DNA of 64,000 bases, from the NCBI GenBank assembly GCA_019694295.1, contig JAIBCG010000008.1, positions 1 to 64,000 on the forward strand. The letters are read 5' to 3'. Position numbers and translations under genes: made by a program. The notes under the pieces were generated by a model. That model had not been told where the DNA came from. It did no database searches and saw nothing but the letters and a program-made list of their open reading frames with translations. Below, in pieces: positions 1 to 64,000 of the stretch. The stretch comes from Saprospiraceae bacterium (GTDB lineage Bacteria > Bacteroidota > Bacteroidia > Chitinophagales > Saprospiraceae). How positions within the stretch are numbered: position 1 is the first letter of the stretch; the number at the start of each line of letters is the position of its first letter.

Positions 1-2435
1 ACAATACCATATACTATCGAATAGTTTTGTTCTATCTGATTCATATTGCTCAATGACTCTCTGATACTTTGCATTTCAGCCTGTGCAGTTGAAAAAGCCA
101 GCTGCATATCATCCGCCAAAGCCTGACTTTCGTTCAACATTGAATCTAAAACTGCTATCTGGGTGTTCAGAATCTGCATCGCGGTATCTTTTGCACCTGG
201 TGTTAAGGATGTATGAACCAATAGCTCCGCTTCAGTTAAAGCCTCTTTTTGTGAGATAATATCTTTGTGATGCTCTCTGTAAGTATTGAACTCCGGTAAA
301 TTTTTTAGATTCTCAATCAGGTATTTAATCTCAAAAATTTTTCCAAGATTACCGGAATTCTCGTGTGAATAAAATGCACCCGTCAAGGTATCCGTTGATA
401 TCAAAGATGGTGCATTATACAACTTATCATAAAGCCCCCACCTTAATCCCCAGCTTGCCACATCATCCTTAAGACTGTCACCCTTGGCTATATATCTGTC
501 CTGTTCTGTGATGTAACTTAATTGATGCAAGGTATCTGTTAAATTCTCTCCTACCGAGACACATTCAGGCTTTTGTGTCCCCTTTGATTGAAACCAACTA
601 CCAACACCATCGTTACTCTGAGCGGTATACACCGATACAGTCTTGGGCCAATATTTATTCGTCTGTACAGGAATACTCGATGCTATGTAAAATTTCGATC
701 CATTTTTAGCTCCCATTTTATTGAGATAATTTAACCCCATCAAGGCACCATCACCATCATAAGGATTACCGTACCATTGGTTTTGGTGGTTATCTTGTAC
801 ACCAATTATTGCTTCATAATCTAACACAAAACCATTGTAATGCTCATAAAAATGATTGGAATATACCCTGCTCGGGTAGCTGTCATAGTCAAAACGCATC
901 CCTTCGTATGTAGCATTAGAATAATTGCACACAGCATTGCCGTTTGTCGCGTAAAAGCTATACACTTTTGAATAGGCATAAGTATCCCCAGGGCCTTGAA
1001 CAATATTCCCACTTACAATGGCTTTATCACAGCCCACTAATCTTATCCCATAAAATTGATCATACTGAGTATTAAGACTACATTGTATCGTGTTGTCTGA
1101 TATTTCAGGGGTTTTAAGCTTAAATAACTCTATTGCATAAAAATTACCGCTTGCTTCTAATGCATTATTATTACAAATTACTTTATCAGCATAATTCGAT
1201 GATTTTATCAAATGGAAAAACCTCTTGGCATTACTTCCAGGATAATAATCCACATAATCATAGGTATTATTTGTCACTTTATAATTCTCCATTCCGCCTG
1301 CTCCTGTTGCTTCAATTCCAATCAAACAGTTGACAAATTCATTGCTGTCTATTTCTACATCCTTAGCTTTCAGCCCTTCAAATCTTATTCCTACCGGGGT
1401 TGTATAGACAGAACTTATAAACTTAGTATTAGATACAATTACATCCGAGCCTTCCTTTGAAACATCAAAACTCGTGAAATCAACAGGCAATACACTCTTG
1501 TCAAAGCCGGATACATTGATCGCTGCCACCTCATGTGTTCTGAAATCCACTAACTTTGAGCTGCCGCCAAGCACTTTGATGAAATGGCCGGGTGTTGAAG
1601 CTATCTCCTGCAGACCGGATATGTTATTGCCGAAACTGCTCCGCATCAGCGTTACACTGCTCTCATTGCTCAATATACCGAATACGCCGTTTTTAAACTG
1701 ATTGTTATACTCGTATGGCGTGCCCATAGCAAATATATCCCCAACCACAAAATGACTGATATTATTCAAAATGAGACCGGCATAGGTTTTGCCGCCTCCC
1801 AATACCCAGTCATTGTCATATCCACTAAAAGGATTCAATGATCCTCCATTGAATCTGTTATTGATGAACTGGTAATCATCACTGACCCAGTATATATGTC
1901 CTACCCCTCCACTCGTATTATTACACCGGACTCCAACAAAATTATTGTCAAAATCACAGTTGGCAATGCCCATGTAACTCAGGTTGTTATAATCAAGCGC
2001 ATACAATGCATCCGAAAATTTGCATTTATAAAACCTCCCGATAGCTCCTGATTCAATCTCGATACTTCTCCATAAGTAGTCACAGCCTCTGAACAAAGTG
2101 CTGTCAGCAGACAAAAAGACTCCCGGTTTAACGTCTATTCCACTAATATCATCCAATATTATATCTGATCCGGGAGCTATATACCAATTGACATCAACTG
2201 TAAGCGTTCCCGATATTTTCATATTAACCGGACCAGTCGGTGGTAGTAACGAAAGTACATTACTTAAACTATCTGTATGAATATTTATGTAGGTCGTATC
2301 TGTGCAATCCGTAAGCAATGTTGCCGGCATTGGCGGCACTTCTGCCTTAGAAGCTGATACCGACAGCAACTTTATCACTGTATCAAAAGGATTCAAAGAA
2401 TTCAATCTGCCAATACCAATACAACTCGCAGCCAT
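1..2435 (-). CDS. Secreted parallel beta-helix protein, 3' end outside window, 5' end frameshifted
   Basis: I translated several stretches of the minus strand (about 1-120, 600-1000 and 1920-2435) and all lie in one open frame of about 811 codons with no stop before the window edge. The protein has many short Asn/Gly-rich repeats of the right-handed beta-helix type, then from about position 240 downward a helical segment (LADDMQLAFSTAQAEM and similar). The gene at 61117-64000 has the same order, beta-helix followed by helical segment, before its T9SS sorting domain. By analogy this is a T9SS-exported surface or secreted protein whose sorting domain lies left of the window. The first in-frame ATG (2435) begins MAASC and has no signal peptide. 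The hydrophobic stretch AVIVLIV lies upstream in the same frame without a start codon. A proper start at 2551 is joined to it only if one base is added in a run of eight G. Function and ligand are unknown. Confidence 0.75.
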   Translation of the reverse strand, partial: MAASCIGIGRLNSLNPFDTVIKLLSVSASKAEVPPMPATLLTDCTDTTYINIHTDSLSNVLSLLPPTGPVNMKISGTLTVDVNWYIAPGSDIILDDISGIDVKPGVFLSADSTLFRGCDYLWRSIEIESGAIGRFYKCKFSDALYALDYNNLSYMGIANCDFDNNFVGVRCNNTSGGVGHIYWVSDDYQFINNRFNGGSLNPFSGYDNDWVLGGGKTYAGLILNNISHFVVGDIFAMGTPYEYNNQFKNGVFGILSNESSVTLMRSSFGNNISGLQEIASTPGHFIKVLGGSSKLVDFRTHEVAAINVSGFDKSVLPVDFTSFDVSKEGSDVIVSNTKFISSVYTTPVGIRFEGLKAKDVEIDSNEFVNCLIGIEATGAGGMENYKVTNNTYDYVDYYPGSNAKRFFHLIKSSNYADKVICNNNALEASGNFYAIELFKLKTPEISDNTIQCSLNTQYDQFYGIRLVGCDKAIVSGNIVQGPGDTYAYSKVYSFYATNGNAVCNYSNATYEGMRFDYDSYPSRVYSNHFYEHYNGFVLDYEAIIGVQDNHQNQWYGNPYDGDGALMGLNYLNKMGAKNGSKFYIASSIPVQTNKYWPKTVSVYTAQSNDGVGSWFQSKGTQKPECVSVGENLTDTLHQLSYITEQDRYIAKGDSLKDDVASWGLRWGLYDKLYNAPSLISTDTLTGAFYSHENSGNLGKIFEIKYLIENLKNLPEFNTYREHHKDIISQKEALTEAELLVHTSLTPGAKDTAMQILNTQIAVLDSMLNESQALADDMQLAFSTAQAEMQSIRESLSNMNQIEQNYSIVYGI

Positions 2436-2479
2436 GACAATCAAAACAATTACTGCTTGGCTAAACGAATAAAATTTTA

Positions 2480-2487
2480 CCCCCCCC
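2480..2487 (-). repeat. Poly-G tract of eight, probable frameshift site or slippage switch
   Basis: The plus strand has eight consecutive C (eight G on the coding strand) between the ATG at 2551 and the beta-helix frame. From that ATG the reading is MKALQNIRDYFASKQNYINF, then K-R-G-G and a TAA stop immediately after the tract. With nine G the reading continues as V-K-F-Y-S-F-S-Q and a hydrophobic AVIVLIV stretch into MAASC, giving a normal basic plus hydrophobic export signal. This could be a phase-variation tract caught in the off state, a fixed mutation, or a homopolymer sequencing error. Confidence 0.7.
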
Positions 2488-2551
2488 GTTTAAAATTAAT
2501 ATAATTTTGTTTAGAGGCGAAATAATCACGAATATTCTGCAGTGCTTTCAT
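2488..2551 (-). other. Out-of-frame 5' end of the beta-helix gene
   Basis: The ATG at 2551 lies about 33 bases downstream of the predicted transcription start of a good Bacteroidota promoter. The encoded 24-residue reading ends at a TAA just after the poly-G tract. The distance from this ATG to the in-frame ATG at 2435 is 116 bases, one short of 39 codons, so a single added base restores a continuous gene. I infer this is the true start region of the gene to its left. Confidence 0.6.
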
Positions 2552-2589
2552 AATGCTATGGTTTTTTGCTTAGTAAATAAGATTTGCTC

Positions 2590-2621
2590 CAAATATATGC
2601 TATTTTATTTAAAAAGTCAAG
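2590..2621 (-). promoter_or_regulatory. Promoter for the beta-helix gene
   Basis: On the minus strand a CTTG (2618-2621) precedes TATATTTG (2590-2597) by about 20 bases, matching the Bacteroidota -33/-7 pattern TTTG and TAnnTTTG. The expected start of transcription is near 2584, just upstream of the ATG at 2551. The rest of the gap 2622-2799 holds no gene; a weak inverted repeat near 2771-2793 could end the helicase transcript. Confidence 0.55.
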
Positions 2622-2799
2622 CATTTCACCAAAAATATTGCGTTTTGTACAATATTAACATCACTCCCGCACAAACTTCTCCATCTGACTGTGGCCGATA
2701 CTTTGCAGGCAAAAATTGGTACAGATTATACTTTTGGTTTTCAAATTCGTACCACTAATCAAAAGATTCTATCTGAAAATATCAGAAAAGACTCCTCAT

Positions 2800-5715
2800 T
2801 TACTCCAGCAAACCTGCCAATTCGCTCTTGTCAAGGCTGAAGAAAAACTCGTCTTCGGTAATGATTTCTGAGGCGAGCTTTTGCTTTTTCTGCTGCAAGC
2901 GGAGAATTTTTTCCTCGATGGTGTTACGAGTGATGAAGCGTATGGCAGTCACGTTCCGGTTCTGGCCTATGCGGTGCGCCCTTGCTATGGCTTGTTGTTC
3001 GGCAGCCGGATTCCACCACGGGTCTATCAGGAATACCAGCTCGGCTGCAGTAAGGTTGAGGCCTGTACCGCCTGCTTTGAGCGACAGAAAAAACCACGGA
3101 ATGTCTTTTTCCTGAAAATTCTCCACTTCGCGCTGTCTTTGTGCCAACGCCACATCACCTGTGAGTCTGCTGAACGCCACTTTATTGGATGTCGCCCAAT
3201 CACAATACTTGTCGAGGTGGCGCACATACGAGGAGAATACCAGCACTTTTTCCTTACACTGTACAGCATTTTCAAGAAAATAGCTCACCTCATCGAATTT
3301 CCCGGAAGCTACATCTGCAAACTCAGGCAACATAGCCGGATGGCTCGCTATTTGGCGCAATCGTTGTAAGGCATTGAGTATTCGTAACTTTTCCTTTCCG
3401 CTGCCATCCGTTTCCGCCATCAGGATCGAATTGCGTACAGCCGATTTTTCTTTTTCATAGATTTCGGCCTGTTGCTCATCCATTTCGCAATAATGAACAA
3501 ACTCTGTGAGTTCGGGCAACTCAGGTGTCACCGATTTTTTTGTACGCCTGAGTATAAACGGTTTTACGATACGCAGGAGTTCCTCCCGTTTTGCTTCATC
3601 CTGATTTCGCTCTATCGGAATCCGGAACGCTTGTTTAAAGCTTTGTGCACTACCGAGCATACCGGGGTTAATAAATTGCATTTGTGCCCATAGGTCTGCG
3701 AGGCTGTTTTCAATAGGCGTTCCTGTCAGGGTAAGGCGAAAAGGTGCGGATATCCTGTTGACCGCTTCAAACATCTTACTGTCTTTGTTCTTTATCTGCT
3801 GGCTTTCGTCAAGGATGATGGCATCGAATGCTATCTTCGACAGTTCATCAATATCGCGTACTAGAATATGGTAAGTAGTAAGCACAAGGTCGAATCCGCC
3901 GATCAGGCTGTGCGAACGGTAGCGTTCAGTGCCTGTGTGCGTATATTTGCTGAGTTGCGGTGCAAATTTCTCCAGCTCAATGTACCAATTAAATACAAGC
4001 GATGCCGGCAAAACGACCAAAGCGCGGATACCTGTACGCTGTGGTGCTGCAAACAAATCGAGCTGGCCTGAAGGTAATCCTGTAGTCTGTATTTTGGATT
4101 TTTTGGATGAAATATACAGCAACAAGGCAATCGACTGGAGTGTCTTGCCGAGGCCCATGTCATCTGCAAGGCAAGCACCCAGATTGTTGTCATAAAGCCG
4201 TGCTAACCATCTGAATCCAGCTTCCTGGTAAGGGCGAAGTACGGCATTCAAACCTTCCGGCAATGGAATTTCCGCTTCATTCTGTTCCGACAAACGGGCT
4301 GCCACTCCGGTAAGTTCCTCGGCGACCGTCGCCTGTGCTTTTGAAAGCCTGTAGCCGCTTTCCGTTTCTGTGCCAAGCTGTACGAGTGACGAGTATTTCT
4401 CAAACCACGCCTTTGGAATGATGAACACCGACCCGTCCGGAAGCATAAAAACCGGGTCTTCGTTCCTTATGTTGGCTGCGAGTTTTTTGAACGGAAAGCT
4501 GAATTCGCCAACATTGACCACGACATGGACGTCGAACCAGTCGCCTGCTTCTTTAGCAACAGTTTTGACATCGAAAGCCTCCAGATTTACCGGATTTTCT
4601 CCCATAAAAAACGGAGCGACTTTAAATCCTGCAGCTACAAGGGCCGGTTTGTTTTTTCTCAGCCATAGGCAGGCATCTAACATGTCTGCTACCGATTGTT
4701 CCGGCAGTGCAAAAACTTGTCCGGCTGTTTTTTCGAGTCCACATTCTGTCAGTTTTTCGGCAATATGACGTTCAGTTTCCATATTCCGCACATAATTCAG
4801 GATACGGATGTTCCCTTCCGGCGAAATCTCGATTTTCTTCCTTCCCTGCCTTATGTCGTGAAATTCGAATTTTTGTTCATGATAATAACAGGCGAGTTTC
4901 AAGACGAACTTTCCTTCAAAAACGCTTTCCGTCAACTGCAATTCCGGATTTTCGGGTATGTCGTATTTGTCTATGTCAAACCCTTCTGCCTCAATCTCTA
5001 CTGATGAATCTAGCTTCAACACGAACGACTTAAAATAAGTGTGTACCAGCTTGTCGGGCACAATCACTACGTTTTTCGTTGCAAAAGGTAGCAACATATT
5101 CCCATTAATGCCTACCGGTTGATACAGTTTCCTGTCAATGATGGCCCAGGCCGGATGATTGCATACGACCATGATATTTTTATCCATCAAAGCGACATCC
5201 TGCTCATCGGAAATCAGGTTCAGCTTATAAGAGACTGATGTATCAGACTTTTTTAGGGAAATATTTGCCATTGATGAAGTCGAAGAAACATCCACGCAGT
5301 GGTCGGCAATATATGCTTTACGAAAAATGTTAATGCACAAGACGATGTCGTTTTCAACCAATTGTCTAAGTATGAAATCAATCTTTTTTTCGATGAAATG
5401 CTTGAGAACCGCCTTTATTTTTTCATCCCCCATCAGTACAGAAAGCTTGTCTCCGTTCCGGATTTTTGCCCCGAATCTTGCAGTAAGAGATTCGTCACTT
5501 ATTTCGTCCAAAACCTGAAACAGCTTATGATGGCTTTCAATTGTATCCGGAAAAAAATCGCGGTAATTGTTGAGGAAAATTTTCTGCGACACTGTGCTCA
5601 CTTCACGCATATCAGGCGAAGGTGCAGCCCATGCAGATACAGTTATACCGATAACATCATGATTATCAATACTTAACACCAGTTTGTATCCAGAATATTC
5701 TCCCATTTTCATCAA
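2800..5715 (-). CDS. SNF2-family DEAD/DEAH-box helicase
   Basis: A 971-residue Swi2/Snf2-type ATPase that would translocate on double-stranded DNA and remodel bound proteins. The N-terminal 480 residues are poorly conserved, as in bacterial SNF2 proteins. Motif I is DDMGLGKT (about 518-525), motif II is DESQ (about 635), motif III is LTGTP (about 663), motif V is AGGTGLNL (about 881), and motif VI is QAIARAHRIGQ (about 908-918), so both RecA-like lobes are complete. Between motifs I and Ia sits QLDLF (about 551-555), which resembles a sliding-clamp binding pentapeptide. No zinc-finger SWIM domain was recognised. It stands alone, separated by a terminator-like hairpin from the VCBS genes. The start at 5715 begins MMKMGEY; the ATGs two or three codons later are equally possible. 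Its substrate is unknown. Confidence 0.93.
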   Translation of the reverse strand: MMKMGEYSGYKLVLSIDNHDVIGITVSAWAAPSPDMREVSTVSQKIFLNNYRDFFPDTIESHHKLFQVLDEISDESLTARFGAKIRNGDKLSVLMGDEKIKAVLKHFIEKKIDFILRQLVENDIVLCINIFRKAYIADHCVDVSSTSSMANISLKKSDTSVSYKLNLISDEQDVALMDKNIMVVCNHPAWAIIDRKLYQPVGINGNMLLPFATKNVVIVPDKLVHTYFKSFVLKLDSSVEIEAEGFDIDKYDIPENPELQLTESVFEGKFVLKLACYYHEQKFEFHDIRQGRKKIEISPEGNIRILNYVRNMETERHIAEKLTECGLEKTAGQVFALPEQSVADMLDACLWLRKNKPALVAAGFKVAPFFMGENPVNLEAFDVKTVAKEAGDWFDVHVVVNVGEFSFPFKKLAANIRNEDPVFMLPDGSVFIIPKAWFEKYSSLVQLGTETESGYRLSKAQATVAEELTGVAARLSEQNEAEIPLPEGLNAVLRPYQEAGFRWLARLYDNNLGACLADDMGLGKTLQSIALLLYISSKKSKIQTTGLPSGQLDLFAAPQRTGIRALVVLPASLVFNWYIELEKFAPQLSKYTHTGTERYRSHSLIGGFDLVLTTYHILVRDIDELSKIAFDAIILDESQQIKNKDSKMFEAVNRISAPFRLTLTGTPIENSLADLWAQMQFINPGMLGSAQSFKQAFRIPIERNQDEAKREELLRIVKPFILRRTKKSVTPELPELTEFVHYCEMDEQQAEIYEKEKSAVRNSILMAETDGSGKEKLRILNALQRLRQIASHPAMLPEFADVASGKFDEVSYFLENAVQCKEKVLVFSSYVRHLDKYCDWATSNKVAFSRLTGDVALAQRQREVENFQEKDIPWFFLSLKAGGTGLNLTAAELVFLIDPWWNPAAEQQAIARAHRIGQNRNVTAIRFITRNTIEEKILRLQQKKQKLASEIITEDEFFFSLDKSELAGLLE

Positions 5716-5765
5716 AAAAGAAGGCGAATATCTGAATTTCTACTGCGTTTTACATCATTTTTACA

Positions 5766-5808
5766 CAAAAACAAAATCCCCGACGATCAAGGCAGGCAAT
5801 CGAGGATT
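5766..5808 (-). terminator. Terminator of the VCBS gene pair
   Basis: On the minus strand AATCC-T-CGAT (from 5808) pairs with ATCG...GGATT (to 5775) across a loop of about ten bases, followed by a T-rich run (TTTTGTTTTTG). It lies just downstream of the stop at 5834 and upstream of the helicase gene. The stem is imperfect, with a small internal bulge. Confidence 0.5.
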
Positions 5809-5833
5809 AGATTTATTTGACCATGCAGTATGG

Positions 5834-8800
5834 TCAAATGGCTGGTATTTTTTTCTTGTTGATTTTTATTACATCCATGTAGTAATTATTATTGCCTACA
5901 AGCAGCAACAACACATCGGGTGAGGATGTATTGACGAGTTTGATATCGCGTACATCGTTAGGTATATAAAGGCCTGATTGTAGGACACTTACAGGTTTAA
6001 ATCCACCTTTGCCATCACCAATCAGTATTCGTCCTTTACCTGCATCAGCACGGCCGGTTTCTACCTCAGACACGAACAGGTTACCGCCTACTATGATATC
6101 CTGGATTTTATCGTTATTGATATCGAGTATCTGGATGCCCATGATAGGAGCCATCTGTACTTCATTAGGCAGATACCTAATTTCGAATTTGCCGCTGCCT
6201 TTGTTCATCAGTATGCCCGATTTGAAGCTTGTGACGCGGTAATGGATTGATTTGTCGAGATTATCCTTGCCATAGACCTCGTCCAGATTGGCATTGGCAA
6301 AATCGGTATAGGTTTTGAATTTCTGCTCTATCTGAGGTATCTGTTGTGAAGAACATTGACGCCCTCGCACAGGTACTGTCTCCTTACCATCCAGCAAATA
6401 ACCCAGAACGATGTCATATTTACCATTTTCATCGAAGTCATTGCCATAGATATCAAACGGTTTTTCTTTAGTAGCTTTATACTTATAGTTAGTTCCTAAG
6501 TTGCCGAGTACAAAGTCAGTTTTCCCATCGTTGTTGAAGTCGCCGGGCTCAATGCTAAACCACCATCCGTTAGAGCCATCAAAGCCCATTTCCTTAGTTC
6601 GGTTAACAAATTTTCCACCTTCGTTGATCAGGAAAGTAAGTGGCATCCATTCACCGGTTATAAGCAGATCCTGGCGGCCGTCTTCGTTGAGATCGGCTAC
6701 AGCACCATCTGTAACCATGCCGAGTACACCATTGTCAGGAAGTATGTCGGATGTTACGTCAATGAATTTTCCTTTATCGTTGCGCATAATATAACTTTTT
6801 GCCGGTTTTGGATACTCTGAACCTACCTGTCGGCCTCCTCTGAAAAGATCGAGGTCACCGTCGCCATCCATATCAAATGGTATGGCACATGAGCCACTTG
6901 ATGTAATGGCCGGGAGGTCTTTTGATTTAGTAAAATTGCCTTTTCCGTCGTTCAGGTACAGCCTGTCTTGATACATTGTACCTTCAGGACCAAACTCGTA
7001 GCCGCCGCTTACGATGTACAGATCTGTATCACCGTCACCATCTGCATCAAAGAATACTGAGCCTATGTCTTCATATTTTTTGTCGGCAGCTATAGCCGGC
7101 TGCGATGTTTTTCTGAATGTCATATCGGCATTCTGAATGTAAAGTGTACCTTCCTGACCTGCAGCACCACCTATGTAGAAATCTTCAAGCTTGTCACCGT
7201 TGATATCTGCTTTTGAGATGTGCGGCCCCCATTGCGACATATTATGAGGTAATAAAATCTGAGTCTGATAATCATCATACGAATTTTCGGTATGTTTGAA
7301 ACTGACGCCCGACTCTTTTGTAAAATTTTGAGCAAGGTCAAACAGTTCAGGTTTCGGGATACAGCTACCATTTGGTGCGGCCTTTTCATAATCTAATGAA
7401 ATGAGTTGGTCTGCCTTTATATTTTCCATAATCTGACATTTGCCGTCAGGCCACTCGACACGTAACTTTTTTACAGTTTTATTCTTGCCGATACCAAAAT
7501 GAATAACCGGTTCAACAGCTGACTGAAAACCACGCACCGTATTGAATTCGCGGTACTGAGAGCCAGTTTCGGTTTCTACTACAACCTTTGCTCCGTGTGG
7601 GTGCATTTTTTTGCTTGGTTCGAATTTCACACGCAGGTAATGATTATTGTTTCCGTTTTCCTGTTCAAGGTTTTTGTACAACGATACGGGCTCGTCGAGG
7701 TTGCAGACTATCAGGTCAATGTCGCCGTCGTTGTCAAAATCGGCATACGCAGCACCTGTACTGATGGTAGCTCGGTTGGCAATGCCACTTTCTTTTGATA
7801 ACTGCGAAAAAGTAAGGTCTCCGTTGTTTCTGAAAAACTGATTTTCAACCCTGATTGGATTTACAGAACGCAGGAATTCCTTTACCATCTCTACTTTTTT
7901 CTTCTCGTCCTTTTCGTGCGACATTTTTTTGTTAAAAGGCTTGTATTTGTCTTTAAACTGGATGGCTTTGTAATAGCCGTTGCTAATGAAGAGGTCCTGC
8001 TCACCATCGTTGTCAGCATCGAAGAACAGAGGCGACCAGCTCCATTCGGTCCGATCGATACCAGCCAATTGACCAATTTCTGAGAATGTATTGTTTCCGT
8101 TGTTGAGGTGAAGCATATTGCGCATATACTGGTAATGGTAACCAAGTTTGGTAAGGTTCCAGAATCGCTGGATATCCATACTCGCCATATTGGCTTTTTC
8201 GCTAAAATTGCTCATTGCTGCCATTTCTGCTACTACCAGGTCCTGAAACCCGTCGTGATTGATATCGCTGAAGTCAACACCCATACTTGACATAGAGATG
8301 TGATACATGGCAGTATATATCTGGTTAGTGAATTTGCCATTGCCATCATTGATGAACAAAGCATCCGGCTCGTCGTGGTCAACTGCTACAAATATATCTG
8401 TATAGCCATCGTTATTGAAGTCGCATGCACTCAGACCAAGTACCCAGCCAAAATACTGTACATTTGCCTCTTTGGTCACGTCACTGAAAGTGCCATTACC
8501 GTTATTTTTGTACAAATGTGTACTGTATTCATGTGGAGGATTCAGAAAATCCTTGTAGTTATCCATAAACAAACGGGTTCTGTTGGGATGGTGGTTACCT
8601 GTCATCAGGTCAACTAGTCCGTCTTTGTTGTAGTCAAGGAATGTGGCAGTTATGGTATATGCGTTATCGTTTATGCCATATTGTTTGGCCTGGTCTGTGA
8701 AGGTACCATCGCCTTTGTTGATGAATAACACGTTTTCTCTCAGTTGTGGGCTGTCATAATAATTTCGACAAACGTATATGTCGAGAAAACCATCGTTGTT

Positions 8801-9223
8801 GACATCGGCAGTAGCCACACCCGAACACCAGCTGCCCTTTAGCACTATGCCGGCCTTCTCCGAGACATCTTCGAATTTCATCCCGCCTTTATTGAAATAC
8901 ATCTTATTGTCAACAAAATTTCCGGTAAAGAAAACATCGGTGAGTCCGTCATTATTAAAGTCACCACAGGCTACACCTCCACCGTCAAAGCCATTGATGT
9001 ATTCAAATATTGGTCTGAGTTGCTCGATGTCCAGATTATTGCTAAAACTCAAGCCGGTCTCTGTGGGTGAAAGCTCTTGAAATTTTGGAACGTGTGCTGC
9101 ACCGTCCTTTGTTGTCGAATTTGACCTCTGCTCATTTTTACATGATGACAAAGACATTATGATAAATGATAATATACAAATTACTTTCAAATAAGCTTTC
9201 ATCTTGGCTTGTTTATGGTTCAT
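5834..9223 (-). CDS. Large VCBS/FG-GAP repeat lipoprotein with ASPIC/UnbV domain
   Basis: A 1129-residue protein. Residues 8-27 form a lipoprotein signal (MKAYLKVICILSFIIMSLSS then Cys28), so it should be anchored in the outer membrane or exported to the surface. Residues of about 70-520 carry repeated DxNxDGxxD calcium-binding loops of FG-GAP/VCBS beta-propeller blades, for example DFNNDGLTD, DVNNDGFLD and DADNDGEQD. An ASPIC/UnbV domain follows at about 530-615 (RGFQSAVEPVIHFGIG, RVEWPDG). A second set of blades fills 660-1120. This CRTAC1-like two-propeller layout is common in Bacteroidota, usually annotated as VCBS repeat or RNA-binding protein; no RNA role is supported here. It starts four bases after the stop of the paralogue upstream, so the two form an operon. 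ATG 9223 or ATG 9202 could be the start. Ligand unknown. Confidence 0.88.
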   Translation of the reverse strand: MNHKQAKMKAYLKVICILSFIIMSLSSCKNEQRSNSTTKDGAAHVPKFQELSPTETGLSFSNNLDIEQLRPIFEYINGFDGGGVACGDFNNDGLTDVFFTGNFVDNKMYFNKGGMKFEDVSEKAGIVLKGSWCSGVATADVNNDGFLDIYVCRNYYDSPQLRENVLFINKGDGTFTDQAKQYGINDNAYTITATFLDYNKDGLVDLMTGNHHPNRTRLFMDNYKDFLNPPHEYSTHLYKNNGNGTFSDVTKEANVQYFGWVLGLSACDFNNDGYTDIFVAVDHDEPDALFINDGNGKFTNQIYTAMYHISMSSMGVDFSDINHDGFQDLVVAEMAAMSNFSEKANMASMDIQRFWNLTKLGYHYQYMRNMLHLNNGNNTFSEIGQLAGIDRTEWSWSPLFFDADNDGEQDLFISNGYYKAIQFKDKYKPFNKKMSHEKDEKKKVEMVKEFLRSVNPIRVENQFFRNNGDLTFSQLSKESGIANRATISTGAAYADFDNDGDIDLIVCNLDEPVSLYKNLEQENGNNNHYLRVKFEPSKKMHPHGAKVVVETETGSQYREFNTVRGFQSAVEPVIHFGIGKNKTVKKLRVEWPDGKCQIMENIKADQLISLDYEKAAPNGSCIPKPELFDLAQNFTKESGVSFKHTENSYDDYQTQILLPHNMSQWGPHISKADINGDKLEDFYIGGAAGQEGTLYIQNADMTFRKTSQPAIAADKKYEDIGSVFFDADGDGDTDLYIVSGGYEFGPEGTMYQDRLYLNDGKGNFTKSKDLPAITSSGSCAIPFDMDGDGDLDLFRGGRQVGSEYPKPAKSYIMRNDKGKFIDVTSDILPDNGVLGMVTDGAVADLNEDGRQDLLITGEWMPLTFLINEGGKFVNRTKEMGFDGSNGWWFSIEPGDFNNDGKTDFVLGNLGTNYKYKATKEKPFDIYGNDFDENGKYDIVLGYLLDGKETVPVRGRQCSSQQIPQIEQKFKTYTDFANANLDEVYGKDNLDKSIHYRVTSFKSGILMNKGSGKFEIRYLPNEVQMAPIMGIQILDINNDKIQDIIVGGNLFVSEVETGRADAGKGRILIGDGKGGFKPVSVLQSGLYIPNDVRDIKLVNTSSPDVLLLLVGNNNYYMDVIKINKKKIPAI

Positions 9224-9227
9224 TTAA

Positions 9228-12200
9228 TTAATGATATGCTACATTTTGAATTTTCTTATTATTCAGCCTGAATAATTCTGGTGCCGAATTGTTGTTAGCA
9301 AGTAGCAGATAAGGAGTTTTGGCACTACCCAGTGTAAATAAAATCATATCTTTGGTATTACCATCAGCGTAGAATCCGGTGTAATATGCCGGCAATGGTT
9401 CAAAATTTCCCTTACCATCACCAAGCAGAATAAGGCCTGTACCTGCATCGTATCTTTGGGTTTCTACTTCGGTGTCAAAATTATTGCCACTTATGATGAT
9501 ATCCGTATTACCGTCTTCGTTGAGGTCTTGTGTAATGATTGCATTAACCGGAGCAATCTGCGCCATGATGTTTAGGTTTTTTTGGGAATATTTGCCATTT
9601 TCATTGATAAACAAAACGGAAGCAAACTCAGTCGCAGTAAGTTTGAGTGCTTTGTCGAGTTTGTCATCACCTAATATGTCGCCAATATCTGCATTTGCAA
9701 AATCCTTGTAGGTTTTAAATCGCTCTTTTATGAAAGGCATTTGCTCAGACGAACACTGTCTGCCCCTTACAGGCACCACCTTACCTTTGTAATCTTTGGT
9801 AAGTACTATATCATTGGTACCATTTCCGTCAAAATCTGCTGAATAAACTGTAAATGGTTTTTCTGGCTTTGCCTTGAATTTCGTATTCAACCCAACGTTG
9901 CCTGCTATCAAGTCCATATCACCATCGTTGTCCACATCCGCCTCTGCTATACTGTACCACCACCCATGCGTGTCGGCCGTTCCTTTTGCAGTTGATACGT
10001 CAACAAATGAATTTCCTTTATTTTCATAAAAGCGGATGCCCATCCATTCTCCGACGAGTACAAGATCAGGCTTTTTGTCTTTGTTGAAATCTGTCCAGAT
10101 AAAGTCTGTGACAATACCCGGATTCATCAGATCTTTAGACCAAGCAGCAGTTACATCTTTCAATTTCCCTTTATCATTCATCAACAGCATCGAGCGGTCA
10201 GGGTACGGATACTTTCCGGCAACAGCTCTGCCTGCGACGAACAAGTCAATATCACCGTCACTGTCAAAGTCAGCTGCCTTCACACGCGAACCGGCAAAGA
10301 AGTCTTCAGGTACTGCACCATTCGCCTTTACAAACTGGCCTTTGCCTTCATTTATATAGAGCCGGTCCTGTAATGTTCTTGGATAATTGGCCATTTCACC
10401 ACCACCACCACTTACAACATACAGATCATTGTCACCATCTCCATCGATGTCAAAGAATACTGCATCCATATCTTCGCAGGCTTTGTCTGCATCCCATGGT
10501 TGTGAAGGAGATTTAACCAACTTGCCGGCTGCTGTCTGCAAATAAAGTACACCCGACTGATTGGCAGCACCACCTATATACAGGTCTTCGAGTCCGTCTC
10601 CATTGGCATCGCCTTTTGTGAGCTTTGGCCCGATGGTCGATTGCTTATGCGGCAACAACACTTCAGTGGCAAAGTCGTTGTAAGGATTTTCCTTGTGTAC
10701 AAAATCAAGACCAACAGACTCAGGATTGAGCTTTTCGACAATACCCGCTGACTCGTGAAACTTAGGAAGCGGTGTATTGCTTGCATCTGTGTATTTCAAC
10801 TCAAGCAGCTGATTTGCTTTCACATTTGAAAGTTTTTGAGTCTTTCCATCCGGCCATTGAACATATAAGGCATCCACTCTATTGAGCTTGCCTAAGCCAA
10901 AGTGGAGTTTTCTGTCCATTGCAGAACAATATCCGCGTGTAGGGCAGAGTTCTTGACTGTAGATGTCATTACCTGCTACTGCATAAACTTTTGTGTTTTC
11001 AGTAGGCTTGTCATGCTTTAGTGAAATGTTTAGGAAATTGTTTTCCTTTCTGTCTGCTGCTGTATTTTTATAAACAAATGCCTCATCATCTATATTGTTG
11101 ACAAGCAGATCGAGGTCGCCGTCGTTGTCGAGATCGCCATAGGCAGCACCATTTGACCAACTTGGTTCTGCAAGGCCCCATTCTTCTGCTACATTATCAA
11201 AAGCTATATGGCCATTGTTTTTGCCCATATAATTGCTAAGCTTAAACGAAGGCATTTTTTCGTACATTTCCTTTCGCATAGACATAGGTACTGAGCCACC
11301 ATTCTCTTTGCGTATTCGTTCCATTTCATTTCGGAAGTCGTTATCGCGTGCATACCTTTTGAAGCCATTGGAAATAAAATAATCCTTGAATCCGTCGTTA
11401 TCCGCATCAAAGAACAATGATGCCCAGCTCCATTCACTTTTAGCTACGTGTGCCAGATTGGCAATATTGCTGAATGTGTTGTTGCCGTTATTCAGTTGTA
11501 AAGCATTGAACATGTACTGATATTGGTACTTCAGGCTGTCTATATAATACCAGAAACCTTTTACATCCATGGAAGTCATCAGTGTTTTTCCCATAAAATG
11601 ATCGTCTGTGGCCATATCTACTACACCAATATCGGGCAATCCGTCATTGTTGATATCGTTCACATCTACACCCATGCCATAGAACTCAATCTGTCTGGTC
11701 ATCTGCTTGGTCATGTCGGTAAAAGTGCCGTTTTTGTTGTTGATAAACATAAAGTCCGGTACCGAATAATCATTTGCTACGTATATGTCTGTCCAACCAT
11801 CATTATTAAGGTCGGTAGTTACAAGCCCAAGTCCGTATCCGTACCGAACCACACCCGCCTGTTCAGTGATGTCAAGGTATTTATTTCCATCATTGCGATA
11901 CAATTTTCCACTGGCATTCAGCAAATTCTGATGATTTTTCAGATCCTGAAATACCTGGTGGAGTACAACGCCTTCATATTTGCTCTCATTCATGACGTAG
12001 CAGTCCAAGTCGCCATCCTTGTCCATATCAAAGAATGAAGCCTGGGTGCCGATACCTTTGTCGTCGAGCCCGTATTCTGTCGCCTTTTCGGTAAATGTAA
12101 GATTGCCATTATTGATGAATAACAGGTTAGACCGTGTTTCCGGATTATTCATATTGCCTCCCTGCACTACATAGATATCGAGAAAACCGTCGTTGTTGAC

Positions 12201-12581
12201 ATCAGCCATTGTTACACCGGTTGACCAGTTTTTCTTTCCTATTCCGGCAGTAGCCGAAATATCTTTGAATTTCAAATTGCCCTGGTTAAGATATAGCTTA
12301 TTGGGACCTTGGTTTGCTGTAAAAAATACATCTGCCAAACCATCATTATTGATGTCACCTACTGCTACTCCACCTCCATGAAAGAAGTAAGGATAGGAAA
12401 GGATATTGTCTTCGGTTTCTGCATTTTCTGTTATTGCATTTTTAAAATCAATGCCTGTTTCTGTACCAGCCATACTCACAAACAAAGAATCCTTGGCCTG
12501 TGTACTGCCTTCCTTCTGCTTACACCCATTTGCCACCAACAAAATGGACGCAACATAAAAAATTACTCGAAAATATCTCAT
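9228..12581 (-). CDS. Large VCBS/FG-GAP repeat lipoprotein with ASPIC/UnbV domain, paralogue
   Basis: A 1117-residue protein with the same plan as its downstream neighbour: lipoprotein signal (MRYFRVIFYVASILLVANG then Cys20), a first set of DxNxDGxxD propeller repeats, an ASPIC/UnbV domain (GYCSAMDRKLHFGLGKLN, YVQWPDGKTQ), and a second propeller set. The frame is open back to an ATG at 12686, but the extra 35 residues are basic and unlike a signal, so I chose the ATG at 12581, which begins a normal lipoprotein signal. The two paralogues match along their whole length in the order of blades but are diverged, so this is an old tandem duplication. Both probably bind calcium through the repeated acidic loops. 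Ligand and role are unknown; relatives often sit near polysaccharide uptake genes, but no SusC/D pair is adjacent here. Confidence 0.88.
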   Translation of the reverse strand: MRYFRVIFYVASILLVANGCKQKEGSTQAKDSLFVSMAGTETGIDFKNAITENAETEDNILSYPYFFHGGGVAVGDINNDGLADVFFTANQGPNKLYLNQGNLKFKDISATAGIGKKNWSTGVTMADVNNDGFLDIYVVQGGNMNNPETRSNLLFINNGNLTFTEKATEYGLDDKGIGTQASFFDMDKDGDLDCYVMNESKYEGVVLHQVFQDLKNHQNLLNASGKLYRNDGNKYLDITEQAGVVRYGYGLGLVTTDLNNDGWTDIYVANDYSVPDFMFINNKNGTFTDMTKQMTRQIEFYGMGVDVNDINNDGLPDIGVVDMATDDHFMGKTLMTSMDVKGFWYYIDSLKYQYQYMFNALQLNNGNNTFSNIANLAHVAKSEWSWASLFFDADNDGFKDYFISNGFKRYARDNDFRNEMERIRKENGGSVPMSMRKEMYEKMPSFKLSNYMGKNNGHIAFDNVAEEWGLAEPSWSNGAAYGDLDNDGDLDLLVNNIDDEAFVYKNTAADRKENNFLNISLKHDKPTENTKVYAVAGNDIYSQELCPTRGYCSAMDRKLHFGLGKLNRVDALYVQWPDGKTQKLSNVKANQLLELKYTDASNTPLPKFHESAGIVEKLNPESVGLDFVHKENPYNDFATEVLLPHKQSTIGPKLTKGDANGDGLEDLYIGGAANQSGVLYLQTAAGKLVKSPSQPWDADKACEDMDAVFFDIDGDGDNDLYVVSGGGGEMANYPRTLQDRLYINEGKGQFVKANGAVPEDFFAGSRVKAADFDSDGDIDLFVAGRAVAGKYPYPDRSMLLMNDKGKLKDVTAAWSKDLMNPGIVTDFIWTDFNKDKKPDLVLVGEWMGIRFYENKGNSFVDVSTAKGTADTHGWWYSIAEADVDNDGDMDLIAGNVGLNTKFKAKPEKPFTVYSADFDGNGTNDIVLTKDYKGKVVPVRGRQCSSEQMPFIKERFKTYKDFANADIGDILGDDKLDKALKLTATEFASVLFINENGKYSQKNLNIMAQIAPVNAIITQDLNEDGNTDIIISGNNFDTEVETQRYDAGTGLILLGDGKGNFEPLPAYYTGFYADGNTKDMILFTLGSAKTPYLLLANNNSAPELFRLNNKKIQNVAYH

Positions 12582-12760
12582 ATATGATATATTTATCTTT
12601 GAAATTACGTAAGTAAAACAAATTAGTTGTGTTTTGCGGCGTCTCATTATACCCTGCCTTGGGTAAAAGTGGGTATTCAAAATCAAATATTGGCTAACAT
12701 TCGATCACAATAAAATATAAATCGGTCAGACACACTCCTTTTTATGAACGCTTTATTCAA

Positions 12761-12808
12761 GCGAATGATTCGCATTTGAATCTGATTTTTATTTACTGCA
12801 TACATTGA
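12761..12808 (+). promoter_or_regulatory. Possible promoter and operator upstream of the small lipoprotein gene
   Basis: The 276-base divergent gap 12582-12857 holds a perfect 6-1-6 inverted repeat, GCGAATGATTCGC (12761-12773). A TTTG follows at 12775-12778, then after 22 bases TACATTGA (12801-12808), one mismatch from the TAnnTTTG box. The layout suggests an operator next to a -33 element. No convincing promoter was found for the VCBS operon in the same gap. Confidence 0.3.
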
Positions 12809-12857
12809 TTGCAACAAGCAAAGCTTTTTCTCGTTTGAAAAATAAAAAAAAACAAGA

Positions 12858-13499
12858 ATGAAGTACATCAATCTGACCTTATTATTGCTGCTGTTCATCG
12901 CATGCGCCCAGAAGGAAAATACCGGCGATACAGGCAATAAGACAGAAAAACCGGTTGAAGAAAAACTAGATTTTTTCGCAGAAAATGATTCGTCAGCATG
13001 GTACAAAAAGTATCCTATGCTTAGAGAAAGTACTACCGATACTCCTTTCGATTCATTAAGTCTTCAGCAAAAGTTTCAAATGCTCGAATCAAGAGCCTTC
13101 TTCAAAGACAGAAAATATGAGCCCGGAGCGTTTGGAGACAAATATTATGCATTTCTGCGTGACACATCGAGAAACACTTTTGAAAAAGACCTGGTATGTA
13201 CACATATAAAATTCAAACCCGGCACTGCTGAGCTAGTGGGTCTTGACACAAAAGAACTGAACGATATCATTATGGCATCCTACAGTTCGCTCAATCTTTA
13301 TTTCAGGGTAAATGTTAATGCGACAGATGCTGCACTGCGTCAGGCAAGACTCGAAAGTGTTAAGAATGCCTTCACTCAGGCAAGAGTTAATTTGGCAAAA
13401 ATAATATTTGATGACAGTCTTTCGGGCAAAACATCAAGTGACGAGCTTGTATTACATTTGTTCCAGCATAAACCTGGTGATTCTGTGAAAAAGAAATAG
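12858..13499 (+). CDS. Small lipoprotein of unknown function
   Basis: A 213-residue protein with a clear lipoprotein signal (MKYINLTLLLLLFIA then Cys16), followed by a charged linker and a mostly helical acidic region. I do not recognise a domain. It is divergent from the VCBS operon and convergent with aroA, whose stop lies only 18 bases away, so it is probably transcribed alone. Residues after 40 contain several Tyr/Phe and Asp-Thr pairs but no obvious catalytic motif. It is likely a periplasm-facing membrane-anchored protein. Confidence 0.75.
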   Translation: MKYINLTLLLLLFIACAQKENTGDTGNKTEKPVEEKLDFFAENDSSAWYKKYPMLRESTTDTPFDSLSLQQKFQMLESRAFFKDRKYEPGAFGDKYYAFLRDTSRNTFEKDLVCTHIKFKPGTAELVGLDTKELNDIIMASYSSLNLYFRVNVNATDAALRQARLESVKNAFTQARVNLAKIIFDDSLSGKTSSDELVLHLFQHKPGDSVKKK

Positions 13500-13517
13500 T
13501 AGGATTAGCTTGAAATT

Positions 13518-14759
13518 TTATTTATCCGGTCGGGTTAATAGTTTGAGATGATTGAAAAAATCGGGATACGATTTTTTTACCAGTTGTGGATGCTCGATTT
13601 CTACTTCACCTGCCACGCTCAGCAATGAGGCCGCCATAACCATCCGGTGGTCGGCGTATGTGTTGATACGAATCTTGTCAAAGTTAGCTTTACCTTCCTG
13701 CAAATAATATTGAGTATTGGTCTTTTTGGCCATCCTTGGAGGAAGTTTTACCAAGTGAACACCGACTTTTGCAAGTTCGGCACTGACGGCTGCAATGCGG
13801 TCTGTCTCTTTATCTTTCAGTGTATCCAGGCCTTTGTACAACACTTGTACGCCCAAAACAGCACACATAAAGGCTATAGTCTGGAATAGGTCGGGGTTAT
13901 CGATAAAATCAAATTCAACAATCGTTGGAAGTATGATTTTTTCTGAACGTATGCGAATCCCATTTTCTGTAAAATCGGTTTGTACGCCAAATTTTTCCAT
14001 CCACCTGACAATCATTGAATCTCCTTGCAGTGAATCCGGCATCAACCCATACAGTTCAATCTGCGAACCCGGCAACAACGCACAAAAAGCAAAAAAGTAA
14101 GACGCTGACGACCAATCAGATTCTACCCGGAATGCTGTGAAGGAATATTTCCCGGGATGAATAAGTATTCTGCCATCACTTCTTTCTATGTGAATGCCGG
14201 AATGTTGCATCATCTTCAAAGTCATATCGAAATAAGGGGATGAAACCATTTTTCCTTTCAGTACAAGTGTAAGTCCACCTGACAGATAAGGCCCGATTAA
14301 GGCCAACGCACTTAAAAACTGGCTACTGACGGTGGCATCTACATGTATTACACTACCGGCCAAACCCAAGCCTGGCTGTATCTCAACCGGTGGGAATCCT
14401 TCTTTTTCGGTATAGTTAATACATGCGCCCATTTCATTTAACACATCCACAAGTATGCCTATCGGTCTTTCCTTCATACGATTATCGCCGGTGATAATGC
14501 ATCTCTGGTTTTGGTAAGCTTTAAGGGCAAGTAAAAACCTTAGTGCTGTACCGGCTTTACCACAATCGTATATGGCTGATTTTTGTGTAATTAATCGTTT
14601 AAGCACAAGTGTATCATCGGCAGAAGATAAACGTGCTGATTCGGCATCACGACCTGCCAAAGCGTACATGATGAGCAACCGGTTGCTGATGCTTTTGGAG
14701 CCTCCGGTATCGATTTGCCCTACTAATGCTTTCGTCAGGTGGGGCAGTATTACACTCAT
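13518..14759 (-). CDS. aroA: 3-phosphoshikimate 1-carboxyvinyltransferase (EPSP synthase)
   Basis: This enzyme transfers the enolpyruvyl group of PEP to shikimate 3-phosphate, the sixth step of the shikimate pathway. Visible signatures are GGSKSISNR near the N-terminus (phosphate and PEP-binding Lys, Ser, Arg), GKAGTALRF, GDNRMKERPIG, DFIDNPDLFQT with the DxxPDL core, and TYADHRMVMA near the C-terminus. The ORF can be read from 14825, but I chose ATG 14759 because it overlaps the osmC stop in an ATGA and gives a 413-residue protein that begins just before the conserved region; the extra 22 residues would lie entirely within osmC. It is the last gene of the phoH-osmC-aroA operon. GDNRMKERP differs somewhat from the GD.SMR.RP form common in proteobacterial enzymes but matches Bacteroidota ones as I recall them. 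Confidence 0.95.
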   Translation of the reverse strand: MSVILPHLTKALVGQIDTGGSKSISNRLLIMYALAGRDAESARLSSADDTLVLKRLITQKSAIYDCGKAGTALRFLLALKAYQNQRCIITGDNRMKERPIGILVDVLNEMGACINYTEKEGFPPVEIQPGLGLAGSVIHVDATVSSQFLSALALIGPYLSGGLTLVLKGKMVSSPYFDMTLKMMQHSGIHIERSDGRILIHPGKYSFTAFRVESDWSSASYFFAFCALLPGSQIELYGLMPDSLQGDSMIVRWMEKFGVQTDFTENGIRIRSEKIILPTIVEFDFIDNPDLFQTIAFMCAVLGVQVLYKGLDTLKDKETDRIAAVSAELAKVGVHLVKLPPRMAKKTNTQYYLQEGKANFDKIRINTYADHRMVMAASLLSVAGEVEIEHPQLVKKSYPDFFNHLKLLTRPDK

Positions 14760-15169
14760 AGATTCTTCCAATGAAACTTCACATTCTGCACTATATCCGG
14801 GTGGAGAGATTTTGCTACCGGACAATTATATGCTGTATGTTCGAGCATCTTTTTTTCTTTATCGGAATAATCTCGGTCGGGCATGTACAGATCTACATCA
14901 ATACCTGAAATCCTTCGTGGGTCTGAACCCATGTGCTTCATGATGGTAATGCGGGTACCGTCGATGTCGATATTGTGTGCGTCAGCCAGTATGCCCATTA
15001 CTGTCACCATACAGATGCCCAAAGATGTTGCTGCCAGATCTGTAGGCGAAAATGCTTCTCCTTTACCGTGATTATCAACAGGAGCATCGGTGACGATTAC
15101 GTTGCCGGAGCGGAGGTGGATGGATTCTGCTCTCAGTCCGCCTTTGTAGAGTATTTCTGCTGTGTTCAT
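14756..15169 (-). CDS. OsmC/Ohr family protein, likely peroxide-reducing
   Basis: A 137-residue OsmC-fold protein. The two family cysteines are present in ATSLGICMVTVMG and HTAYNCPVAKSL, which in OsmC/Ohr enzymes form the peroxidatic and resolving pair that reduces organic hydroperoxides. It overlaps phoH upstream and aroA downstream by ATGA on each side, indicating translational coupling. Length is normal. Whether the substrate is an organic hydroperoxide or something else cannot be told from the sequence. Confidence 0.9.
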   Translation of the reverse strand: MNTAEILYKGGLRAESIHLRSGNVIVTDAPVDNHGKGEAFSPTDLAATSLGICMVTVMGILADAHNIDIDGTRITIMKHMGSDPRRISGIDVDLYMPDRDYSDKEKKMLEHTAYNCPVAKSLHPDIVQNVKFHWKNL

Positions 15170-16191
15170 TCTGTTGTTTTTATATCGTTTTGAGGTGATT
15201 CTTTATGTTTTTCTAATTCTTTAATCTGTTTTTGCTGTTCGTGATAGCTGTCATAAGCCTTGATGATAGCCTTCACTATCCTGTGCCTGACCACATCTTC
15301 GGTTGACAGTTCTACAATGCCTACACCCGGAATATCTTTCAGTAGGTTCAACGACAGACGAAGGCCCGACTTTTGGTGATGAGGGAGGTCTATCTGGGTG
15401 AGGTCACCTGTAATGATGCATTTGGCAGAAGGCCCCAAACGCGTCAGGAACATTTTGAGTTGTACAGTAGTGGCATTCTGAGCTTCATCGAGTATAATGA
15501 ATGAATTATCGAGTGTACGCCCACGCATGAAAGCAAGTGGTGCTATTTCAATGATTCTGTTGGTCATGAAATAGTTGAGCTTTTCGAGTGGTATCATATC
15601 ATCAAGTGCGTCATACAGAGGGCGCAGGTAGGGATCCACTTTTTCTTTCATGTCGCCCGGAAGAAAACCCAGACTTTCTCCGGCTTCCACAGCAGGTCTT
15701 GTCAGGATAATTTTTTTTACGGTTTTGTTACGCAGCGCACGTACAGCCAGCGCTACAGCAGTATAGGTTTTGCCGGTACCGGCAGGCCCAATGGCGAACA
15801 CCACGTCATTGGCATCGGCACTTTCTACGAGTAGTTTCTGATTTTTGGTCTTAGCTTTTATTACTTTTCCTTCACGACCATAGACCAAAGCTGCTGACCC
15901 ATCGGTAGGTGCTATTTTGGTTTCGAAAGGATTTTCGCCTGCCAGCAAATCTTCCACTGTCTGTGTTGACAACTCTTTGTGCGACTTCAGTATCCTTATC
16001 ATCATTTCTACCTTGGCTTTGGCATTCTGAGTTTCCTTTTTACTGCCACTTAATTTAAGCTGACTTCCACGCGATGTAAAGGTGACATCCGGGAATGCAT
16101 TCTTTAATAAAGTAAGTTTAATATTTTGTTCTCCGTAGAGCTCCATTGGCTCGACTTCTTCAATGTGCAATACAATTTCGCTATTCGACAC
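15166..16191 (-). CDS. PhoH family ATPase
   Basis: A cytoplasmic P-loop ATPase of the PhoH/YbeZ type, linked in other bacteria to RNA metabolism and ribosome assembly. An N-terminal small domain of about 80 residues (EEVEPMELYGEQNIKLTLL and after) resembles the family's KH-like region. Walker A is GPAGTGKT and Walker B is FIILDEAQN, followed by LTRLGPSAKCIITGDLTQ. The frame can be read from ATG 16260, but the first 23 residues look unlike the family. I prefer the GTG at 16191 (V-S-N-S-E-I-V-L-H), which puts the conserved start right at the N-terminus; ATG 16260 or 16248 cannot be excluded. It heads the operon with osmC and aroA and is divergent from the SAM hydrolase gene. Confidence 0.92.
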   Translation of the reverse strand: MSNSEIVLHIEEVEPMELYGEQNIKLTLLKNAFPDVTFTSRGSQLKLSGSKKETQNAKAKVEMMIRILKSHKELSTQTVEDLLAGENPFETKIAPTDGSAALVYGREGKVIKAKTKNQKLLVESADANDVVFAIGPAGTGKTYTAVALAVRALRNKTVKKIILTRPAVEAGESLGFLPGDMKEKVDPYLRPLYDALDDMIPLEKLNYFMTNRIIEIAPLAFMRGRTLDNSFIILDEAQNATTVQLKMFLTRLGPSAKCIITGDLTQIDLPHHQKSGLRLSLNLLKDIPGVGIVELSTEDVVRHRIVKAIIKAYDSYHEQQKQIKELEKHKESPQNDIKTTE

Positions 16192-16323
16192 GTTCTGATT
16201 TTTGTTAAAAATTAATATTCGGCTACAATTTACAATTTCTGTAAACATCAAACAATCCAAACTTAATGGTTTTATTTAATTTTGCAGAAATTATTTTTAA
16301 TTCACATTTAGATTCAATACATT

Positions 16324-17097
16324 TTGGATAAAAAAAACATCCTTACACTTACTACAGATCTCGGTATCAGAGATTATTATACTGCCATTCTCAAGGGTGA
16401 GGCCTTGAAAACGGCACCTGACATCAGTATTATAGACATCACACACCAGATAATGGATTACAATCTGAGTCGAGCTGCTTTTATTTTCAAGAATGCGTAT
16501 TATCATTTTCCTGAAAATACTATCCATTTTGTGGCAGTCAATTCTGACCGAACCGATTGCCCACAGTTCCTGGTTTTCAGGCATAGAAATCATTATTTCA
16601 TCGGGCCCGATAATGGTTTTTTTTCACTTGTATTCGATGAAGATCCGGATCTTATTTTTCCCGTCCATTATGACAAGGCAGACAAATTTCCACTTAAAAA
16701 AGTTCTGCAAACCGGGCTAAAAACCATACTTGAAGAAAAATTTTCAGCTCTTGGCAACCCAATTAGTAAATATCAGAAAAAACTGGCCTTCCACCCGGTG
16801 ACCGGAAGTGCTTTAATCCGTGGATCGGTCATTCACATAGACAATTTCGACAATGTGGTGGTCAACATTCACCACGAACTGTTTGAATACATTCGTCAGG
16901 GTCGAAACTATGAGATTTATTACAAAAGATGGGACCCGATAACCAGCATTTCTGAACACTATCAGGACGTACCGGTAGGTGAAGTGCTGGCGAGATTTAA
17001 TTCATCGGAGTATCTCGAGATAGCCGTAAATATGGGCAGAGCATCTACTTTGCTCGGACTTGAAACAGATGACAGCATACAAATCGATTTTCTATGA
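16324..17097 (+). CDS. S-adenosyl-L-methionine hydroxide adenosyltransferase family protein (DUF62)
   Basis: A 257-residue protein of the DUF62 family, related to SAM fluorinase/chlorinase. Most members use hydroxide to split SAM into adenosine and methionine. Family marks are TLTTDLGIRDYYTAILKG at the N-terminus, the following SIIDITHQI and FVAVN segments, and GPDNGFFSLVF. The start is TTG at 16324: the frame has a stop at 16309 and no ATG between, and M-D-K-K-N-I-L-T-L fits the family N-terminus. A run of eight A lies in codons 2-5. It overlaps the next gene by ATGA. Its physiological role in these bacteria is unknown. Confidence 0.9.
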   Translation: MDKKNILTLTTDLGIRDYYTAILKGEALKTAPDISIIDITHQIMDYNLSRAAFIFKNAYYHFPENTIHFVAVNSDRTDCPQFLVFRHRNHYFIGPDNGFFSLVFDEDPDLIFPVHYDKADKFPLKKVLQTGLKTILEEKFSALGNPISKYQKKLAFHPVTGSALIRGSVIHIDNFDNVVVNIHHELFEYIRQGRNYEIYYKRWDPITSISEHYQDVPVGEVLARFNSSEYLEIAVNMGRASTLLGLETDDSIQIDFL

Positions 17098-17393
17098 GCA
17101 ATCCGGTAAAACGAATCGTAAAGATGCAGTTCAAGGTCGAAGAAACTGCTAATTTTATCAATATTTTTCTGGAAAGTAAGCCGTTGATACGCGCTTTTCC
17201 GGGATGCAACCATGTTGAGCTGCTTCGACATTCAGAAGACACTACTATAATGTTTACCCTAAGCCATTGGGAGAGCGAAGAAAATCTGGAGCAGTACCGC
17301 CAGTCGGAACTATTCAAAAGTACTTGGGCAAAGACAAAAGTATTGTTCAGAGAAAAAGCCCAAGCCTGGACACTCGAAGAATTTAAACCCTAA
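17094..17393 (+). CDS. Antibiotic biosynthesis monooxygenase (ABM) fold protein
   Basis: A 99-residue protein with the ABM ferredoxin-like fold: a strand plus FLESKPLIRAFPGCNHVELL, then a strand with HWESEENLEQYRQSELFKST. Relatives include quinol monooxygenases and haem-degrading enzymes, but the small size gives no substrate. The ATG overlaps the preceding stop and the next gene begins about 15 bases after its end, so it sits inside the SAM hydrolase-ABM-aroB operon. Cytoplasmic, no signal. Confidence 0.82.
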   Translation: MSNPVKRIVKMQFKVEETANFINIFLESKPLIRAFPGCNHVELLRHSEDTTIMFTLSHWESEENLEQYRQSELFKSTWAKTKVLFREKAQAWTLEEFKP

Positions 17394-17408
17394 CGACCAT
17401 TGTATCAG

Positions 17409-18455
17409 ATGTCGCATAATACGGCTGTTATCTGGCAGAACTGGCACCACCTGAACAATATCATGGAGGGCAATTACTCAAAAATTATATTGCTGACGGA
17501 TACAGTTGTAGCTAAGCATTGTCTAGGATATTTTAGAGAAAAATTCAGGCGAAACATTGACCACGTCATAACCATTGAAGCAGGGGAAGAGAACAAATCG
17601 ATGATGAGTGCTGCATCCATCTGGCAAGAACTTAACTTGTGTAAAGCAGACAGAAAAAGTCTGTTGATCTGCCTCGGCGGAGGAATGATTTGTGACCTGG
17701 GTGGATTCGCAGCATCGGTATATAAACGCGGGATAAAGACCATGTACGTACCTACCACTTTACTAGCTATGACGGATGCAAGTATAGGCGGAAAGACCGC
17801 CATAGATTTCGAAGGAATCAAGAATCTCATTGGCAGTTTCCATTTGCCTGACAGTATTTTTATCGATACACATTTTCTTGCCACATTACCTGCTGCCGAA
17901 TGGCTCAACGGCTATGCTGAAATCATCAAACACGCCATAATTGCCGATGCAGAGTTATGGAATTTACTTAACCCTGAGCATTTTAGACCAACCATAATTT
18001 CGGACGACCTTTTAACCAGATCTATAAACATAAAGCAATCTATAGTTGCAGTTGATCCATTTGAGCAAACGGAAAGGAAGAAACTCAACTTCGGTCACAC
18101 GGCAGGTCATGCACTGGAGGCATATTTTTTTAACAAAGAAAAAACACTTTCACATGGTCAGGCTGTGGCAGCCGGCATGATTATCGAATCGTACATCAAT
18201 ATGTGTTCGGGCAAGTTGAGTGAAAAAACTTATGAACAAATCAGAGATTTTATCCTAAAATATTTTCCGGCCATTGGCTTCAAAAATGAAGAAATAGCAG
18301 ATGTGGCAGAGCTATGCAAGCATGACAAAAAACGCGAATTCGGCACATTGACCATTACCAAAATTATTGCCATCGGCCTGTGCGAACCCGATCTGTTGAT
18401 AACTGAACAGCAGTTAAAAGAAGGTCTTGAAGCATATATTCGTGCTACATCATAA
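17409..18455 (+). CDS. aroB: 3-dehydroquinate synthase
   Basis: This NAD-dependent metalloenzyme converts DAHP to 3-dehydroquinate, the second step of the shikimate pathway. Visible signatures are CLGGGMICDLGGFAAS (nucleotide-binding glycines), VPTTLLAMTDASIGGKTAID (active-site Lys and Asp), NGYAEIIKHA with a metal-binding Glu, NFGHTAGHALE with metal-binding His, and SHGQAVAAGM. Length is 348 residues from ATG 17409, close to the family norm; a TTG at 17400 would add three residues. It is the third gene of a tight operon, and aroA lies in the divergent operon 1.5 kb away. Confidence 0.96.
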   Translation: MSHNTAVIWQNWHHLNNIMEGNYSKIILLTDTVVAKHCLGYFREKFRRNIDHVITIEAGEENKSMMSAASIWQELNLCKADRKSLLICLGGGMICDLGGFAASVYKRGIKTMYVPTTLLAMTDASIGGKTAIDFEGIKNLIGSFHLPDSIFIDTHFLATLPAAEWLNGYAEIIKHAIIADAELWNLLNPEHFRPTIISDDLLTRSINIKQSIVAVDPFEQTERKKLNFGHTAGHALEAYFFNKEKTLSHGQAVAAGMIIESYINMCSGKLSEKTYEQIRDFILKYFPAIGFKNEEIADVAELCKHDKKREFGTLTITKIIAIGLCEPDLLITEQQLKEGLEAYIRATS

Positions 18456-18475
18456 ATATTGCAACAGTTAATTCA

Positions 18476-18483
18476 TATATTTG
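18476..18483 (+). promoter_or_regulatory. -7 box upstream of the PBP1A gene
   Basis: TATATTTG matches the TAnnTTTG -7 element and lies 22 bases before the ATG at 18506. No clear TTTG is found at the usual distance upstream, so the promoter may be weak or activator-dependent. It would allow expression apart from aroB. Confidence 0.35.
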
Positions 18484-18505
18484 CTACAAATTACTGATTA
18501 TTAAA

Positions 18506-21160
18506 ATGGCAGAAAATTCTAATACAGAATTTAAGGACATTCGAAGCCTAAGATTCAAAAGATGGGGGAACCGTTTGTGGAAAGTAAGCTTGTACAGTCT
18601 ATTAATTTTCGTTATGTTTCTCGTTCTATTATCATTTGACAATCTGCCAAGTTTCACAGATCTCGAAGATCCGACCAACAATCTTGCATCGCCGGTATAT
18701 GCCAATAAAGGCGAACTGATCGGTTCGTACTACATAGAAAACCGCATTCCGGTAGAATTCAAGGATCTACCCCAGCACCTCGTCGATGCTCTAGTTTCTA
18801 CTGAAGACAGCCGCTTTTACATTCATTCGGGCATTGACCCCGAAGCGCTTGCCAGGGTATTTACAAAGACAATTATCATGGGTGAAAAAAGCTCGGGCGG
18901 TGGCAGTACTATTACCCAGCAGTTGGCCAAGCTCTTGTACTCTGACAGGGATTTTTCGGGAATGACCAAAACGCAGAAAGTCGTAGGGCTGATAACCCGA
19001 AAATTCAAAGAAATGATAACGGCAGTGAAGCTCGAGCGTAGATATACCAAGGAAGAAATATTGGCACTTTACCTCAACCACTTCAACTTCATCAACGGAG
19101 CCTATGGAATAAAGGCCGCATCACAAATATATTTTGGTAAAATACCAAAAGAACTCAACGTAGCAGAAGCAGCTACATTGGTAGGTATGCTTCAAAATCC
19201 GTCATTGTTTAATCCGCTGAGGCGACCCGAAAAAGTGAAGGAAAGACGAAATGCTGTGTTGCGCAAAATGGAAAAAGCCGGCAAACTTTCTCATACTGAT
19301 TATAAAAAATATAGTGCCAGAAACATCGACCTGTCCAATTTCAGTCAGCAAAATCCATCAGAAGGCCTGGCACCTTATTTCAGAATGGAGCTGCGCAAAG
19401 AAGTAATAAGAATACTCAACCGACCCGAATGCAGAAAACCGGACGGCAAACCTTACAACATATACAAAGACGGACTTAAAATATATACTACCCTTGATAC
19501 TGCAATACAAAACTGTACAGAAACCGCAGTAGCCGACCACATGAAGTCACTGCAAAAAACATTCTTCCAGCGGTGGAAGGGCAAAGACCCTTGGATGTTC
19601 ATTAAACCGAAACGGGCAGAACCTTACACAAGCAAGAAGGAAGGCGAAGAAGAAGTAAAACCAAGAACAGAAGAAGAAGAACGTGCATTCAGAGCCAGGA
19701 TGCTCTGGGCAAATGTACAGAGTTCGGAGCGTTATGGTGTGCTAAGGTCAAGGATACTCAACAACCTGATATCAGAAATACAAGATGAGTACGAATCTAT
19801 CAGGTTAAGCGATTCGGACATTGAACGGATGATAGCCTATACAACAGACAAAGAAGTATTTAAAAATCTGATTAAGAAAAGATACTTGAAGAAAGAAAAA
19901 GCTGAAATATATTTGAATATACTGAAATCAGATTTTTGGCCCAAGCTGCGTAGCAAATATGAAGAATTGCAAGAAAAGGCAAGAAAAGATTTTGATACGC
20001 CTGTAAAAATGAAGGTGTTCGCCTACAACAAAACATTCGAAAAAGATACTGTCATGAAGCCGATTGACTCTATCAAATACCACAGAATGTTCTTGCAGAC
20101 CGGTGTTGTCACCATCGAACCTACTACTGGATACGTAAAATCATGGGTAGGTGGCATTAATTACAAGTATTTTCAGTACGACCACGTCACCAGTGAGAGG
20201 CAGGTCGGCTCTACTTTCAAACCATTCATTTATGCAACAGCTATTGCCATGCAGGGGTTCAGCCCATGCTTCCAGGTGCAGGATGTACCGCAGACCATCA
20301 AGGTTGGCGAGGGCACATTCCGGCTTGACCGAGACTGGACACCAAAAAACTTCGATTATTATTCCGGCAAATATTACACTTTAAAAGAAGCATTAAAAAA
20401 ATCGATCAATACTGTATCGGTTTTTCTGATGAAACAAATAGGTGACACCGAACCGGTAAGAGGCCTTATACACAATATGGGTATCGACAGCTCAGCACGC
20501 AGAGACAATGGTATCCTCCGCATACCCAAGGAACCGTCCATTTGCCTTGGCACTCCTGACCTTTCTGTACTTGAAATGACGGCAGCCTACGCTACATTTG
20601 CCAATGAAGGCAAATACCACAAGCCAATCATCATTACTAGAATAGAAGATAAGAACGGCAAAGTGATCTTCCAGGAAACACCACTTGAGAAGGTAGCACT
20701 GAGTCCGGTATCGGATTATGTGATGGTCGAAATGTTAAAACACGTAGCCTCCGGAGCCGGCGGATTTGGGAATGTGCATTCGGTGTTTGGTGGAAAAACC
20801 GGTACCACCAACGATGCTGCTGATGGGTGGTTTATGGGCATTAATCCTCAGATTGTGGCGGGTATCTGGGTAGGTGGTGAAGACAAATGGGTCACTTTCC
20901 TTGACCAAAATGAAGGTCAGGGGTCTTTTATGGCAAGGCCTGTTTTTGCCAAATTGCTGGAAAATATTGAAAAAAATAAAAATATTGACTACGACATCAA
21001 TGCACAGTTCATAAAACCCGAAGGTGAAATGACCATCGAGCTCGATTGTTATAAATATCAACTATCAGGTATTGAAACACAAAGTGATGCCAAAAAGGCT
21101 GAAATTTATGAAGATCCATTTGACGAGGGCGGTGCTCCGGTAGATGATTTTGTAGAATAA
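18506..21160 (+). CDS. Class A penicillin-binding protein 1A (glycosyltransferase/transpeptidase)
   Basis: A bifunctional inner-membrane murein synthase of 884 residues. A single membrane segment lies at about 27-45. The glycosyltransferase domain shows EDSRFYIHSG with the catalytic Glu (about 100), GGSTITQQLAKLL (about 133-145) and KEEILALYLN (about 182-191). The transpeptidase domain shows STFK with catalytic Ser about 569, the SIN motif about 633, and KTGTT about 764. Between the two domains, about residues 345-520, is a long Lys/Glu-rich insertion, a feature I associate with Bacteroidota PBP1A proteins. The C-terminus after 840 is acidic. It is followed after eight bases by a small membrane protein gene. 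All catalytic residues are present, so it should be active and beta-lactam sensitive. Confidence 0.95.
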   Translation: MAENSNTEFKDIRSLRFKRWGNRLWKVSLYSLLIFVMFLVLLSFDNLPSFTDLEDPTNNLASPVYANKGELIGSYYIENRIPVEFKDLPQHLVDALVSTEDSRFYIHSGIDPEALARVFTKTIIMGEKSSGGGSTITQQLAKLLYSDRDFSGMTKTQKVVGLITRKFKEMITAVKLERRYTKEEILALYLNHFNFINGAYGIKAASQIYFGKIPKELNVAEAATLVGMLQNPSLFNPLRRPEKVKERRNAVLRKMEKAGKLSHTDYKKYSARNIDLSNFSQQNPSEGLAPYFRMELRKEVIRILNRPECRKPDGKPYNIYKDGLKIYTTLDTAIQNCTETAVADHMKSLQKTFFQRWKGKDPWMFIKPKRAEPYTSKKEGEEEVKPRTEEEERAFRARMLWANVQSSERYGVLRSRILNNLISEIQDEYESIRLSDSDIERMIAYTTDKEVFKNLIKKRYLKKEKAEIYLNILKSDFWPKLRSKYEELQEKARKDFDTPVKMKVFAYNKTFEKDTVMKPIDSIKYHRMFLQTGVVTIEPTTGYVKSWVGGINYKYFQYDHVTSERQVGSTFKPFIYATAIAMQGFSPCFQVQDVPQTIKVGEGTFRLDRDWTPKNFDYYSGKYYTLKEALKKSINTVSVFLMKQIGDTEPVRGLIHNMGIDSSARRDNGILRIPKEPSICLGTPDLSVLEMTAAYATFANEGKYHKPIIITRIEDKNGKVIFQETPLEKVALSPVSDYVMVEMLKHVASGAGGFGNVHSVFGGKTGTTNDAADGWFMGINPQIVAGIWVGGEDKWVTFLDQNEGQGSFMARPVFAKLLENIEKNKNIDYDINAQFIKPEGEMTIELDCYKYQLSGIETQSDAKKAEIYEDPFDEGGAPVDDFVE

Positions 21161-21168
21161 TTAAAATA

Positions 21169-21558
21169 ATGAGTGGAATGAATTCATTTCAGGCACATAT
21201 ATTCAACGTATTTGTACTCATAGTCTTCGGTCTGTGGGGCGCTCTTGATTCTTATGACCAGGCTGGCACATCCATGCAGTACAAAAGCCTTATTGCTCCG
21301 GCAGCCGGTTTATTTCTGCTGGTCTTGTCACCGTGGATAGCCAAGCAAAGAAACCGTTCAATGATTATTGCTGCATCAGTCATCCTGCTGTTACTTGTGT
21401 ACTTTTACCTTGAATTTATGAAAACAGATGGTGAGCCAAGATTGAGAATAATAGTGCAGGCATTGTCAAATGTATGGGCATTGATTCTGCTTATTAAGAA
21501 CCTGTTTACCAACAAATTCAGAAAACCACAACCCACCGAAACAGAACTGCCGTTATGA
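21169..21558 (+). CDS. Small membrane protein of unknown function
   Basis: A 129-residue protein with about four hydrophobic segments (residues 10-28, 41-58, 66-82, 95-110) and a charged, Pro-rich C-terminus. The pattern resembles TMEM14/UPF0136-like small four-helix membrane proteins, but I am not sure of the family. It lies between PBP1A and the HEAT-cyclophilin lipoprotein, overlapping the latter by ATGA, which suggests cotranscription. ATG 21178 could be the true start. Confidence 0.7.
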   Translation: MSGMNSFQAHIFNVFVLIVFGLWGALDSYDQAGTSMQYKSLIAPAAGLFLLVLSPWIAKQRNRSMIIAASVILLLLVYFYLEFMKTDGEPRLRIIVQALSNVWALILLIKNLFTNKFRKPQPTETELPL

Positions 21559-23573
21559 CTAAGAAAATCCTGAATATATTTACAGGGCTGGCAGCAGTAT
21601 TCTTTCTGTATCTGTCAGCTTGTGTGCCCCCGTCCAACATTGACAATACTAAGGTGAACGCTACCTTCAGAGACACTGTATGGCAACGTGTGTATATGCT
21701 TCAGGAAAAACAAGACATCCGCGGACTAGTTGGTTTGTTCAGACACAAGAATCCGACGCTTCGTTATGGTGCGGTAATGGCCTTCGCCTCCATTCAAGAT
21801 TCGACTGTACTGGATAGTCTGTACATGATGCTTGCCGACAAAAACCTGAAAGTAAGAGAGGCCGCTGCATTTGCACTGGGTCAGATAGGTTCACCAAAGG
21901 CAACAAGACATCTGCTGGCAGCTTATGACAATAAAGATTCACTCAACCAAAAAACCATACTTAATGCCACCATCTTGGAGGCAATTGGCAAATGTGGCTC
22001 TGCCGATTATTTGAAACCACTTACTACTATTTCCACATTTTACAGGAGTGATACACTTTTACTTCTTGGTCAGATGCGCGGATTGTACAGGTATGGGCTA
22101 CGTGGTATCACATCGCATGAAACCGTTAAGCGTGTTGTCCAGGTGATTAAAGACAAAAATATGCCGGCACCCGTACAGGTTATGGCTGCAAACTATCTGG
22201 CACGTGTTCAGAATATTGACCTTGACAGCTTTCATGTTGAACTACTTACTTCACTTAGCACGAATGCTGATCCTTACGTTAGAATGGCCGTGGCAAGCTC
22301 ATTGTCAAAAATTAAAAAAACGGATATTTCAGAGCAATTAAAAAACATTTTCCGAAAGGAGAAAGATTATCGCGTACAGGTAAATGTGCTGAAGACACTT
22401 AAGTCAGCGACATACGAATCTTCGCGGCATTTCTTCCGCACGGTACTCAATAGCCTGAATGTACACGTAGCAGGAGAAGCAGCAAATTATTTCTTAGAAC
22501 ATGGTATTCCGAAAGATGCTGGATGGTACTGGAGCCTTGCCCGCGATACACTTAAAGAACCACTATCAGTAAAAATGTATGCTGCAGCCAGTAAACACCT
22601 TCAAGGCTATTTCAAAGATGCCAAAGCTGCACTGAATGCTGAATTGAAATACAGATTTAACCAAGAGAAAGATCCATACATTAAGGCGGCATACATACAG
22701 GCATTGGGTCAATGGCCTTTCAATTATACTTTTTTAAGACAGTCGGGTCTGTCATCGGGGTACATACCGGTACGAACAGCAGCACTCGAATCGCTGGTAG
22801 CTATATTAAAGGATCCGGCATTTTATTACCATTTTGGCGAACGTGTCAAAGATGCCAAACGCGAGCTTGTCGAAATAATGGCACAGGCAATAGTTAGCAA
22901 TGATGTAGGCCTAATAGCAGTGGCCTCACAGGCACTCAGAGAACCAAAACTCAACTTCAAGCTGTGGTTCCCGGATTATTCATTTATGACCAGTGCCCTG
23001 CATAGACTTAAGCTACCAAAAGACCTGGAAGCATACCTCGAACTCGAAAAAACAATAGCCTTTTTCTCCGATTCACCCGAACCACAGCTTAAAAAAATGG
23101 CTTACACCCACCAACTAGACTGGAAATTATTGAACACTATCAAAGATAAATGTACCGCCGTTGTAGAAACCAACAGAGGAAAAATTACTATTGAGCTTTA
23201 CCCTGAGCAAGCACCTGCCACTGTTGCCAACTTTATCCAACTTGCACAATCCGGTTTTTTTAATAATAAATATTTCCACCGCGTGGTTCCTAATTTTGTT
23301 ATACAAACAGGATGTCCGCGGGGAGATGGCTACGGTTCACTCAATTATACGATACGGTCAGAATTATCGCCGACACATTATGACACCGAAGGCTATGTGG
23401 GTATGGCATCAGCAGGCAAAGATACAGAATGCTCACAATGGTTTATCACACACTCTCCTACTCCGCATCTTGATGGCAGATATACTATATTCGGCAAAGT
23501 AAAGGAAGGCATGGATATTGTTCATGCTGCTTTGCAGGGCGATATTGTCAAAAAAATAACAATTCAATATTAA
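21555..23573 (+). CDS. Lipoprotein with HEAT repeats fused to a cyclophilin-type peptidyl-prolyl isomerase
   Basis: A 672-residue protein. It begins with a lipoprotein signal (TKKILNIFTGLAAVFFLYLS, A, Cys23). Residues of about 55-500 form HEAT-like helical repeats, clearest in YGAVMAFASIQDSTVLDSL and VREAAAFALGQIGSPKATR. Residues of about 535-670 are a complete cyclophilin domain: ITIELYPEQAPATVANF, then FHRVVPNFVIQTG (catalytic Arg and Phe/Gln), GMASAGKDTECSQWFITH, and HLDGRYTIFGKV. The enzyme should catalyse cis-trans proline isomerisation outside the cytoplasm, with the HEAT array as a binding platform. It starts inside the preceding stop and ends three bases before gcvT. Neighbourhood with PBP1A is consistent with envelope work, but that is inference. 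Confidence 0.9.
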   Translation: MTKKILNIFTGLAAVFFLYLSACVPPSNIDNTKVNATFRDTVWQRVYMLQEKQDIRGLVGLFRHKNPTLRYGAVMAFASIQDSTVLDSLYMMLADKNLKVREAAAFALGQIGSPKATRHLLAAYDNKDSLNQKTILNATILEAIGKCGSADYLKPLTTISTFYRSDTLLLLGQMRGLYRYGLRGITSHETVKRVVQVIKDKNMPAPVQVMAANYLARVQNIDLDSFHVELLTSLSTNADPYVRMAVASSLSKIKKTDISEQLKNIFRKEKDYRVQVNVLKTLKSATYESSRHFFRTVLNSLNVHVAGEAANYFLEHGIPKDAGWYWSLARDTLKEPLSVKMYAAASKHLQGYFKDAKAALNAELKYRFNQEKDPYIKAAYIQALGQWPFNYTFLRQSGLSSGYIPVRTAALESLVAILKDPAFYYHFGERVKDAKRELVEIMAQAIVSNDVGLIAVASQALREPKLNFKLWFPDYSFMTSALHRLKLPKDLEAYLELEKTIAFFSDSPEPQLKKMAYTHQLDWKLLNTIKDKCTAVVETNRGKITIELYPEQAPATVANFIQLAQSGFFNNKYFHRVVPNFVIQTGCPRGDGYGSLNYTIRSELSPTHYDTEGYVGMASAGKDTECSQWFITHSPTPHLDGRYTIFGKVKEGMDIVHAALQGDIVKKITIQY

Positions 23574-23576
23574 AAT

Positions 23577-24686
23577 ATGAAAAACACACCACTTACCGAC
23601 ATTCACATCAACTTAGGAGCAAAAATGGCCGAATTTGCAGGCTACAATATGCCCATATCTTATGCAGGGATAAAAGAAGAACACCTTACAGTAAGATCCG
23701 GCGTTGGTGTATTTGATGTTTCGCACATGGGCGAATTTATACTCAAAGGTAAAAATGCAACCCGCCTTATCCAAAATATTACAACCAACGATGTCTCAAC
23801 ACTCGAGCCGGGTCACGTACAATATACTTGTATGCCAAATGGCAATGGAGGAATAGTGGATGATTTGCTCATCTACCGTTTGCCAAATGACGGATTGGCT
23901 GAAGATGAACAGGCCTACCTTCTTGTAGTAAATGCATCTAACATCGAAAAAGATTGGAACTGGATTTCTCAGCACAATCATCTTGATGTTGAAATGATCA
24001 ATACATCAGACAATACAGGATTGCTGGCCATACAAGGTCCAAAAGCTGCCGAGGCACTTCAAAGTCTTACAGACATTAAGCTGAACGAAGTAAAATATTA
24101 TACATTCCTAAAAGGCACATTTGCAGGCATACCCGACACCATCATTAGTGCAACAGGATACACGGGCGCAGGTGGCTTCGAAATTTACGTATCCAATGAT
24201 CATCTTGTTCAACTATGGAACACAGTATTTGAAGCCGGAAAAGATTATGGTATTCAGCCGATAGGCTTGGGCGCCAGAGATACCTTGAGACTAGAAATGG
24301 GATTCTGCTTGTACGGCAACGACATAGATGACACAACATCTCCTATTGAAGCCGGACTTGGCTGGATTACCAAACTAAACAAAGGCGAATTTATAGACTG
24401 CGAATTGTATAAGTCACAAAAAGAGAATGGTACGGCACGCAAACTCGTAGGGTTCAAACTTGATGACAGAAGAGTACCGCGCCATGGTTACCTGATAACA
24501 GATGCTGACGGCAATAAAATAGGAGAAGTGACTTCAGGTACACAGTCACCGTCACTCGGTTATCCGATTGGTATGGGTTATGTTCAGAAAGAATTTAGCA
24601 AAGCCGATACTCCAATTTTCATTGACTTTAATGGCAAAAGATTGCAAGCGGCCGTTACTAAACTACCTTTTTACAAAGAAAGTTAA
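23577..24686 (+). CDS. gcvT: Aminomethyltransferase, glycine cleavage system T protein
   Basis: The T protein releases ammonia and passes the C1 unit from the lipoyl H protein to tetrahydrofolate. The 369-residue sequence has the usual layout: [20 protein letters not shown] near the start, [36 protein letters not shown] with folate-contacting Asp, [34 protein letters not shown], and the barrel domain [21 protein letters not shown]. The other gcv genes are not in the window, which is common in Bacteroidota. It follows the cyclophilin gene by three bases. Confidence 0.96.
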
Positions 24687-24748
24687 GTCAAATTGAACCA
24701 TTTTGCCATTTCTTTCTTTAATTAGGAAGTTAAGTAAGTACATAATAA

Positions 24749-25249
24749 ATGGATTTTACGGAAGGAAAGGAAAAATTTCTGAATGCCTGGGGCGCACTCG
24801 CCTCTAGCTGGGGAATAAACCGAACTATGGCACAAGTTCATGCACTGCTATTAGTTGCTCCGCAACCGATGTGTGCTGAATCTATCATGGAAGATCTTAA
24901 GATTTCAAGAGGCAATGCCAATATGAATATACGTGCTTTGATGGACTGGGGTCTTGTGTACAAAGAAATAAAATGCGGCGAGAGAAAAGAATTCTTTTAT
25001 GCTGAAAAAGACATTTGGGAAGTCTTCCGCCGGATTGTTGAACAACGAAAGAAAAAAGAACTGGAACCTATTATCAAATTGTTTGATGATGTCACTTCGG
25101 TGCAGGAAGAATGCGATGCATCAAAGGAATTTTGTAAAGTAGTTCGTGAATTAAAAGTATTGTCTTGTCAGGCTGATTCTGTATTAAATAAAATAACAAA
25201 TGCCGACCAATCTTGGATAACTAAAGGAATATTAAACGTATTTAAGTAA
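24749..25249 (+). CDS. GbsR/MarR-type transcriptional regulator
   Basis: A 166-residue winged-helix DNA-binding protein. The N-terminal half (GALASSWGINRTMAQVHALL, then CAESIMEDLKISRGNANMNI) is characteristic of the GbsR subgroup of MarR-like regulators, with the recognition helix at about 48-62. The wing is GERKEFFYAEKD. The C-terminal half is a charged helical region with Cys residues at about 118, 124 and 138, possibly for dimerisation. It lies 62 bases after gcvT and may be a separate unit. Ligand and targets are unknown. Confidence 0.86.
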   Translation: MDFTEGKEKFLNAWGALASSWGINRTMAQVHALLLVAPQPMCAESIMEDLKISRGNANMNIRALMDWGLVYKEIKCGERKEFFYAEKDIWEVFRRIVEQRKKKELEPIIKLFDDVTSVQEECDASKEFCKVVRELKVLSCQADSVLNKITNADQSWITKGILNVFK

Positions 25250-25316
25250 TAAACTGCATACTCCTGAATGTCCTTGAATAATCGGCTTAGAATATCAGGA
25301 ATTTAATTGTACGTAT

Positions 25317-26426
25317 ATGAATATCAACACATTCAAAGCTATTTATCCGAATACCAGCTTTATCACTGAGCCGGAGTCTTACTTTGAAGGTGTAAAAAAT
25401 GAATACATCGAACTCAAGGAAAATGGCTTTTTTAACAAGGACGGAGAAGAATTGTTGTACATTTACCAGATACAAACAGCTGACCGTTCTTTCCTCGGTT
25501 TGGTTGCAGCGGTATCTGTTCATGATTTTATCAACGGCCATATAAAAGGTCATGAAGAAACACTCCTTGCCAAAGAACAAGTACACGTAAACATAGTACT
25601 CCGAAACCGCGCATTTCTAAAGCCAGTGTTACTCACCTATCCACACATTCATCAAATATCTAAAGTACTCGAGACATATATTTCAACACACGATGCGCTA
25701 ATAAGTATAGAAGAGGATATACACGGCCAAACGCATACGTTTTGGCAGATCACAGAATCAAAGATTAATGAACAGTTGATAGAAATGTTCAACAAACAAG
25801 TAAATGTAGCATATATTGCGGATGGCCACCATCGCTCTTCTACGACTGCATTATTGTACAATCGCCTGGTAGGCAAACCCGAACAACAAGACTTCAGTAC
25901 TTTGCTTGCTGCTTTCTTCCCTTCTGACCAGCTGATCATCGAAGAATTTAACCGGGTAGTAGAAATTCCTGATCATATAACCGATATCGCCTTTATGGCC
26001 AGATTGTCTAAGGTGTGTGATATAACGCCACTCAAAACACCACATAAACCACGTAAAAAACATGAAATGACTATGTATTTGAAGCGGGAATGGTTTGTGT
26101 TGAAATGGCGCAACAGGTTAATAAAAAAATATCTTTCAGAAGGGCTCGTACTCGATGTCAATCTCTTAAACATCGAGATTCTCCAAAAGATTCTTGAAGT
26201 TGAAGACATTAAAAACGATCCGGACGTAAGGTACATAGACGGCTCGGCCGGTATAAACGCTGTTCGAATAGCTGCTTCAAAAAAAGATGGAGCTATAGGT
26301 TTTTGTCTTTATCCGGTCGAATTGGACGAACTTATGCTGGTGTCAGACAAAGGAATGCTACTGCCGCCAAAATCTACTTTTTTCAAACCACGTCTGCGCA
26401 ACGGCCTGATCATCATGGATCATTAA
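25317..26426 (+). CDS. DUF1015 family protein
   Basis: A 369-residue protein of the DUF1015 family, widely distributed in bacteria with no proven function. The conserved core is YIADGHHRSSTTALLY at about 165-180 and the C-terminal GMLLPPKSTFFKPRLRNGL. Family members often lie near serine biosynthesis genes, but none is seen here. The next gene begins four bases after the stop, so the two are probably cotranscribed. Cytoplasmic, no signal peptide. Confidence 0.88.
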   Translation: MNINTFKAIYPNTSFITEPESYFEGVKNEYIELKENGFFNKDGEELLYIYQIQTADRSFLGLVAAVSVHDFINGHIKGHEETLLAKEQVHVNIVLRNRAFLKPVLLTYPHIHQISKVLETYISTHDALISIEEDIHGQTHTFWQITESKINEQLIEMFNKQVNVAYIADGHHRSSTTALLYNRLVGKPEQQDFSTLLAAFFPSDQLIIEEFNRVVEIPDHITDIAFMARLSKVCDITPLKTPHKPRKKHEMTMYLKREWFVLKWRNRLIKKYLSEGLVLDVNLLNIEILQKILEVEDIKNDPDVRYIDGSAGINAVRIAASKKDGAIGFCLYPVELDELMLVSDKGMLLPPKSTFFKPRLRNGLIIMDH

Positions 26427-26430
26427 ATCT

Positions 26431-27606
26431 ATGGCTTCGGTAAGAAAAATACAGGCAGACCTTGTTCACCCAGTTGTAGGTGACCCCATCATCAATGGAA
26501 TCGTAGTTATAGATGATGCAGGTACCATTCTCGAAATAGGCAAAGAAAGTCAATTTCAGCGAAACAACATAGAGACCTTCAAAGGTGCACTCATCCCGGG
26601 TCTGATAAACACGCATTGCCACTTAGAATTATCCCACTTGAAAGGACTCATACCAACGGGTACCACGCTCATACCTTTCATAACTGCCATTGTCAAACAA
26701 AGAAATACCAACGAAAACAAAATCCTTTCAGCTATTGCTGCAGCTGAAAAAGAGATGATTAAAAATGGTATTGTGGCAGTTGGTGATATTTCAAATACAA
26801 GCGATACGATTGCCGTAAAAGCCGGATCTAAATTGTTTTTTCATAGTTTTATTGAAGTATTTGATCTGCTAGTCGAAAAAAATGCAGATGCTGCGATGGC
26901 TCAATATCAGGCAGTTTATAATCAAATGCCCGGCAAAAAATCCATTGTTCCACATGCACCCTATAGTGTATCTCCCAAATTGATGCAGAAAATTGGTTCT
27001 TTCGCACAACAAGCCAATATTACTATCAGTTTACATAACCAAGAAACTTCACCTGAGTTAGAATTATTCCGGTCAAAATCAGGTGATTTTATAAAATTTT
27101 ACGAAAGCTTTGGAATAAATCTTGATAATTTCAAACCAAAACAACCCTCCTCCCTGAGCTATGCACTTGAATATCTGCATCCAAATCATCGTACTTTATT
27201 CGTCCACAATACTCTTACAACAGCCTCGGATATAAAAGAGGCACACAAATGGTCAGATAAACTTTATTGGGCGACTTGCCCAAATGCCAATTTGTATATA
27301 GAGAACAGATTACCTGATTACAAAATATTTGTAGAGGAAAATGCTAAAATGACCATCGGTACCGATAGTCTTGCTTCTAACTGGAGCCTTTCTATTTTGG
27401 AGGAAATGAAGACCATTATGAAATACCAGTCGGGGATGGCTTTTGAAGAATTGCTAAAATGGGCTACCATAAATGGAGCTCAAGCATTAGGTTTTGATGA
27501 CCGATTGGGCAGTTTTGAAGTTGGTAAAAGACCCGGCGTTAACTTGTTGAATAAAACAAAATTTAAAACAACTAATGAGTTGAAGCTAAGCGTAATCCAC
27601 TTTTAA
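26431..27606 (+). CDS. Amidohydrolase family protein (cytosine deaminase/MtaD-like)
   Basis: A 391-residue metal-dependent hydrolase. The metal-binding motif appears as PGLINTHCHLELSHLKG (about 53-69), with further ligands in VPHAPYSVS, ISLHNQETSPE and GTDSLASNWSLS, where the Asp is catalytic. This arrangement is of the COG0402 type that deaminates purine or pyrimidine derivatives. Some relatives deaminate aminofutalosine in menaquinone synthesis; the sequence alone does not decide this. The C-terminus is short compared with other members, ending soon after KRPGVNLLNKT. It is the last gene of the plus-strand series. Confidence 0.85.
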   Translation: MASVRKIQADLVHPVVGDPIINGIVVIDDAGTILEIGKESQFQRNNIETFKGALIPGLINTHCHLELSHLKGLIPTGTTLIPFITAIVKQRNTNENKILSAIAAAEKEMIKNGIVAVGDISNTSDTIAVKAGSKLFFHSFIEVFDLLVEKNADAAMAQYQAVYNQMPGKKSIVPHAPYSVSPKLMQKIGSFAQQANITISLHNQETSPELELFRSKSGDFIKFYESFGINLDNFKPKQPSSLSYALEYLHPNHRTLFVHNTLTTASDIKEAHKWSDKLYWATCPNANLYIENRLPDYKIFVEENAKMTIGTDSLASNWSLSILEEMKTIMKYQSGMAFEELLKWATINGAQALGFDDRLGSFEVGKRPGVNLLNKTKFKTTNELKLSVIHF

Positions 27607-27704
27607 GCCTTGAGTGTTTGCATGAATAGTATTTTGCTTTGTTTTACAGGAATTTGATAGTACGAATGATTCAAAATATTGTTAAACATTTGAGTTGGCA
27701 AATA

Positions 27705-27959
27705 TCAGCACATAGTAGGTGCACAAATACAAAAAACATCCCAAGCATCTCTTATATCGGCATCCAGAATTGCATTTGACTCATCGACACATGGCCCGTA
27801 GAATAAAGTGTAATTCTCTGCACAGTCCTCCAAATTATCTGCATAAGAAAGATATGCCCAATGGATTGCATTATTATATTGTTCATAGCGCCCAATTGCG
27901 AACGCTAAAGTGTTATTCAGCAGAAATAGTACAGCTATGGATAAAATTAATTTTTTCAT
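27705..27959 (-). CDS. Small secreted Cys-containing protein, unknown
   Basis: An 84-residue protein with a clear signal peptide (MKKLILSIAVLFLLNNTLAFA). The mature part of about 63 residues is helical and acidic with five Cys, three of them in the last dozen residues (FCICAPTMC). Spacing suggests disulfide-bonded or metal-binding hairpins after export. I do not recognise a family. It is the third of three small exported proteins in a row on the same strand; the gap to the previous gene is 11 bases, suggesting an operon. Confidence 0.6.
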   Translation of the reverse strand: MKKLILSIAVLFLLNNTLAFAIGRYEQYNNAIHWAYLSYADNLEDCAENYTLFYGPCVDESNAILDADIRDAWDVFCICAPTMC

Positions 27960-27970
27960 AACCCAAAAAT

Positions 27971-28417
27971 TTAACGATTATTTTGTCCTTCCTTTTTAAT
28001 GCTCAATAATTGTCCAGGAGAAGGCATTTTAGATGCCACATATCTTACCCAACTATCCCTGTATTTTTCCAATTCTTTGTTGCTTTGTTTCAAATGAACT
28101 CGAGATTTTACTAAATTATTCCGTGCATTTTCATATTTTTTTATTTGATCGCAAATCGTTTCATTTGATATGCTATTATTATGGGCATCACACTTACCGC
28201 GGTATTTTGAAATATCTTGAACCTTTACACCAAACTTTTGCGACAACATCAAAGTATTCTCCACATTTTGGCGTGCCCAATAAATATAATCCTGAACATC
28301 TTCAGACACATTCCAACGTTCGTATAATTCTGATTCACTCACAACCTGATTTTCCTTAGAACAGGAAACCAGTAGAAACAGAATAAGCATTGCCAAATAA
28401 AAATTAATCTTTTTCAT
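27971..28417 (-). CDS. Small lipoprotein, unknown
   Basis: A 148-residue protein from ATG 28417, beginning with a lipoprotein signal (MKKINFYLAMLILFLLVSC). An ATG at 28435 would add six residues. The mature part is largely helical and basic in its second half (KSRVHLKQSNKELEKYRDSW) with two Cys (around residues 75 and 88). No domain was recognised. It is flanked by two other small exported proteins and is likely cotranscribed with them. Confidence 0.62.
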   Translation of the reverse strand: MKKINFYLAMLILFLLVSCSKENQVVSESELYERWNVSEDVQDYIYWARQNVENTLMLSQKFGVKVQDISKYRGKCDAHNNSISNETICDQIKKYENARNNLVKSRVHLKQSNKELEKYRDSWVRYVASKMPSPGQLLSIKKEGQNNR

Positions 28418-28441
28418 TTCTAAATTATTTATCATTAAAGA

Positions 28442-28519
28442 CTATTTACTTTTCAGACAAGCATCAAAATCAGCTTTCGCTTGAACCAAACCTATGAACG
28501 CCTCAAACACTCCAGCCTC
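28442..28519 (-). pseudogene. Detached in-frame C-terminus of the upstream small secreted protein
   Basis: These 25 sense codons and a stop follow the TAG at 28520 in the same frame. The residues keep an amphipathic pattern with Asp-Phe-Asp-Ala-Cys near the end, unlike random sequence in this AT-rich strand. I read it as the former C-terminus. Confidence 0.45.
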
Positions 28520-28969
28520 CTAACCAAAAACACTGGCAGCCACCACAGTTGCCCCCAAACAAATTTTAACATCAACTATGAATTTATCTGTACATGGTAA
28601 TTTTGGTAATGGATTTTGTTCCGGATTTTGGATATTAACCATTGTATTATTGAAATAATGTATGCTTTCGTCAAAATCTATTTTAAAAACCGTAGAATCT
28701 GAATATCCCATTTGAGCCATCATCAACTTCAAATAATGATCCGGAAAATTTAATTTATGATTACTCGATAACGAGTCCTTAAGCAAACTATAATTCTTAT
28801 CAATAAACTTAAACAAAAATTCTTTTTTCTGATCAGGCGTTAATGAATCAAGAACAATGTTTAATTTGGCATTTCCAGAGAAGACATAAGGTCTTATTAA
28901 ACTATCTTTAGCATTTGCATAGAAACCTACAAACATCGATAATAATAAAAGAATAATAAACTTTTTCAT
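28520..28969 (-). CDS. Small secreted protein, unknown, probably truncated by an in-frame TAG
   Basis: A 149-residue protein with a signal peptide (MKKFIILLLLSMFVGFYANA). It ends KICLGATVVAASVFG followed by TAG. The same frame continues for 25 more sense codons with protein-like composition (EAGVFEAFIGLVQAKADFDA, then CLKSK) to a TAG at 28442. A hydrophobic hairpin followed by a Cys-containing basic end is a plausible natural C-terminus, so the TAG at 28520-28522 looks like a recent nonsense mutation. The next ATG lies just beyond the extended stop, which fits the longer gene. A TAnnTTTG box lies upstream. Function unknown. Confidence 0.6.
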   Translation of the reverse strand: MKKFIILLLLSMFVGFYANAKDSLIRPYVFSGNAKLNIVLDSLTPDQKKEFLFKFIDKNYSLLKDSLSSNHKLNFPDHYLKLMMAQMGYSDSTVFKIDFDESIHYFNNTMVNIQNPEQNPLPKLPCTDKFIVDVKICLGATVVAASVFG

Positions 28970-28989
28970 AATACATTTTTCAATTATTA

Positions 28990-28997
28990 CAAAATTA
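28990..28997 (-). promoter_or_regulatory. -7 box for the small secreted protein genes
   Basis: On the minus strand TAATTTTG matches TAnnTTTG and lies 20 bases before the ATG at 28969. No clear TTTG is at the usual distance, so confidence is limited. Confidence 0.35.
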
Positions 28998-29064
28998 AGA
29001 GATTAAAATTCAAATTAAAATTAAAATTTTAACATATAATTAACATATAGCAACATAAAAGACA

Positions 29065-29097
29065 AAAGCCCCGACAAAATATCATTGTCGAGGCTTT
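29065..29097 (-). terminator. Terminator after rpoC
   Basis: On the minus strand AAAGCC-T-CGACA pairs with TGTCG-G-GGCTTT around a short AT-rich loop, followed by TTGTCTTTT. It lies 24 bases past the rpoC stop and should end the rpoBC transcript. The rest of the gap 28998-29120 holds nothing recognisable. Confidence 0.75.
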
Positions 29098-29120
29098 GTA
29101 TTAAATTTTAATTATTATGC

Positions 29121-32100
29121 CTAAGCTTCTTCGCTACCCACCTTTTCGAGTTCGTGTTTTACTGTCGTGGTGGCATTGTAGCTGTCTTTGCTGGCAACGT
29201 ACAGATCCTTGATGAAAGTCTTAACACCGGTACCTGCCGGTATCAATTTTCCGACAATCACATTTTCTTTCAAGCCTTCAAGTTTATCACACTTGGCAGA
29301 GATAGCCGCCTGGCTCAGTACTTTGGTAGTTTCCTGGAACGAAGCTGCTGATATCCAGCTGTAAGTACCCAATGATGCTCTGGTAATACCTTGAAGCATC
29401 GGGCTTGAAGTAGCAGATATGGCATCTCTGAACTGAACAACTTTTTTATCATTTCTCTTCAGGTGTGAATTTTCTTCACGAAGCTGTCGCAGCGTTACTA
29501 GCTGTCCGGCCTTAAGTTTGGTCGAATCGCCCGGATCGGTTATAAACTTTTTATCGAAGATCCATTCGTTTTGCTCTGCAAATTCGAATTTATCAACTGC
29601 CTCACCTTCAAGGAAATGTGTATCACCTGCATCCTCGATAATTACACGTCGCATCATCTGTCGTACCAATACTTCGATGTGCTTGTCATTGATATTGATG
29701 CCCTGTGAGCGATATACTTCCTGGATTCCTTCAACAAGATAAGACTGTACTGCGAAGGAACCTTTGATACTAAGGATATCTTTAGGCGCAATGGTTCCGT
29801 CAGAGAGCGGTGTACCTGCCCTTACAAAGTCACCTTCCTGTACGAGGATGTGCTTAGAGAGTGGAATCAGATATTTGCGAGTCTGGCCATCCTTAGCGGT
29901 TACCGAACATTCCCTGTTACCTCGTTTTATTTTGCCAAAAGAAACCACGCCATCGATCTCTGATACAACCGCAGGATTCGAAGGGTTTCTTGCTTCAAAG
30001 AGTTCTGTTACCCTTGGCAGACCACCTGTGATATCCTGAAGTTTACCCAATGAGCGAGGGATTTTGACGATTTTCTGTCCGGCGAATACTTCGGCGCCGT
30101 CTTCTATCGAAATGTATGCCCCTACCGGGAGTGAATAATTTCTTAATTCTTCGCCATCTGCATTGATGATTTTTATTGAAGGAATCTTTTTCTTATTCTT
30201 AGACTCGATGATTACCTTTTCTGCAAAACCAGTTTGGTCATCACGCTCTATACGGTAAGTAACACCTTCTTCCACATCTTCAAAACTTGCTACACCTGAG
30301 AATTCGGAAATAATCACAGCATTGAACGGATCCCAGTCGCAAATGACTTCACCTTTCTTAATCTCTTTTCTATCTTCCACTTTCAGATTTGATCCGTACG
30401 GTATGTGACTAGAAGATAATACTCTACCGGTTTTTGGTTCGACAATTCTGATTTCTCCGGTTCTTGAAAGTACTACTTTCTGGTTAACTCCGTCATCATT
30501 AATATCGGTAAACCTGACTCCATCAAATTCTAGAATACCGGCATATTTTGCTTGGGTCTCAGATTCTGTCTGCGATACTGAAGCGATACCACCCACGTGG
30601 AAAGTACGAAGGGTAAGCTGTGTACCTGGTTCGCCAATAGATTGAGCAGCGATGATACCTACCGTATCACCCATTTCCGCAATTCGACCGGTAGCAAGGT
30701 TCTTTCCGTAACATTTTGCGCAAACACCGTGTGATGTTTCACAAGTAAGTACAGATCTTATTGTTACCATTTCTACACCTGCCTTTTCAATCAATTCAGA
30801 CATTGAGTCATTGATATAATCACCTGCGTTAAGTATGACTTCTTCTGTATCAGGATGGTAAATGTCATGAAGTGTAAATCTTCCCTGAATTCTGGAAGTA
30901 AGTGATTCTATAACTTTTTCACCGTCTTTGAGAGCCATGGTTTCAATACCTCTTAGTGTGTCACAATCGCTCTCACGAATGACTACATCCTGAGCCACAT
31001 CTACAAGACGTCGTGTAAGGTATCCTGCATCTGCAGTTTTGAGTGCAGTATCCGCAAGACCCTTACGTGCACCGTGTGTAGAGATAAAGAACTCAAGTAC
31101 CGAAAGTCCGTCGAGGAAGTTTGCCAAGATCGGATCTTCGATAATCTGACCACCGGTATCACCGGATTTTCTTGGTTTAGCCATCAATCCTCTCAATCCA
31201 CATAACTGTTTAATCTGTTGCTTTGAACCACGGGCACCCGAGTCAAGCATCATATAAACAGAGTTAAATCCTCGTTTGTGTGCTGATAATTCCTTCAACA
31301 AAGTATCAGTAATCCGGTTATCTGCATAGGTCCATTTATCTACAATCTGGTTATAACGTTCATTGTTAGTAATAAGACCCATGTTGTAGTTGTCCCATAC
31401 TTCATCTACTTCTGCCTGAGCATCTTGTAGTGTTTTTGACTTAATGCTCGGATTTATCAAGTCACCGAGGTTAAATGACAGACCACCCTTGAACGACCAG
31501 AAGAACCCAAGCTCCTTGATATCATCTAAAAACTGTGCAGTGACAGCAAAATTTGTTCGTCTGAGAATCTGACTGATAATCTGCTTAAGGCTTCGCTTAG
31601 TTAGCAACTGATTGATATAAGGAACTTGCTCCGGAGTAACCTGGTTAAAAAGCACTCGACCAGTTGTCGTCTCGATTAATTTTTGTACAAAATTGCCATG
31701 CTCGTCCTCCACCCGGGCTTTTACTTTAATACCTGCATGTAGGTCAAGTTTTCCTTCATTGAAGGCAATTGTTACCTCTTCTGCGGAATAGAATGTTTTG
31801 CCTGTACCTTTGACTACATCGTTCTCATCAGATTTTTTCTCCTTTGTAAGGTAATACAGACCGAGTACCATGTCCTGTGAAGGAAGCGTCACCGGCGAAC
31901 CATCCTGTGGGTTAAGCATATTATGTGCAGACAACATAAGCATCTGAGCCTCAAGAATAGAGGTAGGGCTTAATGGCACGTGAACAGCCATCTGGTCACC
32001 GTCGAAGTCAGCGTTGAAGGCACCACACACCAATGGGTGTAACTGGATGGCCTTCCCTTCTATCAATCTTGGTTGGAATGACTGAATGGATAATCTGTGG

Positions 32101-33431
32101 AGTGTCGGTGCCCGGTTAAGCAATACAGGGTGACCTTTCAGAATATTTTCAAGGATATCCCATATTACATTATCTTTTCTGTCAACAAGTTTTTTAGCTG
32201 ATTTTACGGTTTTCACTATACCGCGCTCTATCAGTTTTCTGATAATGAACGGTTTGAACAGTTCGGCAGCCATATCCTTAGGAATACCACACTCATGAAG
32301 TTTTAGGGTAGGCCCTACCACAATCACTGAACGGCCTGAGTAGTCAACCCTTTTACCGAGCAAGTTTTGTCTGAAACGTCCTTGTTTTCCTTTGAGTATG
32401 TCGCTTAATGATTTTAGTGCCCGACCACCTTCAGCTTTTACAGCGTTAGATTTGCGTGAGTTATCAAAAAGTGAGTCCACCGCTTCCTGCAACATTCTTT
32501 TCTCGTTTCGCAAAATTACTTCCGGAGCTTTTATCTCAAGTAGTCTTTTCAGACGGTTGTTTCTGATGATAACTCTTCTGTACAAATCATTCAGGTCGGA
32601 GCTGGCAAAACGACCTCCATCAAGAGGCACCAAAGGTCTTAGCTCGGGCGGCACCACAGGCAGATACTGGATAACAGTCCATTCGGGTTTGTTTTCCATT
32701 CTGGTCTGTCCTTCACGGAATGCTTCCACAATACGGAGACGCTTGAGCGCTTCACTCTTTCTTTGCTGCGAAGTTTCATTGGCAGCCTGGTTGCGTAAAT
32801 CGTATGACAAATTGTCGAGATCCAGTTTCATTAACAGATCACGAACAGCTTCTGCACCCATCTTTGCAACGAACTTTTCCGGATGTTCATCATCAAGCAT
32901 TTGATTCTCACGCGGAAGTTTATCCAATATTTCAAGATATTCTTCTTCTGTGAGCAAATCATAGACATTCACGCCATCTTTTTCTTTAATACCCGGCTGA
33001 ACAACCACATAACGCTCGTAATAAACAACACTTTCAAGCTTCTTGGATGAGAGACCCAAAAGGTACCCGATTTTATTCGGAAGTGATTTAAAGAACCATA
33101 TATGTACAACCGGCACAACCAGTTTGATGTGTCCCATCCTTTCACGCCTTACCTTCTTTTCGGTCACTTCTACACCACATCTGTCACATACTATTCCTTT
33201 GTATCTTATTCTTTTATACTTTCCACAGTAACACTCATAATCCTTAACCGGGCCGAATATTCTTTCACAGAACAATCCGTCTCTTTCCGGTTTGTAGCTA
33301 CGATAATTGATCGTTTCAGGCTTTAGTACTTCACCAAATGATCTCTCAAGAATATCATCGGGCGAGGCTAAGCTGATAGTAATACTATCAAATGCCTGAC
33401 TTTGTTTATTGATTTTTTTTCTGAATGTCAT
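29121..33431 (-). CDS. rpoC: DNA-directed RNA polymerase subunit beta'
   Basis: The 1436-residue beta' subunit. The N-terminal zinc site uses Cys67, Cys69, Cys82 and Cys85 ([19 protein letters not shown]). The catalytic magnesium loop is NADFDGDQM at 473-481. A second Cys cluster is [13 protein letters not shown]. The length is typical for Bacteroidota. It follows rpoB after 55 bases, in the usual order, and is closed by a hairpin terminator. No insertion or missing catalytic residue is seen. Confidence 0.98.
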
Positions 33432-33486
33432 TCTTTTATTATTAAAATAAGATTGAATTATTTTTATCCTTTCTTTTGTTCAGATA

Positions 33487-36400
33487 TTATTCAAATCTGA
33501 CGTCAAGTGCAAGACCTCTCAATTCGTGAATCAATACATTGAATGATTCCGGAATATTAGGAGTAGGCAGTCTATCACCTTTGACGATTGCTTCGTACGT
33601 CTTGGCACGGCCAATGATATCATCCGATTTGACAGTAAGCAACTCTTGAAGAATGTTGGCAGCACCAAATGCTTCTAGTGCCCATACTTCCATCTCTCCA
33701 AAACGCTGTCCACCAAACTGTGCCTTACCACCCAACGGTTGCTGAGTAATAAGCGAGTAAGGGCCGATAGAACGTGCGTGCATCTTGTCATCCACCATGT
33801 GTGATAGTTTGAGCATGTAGATAACACCTACTGTTGCCTGTTGGTGGAATCTATCACCTGTTTCACCATCATACAGATAAGTCTGACCCAAGGAAGGAAG
33901 ATTCGCTTTCTGGATGTATTCTTCTATTTCATCGGTGTTGGCACCGTCAAAGATAGGAGTAGCGAATTTGACGCCCAATTTTTGGCCGGCCCAACCTAAC
34001 ACGGTTTCGAATATCTGACCGAGGTTCATCCTTGAAGGTACACCCAGAGGATTCAGTACAATATCTACCGGTGTGCCATCTTCAAGGAATGGCATATCTT
34101 CTTCTCGTACTATTCTTGACACAATACCTTTGTTGCCGTGTCGGCCGGCAAGTTTATCACCTACTCTTAGCTTACGTTTTTTTGCAAGATACACTTTTGC
34201 CAGCTTGAGTACGCCTGCAGGAAGCTCATCACCAATGCTGAGGTTGAATTTCTCCCTCTTATAGCGGCCAAGTTCTTCATTGTACTTGATAACATAATTA
34301 TGGAGCAATCTTGCTACCAGTTCGTTTGTTGGCTGATCATCTGTCCAATTGCCATAGTCCACAGTGGTGAAGTCAAGCTCTTTGAGTGAAGCAAGTGCAA
34401 ATTTGGTACCCTTAGGGAACAACTCCTGTCCATAGATGGTTTTTACATTGTTGGCAGTTTTATTTTTAACCAACTGCAGAAGTTTATCGATTAGAATGGT
34501 CTTCAAGTCGTTGGTAGCAATGGCGTGTTGCTCGTCAAGTTTGTTAAGCTGATCCTTTTCCTGATCTTTCTGAACTCTGTCTTTCTTAGCCCTTGCAAAC
34601 AACTGTTTGTCAATGATTATACCTGATGTAGAAGGAGGTGCCTTGAGGGATGCGTCTTTGACGTCACCTGCCTTGTCTCCGAATATCGCTCTTAGCAGCT
34701 TTTCCTCCGGTGTTGGGTCAGACTCACCTTTAGGTGTAATTTTACCAATGAGTATATCACCATCTTTAACCCATGCCCCAACTCTGATGATACCGTTTTC
34801 ATCCAAGTCCTTTGTTGCTTCTTCACTTACATTTGGAATATCATTGGTAAGTTCTTCTTCACCAAGTTTAGTATCGCGTACATCCATTTCGAAGTGTTCG
34901 ATATGGATTGAGCTAAAAATGTCTTCCTTTACAACCCTTTCAGATAATACAATAGCATCCTCGAAGTTGTAACCTTTCCAAGGCATGAAAGCCACCTTTA
35001 GGTTTTGTCCGAGTGCAAGTTCACCTTTGTCCGTAGCATAACCATCACAGAGGATTTCACCCTTAGCTACTCTTTGGCCTTTAGTGACAATAGGCTTCAG
35101 GTTGATACACGTACCCTGGTTGGTTCTGGCAAATTTGGTTAATTTGTAAGTCTTTCTGTTATCTTCGAAGGAAGTAATCTGGTCTTCATCGGTTCTGTCA
35201 TAACGGATGACGATTTCTTCTGCATCAACATATTCTACATAACCATCACCTTCAGCATTTATCAACATCCTTGAGTCTCTTGCCACTTTACCTTCAAGAC
35301 CTGTGCCCACTATTGGAGAAGTAGGCCTGATGAGTGGTACTGCCTGGCGTTGCATGTTAGAGCCCATTAGTGCACGGTTGGCGTCATCGTTTTCAAGGAA
35401 AGGAATGAGCGATGCAGAAACACCAACTATTTGATTAGGTGCCACATCCATATATTCTATCTCATCCGGACCTAAAACCGGAAATTCTCCATGTTCCCGA
35501 CATTTTACCTTATCACTTTCAAAGTTTCCAACATCTGTCAATGGCGCATTTGCCTGTGCAATTTTTGAATAATCTTCTCCTTCTGCCGACAAATAAATGG
35601 CTTCAGATTTTAATTCGACAACACCATTGTTAACAGGTCTGTATGGAGTCTCAAGGAATCCCATTTTGTTAATCTTGGCATGTACGCACAGGGTTGATAT
35701 AAGACCGATGTTTGGACCTTCCGGAGTTTCGATTGTACAAAGTCGTCCGTAGTGTGAATAGTGAACGTCCCTCACCTCAAAGCCCGCTCTTTCTCTCGAC
35801 AAACCTCCCGGACCTAGTGCAGAAATCCTTCTTTTGTGAGTGATTTCAGATAGTGGATTGGTCTGGTCAAGGAATTGTGACAACTGGCTTGTACCAAAAA
35901 ACGAATTGATAACTGACGACAATGTTCTCGCATTTATCAAATCAACCGGTGAGAATACTTCATTGTCCCTTACGTTCATCCTTTCGCGAATGGTTCTTGA
36001 CATACGTGCAAGACCTACACCAAACTGTGCATACAATTGTTCACCAACCGTACGTACTCTTCTGTTCGAAAGGTGGTCAATATCATCTATTTCTGCCCTT
36101 TGGTTAATGAGGCTGACCAAATATTTAACGATAAGGATAATATCTTCCTTTGTAAGCACGAGTGTCTCGTCAGAAGTATCAATACCGAGCTTTTTATTAA
36201 TTTTGTAACGACCTACTTCACCAAGGTTGTATCTCTTATCTGAGAAAAACAGTTTATCGATGATTCCCCTTGCTGTTTCATCATCCGGTGGTTCTGTACC
36301 TCTCAGCTGACGATAAATATACTGTACCGCTTCAAGTTCGGAGCTGGTAGGGTCTTTCTGGAGTGTATTGAAAATAATGGAATAATCTTCTCCTATATTT

Positions 36401-37308
36401 TCTTTTTGAAGAATGACTGATTCGAGCCCCGCATTCAGAATCAAATCAATATTATCCGCTTCAATAACCACATCTCGCTCTAGGATAATGTCATTTCTTT
36501 CTATTGTAACAACCTCACCTGTATCTTCATCCACAAAATCTTCAGTCCATGTTCGTAACACACGGGCAGCCAGTTTTCGGCCTATTGAAGCTTCAAGTGC
36601 TTCGCGTGTAGATGGTACTTCATCAGCAAGGCCAAAAATGTTCAAGATTGATTTGTCTGTATCAAAGCCAATAGCACGAAGTAGCGTTGTTACCGGGAAT
36701 TTCTTTTTGCGGTCTATATAAGCATGCATCACCGTGTTGATATCGGTAGCGAACTCCATCCATGCACCCTTAAAAGGGATTACCCTTGCGGAATAAATTT
36801 TGCTACCATTCGGGTGGACACTTTGTCCGAAGAATACACCAGGCGATCTGTGAAGTTGGGAAACAATAACCCTTTCTGCACCATTGATAACAAATGTACC
36901 TTTAGGTGTCATGTACGGTATATTGCCGAGGAACACATCCTGTACTATAGTTTCAAAGTCAACGTGTTCTTCGTCGTTACAAGACAAACGCAACTTTGCT
37001 TTGAGTGGAACAGAATAAGTTAGCCCTCTTTCAATACATTCGTCTATCGAATAACGAGGTGGATCGATAAAATAATCCTGAAATTCCAGAACAAATATAT
37101 TTCTGGCATCAGTAATCGGGAAATTTTCCTGGAACACTTTGAACAAGCCTTCATCCGATCTGTTTTCCGGAGTTGTTTCGAGCTGAAAAAATTCTTGGAA
37201 CGATTTTAGCTGTATATCTAATAGATCAGGAGGTGTAAGAGGATATTTGATTTTTCCGAAATTTACTCTTTTGCTTTCGGCATAGAGCATTGCGCTGTTG
37301 TTAGCCAT
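33487..37308 (-). CDS. rpoB: DNA-directed RNA polymerase subunit beta
   Basis: The 1273-residue beta subunit. The rifampicin-binding cluster lies at about 472-500 and keeps the residues of sensitive enzymes: Asp481, His491 and Ser496, equivalent to E. coli 516, 526 and 531. The stretch [20 protein letters not shown] and the later [12 protein letters not shown] are strictly family-like. It lies 199 bases downstream of rplL, and that gap carries a long hairpin that may set the ratio of ribosomal protein to polymerase. Confidence 0.98.
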
Positions 37309-37396
37309 TATCCAGATTATTTAAATTTTAACAAAACTAAAGCGAATTAGTTTTGCATATAATAGATTTTGAATATTCTCTTTAAAACAAACAGCA

Positions 37397-37438
37397 ATAG
37401 GTTTAAATAAATGGAGCTAACCATTTACTTAAACCTAT
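37397..37438 (-). promoter_or_regulatory. Long hairpin in the rplL-rpoB gap
   Basis: ATAGGTTTAA-A-TAAATGG pairs with CCATTTA-C-TTAAACCTAT around the loop AGCTAA, a stem of about 17 pairs with one mismatch. There is no T-run next to it, so it looks more like an RNA processing site or attenuator than a simple terminator. E. coli has an attenuator and an RNase III site in the same gap. Confidence 0.6.
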
Positions 37439-37507
37439 ATTACTGTATGTACATTTTGAATGCCACAGAGGCTCTTCATAAGCATAGGTTTGTCTATACG
37501 TTCAGAA

Positions 37508-37888
37508 TTACTTCAATTCGATAGATGCACCAGCGCCTTCTAGAGCAGCCTTAAGTGATTCAGCTTCATCCTTTGAACATCCTTCCTTAATCATTGCAGG
37601 AGCGGCGTCAACAAGATCTTTAGCTTCTTTCAAACCAAGACCAAGAAGGTTTTTAACTTCTTTTACAACATTCAATTTACCCGCACCAGCTGAAGTCATA
37701 AATACATCAAATGATGTTTTTTCAGCAGCAGCTTCTGGAGCTCCACCACCCGCAGGGGCAGCAGCAACTGCAACAGCAGCAGCAGCAGGTTCGATACCAT
37801 ACTCATCTTTTAGAATAGTTGCCAACTCATTAACTTCTTTAACAGTTAAATTTACAAGTTGGTCAGCAAGTGCTTTTAAATCAGCCAT
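37508..37888 (-). CDS. rplL: 50S ribosomal protein L7/L12
   Basis: The 126-residue stalk protein that recruits translation factors. The N-terminal dimerisation helix ([20 protein letters not shown]) is followed by an Ala/Gly/Pro hinge ([17 protein letters not shown]) and the globular C-terminal domain with [20 protein letters not shown]. It follows rplJ after 73 bases, the conserved L10-L12 pair. Confidence 0.97.
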
Positions 37889-37961
37889 TTTTTTTAGTTT
37901 TTAAAGTTACTATAAAATTAAGTGCGTGGTATCACTTGGAAGCCATATCCGTGTGAAGAAA

Positions 37962-38492
37962 TTACTGTTCAGCTCTTTCTTCCAGTGCCTTAACCAATCC
38001 GGCAATTGTCTGTCCTCCTGACTTAAGCGCACTGATAACATTCTTGGCAGGAGACTGAAGTATTGTAATAACTTCCCCGATTAATTGCTCTTTTGACTTA
38101 AGGTTCACTAGATCTTCAATAGATTGGTCGCCCATAAATATTGCAGTGTCTATATATGCAGCCTTAATAATTGGTCTTTTATCATCTTTTCTAAACTCTT
38201 TGATAATCTTTGCAGGAACATTGGCCGTTTCTGTAAACATGATAGCCGTAGGACCGTGCAAAGCATCAAACAGACCCTGGTATCCTCTTTCTTCTCCAAA
38301 AGATTCCATGGCCTTTCTCAACAAAGTGTTTTTAACAACTTTCATTTCAACACCTTTGTTGAAACAGATTCTTCTAAGATTATTTATTTTTTCTACGGAA
38401 AGTGAAGAAGAATCGGTGATATAGAAAAAATTCGCTGTTTCCAGCTTCTCCTTCAATTCTTCGATTGCTACTCCTTTATTTGATTTATTCAT
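37962..38492 (-). CDS. rplJ: 50S ribosomal protein L10
   Basis: The 176-residue stalk base protein that binds 23S rRNA and carries L7/L12 dimers on its C-terminal helix. The N-terminal LKEKLETANFFYITDSSSLS, then the conserved KNTLLRKAM and GPTAIMF segments, identify it. It lies 23 bases after rplA. In many bacteria L10 represses its own mRNA, but the short gap here leaves little room for a leader. Confidence 0.96.
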   Translation of the reverse strand: MNKSNKGVAIEELKEKLETANFFYITDSSSLSVEKINNLRRICFNKGVEMKVVKNTLLRKAMESFGEERGYQGLFDALHGPTAIMFTETANVPAKIIKEFRKDDKRPIIKAAYIDTAIFMGDQSIEDLVNLKSKEQLIGEVITILQSPAKNVISALKSGGQTIAGLVKALEERAEQ

Positions 38493-38515
38493 AATTTGAT
38501 AGCTTTAGATGTTGA

Positions 38516-39208
38516 TTACTTAATAGTTTTAGGGTCAACTTTTATACCCGGACTCATGGTACCTGCCACTGATATCGACTTAAGATAAGTACCTTTGGCA
38601 GATGATGGTTTCATTTTCACCAATGTACTTATAAGTTCATTAGCATTTCCTTCTAACTTTTCAGGTGAAAATGATACTCTACCAACAGAAGAGTGTACGA
38701 TACCATATTTATCAACTCTGAAAGAAATTTTACCACCTTTTACGTCCTGAACTGCAGAGGCGACATCCATAGTCACTGTACCTGTTTTAGGGTTTGGCAT
38801 CAAACCACGAGGGCCTAGTATTCTACCGATTTTACCGAGCTGAGCCATTACTGTAGGCATTGCTACGATAACGTCAACATCAGTCCAGCCTCCTGCTATC
38901 TTTTGAATGTAATCTTCAAGACCTACGTGGTCAGCACCTGCTGCAGTTGCTTCAGCTGCCTTGTCAGGCGTACAAAGTACAAGTACTCTTTTTGTTTTTC
39001 CTGTTCCGTGAGGTAGGGTTACAGTACCACGAAGTGCCTGGTCTGCTTTCCTTGGGTCCACCCCTAATCTGATGTGTACATCAACAGAAGCGTCAAATTT
39101 TGTAGTGTTCACTTCTTTGACCAAATTCATTGCCTCGGGCAATGTGTACAATTTATCTTGGTCAACTTTTGCAGCAATTGCTGCTCTTTTTTTAGATAAT
39201 TTTGCCAT
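38516..39208 (-). CDS. rplA: 50S ribosomal protein L1
   Basis: A 230-residue protein of the large-subunit L1 stalk. Conserved segments are [50 protein letters not shown] and the C-terminal [20 protein letters not shown]. It follows rplK after an 83-base gap, which may hold the L1 binding site, although I could not define one with confidence. Confidence 0.97.
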
Positions 39209-39291
39209 AAATAAAATTTAAGGTTCAGACATTCTGCTATTAACAACAGAACTCCCTTCAGTTAAAAAATATTTTTATTCAACTCTTTCTT

Positions 39292-39729
39292 TTAAAAAGG
39301 AGCATCTCCCTTTATTTCCAAACCTATGCTTCTAGCACTACCCGCTATCATCTTCATTGCAGATTCAAGTTTAAATGCATTAAGGTCAGGCATTTTGTCT
39401 TCAGCTATGGCTTTAATCTGATCCCATGTTACAGACCCCGGTTTGATACGGTTAGACTGTGCAGAACCTTTCTTTATACCCGCTGCTTCGAATAACTGAA
39501 CCGTGGCAGGTGCTGTTTTGGTAACAAACTCAAAAGACTTATCCTTATAAACTTCAATCACAACAGGTATAATTTTACCAGGTGTATCTTGAGTCTTAGC
39601 ATTAAATCTTTTGCAGAATTCCATGATATTAACACCCTTCGAACCAAGTGCAGGACCGATTGGAGGTGCAGGATTCGCTTGTCCGCCTTTGACCTGAAGT
39701 TTAATGATGTATTCGATTTCTTTTGCCAT
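39292..39729 (-). CDS. rplK: 50S ribosomal protein L11
   Basis: A 145-residue protein of the GTPase-associated centre. The N-terminal Pro-rich switch ([20 protein letters not shown]) and the C-terminal rRNA-binding region ending [16 protein letters not shown] are clear. It follows nusG after 21 bases, in the conserved order. Confidence 0.97.
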
Positions 39730-39750
39730 GATGTATGTATTTAAATAATA

Positions 39751-40296
39751 TTACGTTTTTTCTACTTGCATGAAATTGAGCTCCACCTCAGTTCCACGCC
39801 CAAATATTTTAACAATAAGTTTTAATTTTTTCTTTTCCTCGTTCACTTCAAGTATATCACCGACAAATTCGAAGAAAGGTCCGTCAATAATTTTTACGGT
39901 TTCGCCAACGATAAATGGTTCAAGATTAGACTCTCCTATCTCAGAAGATTCGTCCATCTTGCCCAACAATCTATTTGCCTCCGCATTTTGCATCGGTATT
40001 GGCTTATTGGCACCAAGAAAGTTAATCACATTAGGCAGATTTGCGATTCCCTGCACAATTTCGGCAGTAAATTTTTCTGCATCAGCCTCCACAAGAATAT
40101 ACCCCGGAAGAATATTTCTTTCAGTAATAACTTTTTTGCCATTACGTATTTTGTACACCTTTTCAGAAGGTACTACAACCTGCGTAACTATATTTCTCCA
40201 TCCACAGCTGTCAATTTCACGGTCAATTCTATCTCTGATAGATTTTTCTTTGCCACTTATGACACGCAATGAAAACCACTTCTTTTCTTCTGACAT
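39751..40296 (-). CDS. nusG: Transcription termination/antitermination protein NusG
   Basis: A 181-residue transcription elongation factor. The NGN domain starts at WFSLRVISGKEKSIRDRID and includes KNVLPGY-like NILPGYILVEAD and GIANLPNVINFLG. The C-terminal KOW domain is EPFIVGETVKIIDGPFFEF and after. It follows secE after 35 bases, an arrangement conserved across bacteria. Confidence 0.96.
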   Translation of the reverse strand: MSEEKKWFSLRVISGKEKSIRDRIDREIDSCGWRNIVTQVVVPSEKVYKIRNGKKVITERNILPGYILVEADAEKFTAEIVQGIANLPNVINFLGANKPIPMQNAEANRLLGKMDESSEIGESNLEPFIVGETVKIIDGPFFEFVGDILEVNEEKKKLKLIVKIFGRGTEVELNFMQVEKT

Positions 40297-40331
40297 ACAG
40301 GGGGTAAATTAATATTCAGTTAGAAATAAGT

Positions 40332-40523
40332 TTAACCAATACTATAAATAAAACTAAGCGCTTGCTGAGAAATGACATCCATAATAAATACCAGAATGGT
40401 AGAAATAATGACAAAAGTCAGAACTACTTTAGCAGACTCAATTAAATTATTTGTACTTGGCCAGGAAACTTTATTGACAAGTTCATCATAACTCTGACTT
40501 AAATACAATTTTATCTTATCCAT
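40332..40523 (-). CDS. secE: Preprotein translocase subunit SecE
   Basis: A 63-residue single-span subunit of the SecYEG channel. The conserved amphipathic part NKVSWPSTNNLIESAKVV precedes the membrane segment VLTFVIISTILVFIMDVI. The frame is open upstream to 40649 but that portion only reads through tRNA-Trp, so the start is ATG 40523. It lies 28 bases after the tRNA. Confidence 0.95.
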   Translation of the reverse strand: MDKIKLYLSQSYDELVNKVSWPSTNNLIESAKVVLTFVIISTILVFIMDVISQQALSFIYSIG

Positions 40524-40551
40524 CAGCTTTTGTTTTAATGTTTCAATTTTG

Positions 40552-40624
40552 CACGGGCAGCAGGGATCGAACCCGCAACCTACGGTTTTGGAGACCGTCA
40601 CTCTACCAGTTGAGCTATGCCCGT
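40552..40624 (-). tRNA. tRNA-Trp (CCA)
   Basis: The acceptor arms ACGGGCA and TGCCCGT pair fully. The anticodon stem ACGGT/ACCGT encloses CTCCAAA, with anticodon CCA at 40589-40591, and the T-loop is GTTCGATC. It lies between tuf and secE, as in other Bacteroidota. Confidence 0.96.
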
Positions 40625-40633
40625 ATATGCGAA

Positions 40634-40663
40634 AATTAAGCACCCCCAAGGAGGTGCTTAATT
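40634..40663 (-). terminator. Hairpin after tuf
   Basis: AATTAAGCACC pairs perfectly with GGTGCTTAATT over 11 bases around a short C/G-rich loop, followed by TTTTCGC. It separates tuf from tRNA-Trp-secE-nusG. It may be a terminator that trims tuf messages or a processing site; the T-run is short. Confidence 0.65.
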
Positions 40664-40699
40664 CGTGCTTTAATTATAGGTCGAGATTAATATTTAAAA

Positions 40700-41896
40700 T
40701 TAATCAAGGATCTCAGTTACCTGACCTGCACCAACTGTTCTACCACCTTCTCTGATTGCGAATCGAAGACCTTTCTCCATTGCAATCGGGTTGATTAGAA
40801 TTACTTCAAGTGATACGTTATCACCAGGCATTACCATTTCTACACCTTCAGGTAGTTTACAGTCACCTGTTACGTCTGTTGTACGGAAATAGAACTGTGG
40901 ACGGTATCCGTTGAAGAATGGAGTGTGACGTCCACCTTCTTCCTTGCTCAATACATACACCTCGCACTTGAACTTTCTGTGAGGCTTAACTGAACCAGGA
41001 GCGCAAATAACCATACCTCTTCTGATAGCTTCTTTATCTATACCTCTTAGTAGCAAACCAGCGTTGTCACCGGCTTCACCTCTATTGAGTAGTTTTCTGA
41101 ACATCTCAACACCCGTACAAACAGATGTGAGCGGTTTTTCACCTTCTGCCATCATACCAACGATTTCTACAGGGTTACCCACTTCGATAACACCTCTTTC
41201 AATACGACCGGTAGCAACTGTACCACGACCAGTGATTGAGAATACGTCTTCTATAGGCATTAGGAAAGGCTTGTCGATATCTCTTGTTGGTTCTTTGATT
41301 TCACTATCACAAGCATCCATCAAGTCAAGAATAGCTTGTACATATTTAGGGTCACCTTCAAGTGCTTTAAGTGCAGAGCCTTTGATAACAGCTGCATTGT
41401 CACCGTCAAAACCATAAGAAGAAAGAAGCTCTCTAACTTCCATTTCAACTAGTTCAAGCATTTCAGGGTCATCAACTAGGTCAACTTTATTCATGAATAC
41501 AACAAGGTTAGGCACACCTACCTGACGTGCAAGAAGGATGTGTTCTCTTGTTTGTGGCATAGGACCATCTGTTGCAGCAACAACAATGATAGCACCGTCC
41601 ATCTGAGCAGCACCAGTTACCATGTTCTTAACGTAGTCTGCGTGACCAGGACAGTCAACGTGCGCATAGTGACGCTTTTCTGTCTGATACTCTACGTGTG
41701 CAGTGTTAATGGTGATACCTCTTTCCTTTTCTTCCGGAGCAGCGTCGATTGAATCGTAATCCTTCTTTTCTGCAAGACCTCTTTCGGCAAGTACGTTTGT
41801 AATTGCTGCAGTAAGAGTTGTCTTACCGTGGTCAACGTGACCGATAGTACCAATATTTAGGTGAGGCTTCGATCTGTCGAATGTTTCCTTAGCCAT
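40700..41896 (-). CDS. tuf: Elongation factor Tu
   Basis: The 398-residue GTPase that delivers aminoacyl-tRNA to the ribosome. G-domain motifs are [18 protein letters not shown] and NKVDLVDD, and the C-terminal end [19 protein letters not shown] is complete. It is fed by the upstream four-tRNA transcript, the same order as thrU-tyrU-glyT-thrT-tufB in E. coli. Confidence 0.99.
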
Positions 41897-41955
41897 CGTT
41901 TAAATTTTTTTGTGATTTGTGATTAAAAAATAATTATTAACATTTTCATTTTTTG

Positions 41956-42027
<72 letters not shown>

Positions 42028-42063
42028 TTATTTTTTTCAAAATAGCCAGTTTTGCAAAAGCAG

Positions 42064-42136
42064 AGCGGGTGAAGAGACTCGAACCCTCGACCCTCAGCTT
42101 GGAAGGCTGATGCTCTACCAACTGAGCTACACCCGC
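42064..42136 (-). tRNA. tRNA-Gly (TCC)
   Basis: Acceptor arms GCGGGTG and CACCCGC pair. The anticodon loop CTTCCAA gives TCC at 42101-42103, and the discriminator base is T, as expected for Gly. T-loop GGTTCGAGTC. Confidence 0.95.
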
Positions 42137-42170
42137 ATGCAAAGTTTTTTCAATGGCTTTTGTAGCTGTG

Positions 42171-42253
42171 TGGGGGTGATAGGATTCGAACCTATTCAGG
42201 CGTAGCCAACAGATTTACAGTCTGCCCCGTCTCTCCCACTTCGGCGCACCCCC
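42171..42253 (-). tRNA. tRNA-Tyr (GTA)
   Basis: Acceptor arms GGGGGTG and CACCCCC pair. The anticodon loop CTGTAAA gives GTA at 42216-42218. A long variable arm follows, as expected for bacterial tRNA-Tyr, and the discriminator base is A. Confidence 0.95.
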
Positions 42254-42316
42254 TTGTGCTTCCTGTACGGTAAACCGTTTTTCTGCTTACCTGCCTTTCA
42301 GCTATTTCATAAATAG

Positions 42317-42389
42317 AGCCAGTGGAGGGACTCGAACCCCCGACCAGCTGATTACAAATCAGCTGCTCTACCAACTGAGCTACACTGGC
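42317..42389 (-). tRNA. tRNA-Thr (TGT)
   Basis: Acceptor arms GCCAGTG and CACTGGC pair. The anticodon loop TTTGTAA gives TGT at 42354-42356. It is the first tRNA of the cluster. The 63-base spacer to tRNA-Tyr holds two short hairpins that may be processing sites. Confidence 0.95.
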
Positions 42390-42501
42390 CTGGATATTTT
42401 TTATAAAATATTGCCCTATTTTTCAATTTGATTAAGCAAGTAGCTTTTACTTATTTGCTTAACTTTCAATTACTTTCAGAAACTTTTTTCCAAAAGCGAT
42501 G

Positions 42502-42532
42502 CAAAGATATAAATTCTATCAACAAATACAAA
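42502..42532 (-). promoter_or_regulatory. Promoter for the tRNA-tuf operon
   Basis: On the minus strand TTTG (42529-42532), 19 bases, then TATCTTTG (42502-42509) is an exact match to the Bacteroidota consensus TTTG/TAnnTTTG. The expected start is near 42495, about 105 bases before the first tRNA. The remaining gap 42390-42640 is AT-rich with no gene. Confidence 0.75.
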
Positions 42533-42640
42533 AAAAAATATCAATTTTTGAAAAATATTTTTACTTTTTTTTGCCGGCACTACTTTTATTGAAGTTGAGT
42601 ATCATTTAACGTAGCTTTTTATAAATCGTTGCACTTAATT

Positions 42641-42672
42641 AAAAAAAAAGAAGCCGGATAAGTTCCGGCCTC
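42641..42672 (-). terminator. Terminator after hpf
   Basis: On the minus strand GCCGG pairs with CCGGC across a seven-base loop (AACTTAT), followed by TTCTTTTTTTTT. This strong hairpin with T-run, right after the hpf stop, separates rpsU-xerC-hpf from the tRNA-tuf unit. Confidence 0.85.
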
Positions 42673-42678
42673 CATTTT

Positions 42679-42978
42679 TTAATTTTCGCTCTTTCTCTCC
42701 TTATATTTTATCAGCTGTTTGGCAAGTGAATCAACGGCTGCGTCTATTGCTGTCTCGAATGTTTTGTCATGTTCTTTTACGAATAGTACTGTACCGGGCA
42801 ACTGTACCTTTACCTCTGCTATCTTGTCCCGTACCTGACCCGAATTCTCTAACTTCAATTTCATGTCGATGTCGGTAATGCGGTCAAAAAACTGGTGCAG
42901 TTTGGATGTTTTCTTCTCAATAAAGTCCAACAACTTCTTGTCTGCTGTAAAATGAATCGCTTCAGTTCTTGTTTTCAT
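42679..42978 (-). CDS. hpf: Ribosome hibernation promoting factor (HPF/RaiA family)
   Basis: A 99-residue short-form HPF/YfiA protein that binds the 30S subunit in stationary phase. The sequence shows HFTADKKLLDFIEKKTSKL, then the alternating strands of the S30AE fold (KLKLENSGQVRDKIAEVKVQL, split here by a loop) and a basic end (LIKYKERKSEN). It follows xerC by about 30 bases, an arrangement common in Bacteroidota. The long-form C-terminal dimerisation domain is absent. Confidence 0.92.
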   Translation of the reverse strand: MKTRTEAIHFTADKKLLDFIEKKTSKLHQFFDRITDIDMKLKLENSGQVRDKIAEVKVQLPGTVLFVKEHDKTFETAIDAAVDSLAKQLIKYKERKSEN

Positions 42979-43009
42979 ATCTTTTTATTTAAATGTTATA
43001 AAAAATCTC

Positions 43010-43897
43010 TTACTTACCCGATCTGGGATGCCCCTTTTCGTAGATGTCTTTTAGTCGTTCGATTGTGTTGTGTGTATAAACCTGTGTAGCTGCAAGGCTC
43101 GAATGCCCCATTAGCTCTTTAATAGAATTGAGGTCGGCACCATTTTCTATGAGGTGGGTTGCAAAACTATGCCTTAATATATGCGGATTCTTACGTTCTG
43201 TTTTCGTCACCATACTCAGGTATCTCACTACAATATTATAAACGCTTTTCGGGTCCAATTTATTTCCTTTTCTATTATAAAACAAGTATGAATTGTTTTG
43301 TGTTCCGTCAACAGTCCGTTTATTTAAGAATTCTACAATAGATTCGACCAATGGTCTGCCTATGGGCACGAGTCGTTCCTTGTTACCTTTGCCTAAAATC
43401 TTAATACAATTTCTTCCTAGATCAATATTCTTTATTTCAAGATTGATAAGCTCACTTCGTCTAAGACCACAAGTGTATAATAACTCAAGGATCAAACGGT
43501 GCTGCTTAGCTTCAGGCGTATCCGCAAATAAATCTTGTGATAATAAGCTTATAACTTCTTTTTCAGGTACAAACCCGGGAAGGCGCTTGCCACTTCTTGG
43601 TGCAGAAAGGTTTATTGCCGGGTTAATACTTAGTACTTTATTGAGCTGAAGATACTTAAACAAACTCTTAACAGTTGACAACTTCCGTGATACAGAACGT
43701 GCTGAGATGCCATCGTTCACAAGCATCACCAACCATGAACGGATATGGAGATTTTGTACTTCTGCTAACTGTGTAATTGAATATTGATTGTACAAGTAGT
43801 CTGTGAACTGCCGAAGGTCAGTTTTATAGGAAAGGAGCGTATGCTGAGAATATCTTTTCTCAAACTCTAAATGTGCCAGGTACCTTTGAATGTTCAT
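43010..43897 (-). CDS. xerC: Tyrosine recombinase XerC/XerD type
   Basis: A 295-residue chromosome dimer resolution recombinase. The N-terminal SAM-like domain begins YLAHLEFEKRYSQHTLLSYK. The catalytic residues are all present: Arg in CGLRRSELINLE, Lys in GKGNKERLVP, His-x-x-Arg in HILRHSFATHL, His in LMGHSSLAATQ and the nucleophile in VYTH. Whether it works as XerC or XerD cannot be told here. Unusually, its ATG comes directly after the T-run of a terminator hairpin that follows rpsU. Confidence 0.94.
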   Translation of the reverse strand: MNIQRYLAHLEFEKRYSQHTLLSYKTDLRQFTDYLYNQYSITQLAEVQNLHIRSWLVMLVNDGISARSVSRKLSTVKSLFKYLQLNKVLSINPAINLSAPRSGKRLPGFVPEKEVISLLSQDLFADTPEAKQHRLILELLYTCGLRRSELINLEIKNIDLGRNCIKILGKGNKERLVPIGRPLVESIVEFLNKRTVDGTQNNSYLFYNRKGNKLDPKSVYNIVVRYLSMVTKTERKNPHILRHSFATHLIENGADLNSIKELMGHSSLAATQVYTHNTIERLKDIYEKGHPRSGK

Positions 43898-43934
43898 AAA
43901 AAAGGTCTGATTATGTAATAATCATAATCAGACC
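43898..43934 (-). terminator. Terminator/attenuator hairpin between rpsU and xerC
   Basis: On the minus strand GGTCTGATTATG (from 43934) pairs perfectly over 12 bases with CATAATCAGACC around ATTATTA, and TTTTTT follows, touching the xerC ATG. It should stop most rpsU transcripts before xerC. Confidence 0.85.
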
Positions 43935-43967
43935 CTAAAGTACAAAGATATATTTAAATAGAAAAAT

Positions 43968-44162
43968 TTAAATCGCGTCTGTGCCGTATTTCTGCATTTT
44001 GTATTCAGCCTTCAGCACCTCTGTTCTTCTGATAACAGAAGGCTTTGTGAATTGCTTACGTCTTCTTAATTCTTTTAACACACCAGATTTTTCGTACTTC
44101 TTTTTGTACTTCTTTAGTGCCTTATCGATTGATTCGCTGTCTTTTACGTCAATAATTAACAT
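43968..44162 (-). CDS. rpsU: 30S ribosomal protein S21
   Basis: A 64-residue basic protein (LIIDVKDSESIDKALKKYKK, then LRRRKQFTKPSVIRR). In Bacteroidota S21 is reported to help sequester the anti-Shine-Dalgarno end of 16S rRNA. The leader just upstream of its ATG (AAATTAAATCAGTAT) has no Shine-Dalgarno sequence. It heads the rpsU-xerC-hpf unit. Confidence 0.95.
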   Translation of the reverse strand: MLIIDVKDSESIDKALKKYKKKYEKSGVLKELRRRKQFTKPSVIRRTEVLKAEYKMQKYGTDAI

Positions 44163-44193
44163 ATACTGATTTAATTTTAAATAAATTAGAGTG

Positions 44194-44226
44194 CAAAAAT
44201 AGGGAGATTGTAATTAATAATCCAAA
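44194..44226 (-). promoter_or_regulatory. Promoter for rpsU
   Basis: On the minus strand TTTG (44223-44226), 21 bases, TATTTTTG (44194-44201), matching the Bacteroidota consensus. Expected start near 44188, about 26 bases before the ATG. Confidence 0.65.
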
Positions 44227-44277
44227 TTATTTGCATGAATTTATTTTTTATTTGCGTATATTTTTATAAAACGAGAA

Positions 44278-44727
44278 ATGGGCATTGATAAAAAAGAAAA
44301 ATTTATTCGTACTCCGGTCTATTTAAATGGTACTGCCGGTATAAAACAATTTGTAAAGGAAAATTTAAAATATCCGATAGAGGCATTTAATGCTAAAATT
44401 GAGGCTACCGTTCATGTCAAATACATTATTGATTCGAATGGTGATGTCATTGAAGCAAAGACAGTAGGTCATGTAGGCTACGGACTTGATGAAGAAGCTA
44501 TAAGGGTAGTAAAACTATTGAAGTTTTCGAAAGTGCGCAACCGCAACCTAAGGGTAACTTTTAACAGAAAACTCGATATTCATTTCAGAATGCCCGGCAG
44601 CACTGAGATACCGGCAAAAATGCCCCAAGCTACTGGTATCCATGTACAATATACCTATACAACACCTCAATCTGAACAAAAGGAAGAAAAACCAGGCAGT
44701 TTTCAGTACAAAATAACAATCAAGTAA
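44278..44727 (+). CDS. TonB C-terminal domain protein without membrane anchor
   Basis: A 149-residue protein whose residues 25-105 match the TonB C-terminal fold: VHVKYIIDSNGDVIEAKTVG, GLDEEAIRVVKLLKF and the final strand KLDIHFRM. Normal TonB proteins have an N-terminal membrane helix and a Pro-rich linker to reach outer-membrane receptors; this one has neither, nor a signal peptide. It may be cytoplasmic or a stand-alone fragment of the family. It is divergent from rpsU and convergent with the SusD gene, next to two TonB-dependent SusC receptors, which may be coincidence. The C-terminus is Glu/Lys/Gln rich. Confidence 0.75.
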   Translation: MGIDKKEKFIRTPVYLNGTAGIKQFVKENLKYPIEAFNAKIEATVHVKYIIDSNGDVIEAKTVGHVGYGLDEEAIRVVKLLKFSKVRNRNLRVTFNRKLDIHFRMPGSTEIPAKMPQATGIHVQYTYTTPQSEQKEEKPGSFQYKITIK

Positions 44728-44733
44728 AAAAGA

Positions 44734-44765
44734 CTTGCCGCCATCTGATCATTGATGACGGCAAG
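44734..44765. terminator. Bidirectional terminator between the TonB-like gene and the SusD gene
   Basis: CTTGCCG-C-CATC pairs with GATG-A-CGGCAAG around TGATCATT. It lies between two convergent genes and has A-rich sequence on the left and T/A-rich sequence on the right, so it could act on both strands. Confidence 0.7.
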
Positions 44766-44801
44766 ATATAAAACAGAACAAAACCAGAACAAATTCAGAA
44801 C

Positions 44802-46226
44802 TTAGAATTTATCCCAGAATAATTTAGTGGTTACATCGTCACCTCCAATGGCTGCCGCAGCTTCAGTCCATTTGGCAGTATTAAGATTTTGTTCCTGCAC
44901 CGGATATGTATAACGGACAGGGAAATCTGTAACAGGATCGGCTGGTGCAGGAAGTACCGGGTAATCAAGTCTTCGTATTTCAGTCCAGGCATCGAAACCT
45001 CTGTTATATAATGCAAGCCATTTCTGCGTACCTATCTTTTGTTTCCAATCACCCGTTGCAGTAGAATATGCGACATTTGGGTTTTGCAGATAAGCAGTTG
45101 CATCAGTACCGGTTATGCCCCAATATCTCAAAGACTCTATAATACCTCCATTGTAGTATTGTTCGGCACTACCGCTTATGAAGCCTCTTTCAATGGCCTC
45201 TGCAAGCAAGAAAGAGATTTCGGAATAATCCATGATGATGGCTTCAAAATCCTGAGCAATCAGTCTATTGCCGGGCTTAGAATAGGTAGCATAATTGTTG
45301 CTGGCACCTTGTGGGCCACCTGAATATACACCTGCAGCATCTTTGGTAAAATATGCTGAAATTCTTGGATCGCCCAAAGCATTCATTGCATCAACTATGG
45401 TCTGTGAAGCTACAAAGTCTTTTCTGTTGCTTTGTACCAAATCAACCCAAATCGGATTAGTATTCGGTGGAGAACCAAAATAATGGAAAATAACATTATC
45501 ACCGGAAGATGCCATAACATTTGGTGCAGCTGCAGACACAACCGACTTTGCGGTTACAGGGTCAGCATCAGCGAGCATCATACCAAGCTTCAGTTTTAGC
45601 GAATTACCAAATACTTTCCACTTGGCAATATCACCTCCCATCATAAGGTCACCACTGCCATACGAACCAGCATTTGCGTCAAGTGAGCCAAGTGCAGCAT
45701 CTATTCTTTCGAGTAATTTACTATAAATGGTAGCTGCATCATCATATTTCGGATATACATTATCAATATTCAAAGCCTCAGAATACGGAACATTGCCATA
45801 CGTATTTACCAGGATAGAATATGCATAAGCAATCATAATCTCTGTGCAGGCAAATTTATTCTTGCTATCAGCAGATGATAAGTTTGGATCAATTCGCTTA
45901 AGTTGTGCTTCACTATCCGCAAACCCTTTTATGACATCTACATACATCTGATTCCAGAAATTCTGAGGGATATTTCTGGTGTTCAAATCATAGTTTGACT
46001 CATCAACATAAGTAGTCTCTGTCCAGTACTGTGATGTAAGCCTGAAAATATTGAAATTGACATTGTTATTCGTCAGGACGTCTGACAATTGCCTCTGGGC
46101 ACCTGAAAACAAGAATGCCGGGTCAACATCTTTAGGCTTTTTTGTGTTGGTATTCAATGAGTCGAAGTCTTTGTTGCAACTCATCGCAAAACCAGCTAAT
46201 ATCAATAATAAGATATACTTTTTCAT
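44802..46226 (-). CDS. SusD/RagB family nutrient-binding lipoprotein
   Basis: A 474-residue outer-membrane lipoprotein that caps its SusC partner and binds substrate. The signal is MKKYILLLILAGFAMSC with the lipid Cys at 17. The helical TPR-like region and the family mark EIMIAYAYSILVNTYGNVPY followed by the C-terminal SEISFLLAEAIERG are typical of the SusD-like group. It ends 22 bases downstream of its SusC gene, the usual order. Substrate unknown; no glycoside hydrolase is nearby, so it may take peptides, small sugars or metal complexes. Confidence 0.94.
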   Translation of the reverse strand: MKKYILLLILAGFAMSCNKDFDSLNTNTKKPKDVDPAFLFSGAQRQLSDVLTNNNVNFNIFRLTSQYWTETTYVDESNYDLNTRNIPQNFWNQMYVDVIKGFADSEAQLKRIDPNLSSADSKNKFACTEIMIAYAYSILVNTYGNVPYSEALNIDNVYPKYDDAATIYSKLLERIDAALGSLDANAGSYGSGDLMMGGDIAKWKVFGNSLKLKLGMMLADADPVTAKSVVSAAAPNVMASSGDNVIFHYFGSPPNTNPIWVDLVQSNRKDFVASQTIVDAMNALGDPRISAYFTKDAAGVYSGGPQGASNNYATYSKPGNRLIAQDFEAIIMDYSEISFLLAEAIERGFISGSAEQYYNGGIIESLRYWGITGTDATAYLQNPNVAYSTATGDWKQKIGTQKWLALYNRGFDAWTEIRRLDYPVLPAPADPVTDFPVRYTYPVQEQNLNTAKWTEAAAAIGGDDVTTKLFWDKF

Positions 46227-46247
46227 AACAAATATTTTGCTTGTTTA

Positions 46248-49200
46248 TTAAAACTTAACTCCAAGATTGAAACCAATAACTCTCACGTTAGGATAAGCAC
46301 CACCCTGATATCCCTGAATATTACCTGAGCTGAATCCTTCTTCAGGATCTGAGTACGGTGTATTCTTATGGATAGTCCAAAGATTACGTGCATAGATGCC
46401 TACATTAACACCTTTAAGGAAGCCTTGAGCACCTAACCAAGATTTAGGGAAATCATAAGAAAGATTTACTTCTCTTAACTTCACAAAGCTGGCATCATAT
46501 ACAAACGCAGCATTAGGGTTTCTTCTGTAACCGTAGATACCAAAATCATAGCCACTTGCATAAGTAGTATTCGGGGTTCCGTCTGCTTTAACACCAGGAA
46601 GAAGGATACCACCTCCGTCTGCAGTTGGTAGTCGCACTTCATTTCCTTTATCGTTTAGTCCGGCTGTTTCTGGATAGAGACCTGTAGCAAGACCGTAGCT
46701 CATATCCAATGACCAAACCTGACCGCCTTGCTTGACATCAACCAAGAAGCTAAGGTTAACATTCTTGAAACGGAAGCTATTGGTAACACCACCAGTCCAG
46801 TCAGGATTTATATTACCGATTACCTGATTGGATGTAGGGCTTGTTACATATCGTCCAAGAGAATTCACTACTTTTTGACCATCTTTGTACACAAAGTTGC
46901 TTCCTCTGATGGTACCGTAAGGTTCACCTTTAGTAGCATTGATGGATACGCCACCCTGCAATGATGCAAGCTGAAGATTATCGATACCACCAAGGTCAAC
47001 AACAAGGCTTGTATTCTTTGCCCAGTTAACATCCATTCTCCAATCAAAATTACGTGTCGCAACAGGACGTACGAACAATTGAAGTTCTACACCTTTGTTA
47101 GAAATTTCTCCTGCATTGATGTATTTGAATGAATAGCCTGTAGTTCGAGAAACAGGGGCTCTGAAAATTTGGTCAACGGTACTCATATTATAATATGTAA
47201 GATCAAGACCTAGTCGATCTTCAAAGAATCTTGTTTCGATACCTACCTCAAAGCTCTTTGTACTTTCAGGCTTCAGCTCCGGATTGTTCTTAGTAGAACT
47301 AACAGAAGCTAAAGGTGCCGAACCAAATGATGTAGCATACACACCTCTGTCAAGTAGGGTGGCCACACCGATGTTATACACATCATCCACTACGAGTGGT
47401 GGTGGGGTATTACCAACCTGTGCATAGTTGAATCTCAATTTTCCGAACGAGAATACAGAACCTGTACCTGTCCAGTTAGAAAACAACAAACCAAGTGAAG
47501 CAGCAGGATAGATATATACATTGTTATCCTTAGGCAAGGCAGAAGATTTGTCCCTTCTTACTGATAAATCAAGGAACACGCTGTTATCCCAGTTAAAGCT
47601 TGTTTGAGCAAACAGACCATTCACTTGCAGTTTGGTGAGTGATTCGTCTGGTGCATTTCGGGCACTCACGCTATTGGACAGTGCATAGATACCAGGAATA
47701 GCAAGACCGCCATTGGTACCATCAGCAATAGCATAAATTTCATTCTTGCGAACATTGGAACCGAGAAGGAAATTGAAATGTAAACTCTCGGCTAGGCGCA
47801 ATGGTGTAGAACTTAATAAGAGATCGTAATTAATTTCCTGGAATGTACGGTCATATCTTGAGTATTTCGGTACATCAACAGAACCTACCGCTATACGTTC
47901 TTCCTGGTATTCGCTATATCTATCGAGAGACATCTGACCTTTAAGATTCAACCAGCTTAGGAGTTTGTACTCAAGGCCAACATTACCGAAATAACGACCT
48001 CTGCCGTCTGTTTCGTAGTTTTCGTATCTTGTCCAGTAAGGGTTATCCCAGTATATCGGTGCCAGAATAGTTGGGTCTGCCCAGTTCCATGTTACGTTTT
48101 GTTTTGTTCTATCATACGCTTGACGCAATTCTGAGATATCAACATTGGTTTGCCACCATTGTCTGAAGTTGGTCATAAGGTTCCTGTCACCATAGCCTGT
48201 TCCATAACGACCCTTCGCACTTATACCGGTATAGTTAATTGCAGAATAAGCAGTCAGTTTGCGGGTTAGGTTATACGAACCACCAAAGTTAATCATATCC
48301 TTATTGATATTACTATTTGGCAGGATACCTTTATCCGTAATATGGTTATAACCGAGTTTAAAATAACCTTTGTCATTACTTCCATCTATCATTACACCAT
48401 TATTGGTACCGATGGCTGTTTCGAAAAATGTAGAAGGGTCATTTGCTGCTGCCACCCAAGGTGTAGCTTTTTTGTAATTAGGCGAAGTTGGGTCAAAAGC
48501 ATCCCACTGGAATACTTTCAGGTTAGGGTCAAACTTAGCGCCCCAGGAAGCATCTTCTGTAAGGGGTGTCACAAGATCATCTGTACCATCACCATCAATG
48601 TCTCTGTATAAGAAAAAGCCTGATGGGTCTTCGTAATATGCACCATAACCAGCTCCATATTTCTTCTGGTACGTAGCAAAGGTACTTTTCTCAATGGTAC
48701 CGACATTCAAGCCTGAATTTAAAGTAACACCAAGACCTTTGGCTTTGGAGCCCTTTTTAGTGGTTATAACGATTACCCCATTTGCAGCACGCGAACCATA
48801 AAGAGCTGAAGCAGCTGCTCCCTTTAGTACTGTAATATTGTCAATATCGTCAGAATTGATGTCGGCTGCAGCATTACCAAAGTCATAACCCTGACGGCCT
48901 GTTAGCTGGTCAGAAGTATTTGTGTTTGAATTATCTACAGGCACACCATCCACAACAAACAAAGCCTGATTGTTGCCCGTCAAAGATTTGGTACCTCGCA
49001 AAACAATATTGGTAGAACCGCCAAGACTGTTGTTGCGCTTAATGTTTAACCCTGCAACCTTCCCTGACAGGGCATTCACAACGTTGCCGTCTCTGGATTT
49101 GGAGACATCATCTCCACCTACCGTCTGTGCAGAATACGGTAGCTCATTTTTCTTCTTAGTGATACCCAATGCGGTTACAACTGTCTCAGAAAGGGTCACC

Positions 49201-49487
49201 CCTTCCTGCAGGGCAACATTAACAACATTAGATGCCCCTAATAGAACTTCCTGCGTGTTAAAGCCTGTGTACGAAACTACAAGTGTGTTGGCATTTGCAG
49301 GAACGTTCAATCTGAAGTTACCATTGTCGTCGGCAGCTGTACCTTCACTTGTACCTTTTACAAGTACTGTAGCACCTGGAAGTGGACTTCCGGCAGAATC
49401 GGTAACTTTTCCGACGACTGTCCTTTGGGCTAACAGCGAAGCACTTGCTATTAGCAACATAGAAATCAGAAGTGTAAGTTTTTTCAT
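46248..49487 (-). CDS. SusC/RagA family TonB-linked outer membrane receptor
   Basis: A 1079-residue TonB-dependent transporter. ATG 49487 begins a clear signal peptide (MKKLTLLISMLLIASASLLA); the ATG at 49532 would put 15 charged residues before it. A carboxypeptidase-regulatory-like domain follows (VVGKVTDSAGSPLPGATVLV), then a TonB-box-like ETVVTALG, a plug domain with ALYGSRAANGVIVITTKKG, and the C-terminal barrel ending RVIGFNLGVKF. Its first 110 residues are nearly the same as those of the SusC at 51091-54198. It and the following SusD form one operon. Confidence 0.95.
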   Translation of the reverse strand: MKKLTLLISMLLIASASLLAQRTVVGKVTDSAGSPLPGATVLVKGTSEGTAADDNGNFRLNVPANANTLVVSYTGFNTQEVLLGASNVVNVALQEGVTLSETVVTALGITKKKNELPYSAQTVGGDDVSKSRDGNVVNALSGKVAGLNIKRNNSLGGSTNIVLRGTKSLTGNNQALFVVDGVPVDNSNTNTSDQLTGRQGYDFGNAAADINSDDIDNITVLKGAAASALYGSRAANGVIVITTKKGSKAKGLGVTLNSGLNVGTIEKSTFATYQKKYGAGYGAYYEDPSGFFLYRDIDGDGTDDLVTPLTEDASWGAKFDPNLKVFQWDAFDPTSPNYKKATPWVAAANDPSTFFETAIGTNNGVMIDGSNDKGYFKLGYNHITDKGILPNSNINKDMINFGGSYNLTRKLTAYSAINYTGISAKGRYGTGYGDRNLMTNFRQWWQTNVDISELRQAYDRTKQNVTWNWADPTILAPIYWDNPYWTRYENYETDGRGRYFGNVGLEYKLLSWLNLKGQMSLDRYSEYQEERIAVGSVDVPKYSRYDRTFQEINYDLLLSSTPLRLAESLHFNFLLGSNVRKNEIYAIADGTNGGLAIPGIYALSNSVSARNAPDESLTKLQVNGLFAQTSFNWDNSVFLDLSVRRDKSSALPKDNNVYIYPAASLGLLFSNWTGTGSVFSFGKLRFNYAQVGNTPPPLVVDDVYNIGVATLLDRGVYATSFGSAPLASVSSTKNNPELKPESTKSFEVGIETRFFEDRLGLDLTYYNMSTVDQIFRAPVSRTTGYSFKYINAGEISNKGVELQLFVRPVATRNFDWRMDVNWAKNTSLVVDLGGIDNLQLASLQGGVSINATKGEPYGTIRGSNFVYKDGQKVVNSLGRYVTSPTSNQVIGNINPDWTGGVTNSFRFKNVNLSFLVDVKQGGQVWSLDMSYGLATGLYPETAGLNDKGNEVRLPTADGGGILLPGVKADGTPNTTYASGYDFGIYGYRRNPNAAFVYDASFVKLREVNLSYDFPKSWLGAQGFLKGVNVGIYARNLWTIHKNTPYSDPEEGFSSGNIQGYQGGAYPNVRVIGFNLGVKF
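49259..49307 (-). repeat. 49-bp identical stretch within the SusC N-terminal domain, copy 1
   Basis: Identical over 49 bases with 53970-54018, in the carboxypeptidase-regulatory-like domain (residues near VPANANTLVVSYTGF). Flanking sequence is similar but not identical, so the two genes share a whole N-terminal module. Confidence 0.85.
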
Positions 49488-49529
49488 ACTAATCCTCTTT
49501 TTGTGTGATAAAATTGTTTTTTCAAGAAT

Positions 49530-49560
49530 CAAATATAATCAGTATTTTAAATGTATCATA
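49530..49560 (-). promoter_or_regulatory. Promoter of the first SusC/SusD operon
   Basis: On the minus strand TATG (49557-49560), 19 bases, TATATTTG (49530-49537). The sequence starting at the TATG reads TATGATACATTTAAA and is shared with the promoter of the second SusC gene at the same spacing. The usual TTTG -33 box is absent. Confidence 0.6.
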
Positions 49561-49639
49561 GAAAATACAAATTTTTATCTATAAACTTTCATCACAATTT
49601 ACAGTTCGGAATTTATATAAAATTTTTAACACTTCTACA

Positions 49640-49677
49640 AAATAAAATATGGCTATCCAATTGAATGGACAGCCATA
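49640..49677 (-). terminator. Terminator of the second SusC/SusD operon
   Basis: On the minus strand TATGGCT-G-TCCA pairs with TGGA-T-AGCCATA around ATTGAAT-like loop sequence, followed by TTTTATTTTG. It lies about 30 bases past the SusD stop at 49706. Confidence 0.65.
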
Positions 49678-49705
49678 AAAAAATTGCGATCAGAATTACT
49701 GATGC

Positions 49706-51070
49706 TTATTTATCCCACCATACAGGGTCAAGGAGGTTAGAGTTTACAACAGCTTTGGTATTGTATAATCTTTCATCTTGAGCTGTAGGGAATCTTCTCG
49801 GTATCTCAGTAAGGTTTGCTCCGGCATTTGGAGTAAGGGCAGGAATATTTGTCCTTCTCCAGTCAGAATATACTTCTGGTTGTGTAAACATAGCAATATA
49901 CTTCTGAGACATTATCTTACTCATAGTGATGCTAGCTGCATCTTCGTTTGCATTGGCAGCTTCGAAAGCAGCATCGCCACCACCGGTAACATCATTTAAG
50001 TTTGCAATAACAGCAGCATTGTGTGCAGCAGCTGCTGCAGCCTTATTGCCCAATCGCATTTGAGCTTCTGCTTCGATAAATTTTGCTTCTGCATAAGTAA
50101 GCAAAGGTAGCTTTGATTCGGCTGAACCATATTTTGCACCAATGGAAGATTCATTTGAATAATTTCCACTACCATCTTTAGCTGCATAGAATGCAAGTCT
50201 TGGGTCATTGATGGCAGACATCATTCCTACAAGTGTGCTACCCATTGAAACGTAACCTGCACGGTCCTGATTGAACACATACCATTGATTGCTCTCAGTC
50301 ACACCTGGACCAAAGATAGCATAAAGGTTGCTACCATTACCTGTATAACCTGCAGCATAAGCACCATTCAATGCTTCAAGTGCTTTGTTGGCTGAGCCTG
50401 TAGCATCCTTTTTGCTAAGCCTGTTAGCATAACGAGCCTTCAACAAATAAGCATTCATAAGCCATTTTGAAGCATCACCGCCAAAAATATAATCATCAGC
50501 ACCTGGTGCTATAACGTTCTCAGTTGACTGGAGGTCTGCGATGGCACCATCTAGTGTCTGTTGTATGTCAGCTATTACAGACTCTTGTGAATCAAATGCC
50601 GCATTAAAATTGCCGTTCAGGCCACCTAATGCCTCTTTATTCGGTACATCACCCCACAAATCTGTTGCAAGTCCAAGGTTCAATGCCTTGAGTACTCTGC
50701 CTATACCTCTATAATGACGGTTTTTATCTCCGGCTTTATCAATCAGCAACTGTGCATTGATCAAGGAACCTGAATAAAGCTGATTCCATATATTACTAAC
50801 AGTAGATTCGGTAATGTCGTACTTTGCAAGATCTTCGTACTGAAATAGATTACCTGTTGATTGTTGTGTAAGCACTGAAGTAACACGTGACAAATCGCCT
50901 CCAAAATTGGAGAATGTTGCAACCTCAAGACCCGACAATAACAGGCCTTCTGTTACATTAGAAGGAGAGTTTGGTGAAATATCTTCTCCCTCCACATACT
51001 TCTTACAGCCTGTAAATACAAGACCGGTAAGAAGCAATGCTAAAAATATATAATTTTTCATTTTCGACAT
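49706..51070 (-). CDS. SusD/RagB family nutrient-binding lipoprotein
   Basis: A 454-residue lipoprotein partner of the upstream SusC. The signal is MSKMKNYIFLALLLTGLVFTG with the lipid Cys at 22. SusD features are RVLKALNLGLATDLWGDVPN and the later LTYAEAKFIEAEAQMRLGNK. ATG 51061 would drop three residues. It follows SusC by 20 bases. It is a distant paralogue of the SusD at 44802, so the two loci came from an old duplication or from related transporters. Substrate unknown. Confidence 0.93.
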   Translation of the reverse strand: MSKMKNYIFLALLLTGLVFTGCKKYVEGEDISPNSPSNVTEGLLLSGLEVATFSNFGGDLSRVTSVLTQQSTGNLFQYEDLAKYDITESTVSNIWNQLYSGSLINAQLLIDKAGDKNRHYRGIGRVLKALNLGLATDLWGDVPNKEALGGLNGNFNAAFDSQESVIADIQQTLDGAIADLQSTENVIAPGADDYIFGGDASKWLMNAYLLKARYANRLSKKDATGSANKALEALNGAYAAGYTGNGSNLYAIFGPGVTESNQWYVFNQDRAGYVSMGSTLVGMMSAINDPRLAFYAAKDGSGNYSNESSIGAKYGSAESKLPLLTYAEAKFIEAEAQMRLGNKAAAAAAHNAAVIANLNDVTGGGDAAFEAANANEDAASITMSKIMSQKYIAMFTQPEVYSDWRRTNIPALTPNAGANLTEIPRRFPTAQDERLYNTKAVVNSNLLDPVWWDK

Positions 51071-51090
51071 TTTAATTTTTATTAAAAAAA

Positions 51091-54000
51091 TTAGAAACCG
51101 ATATTTAAACCAACAATAATCGATTTAGAACCCGGCATAGTGAAATAATCAAATCCTCCGATATTAGAACCTGCACCTGTAAGGCTTGACTCAGGGTCAA
51201 CACCCGGATACTTGGTCTTCAACCATAGGTTTCTACCTGTAACATACACAGAAGCATTCTGGATCAATTTCTTGAACTTAGGTAATGAATATGACAAAGT
51301 CACTTCACGCAATCTTACCCAAGAACCATCAAAAATGAAGGATTCTGTTGCTCCACCAGCATCACCGAGGTATCTGGCATAGTAGAAATTAGGGCTGATA
51401 GCAATATCATTGGGAGTACCGTCAGCTTTCACGCCTGGTATTACATAAGTATGAGTTCTGTCGGCAGAAGCAGCTGTACGGCCGATATTGTTCAGACGGC
51501 CGATGGTACCACCCCAGATGTCACCACCCTGTCTGATGTCAAGAAGCCCTGTAAGGGAGAAACCTTTGAACGTGAATGTATTTCTGATAGCAGAAATCCA
51601 ATCCGGGTAAGGATTACCGAGGAATCCTTCTTCTGCTTCCTTCAATGGAAGTCCGTTGGCACCAATAATCAACTGGCCTGCATCGTTTCTCTTCCACTTG
51701 GTACCAAAGATAGCACCATAAGGTTGATTAACAATCGCATAAGAACCAACACCTGTAAAGGCAGCCTCAATACTGAATTGATCAACACCTTCAACAAGTT
51801 TGTCAACATTGTTGGTATTCTTTGAGAAGTTGCCTTCTATATTCCAGTTGAAAGTCTTTGTTTTTACGATGTCGATACCCAACTCAAGTTCGATACCTTT
51901 GTTGGTCATCTCACCAGAGTTAGCAACGAATGCGCCAAAACCTGTAGAGCTTGCTATAGGTCTAGCAATCAACAAATCAGTAGCTTTTGAATTGTAATAT
52001 GTAATACCGAAGTTGATTCTGTTTTTCAATAATTTGAAATCTGCACCTACTTCGAAAGTAGTGTTGATCTCTGGTCTCAATTCTGCATTGCCCAGTGTAC
52101 CACTGATACCAAAACCATTATTACCAAGGTAAGGGAATGAGATACCATCCGTAAAACCATCTGTAAATGTTGGCTTTGTATAATAAGTAGCAGAAGAGTA
52201 AGCACTTGGTTCACGACCAGCCTGAGCAAAAGATGCTCTTACTTTGAAGTAATTCAAGAAATCATTCTGTGCCATAATCTCTGTAGGTACAAATGCAATA
52301 CTGGCACTTGGGTAGAAGAAGCTGTTTTTGGCTTTAGGGCCAAATGTACTTGCCCAGTCATTTCTACCTGAAAGGTTTACATAAATCCAGTTTTTGTAAT
52401 CAAGGTCTAAACTCGCAAACACACCTGCAAGCTTCACTACTGAAGAGCTTTGATCGGCATACAGATCAGAAGCATTTGACAAGTTAAAGAAGTTAGGTAT
52501 TGTAAGGAACTGACCTCTGGCAAAGACACTATTAAAGGTTCTCTTGTTAATTTGTGAACCTAACAACAAGCTTGTATTGATATCGCCAAAGCCCTTTGTA
52601 AATCTGGCAAATAGGTCATGGTTTATTTCCTGGTGTTTGATATTGCTGTTCCAGAGTTCGCCAACACCGCCGTTGTTGTTACTTCCAAGGTCAAATATTT
52701 GTTTTCTTGCATCATTGTAAACATCTGTACCGATTCTGTATGTCAAAGTCAACCAGTTAAATGGAAGGTAGTCAACAGCTGCGCTACCTGTGAGACGGCC
52801 TACATCTGAAGTGTTTGGGTTATGGTTGGCTGTCCAGAATGGATTGTCATAATTACCTACATAAGTATGCTGCGATCCGTCAGTATTTTCATAACCTCCT
52901 GTACCATTACCGCCCTGAAGATTGAAACTGGCAGGAGTACGCAACAATGGGAGCATTACACCAGAAAGGTTACTACCATTTTGTGCTTTTGTGTCATTGA
53001 TTAAAGTGTAAGCAGCTGATCCTGTGAATTTCAACACATTAGAGCCTGTAGTACCACTCAATCTGAATGAATTTCTGTCAAGATTGGTGTTTGGCACAAT
53101 ACCTGTTTGGTCGGCACGGCTGTATGAGAAACGGTAGGTTGACTTATCATTACCACCGCTTACGCTCAGGTTATTGGAGAATGTGCTACCGGTTTGGAAA
53201 TAATTTGCAAGATTATCATAAGCATTTGGTGCATTGGCAGAACCAATTTTTGGCCCCCAGCTATTTGGCGTACCGTTTGTAACACCAGGCACATAAGTTA
53301 CAAAATTGCCTTCTTCTTTTACTGTACCGTCTGCATTAAGTGTACCACCTCCTGTACCTTGGGCATATATACTTTGCATCTCCGGCAATTTGTTCACTTT
53401 GTCAAATGAATAGGAAGAACCGAAGTCAACACTTAGTCCCTTATTACCTTTTTTGGTGGTAATCAATATTGCACCACTTGCAGCTCTTGTTCCGTAAAGT
53501 GCAGAAGCCGCAGGGCCTTTCAGAATTGAAATACTTTCAATATCCGAACTTGAAAGGTCAAAACCACGGTTTGATTCATTTACACCCTGAAGATTGGCAT
53601 TGAAAGGATAATCACCAGGTGAAACTGTATTTGTAGAGTTGTCAAAAGGTACGTTGTCAATAACGATTAATGGTTCGTTGTTCAGAGCAAATGAGGAGTT
53701 ACCTCTTAGTAAAATCTTTGAAGATGCACCAGGTGTACCGGCAGAAGAAATTACATTTACTCCGGATGCTTTTGCAGCCAGACCCTGGATGACGTTCACC
53801 TCACCCGATCTCGAGACCGTGCTACCGTCAACGCTAGAGATACCATAGCCAATAGACTTTTCTGCTTTGGAGACACCCAGAGCCGTTACGACCGTCTCGG
53901 AAAGTGTTACTCCTTCACCTAATGATACGTTCACTACATTGGATGCTCCCAGAACAATTTCCTGTGTAGTAAAGCCTGTGTACGAAACTACAAGTGTGTT

Positions 54001-54198
54001 GGCATTTGCAGGAACGTTAATCCTGAAATTTCCGTTGTCGTCTGCAGCAGTTCCTTCACTGGTGCCTTTAACAAGCACTGTGGCCCCAGGTAGTGGATCT
54101 CCTGAAGAATCTGTAACTTTTCCGACAACTGATCTTTGCGCCAATAGCGAGCCTGCCGCTAACAGCAACATAGAAACCAGTAGTGTAAGCTTTTTCAT
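51091..54198 (-). CDS. SusC/RagA family TonB-linked outer membrane receptor
   Basis: A 1035-residue TonB-dependent transporter with signal peptide (MKKLTLLVSMLLLAAGSLLA), carboxypeptidase-regulatory-like domain (KVTDSSGDPLPGATVLVKG), TonB-box-like ETVVTALG, a plug with ALYGTRAASGAILITTKKG, and a barrel ending IIVGLNIGF. The N-terminal 110 residues are nearly identical to the other SusC, but the plug and barrel are diverged, so the two should differ in substrate. Confidence 0.95.
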   Translation of the reverse strand: MKKLTLLVSMLLLAAGSLLAQRSVVGKVTDSSGDPLPGATVLVKGTSEGTAADDNGNFRINVPANANTLVVSYTGFTTQEIVLGASNVVNVSLGEGVTLSETVVTALGVSKAEKSIGYGISSVDGSTVSRSGEVNVIQGLAAKASGVNVISSAGTPGASSKILLRGNSSFALNNEPLIVIDNVPFDNSTNTVSPGDYPFNANLQGVNESNRGFDLSSSDIESISILKGPAASALYGTRAASGAILITTKKGNKGLSVDFGSSYSFDKVNKLPEMQSIYAQGTGGGTLNADGTVKEEGNFVTYVPGVTNGTPNSWGPKIGSANAPNAYDNLANYFQTGSTFSNNLSVSGGNDKSTYRFSYSRADQTGIVPNTNLDRNSFRLSGTTGSNVLKFTGSAAYTLINDTKAQNGSNLSGVMLPLLRTPASFNLQGGNGTGGYENTDGSQHTYVGNYDNPFWTANHNPNTSDVGRLTGSAAVDYLPFNWLTLTYRIGTDVYNDARKQIFDLGSNNNGGVGELWNSNIKHQEINHDLFARFTKGFGDINTSLLLGSQINKRTFNSVFARGQFLTIPNFFNLSNASDLYADQSSSVVKLAGVFASLDLDYKNWIYVNLSGRNDWASTFGPKAKNSFFYPSASIAFVPTEIMAQNDFLNYFKVRASFAQAGREPSAYSSATYYTKPTFTDGFTDGISFPYLGNNGFGISGTLGNAELRPEINTTFEVGADFKLLKNRINFGITYYNSKATDLLIARPIASSTGFGAFVANSGEMTNKGIELELGIDIVKTKTFNWNIEGNFSKNTNNVDKLVEGVDQFSIEAAFTGVGSYAIVNQPYGAIFGTKWKRNDAGQLIIGANGLPLKEAEEGFLGNPYPDWISAIRNTFTFKGFSLTGLLDIRQGGDIWGGTIGRLNNIGRTAASADRTHTYVIPGVKADGTPNDIAISPNFYYARYLGDAGGATESFIFDGSWVRLREVTLSYSLPKFKKLIQNASVYVTGRNLWLKTKYPGVDPESSLTGAGSNIGGFDYFTMPGSKSIIVGLNIGF
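53970..54018 (-). repeat. 49-bp identical stretch within the SusC N-terminal domain, copy 2
   Basis: Second copy of the stretch at 49259-49307; see there. It lies at the same position of the paralogous gene. Confidence 0.85.
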
Positions 54199-54250
54199 AC
54201 TAATCCTGTTTTTTGTGTTAAAAAGTTAATAAATAAGTAATTCTGAGTGG

Positions 54251-54281
54251 CAAATCTATTTAATATGTTTAATGTAACATA
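54251..54281 (-). promoter_or_regulatory. Promoter of the second SusC/SusD operon
   Basis: On the minus strand TATG (54278-54281), 19 bases, TAGATTTG (54251-54258), with TATGTTACATTAAA around the -33 position. It matches the other SusC promoter in motif and spacing. The untranslated leaders also share a GGATTAGT directly before ATG. Confidence 0.6.
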
Positions 54282-54378
54282 GTTTATTTTCATTTTTATG
54301 AAAAAAATACCATGCTATTATTCATTTTTTAATTTAACAAATCTATATACTCATTAAAATCAATCAACATATATAACG

Positions 54379-55101
54379 TTATTGAAATTCTATTAGCTGC
54401 CTTTTGTACATCTGAATGGTATTTTGCAATCCGTAGTACAGTGCATCTGATATCAAAGCGTGACCTATGGACACTTCGTGCAATGGCTTTACATGCTTTG
54501 TATAGTAACTCAGATTATCAAGATTGAGATCGTGCCCGGCATTGACTCCCATTCCAAGGTGGTCTGCCAATGCCGCACATCTGATATGTGCTTGTACTGC
54601 CTGCCCGGGATCTGTGTAAAAATCATGTGAAAATTTGCCGGTATATATTTCTATTCTGTCTGTGCCGGTCTTTGCAGCAGCTTCTATATACTTCTCTTCG
54701 GCATTTACAAACAACGATACGCGTATATTATATGCATGCAGCTCTTCGGTTATGTCTTTTAAATATGGGTAGTGCGCAACAGTGTCCCAGCCGGAGTCGG
54801 ATGTAAGCACACCGGGGGCATCCGGCACGAGTGTACACTGGTCAGGAAGATTGTCGGTGACGAGTTTCATAAATTCGCGAGTCGGGTTGCCTTCAATATT
54901 AAACTCGGTAGTGACGACGGATTTTAGTTTTGGAATGTCGTCGAAACGTACATGTCTTTGATCTGGTCTTGGATGAACAGTAATGCCTTCTGCCCCAAAT
55001 TTTTCACAATCAATCGCTATTTTTACAAGATCCGGCAAATTTCCGCCTCTGGAATTCCTGATTAATGCAACTTTGTTGATATTTACGCTCAATCTGGTCA
55101 T
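54379..55101 (-). CDS. pdxJ: Pyridoxine 5'-phosphate synthase
   Basis: A 240-residue TIM-barrel enzyme that condenses 1-deoxyxylulose 5-phosphate with 3-amino-2-oxopropyl phosphate in the DXP-dependent vitamin B6 pathway. Conserved segments are LSVNINKVALIRNSRGGN, CEKFGAEGITVHPRPDQRH, FNIEGNPT, LVPD, TGTDRIEIYTG and the C-terminal GMGVNAGHDLNLDNL with VSIGHALISDALYYGL. The frame is open back to 55671, but that part is antisense to the CPBP gene and unlike PdxJ, so I chose ATG 55101. Only 16 bases separate it from the divergent CPBP gene. Confidence 0.96.
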   Translation of the reverse strand: MTRLSVNINKVALIRNSRGGNLPDLVKIAIDCEKFGAEGITVHPRPDQRHVRFDDIPKLKSVVTTEFNIEGNPTREFMKLVTDNLPDQCTLVPDAPGVLTSDSGWDTVAHYPYLKDITEELHAYNIRVSLFVNAEEKYIEAAAKTGTDRIEIYTGKFSHDFYTDPGQAVQAHIRCAALADHLGMGVNAGHDLNLDNLSYYTKHVKPLHEVSIGHALISDALYYGLQNTIQMYKRQLIEFQ

Positions 55102-55117
55102 GACATAATTTTTTAAT

Positions 55118-56065
55118 ATGACAAATGTAGATGATTCAACCGAAGAACGGAACATTCCGGTAGAAGAAAATGAAAAACCGCATTTTGTAAAGAATCTGGT
55201 TCGGCTTGCTTTTCTTGGCCTGCTCGGTATATTGTTTTTATCCTTGTCATCGGTCTGGATCTCAAAAGTATTCTCCGTCGATATCCAGGCCCTGATGTCG
55301 GGAAACATAGAAACAGGTAATGAACGTGAACGCTCAGCACTCAGGCTGTTGCTCGTACTCAACAGCGTATTGGCCTTTATACTGCCGGCATTTATATATA
55401 ATATGGTGAGCGACCGCAAATACATTTTCAACAAAATAGGAATCGAATCTACCGGTGAACAGGGTAAAAAATTTATATGGGCAGTCGGGCTTTTCATCCT
55501 TTCCCTACCACTCGTTATGTTTACTGCCTGGGTCAACCAAAAGATACCGCTACCTGAATGGGCAAGCCAGACCGAAGAAAATGTATCCGGCCTCCTGAAA
55601 ATGCTTTTATCTGAAGGGACAACTACTTCACTCATCCTCAACATTGTTATGCTCGCCCTGTTACCTGCCATCGGTGAAGAATGGTTCTTCAGAGGAAGCC
55701 TGCAGCGAATTTTTACACAGATGTGGGGTGATACTCATCATATAAAGGCCATCCTTCTCACAGCATTCCTTTTCAGTTTGCTTCATTTCCAGTTCGAAGG
55801 TTTCTTACCGAGATTGTTGCTTGGTGTGGTGTTAGGGTTTATTTTTTATAAGACAGGCAATATATGGGTGGCTGTATTTTGTCATTTTCTGTTCAACGCT
55901 TCGCAGATACTGGTGGCGTATATGACACAGAATGATGCGCAACAAATAGATGCTGAGAAGATGGATAGCCCACCTTTGTTGGTAGTGGTGGTGTGTAGTA
56001 TATTATTTTTCATTTTATACAAATATTCGCCCGGTATAAAAACAGATACAGATGAGCAAATTTAA
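55118..56065 (+). CDS. CPBP family intramembrane metalloprotease
   Basis: A 315-residue membrane protein of the Abi/CAAX protease family. About eight membrane segments follow a charged N-terminus. The active-site motifs are EEWFFRGSLQRIF (Glu-Glu and Arg), FSLLHFQFEGFLPR and FCHFLFNA, with both His metal ligands. Family members are often linked to bacteriocin or stress processes; its substrate is unknown here. It overlaps cdsA by 14 bases, so the two are translationally linked. Confidence 0.9.
   Translation: MTNVDDSTEERNIPVEENEKPHFVKNLVRLAFLGLLGILFLSLSSVWISKVFSVDIQALMSGNIETGNERERSALRLLLVLNSVLAFILPAFIYNMVSDRKYIFNKIGIESTGEQGKKFIWAVGLFILSLPLVMFTAWVNQKIPLPEWASQTEENVSGLLKMLLSEGTTTSLILNIVMLALLPAIGEEWFFRGSLQRIFTQMWGDTHHIKAILLTAFLFSLLHFQFEGFLPRLLLGVVLGFIFYKTGNIWVAVFCHFLFNASQILVAYMTQNDAQQIDAEKMDSPPLLVVVVCSILFFILYKYSPGIKTDTDEQI
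55122..55129 (-). promoter_or_regulatory. -7 box for pdxJ inside the CPBP gene
   Basis: On the minus strand TACATTTG fits TAnnTTTG and lies 20 bases before the pdxJ ATG. It falls within the first codons of the divergent gene. No -33 TTTG was found. Confidence 0.4.
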
Positions 56066-56906
56066 AAGTTTAGGTGCGCGTGCTACTTCGGCTACCATTT
56101 TCGCTATTGTGATGATCGCCGGTATTTATCTGCATAAAGTCGGGTTGGTGCTGTTGTTCGGTGTCATCATGTTTATTGGGCTGCGTGAGTTGTTTACGCT
56201 TAGCTTCACGGGTGATGAAGAAGGACTGAGAAAGTACCGAATACCCGGAACGGTGCTTGCTTTTTCTCCATACCTGTGGGTAGCGGTTCAAAAATTGATA
56301 TTACCCAAGGAGATTTCATCAACATTCGTCAACATTGCAATGTTTTTATTACCGGTATTCATAGCAATGCTTTTAGAATTGCTGGGTAGAGCAAGGCAAC
56401 AATTTTCACGCGTAGCATTCGTAGCACTTGGCATTGCCTACCTTACTGTGCCGGTGAGCTTAGTGTGCGACCTTGCCATACAGGACAAGGGATTCCATCC
56501 TGACATCATTATGGGATTGCTGGTGCTGATATGGATAAGCGATACGGGGGCTTACTTTGCAGGATCGGCCTTCGGCAAGCATAAGTTATATCCGGCCATC
56601 TCGCCCGGAAAAACCTGGGAAGGCAGTATTGGCGGAGCTGTTATAACTATCATTACAGCCTGGTTTTTCCCGGAATTATTCGGAGAGTTCAGTGCAGGCC
56701 AGTGGGTGATATTGGGTATTATAGCTGTTGTATTTGGTACACTCGGTGACCTTACAGAATCAATGCTAAAGAGAAACAATGGTGTGAAAGATTCGGGCAA
56801 CATCATGCCCGGGCACGGTGGCATACTCGACCGCTTTGATGCTTTCATTTTCTTGATACCATTTGCTTATCTGTATATTCGCTTGTTTATTTACGGTCTG
56901 TATTAG
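56052..56906 (+). CDS. cdsA: Phosphatidate cytidylyltransferase (CDP-diglyceride synthase)
   Basis: A 284-residue integral membrane enzyme that turns phosphatidic acid and CTP into CDP-diacylglycerol, precursor of all the cell's phospholipids. About seven membrane segments are seen. The signature SPGKTWEGSIGG (about 181-192) and KDSGNIMPGHGGILDRFDA near the C-terminus are intact. It is followed after 89 bases by psd, the next known lipid gene here. Confidence 0.95.
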   Translation: MSKFKSLGARATSATIFAIVMIAGIYLHKVGLVLLFGVIMFIGLRELFTLSFTGDEEGLRKYRIPGTVLAFSPYLWVAVQKLILPKEISSTFVNIAMFLLPVFIAMLLELLGRARQQFSRVAFVALGIAYLTVPVSLVCDLAIQDKGFHPDIIMGLLVLIWISDTGAYFAGSAFGKHKLYPAISPGKTWEGSIGGAVITIITAWFFPELFGEFSAGQWVILGIIAVVFGTLGDLTESMLKRNNGVKDSGNIMPGHGGILDRFDAFIFLIPFAYLYIRLFIYGLY

Positions 56907-56970
56907 TGTCGGCTGAAATGTGAGTTAAAATATTTATTCAAAAGCTATAAATTAAAAAAGATAATTCTGA

Positions 56971-56978
56971 TACCTTTG
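56971..56978 (+). promoter_or_regulatory. -7 box for psd
   Basis: TACCTTTG matches TAnnTTTG and lies 17 bases before the psd ATG. No -33 TTTG is present at the usual distance. Confidence 0.4.
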
Positions 56979-56995
56979 TACAAATTAATGATAAA

Positions 56996-57655
56996 ATGTT
57001 TGGGTTCAGAATACACCGCGAAGGCTTCGAATCAATCGTAATAGCTGCCATCATAAGTATGGTACTGATAGCTGCCGCGGAATATACACCGGTAGTCATC
57101 AGTGCGCTGCTGGTCATCGTTGCCGGTTTTTTATTTCTTATAGTATTACAGTTTTTCAGAAATCCGGTCAGGAAAATTCCGGTGGCAGACAACAATCTGG
57201 TCTATGCTCCAGCTGACGGGAAAGTAGTGGTGATAGAAGAAGCGATAGAAACTGAATATTTCAATGAAAAAAGACTGATGGTATCTATCTTCATGTCGCC
57301 GCTGAATGTACACGTCAACCGCAATCCTGTCAGCGGATCCATAGAATATGCCCAATATCACCCGGGAAAATATCTCGTAGCCTGGCATCCGAAATCATCT
57401 ACCGAGAATGAACGGACAACCGTAGTTTACAACACCGGAAAAGAAAAAATCCTGATGCGACAGATAGCCGGTGCCCTTGCACGCAGAATTGTCAACTATC
57501 TCGAAACCGGCAACCAGGTTAAGCAGGGCGAAGATATGGGTTTTATCAAATTCGGATCGAGAGTAGATCTGTATCTCCCGCTCGATGCGAAAATCAAGGT
57601 GAATCTTGAAGATATAGTGCGTGGCAATCAAACAGTGATTGCTGAGTTGGCTTGA
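56996..57655 (+). CDS. psd: Phosphatidylserine decarboxylase family protein
   Basis: A 219-residue protein of the short phosphatidylserine decarboxylase type that makes phosphatidylethanolamine. Two hydrophobic N-terminal segments (17-32, 36-53) anchor it. Conserved parts are VYAPADGKVVVIEE, FMSPLNVHVNRNPVSG, YHPGKYLVAWHPKSS, and the self-cleavage site MGFIKFGSRVDLYLP, where cleavage between Gly and Ser gives the pyruvoyl group. All are present, so it should be active. The phosphatidylserine synthase gene is not in the window. Confidence 0.92.
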   Translation: MFGFRIHREGFESIVIAAIISMVLIAAAEYTPVVISALLVIVAGFLFLIVLQFFRNPVRKIPVADNNLVYAPADGKVVVIEEAIETEYFNEKRLMVSIFMSPLNVHVNRNPVSGSIEYAQYHPGKYLVAWHPKSSTENERTTVVYNTGKEKILMRQIAGALARRIVNYLETGNQVKQGEDMGFIKFGSRVDLYLPLDAKIKVNLEDIVRGNQTVIAELA

Positions 57656-57689
57656 GTTTTTCATTAAAACCAGAATACATCAACAACGC

Positions 57690-59387
57690 TCAACGCTGTA
57701 CCACCAGCTTTTTGAATATCGTTCTGGCAGAGGTCTGCAAACTAACAATGTACAGCCCAGGTGGAATAACTGTCAGATCTAACTCAACTCCCCGGGTAAT
57801 TCTGACGCTGGTACATCTAAACAGATTGCCATAAATATCATGCAGCCTGACTCCGTCAATTGCCGGTGAATCCTGTACACGCGAGCTGATGGTCACAGAT
57901 TGGTAAGCCGGATTAGGATACAAGACAAACGATTCATCCTGACTTAGTGCCTGTTCACGGACAGCCGTTGTCAGGCAATATAGCTTGTTGCTCAGTGAAT
58001 CTAGACCTGATTGTATTATCACATCATCATCTGTAAACTTATAAGAGGTAATCCTTTTGGAGTTGTTATTTTCATATAATTTGAGCGCTACGATGTTATT
58101 CTCAATCGCCGGGTTCGGAACAATATCAAAAAAGCATGGAGGTTCGCCCATTTGATTTGTTTTAATCAAAGTGGGATTTTTGTATTCAACCGATCCTGGC
58201 ATAACAAAACCTTTCCCTTCTATCAGCATGGCGCTGCCATAAGAGTCATAGGCATTCAACTTCGGGTCTGATTGATTTTCTATCGTATTGGCATAGTTAA
58301 TCAGACCGTCTGTACTCAAGTTGAGAATCATTAAGCTCTTAGGCAAATTCACTACTATATCGATCGAACTGCCTCGGTAAAACATTCTGCTCACTGTAAC
58401 AGCAGAAATTTTGGTGTCTGTAAATTCGTATTCCCTTGCCCATTTCCCACTGCCTTTTGAGTCAATGTTAAACAAACCAAAAGTTTTGGAAGTACTTGGC
58501 GGGCCATTGTAAGCCTGAGTAAGTACTGTAAATGTACCGTCGTTGTTTTCGAAAATATCAACAGGTGCCCTGCACGGGTATTGATTGCCCCACAGCAAAG
58601 TACCTGTGCTGTCGAGCTTGGCAATATATGTACCTATCTTGGTAACACCAGTAGCACAATAACTGTTATTACTATTTTTCAGCCCCAATAAAACAAAGCC
58701 ATGATCCTGTGTACGGATAATTTTTTGAAACTTACCAGAATGCGGCGGGGTACTAGCATAAGAAATTTCCCTTTGAAACAAAATCTCACCCTCCGTATTG
58801 ATCCGCATTACGAATGGATTCCAGTCATACGTTATCCCGTTGGTATATTTCACAAAGGATGTGCCACATAACAGCATATCATCGTTATCATACTGCGCTC
58901 CATCCAACAATTCTACTGTACTTTCCGTATTTTCCAATCCTTTTGCCCAGATGAGCTCCCCGTCCGGGCTGAGCTTCCAGACATAGCCCTTTGAAAAATA
59001 CTGATTAAATGGCAATGTTATGTTGTGGTGGTAAAAAAGATAGATATTACCCGCCTTATCCTGGCAAAATACTTTTGCGTTATTCGGATCTTTCTGGGCT
59101 ATCTTATAGCTTTTCCTCCAGATAAATTGACCGGCACTATCCAGCCTGATCAAGGTAATTTTAGGAACAGACGATCCATTCTCTTTATAGGAGGAATAAT
59201 AGGATGTCCTGTATATTGATTTATCCTTTGCCTCAAAAATACTTACATTAACCTCATTACCAAAATCATAAACCGTATCCTGGAATATCCTTATAAAACT
59301 GTTTTGTGAATAAAGCCTGCCTTCTGCACTTACAATAATTGTCAGTATAAAAAAGGCATAAAAGAGCTTGCGCAATATATCTTTCAT
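57690..59387 (-). CDS. T9SS cargo protein with beta-propeller-like repeats and C-terminal sorting domain
   Basis: A 565-residue secreted protein. The N-terminal signal ends at LYSQ (MKDILRKLFYAFFILTIIVSA and after). The middle has Asp/Gly-Trp repeats such as WRKSYK, WGNQYPC and WAREYEF, typical of propeller-like exported proteins. The last 75 residues (LYPNPAYQSVTIS to FKKLVVQR) are a type A T9SS sorting domain that sends the protein through the outer membrane. Its start SQNSFIRIF resembles SQNSFIGVF in the neighbouring gene, so the two are paralogues. Its sorting domain is different from those of the two upstream genes. Ligand unknown. Confidence 0.87.
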   Translation of the reverse strand: MKDILRKLFYAFFILTIIVSAEGRLYSQNSFIRIFQDTVYDFGNEVNVSIFEAKDKSIYRTSYYSSYKENGSSVPKITLIRLDSAGQFIWRKSYKIAQKDPNNAKVFCQDKAGNIYLFYHHNITLPFNQYFSKGYVWKLSPDGELIWAKGLENTESTVELLDGAQYDNDDMLLCGTSFVKYTNGITYDWNPFVMRINTEGEILFQREISYASTPPHSGKFQKIIRTQDHGFVLLGLKNSNNSYCATGVTKIGTYIAKLDSTGTLLWGNQYPCRAPVDIFENNDGTFTVLTQAYNGPPSTSKTFGLFNIDSKGSGKWAREYEFTDTKISAVTVSRMFYRGSSIDIVVNLPKSLMILNLSTDGLINYANTIENQSDPKLNAYDSYGSAMLIEGKGFVMPGSVEYKNPTLIKTNQMGEPPCFFDIVPNPAIENNIVALKLYENNNSKRITSYKFTDDDVIIQSGLDSLSNKLYCLTTAVREQALSQDESFVLYPNPAYQSVTISSRVQDSPAIDGVRLHDIYGNLFRCTSVRITRGVELDLTVIPPGLYIVSLQTSARTIFKKLVVQR

Positions 59388-59404
59388 CGCTCCTATATTT
59401 TGGA

Positions 59405-59587
59405 TTATCGTTGAATAATAAATTTTTCAAAAAAGCTGCTGTCTGATGTCTTCAACTCTGCAACATACATGCCCTCAGGCAGGCGGGATATGTCAATGCT
59501 TATATCCATACCCGTATTGACAAAAGTCTCTTGTACATGCATCAGCCTGCCCATAAGGTCATAGACTCTTAGTTCTGCCTGGCTTGC
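59405..59587 (-). repeat. 183-bp sorting-domain module, copy 1
   Basis: Aligned by eye with 61117-61299, it shows six mismatches, which cause only one amino-acid change. Beyond 59587 the sequences diverge at once, so this is a sharply bounded shared module at the 3' end of both genes. Confidence 0.9.
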
Positions 59588-61048
59588 CAATACATCGGTG
59601 GCAGTTCTGATGTTAAGCATTTCTGTAGCAGGGTTGGGGTAAATGCTAAAGCCGGCCCTGCGTCCAGGCTCAGGCCTCACAGCTGTTGCATAGCACAGCA
59701 TCTCTAATGTAACCATAGGAGCATCCTCCACCTCAAGCGAGAAATCTGCGAACTTAAAGGAAGCATTTTGAACTCCTGTTGCCGGGGTTGGTGCTGTAAG
59801 AGCAATATCCACTACATCAACGGGCGGGTCATACAGCTTCTCGACACAAGGAATACCACCATCAGGATCCGTCATTATAACACCTGAGAATCCTTTTGAC
59901 TTATAATCAAACAGACCATCATTGCAAAAAAACGGCACCAATATCCCGTCATCCATAGCTTGGTTTAAATCCTTCAACGCAAACCACCCATCACCCTGTA
60001 ATCGGGATGCCCAGTTTATATTCCCACCATAATCCGTGTTCAGGAATATCATCTTAGAATTATTAACTGTCCATAAAACTATTTGCAAGGATGTTTTCAT
60101 TTGGGAAATAAATCCCCCAAACAGACCGTTACCCTCTCCTGCCCAAAAATCAAAAAAATAGTCTTTCTTCCAAAGCAGCTCTCCTGTCGGACTGATACTG
60201 AAAACCCGGCACTTTGACGCTACAGAAACCGACCCTGTAGGAGCTGTAGCTACAACATAATTACCCTCTTTGTCTTCAAGAACTGTTCGTATATCATTCT
60301 TATCATAAAAATTAGCCCATAATACTGCCCCGCCGGCATTTAATTTTACAACAGCTCCGTCCCATGCGGTAAACAGGAGCGACCCGTCTTTTGTTTCCGT
60401 AACATCATTAAAAAATCTACTGATACCACCGAATAACTTTTGCCAGACTATCTCCCCGTCACCGTTCACTCTCATTGCCAATGCTTCTTGAATGTTGCCT
60501 GGTTCTATTATTCGGTATCCACTTATTATTAAATCTCCGTTTTGGGCCAACATGGCATATCTGAATTGCGAATGTCTGGAACGATCAAGCAGCATTTTTG
60601 TCCAGATAATATTTCCATCCGGATTTAGCTTACTTATACCTATTTTATAAAGCATCGAATCATGCTGGTTATATACCAAAAATATACTACCCAAGCTGTC
60701 TTCCATTATTTGGGGCCTCATCGCTTCTTCGGTTGTCATGTAAATCTTATGCCACAGAGGAGTATAAAGACTGTCATACTTTATTACATTTATAAACTGA
60801 CTTTTATTTTCATCCCACTCTCGAGCTCCAAGATAACAATATAATAATCCCTTATCTTTTGTTTTATAAATATCTAAATGAGTGAACATAAAAGGATAAT
60901 ACTCTTGAAAAGGGTTAAACTTTGCAGGACCTGTCAAATGAGAAAAAACACCAATAAAGCTATTCTGCGAGTAAATTGTCGGAATGATACAGAATACCGA
61001 CAAAGCAAGTATGATTAGATATTTAATTTTTCTGTTGAAATTACTCAT
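59405..61048 (-). CDS. T9SS cargo protein, paralogue of the downstream gene
   Basis: A 547-residue protein from ATG 61048, starting with a signal peptide (MSNFNRKIKYLIILALSVFC and after) ending IYSQ. An ATG at 61090 would add 14 residues that do not look like a signal. Middle repeats such as WKKDYFFD and WTKMLL suggest a propeller-like fold. The end SIYPNPATEMLNIR to FFEKFIIQR is a type A T9SS sorting domain; its last 183 bases are nearly identical to those of the beta-helix gene at 61117, with six differences. It lies 17 bases upstream of the gene at 57690, so they are probably cotranscribed. Confidence 0.87.
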   Translation of the reverse strand: MSNFNRKIKYLIILALSVFCIIPTIYSQNSFIGVFSHLTGPAKFNPFQEYYPFMFTHLDIYKTKDKGLLYCYLGAREWDENKSQFINVIKYDSLYTPLWHKIYMTTEEAMRPQIMEDSLGSIFLVYNQHDSMLYKIGISKLNPDGNIIWTKMLLDRSRHSQFRYAMLAQNGDLIISGYRIIEPGNIQEALAMRVNGDGEIVWQKLFGGISRFFNDVTETKDGSLLFTAWDGAVVKLNAGGAVLWANFYDKNDIRTVLEDKEGNYVVATAPTGSVSVASKCRVFSISPTGELLWKKDYFFDFWAGEGNGLFGGFISQMKTSLQIVLWTVNNSKMIFLNTDYGGNINWASRLQGDGWFALKDLNQAMDDGILVPFFCNDGLFDYKSKGFSGVIMTDPDGGIPCVEKLYDPPVDVVDIALTAPTPATGVQNASFKFADFSLEVEDAPMVTLEMLCYATAVRPEPGRRAGFSIYPNPATEMLNIRTATDVLASQAELRVYDLMGRLMHVQETFVNTGMDISIDISRLPEGMYVAELKTSDSSFFEKFIIQR

Positions 61049-61116
61049 ATCCGTTACTTTTTTATAAATAAAAAATAGTGACGGGTGCAAGCTATGCGCC
61101 CGGCATTAGCCATTAC

Positions 61117-61299
61117 TTATCGTTGAATAATAAATTTTTCAAAAAAGCTGCTGTCTGATGTCTTCAGCTCTGCGACATACATGCCCTCAGGCAGGCGGGA
61201 TATGTCAATGGTTATATCCATACCCGTATTGACAAAAGTCTCTTGTACGTGCATCAGCCTGCCCATGAGGTCATAAACTCTTAGTTCTGCCTGGCTTGC
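61117..61299 (-). repeat. 183-bp sorting-domain module, copy 2
   Basis: Second copy of the module described at 59405-59587; identical boundaries at the stop codon and at the sequence coding for SQAELRVYDLMGRL. Confidence 0.9.
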
Positions 61300-64000
61300 G
61301 TCATTATCCACACCGATCCTAATGTTCAACAGATCTCTGCCTGGATTAGGGTATATATACAACTTCTCAGGAGCTTGTGATGACATACCGGCACCTCCAG
61401 GCGGTTCTGCACAAGCCTCTACAGAATAGTATTCTTTGAGACAAGCTGCTGCCAGAATACGTGCATCAAGTACGGCTTTACCTCCGTTTCTATAGCATTC
61501 TGATGCCACTGCTCGTATCTGGCTAAGCTCGGCCGAATCAAGCGCTTCTCCTTTTAAAAGCTTGATAGTATAATCGTTCATATCCTGCTCCCATACCTGG
61601 TAATCTTCGGAAACGCTCAGTGAGCCATTGGCTGCGGCGAGGGCTGTCAGCGCTGTTGTGTTCAGGGTATCATGTACTGACCGAAGGGAATCAAGTACAT
61701 TCATAACTTGGGCTGCCTGCTGCTGCAGATCCTCTATCAGCAAAATCGTGGAGCTGATGGCTGTCGGATTGGTCAGCGTATCAAGGGTGGCCATCAAGGA
61801 GAGGATTTCTGTCTGTACCACACTGTGAGAATCACGCAGTACCTGTAAATGCTCCTGCTGTACTCCCGTGGTCTGCTGGAATGCTCTGAATAATCCTATT
61901 ATCTCAGCGCTCTTACCTGAAAAAGCACTTTGCTCAGCCGTATAAAAGTCACTCAGCACCGAATTGCTTAGCAGCCAGCCGGGATTCCTGGCTATCAAAT
62001 CCATCACAGACTGTTTAAGATGCCCGTACTCTGCCGCTGTGACAGACAAGGCAAGGGCAGTATCTGACAAGATACCCGCATAGCGCTCATATATAGATAC
62101 ATTATCCATATACAGCTTATTGCCAGGTTCATCTATACCCGGACTGCAACTGAAAACAATGTGAGTGTATGGTTTGACCGTTTTGTTCAATATTATTCCA
62201 GAGGGATCATGATCCGGATAGGTAACCGAACCAAGGACTGAAGCAGGATTAATGTGAAAAGCACACATTTTAACAAACTCTTCATCTCCAATGTGGATTA
62301 CCTCATTATCACCGTTCTGATTATAAAACATATTATAACCATCGTGCCACTGTCGTCCGGTATTACACATAATATCATAATATATACTTTCATTGTAGTT
62401 ATAGTCAAAGGAGTTGAGTGCTATTTTAGATCCTTTGGTGTCTATACACTTTCCATTGGCATACAGCCCGTTCTGGAAGTTATTGAAGAAGCTGTTGCTT
62501 ATGATATTATTATCCCACGTAGCGTCAATCTTAAGACCGATTCGTCCACCCTCTACATAATTGCAGTTGATGTCGGAGTTGCCGCCTTGGGTCACTTCTA
62601 TGCATGGTGTTTCTGAATTCGAATAAATAAAATTGTCCTTTACGACTACTTCCTCGCAATTGTCAACACGAATGGCATTTCCTTCAGCTGTATTGGAAGC
62701 TAAGGAAACTTTGTTTCCTATCGCCCTTATTTTTTGCACTGCTTCATTTAAGGAACCAAGTTTAATACCCATGCTGAGAGAGGTACCACCGTTGACATCA
62801 ATAATATTGTTTTGGATATTTAACTGATTGTTTTGCGATCTCATTTCAAGCGATATTCCCTCAGAGTTAACAGGATCAGATGTATATATTTTATTAGCTG
62901 ATATTTCACCACGTATCTGCGCGCCATTTTCAACATTGATGGCATAACCATTGTTTGTCTTTTTCATAATAATTGATTCTGTAACAGTGTCTCCAATTGC
63001 TGTTAAGGTATGACCGCCTGCTTCAAGAGACACCTTTACTCCTACCCGCATTACTTCATCATTATTAGGTATGGCATTAAAATTACAATTCTCAAGAGTG
63101 AGTGCGGAATTACCTTCAAAGTCCCCTGTATTTTGAAAATACACCCCGATTTTCGAATAATCATCACTTGGATTAGGCCAAGGGGTTATCGGGGCATAAT
63201 TGTCCAGGTCATGAATGTAGAAATTCCGCAGCGTCACAGAGGTGTTTTCTGAATGCAGTCCCTGTTCGTACTGAAGTATCTCATTGGTCTCTCCTCCCGG
63301 AAAAACAACAGCTAAGTTTTTCCCTCTGAAATCAAGAGCATTGACGACATCACAGGTACAGATGCAATCCTGACGACCGCGTATGAAATTCCCGCTGAAT
63401 CCTGTAATATTCAAGGGGGTATTTTCATTCCGTAATGCAAACATATTGCCGAGTAATGATGTGTTTATAACGGACAATTTCGGGAAATTGGAATTAGTAA
63501 CGCTTAAGCCCGGATAATGCAAAGCAACCAAGGCATTGGATATAGTACATTCTGATACAATAATTCTTGATATTCCCTCAGAGCGTATGCCGAACCATGT
63601 ATATTCATTATCACAACATGCGGCGTAACCTACCCCCAGGTTGACGGCAGACCAGATATTTACATTGCTTAATCTCAATCCTTTACCTTCAACTACAATT
63701 TCAGACCCCTTACCCATATTCCATTGTCCTGTACCAAAGGAAGCATTGATATCCACATTGAGTGTGCCGTCTATCAATAATGGTAAATTTGGGTTATTGG
63801 AATATGCAAGTATAAAGTCATTTACTGTCATTTTATAAAATGTAGCAGTCAATGGGTCGGGGCCATCAGACCATTGTATCGTATCAGAAAGATTGGTTAT
63901 TACTCCCGGAGTACCTATAAAAGCAGCATTTTTATGTGGAATCTTTTTCACCGTTACAGAAGTATCATTACAACAAATCACCGTGTGTTTAATCCATACG
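61117..64000 (-). CDS. T9SS cargo beta-helix protein, 5' end outside window
   Basis: At least 960 residues; the frame remains open to the window edge (the residues before a GTG at 63981 read W-I-K-H-T), so the start lies right of 64000. Residues up to about 600 have repeated short strands with Asn/Gly turns (NIQNNIIDVNGG, NAIRVDNCEEVVVKDNFIYS) of a right-handed parallel beta-helix. A helical region follows (LQQAAQVMNVLDSLRSVHD). The end IYPNPGRDLLNIR to FFEKFIIQR is a type A T9SS sorting domain, shared almost exactly with the gene at 59405. The layout matches the gene at 1-2435. Such helix proteins often bind or cleave polysaccharides, but no catalytic site was recognised. Confidence 0.88.
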   Translation of the reverse strand, partial: VWIKHTVICCNDTSVTVKKIPHKNAAFIGTPGVITNLSDTIQWSDGPDPLTATFYKMTVNDFILAYSNNPNLPLLIDGTLNVDINASFGTGQWNMGKGSEIVVEGKGLRLSNVNIWSAVNLGVGYAACCDNEYTWFGIRSEGISRIIVSECTISNALVALHYPGLSVTNSNFPKLSVINTSLLGNMFALRNENTPLNITGFSGNFIRGRQDCICTCDVVNALDFRGKNLAVVFPGGETNEILQYEQGLHSENTSVTLRNFYIHDLDNYAPITPWPNPSDDYSKIGVYFQNTGDFEGNSALTLENCNFNAIPNNDEVMRVGVKVSLEAGGHTLTAIGDTVTESIIMKKTNNGYAINVENGAQIRGEISANKIYTSDPVNSEGISLEMRSQNNQLNIQNNIIDVNGGTSLSMGIKLGSLNEAVQKIRAIGNKVSLASNTAEGNAIRVDNCEEVVVKDNFIYSNSETPCIEVTQGGNSDINCNYVEGGRIGLKIDATWDNNIISNSFFNNFQNGLYANGKCIDTKGSKIALNSFDYNYNESIYYDIMCNTGRQWHDGYNMFYNQNGDNEVIHIGDEEFVKMCAFHINPASVLGSVTYPDHDPSGIILNKTVKPYTHIVFSCSPGIDEPGNKLYMDNVSIYERYAGILSDTALALSVTAAEYGHLKQSVMDLIARNPGWLLSNSVLSDFYTAEQSAFSGKSAEIIGLFRAFQQTTGVQQEHLQVLRDSHSVVQTEILSLMATLDTLTNPTAISSTILLIEDLQQQAAQVMNVLDSLRSVHDTLNTTALTALAAANGSLSVSEDYQVWEQDMNDYTIKLLKGEALDSAELSQIRAVASECYRNGGKAVLDARILAAACLKEYYSVEACAEPPGGAGMSSQAPEKLYIYPNPGRDLLNIRIGVDNDASQAELRVYDLMGRLMHVQETFVNTGMDITIDISRLPEGMYVAELKTSDSSFFEKFIIQR

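Follow-up and report, generated by a model that had tools for sequence, protein, structure and literature searches.

Homopolymer slippage is a textbook mechanism in Neisseria, Haemophilus and Campylobacter, and phase variation in Bacteroidota is known chiefly through DNA inversion. In Neisseria, opa genes carry CTCTT repeats within the sequence that codes for the signal peptide (PMC11868660 names Opa phase variation). Campylobacter CapD autotransporters contain a poly-G within the coding sequence (PMC7168839), and a poly-G of about 7-11 controls the outer-membrane protein genes tpr and tp0126 of Treponema pallidum (PMC7864442). Invertible promoters switch the capsule and SusC/SusD in Bacteroides (PMC11868660).

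We analysed a run of eight G at a surface-protein locus on the minus strand of the window (the whole 64,000-nt stretch of Saprospiraceae DNA examined). The proposed system is like Opa in having a simple repeat in signal-peptide coding sequence, an ON or OFF state set by the reading frame, and a multi-copy surface family that would switch independently; it is unlike Opa, a pentamer system in one protein family of Proteobacteria, in that the Bacteroidia have mononucleotide G/C tracts in genes for unrelated proteins. It shares with CapD an intragenic poly-G that should turn a surface protein on or off through the reading frame, but CapD proteins are type V autotransporters of Epsilonproteobacteria, whereas the proteins considered here are of Sec and type IX secretion system (T9SS) type, and their tracts keep to the signal peptide and have a flanking triplet in common. 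Unlike the Treponema pallidum tract, which lies in a promoter and acts on transcription, the Saprospiraceae tract is inside the reading frame. The Bacteroides promoters likewise provide phase variation of the cell surface, and in the same phylum, but by site-specific DNA inversion, whereas homopolymer slippage is proposed here. The mechanism is of a known contingency type; what appears to be new is the same signal-peptide tract before different secreted proteins across Bacteroidia. Searches of the open-access literature for homopolymer phase variation in T9SS, Bacteroidota, Saprospiraceae and Flavobacterium returned nothing on point; most subscription papers were outside their scope, and novelty is unproven.

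The tract and its reading frames at the window locus

The tract is located inside the translated leader, 64 nt downstream of the leader ATG, and not in the promoter (Table 1). In the assembled 8-G state the leader comprises 24 codons and is ended by the TAA directly 3' of the tract. Addition of one G fuses the leader to ...KRGGVKFYSFSQAVIVLIVMAASCIGIG... on the minus strand, the 9-G reading being ...FKRGGVKFYSFSQAVIVLIVMAASC..., and the joined frame of 829 codons has no stops and is open as far as window position 3. A Sec signal peptide is readable by eye in the ON frame only, without a SignalP prediction. The first start codon within the long frame is TTG 2444. The sequence-only reading had described a promoter, an ATG at 2551, eight G and an immediate TAA, which held as described; its claim that one added G gives a long open frame also held (829 codons), and its claim that the same G creates an export signal held by eye only.

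Table 1. Features of the window locus, in window coordinates
Feature	Position	Strand	Remarks
24-bp remnant identical to T9SS sorting-domain gene 3' ends (...EKFVRE-stop)	2658..2681	-	just upstream of promoter
Promoter TTGACT-17-TATATT, overlapping Bacteroidota-type -7 box TATATTTG (TAnnTTTG)	2590..2620	-	38 nt upstream of leader ATG
Leader frame in the 8-G (OFF) state, MKALQNIRDYFASKQNYINFKRGG-stop	2477..2551	-	ATG 2551; TAA 2479-2477
G8 tract, proposed slippage switch	2480..2487	-	long frame in phase with leader at 9 (or 6) G
Hydrophobic part of export signal, AVIVLIVMAASC	2421..2456	-	in leader frame only when ON; by-eye reading
Surface-protein body, open frame truncated by contig start	3..2480	-	distant homologues are right-handed beta-helix proteins

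A G8 run is by itself unremarkable in a single window, being present in 32 of 100 shuffles, and it is the position and recurrence of this run, not its mere presence, that exceed chance.

No Rfam match was found over window positions 1-9000, and a search of the window protein against Pfam and NCBIfam gave no domain. Its beta-helix assignment rests on relatives: a homologue (L054) and the protein at sister locus C1 match Pfam Beta_helix (PF13229), which its own sequence does not. It is also related to the protein at sister locus C20 (blastp E=2e-6). Window position 1 is base 1 of contig C136 in a 139-contig, 3.08-Mb draft genome. The gene is thus assembled without its 3' end, which leaves the total length and C-terminus of the protein undetermined. 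The T9SS label given earlier held in part: a sorting domain is invisible since the contig end cuts the gene, and the label is inferred from sister genes, three of which (C20, C1 and C5, sharing the leader or tract) carry a type A sorting domain (TIGR04183 / PF18962).

The 24-bp sorting-domain gene end listed in Table 1 is repeated at C134:2780, C50:4387 and C89:1-90, and many contigs of this genome break off inside T9SS sorting-domain genes. Together, the repeated ends and the contig breaks hint at recombination or gene conversion among surface-protein genes.

Recurrence of the tract in the genome, family and class

When the DNA of the same genome was searched with the 5' region of the window locus, the leader turned up again at C20 and C3, where leader, G8 and TAAAATTTTATT again precede the gene. 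The C20 cargo is a PKD/beta-helix T9SS protein of 1214 aa with the type A sorting domain TIGR04183, and the C3 cargo is an M12-like metalloprotease truncated by a contig end. The core AACGGGGGGGGTAAAATTTTATT is invariant at the three loci while the surrounding aligned region is only 68% alike, and the spacing is alike as well, with the ATG 38-39 nt downstream of the promoter box and 63-64 nt upstream of the tract. Homologous leaders read MKAQQNIRNYF (C20), MKTQPNYQKEF (C3) and MKREQNYRKKI (C1). At C3, a 1-nt deletion before the tract imposes the opposite frame correction despite the same core. At C1, a G7 tract with the leader MKREQNYRKKIKLLPNYILSYMGG-stop lies ahead of a beta-helix T9SS protein (PF13229), ON at 8, with the caveat that the long frame has an alternative TTG start; at C5, a T9SS protein of 357 aa has a C8 run within its signal peptide and is ON at 7 or 10. 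All five cargo genes (window, C20, C3, C1 and C5) are out of frame as assembled.

A census of the whole 3.08-Mb genome found six G/C runs of at least 8 and ten of at least 7. Five of the six fall in signal peptides, four of them out of frame in genes for secreted proteins and one in frame in gldN, and one of the 7-base runs is a further out-of-frame signal-peptide member. The probability of 6 of 10 tracts falling in the first 120 bases of genes is about 1e-4, under our generous assumption that 10% of the genome is 'first 120 bases of a gene'; three of these tracts share a leader and are hence not independent. The other long G/C runs lie between genes (C45:25285), inside ordinary genes (C50 and C75) or in an intergenic position (C22), and were set aside.

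The in-frame G8 belongs to a gldN-like T9SS component gene (L142; C45:9919-9926, about position 1075, minus strand), within the signal peptide MKFQLKLFLFIACLGGASVSYAQ. If this run slips, secretion of the whole cargo set could be switched.

One other genome of the same genus (G001) was among those searched. It holds L052, which is homologous to the window protein at 26% identity (leader MKTKQNYLKEFKLLQNLISSMRGG-stop, G8, OFF), two further loci that are also OFF (L122, leader MKTPQKFFLAERKLMNSLNYCNNIILKGGG-stop, G10; L190, C9) and the homologous leaders MKTKQNYLKEF and MKTPQKFF. Within the genus, 8/8 cargo-gene tracts are out of frame.

For the family, we curated 41 signal-peptide tracts by pattern searches followed by reading of the sequence contexts. 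They come from 15 genomes in 12 genera and have lengths of 7-12; 9 are in frame and 32 out. (The length tabulation under-counts L110, L111, L112 and L217 by one, as the body anchor includes the last base.) Poly-G encodes GG or GGG and poly-C encodes PP or PPP, at or near the point where the basic part of the signal gives way to the hydrophobic one. Both phases occur among close relatives. Same-leader pairs were found in G002 (L210 C9 ON, L215 C8 OFF; dN/dS 0.20), G024 (L193 G9 ON, L194 G10 OFF; dN/dS 0.13), G117 (L113 G9 ON, L114 G11 OFF; dN/dS 0.63, the copies being near-identical with few changes) and G155 (L110 G10, L112 G8), in addition to L207 ON and L205 OFF (dN/dS 0.11); orthologues in two species of one genus likewise differ (G226 L217 C9 ON, G155 L189 C8 OFF). 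Because ON/OFF dN/dS is 0.11-0.20 in three pairs, the OFF copies are maintained as coding genes. L198 and L208 were rejected as an ON/OFF pair, as the proper leader MKTSRNFVTPP puts both OFF. A G10 tract, OFF, is also present (L143) in the finished genome G149, which we take to be Haliscomenobacter hydrossis (PMC3156403).

ON states make up somewhat less than one third of the set (8/40 without gldN, p=0.09), and 1 of 13 outside the family. Genes that are ON at 7 escape a search limited to runs of at least 8, and this may account for the OFF excess; a genuine preference for OFF, or decoding by some other route, is also conceivable. Across 398 family genomes, matches to a loose core (AAACGGGGGG..TAAAA) showed, where examined, no homology outside the motif, and the exact window-tract core had only three matches in GTDB contigs, in unrelated taxa, which we judged to be chance. 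At L196 (G027:C39), TTGTAATCTCC is directly duplicated (twice) before G8, possibly a second frame-breaking route.

The tracts share a flank. Read on the G strand, the signal-peptide tract is GGGGGGGGTAA whichever strand codes, giving the strand-symmetric forms G8+TAA and TTA+C8. In a set found without TAA in the search pattern, TAA follows 10/16 signal-peptide tracts vs 1/15 other tracts (Fisher p=0.002). For genes on the C strand, TTA precedes the run in 22 of 110 listed ATGAA..C8 loci, by far the commonest triplet (the next has 9), and all 22 of these loci are open from the ATG. TAA is an immediate stop in one OFF frame of the G orientation; the C orientation gives no such stop, so this role is not the whole reason for the flank. 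We leave its cause unexplained; the context for slippage, a preference for certain amino acids ([FIV]-T-P-P) or a role at the DNA level could each be involved. A bolder reading, which we doubt, is that GGGGGGGGTAA/TTACCCCCCCC is a dedicated strand-symmetric motif at the basic-hydrophobic border within export signals, with a specific factor that makes, spreads or changes the length of tracts as a class-wide system. Were it true, surface diversification would be class-wide and not a matter of separately evolved slippery runs.

Across the class, the pattern ATGAA..TTACCCCCCCC gave 30 matches in 20 of 295 Bacteroidia genomes, vs 8 for a reversed control. Outside Saprospiraceae, 9 genomes from 7 families have 14 signal-peptide tracts between them (1 in frame, 12 out, 1 undetermined), MKTPKQKTSFTPPPQALKAAVVACIGLLSINTINAQ and MKKQNPVTPPPHAHAFKSLILNSLFILCIMPSNAQ being examples. 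The tract proteins of these families include one with SprB repeats (L219), others with coiled-coil ends, and proteins without a type A sorting domain. In some of these genomes several loci have the same poly-C leader (G675: L220, L239 and L246; G650: L221 and L247; G422: L229 and L243), and tract lengths across such repeated-leader loci differ, from C8 to C11.

These comparisons bear on three points of the sequence-only reading. Its suggested search of related genomes for the same gene with a G-tract was positive (G001 L052 has the same leader and G8). Its phase-variation reading is supported by the shared-leader paralogues, the same-genus homologue, the presence of both phases and the selected OFF copies, switching within a population being inferred. 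Its restriction to a single gene was too narrow: many secreted proteins, poly-C besides poly-G, and taxa across Bacteroidia are involved.

The proposed slipped-strand switch

Slipped-strand phase variation of surface-protein export is, very probably, the best explanation. It rests on the tract, its frames, the shared leader and the promoter, on the variation of length and phase between homologues, and on intact bodies under selection, all of which are shown. In this model, G8 would be a contingency tract at which slipped-strand mispairing in replication gains or loses single G's, each change shifting the frame between the promoter and leader ATG and the remainder of the export signal; slippage within the strain and the change in expression are both inferred. 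With 9 (or 6) G, a Sec signal peptide would be completed, its start codon and basic n-region coming from the leader. The large beta-helix protein would then be exported and would probably pass on through the type IX secretion system, a transport step that is likewise inferred for the window protein. With 7 or 8 G, translation would halt just past the tract and no exported protein would be made, so that the assembled genome would represent the OFF state at this locus. The window locus would be one of several independently switched surface proteins, giving many surface combinations per population. Any adaptive role is inferred and not shown; escape from phages or predators, or adhesion, might be served.

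Several criteria of a contingency locus are met: a homopolymer within the reading frame whose length sets ON or OFF (at the window locus), related copies that differ in tract length and are found in both phases, and OFF copies that are not decaying. A point against is that 8-base tracts are rather short for slippage to be fast.

Alternative explanations and biological meaning

Programmed ribosomal frameshifting or transcriptional slippage would have CGG GGG GGG TAA decoded with a -1 shift, to a set level and without DNA switching. In its favour, the 0-frame stop at the window and C20 abuts a run that permits a tandem -1 slip, both runs are exactly 8 G, and OFF states are in excess. Against it, the shift needed is inconstant (+1 nt in 20 loci, +2 nt, equivalent to -1 nt, in 12, and none in 9), sister C3 with the same core requires the opposite shift owing to its 1-nt deletion, and lengths range over 7-12 among close paralogues. 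We reject it as the main idea because the required direction varies, and regard it as very unlikely.

Homopolymer sequencing or assembly error, with a true tract of 9 G and an intact gene, was the main alternative raised earlier. The genome is a draft of 139 contigs from an unknown platform, and several of the loci are at contig ends. However, error would have to single out signal peptides of secreted genes, and to do so in both directions and in many assemblies made independently, and sister loci C3 and C5 would require 7 or 10, not 9. The tract is also out of frame in the finished, polished genome of Haliscomenobacter hydrossis, with a stated error rate of <1 in 100,000 (PMC3156403). The pattern, signal-peptide-selective over many genomes, disfavours this explanation, which we hold to be very improbable.

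One-off frameshifts in decaying pseudogenes would account for the broken frame of most copies, but bodies of 300-1200 codons are otherwise open, ON vs OFF dN/dS is 0.11-0.20, no further stops occur in three OFF lineages, and every break falls at the same G/C tract, so that this explanation is practically ruled out. The earlier statement that the rest of the gene is undamaged and is no old pseudogene is thus supported, with a body open to the contig start and OFF relatives under purifying selection.

A downstream start (TTG 2444, the first start codon of the long frame, or ATG 2435, MAASC...) that leaves the leader outside the protein can be all but dismissed. Its product would have no basic n-region and would miss most of an export signal's hydrophobic segment. 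In homologues, start, basic residues and tract all come before the hydrophobic stretch, and nine of them are in frame.

Phase variation of surface-protein export by strand slippage remains the preferred reading. Annotation pipelines may drop many such genes as frameshifted pseudogenes. If the reading is true, many gliding, polymer-degrading and sludge bacteria would keep mixed surface populations, with a bearing on phage resistance, adhesion and predation.
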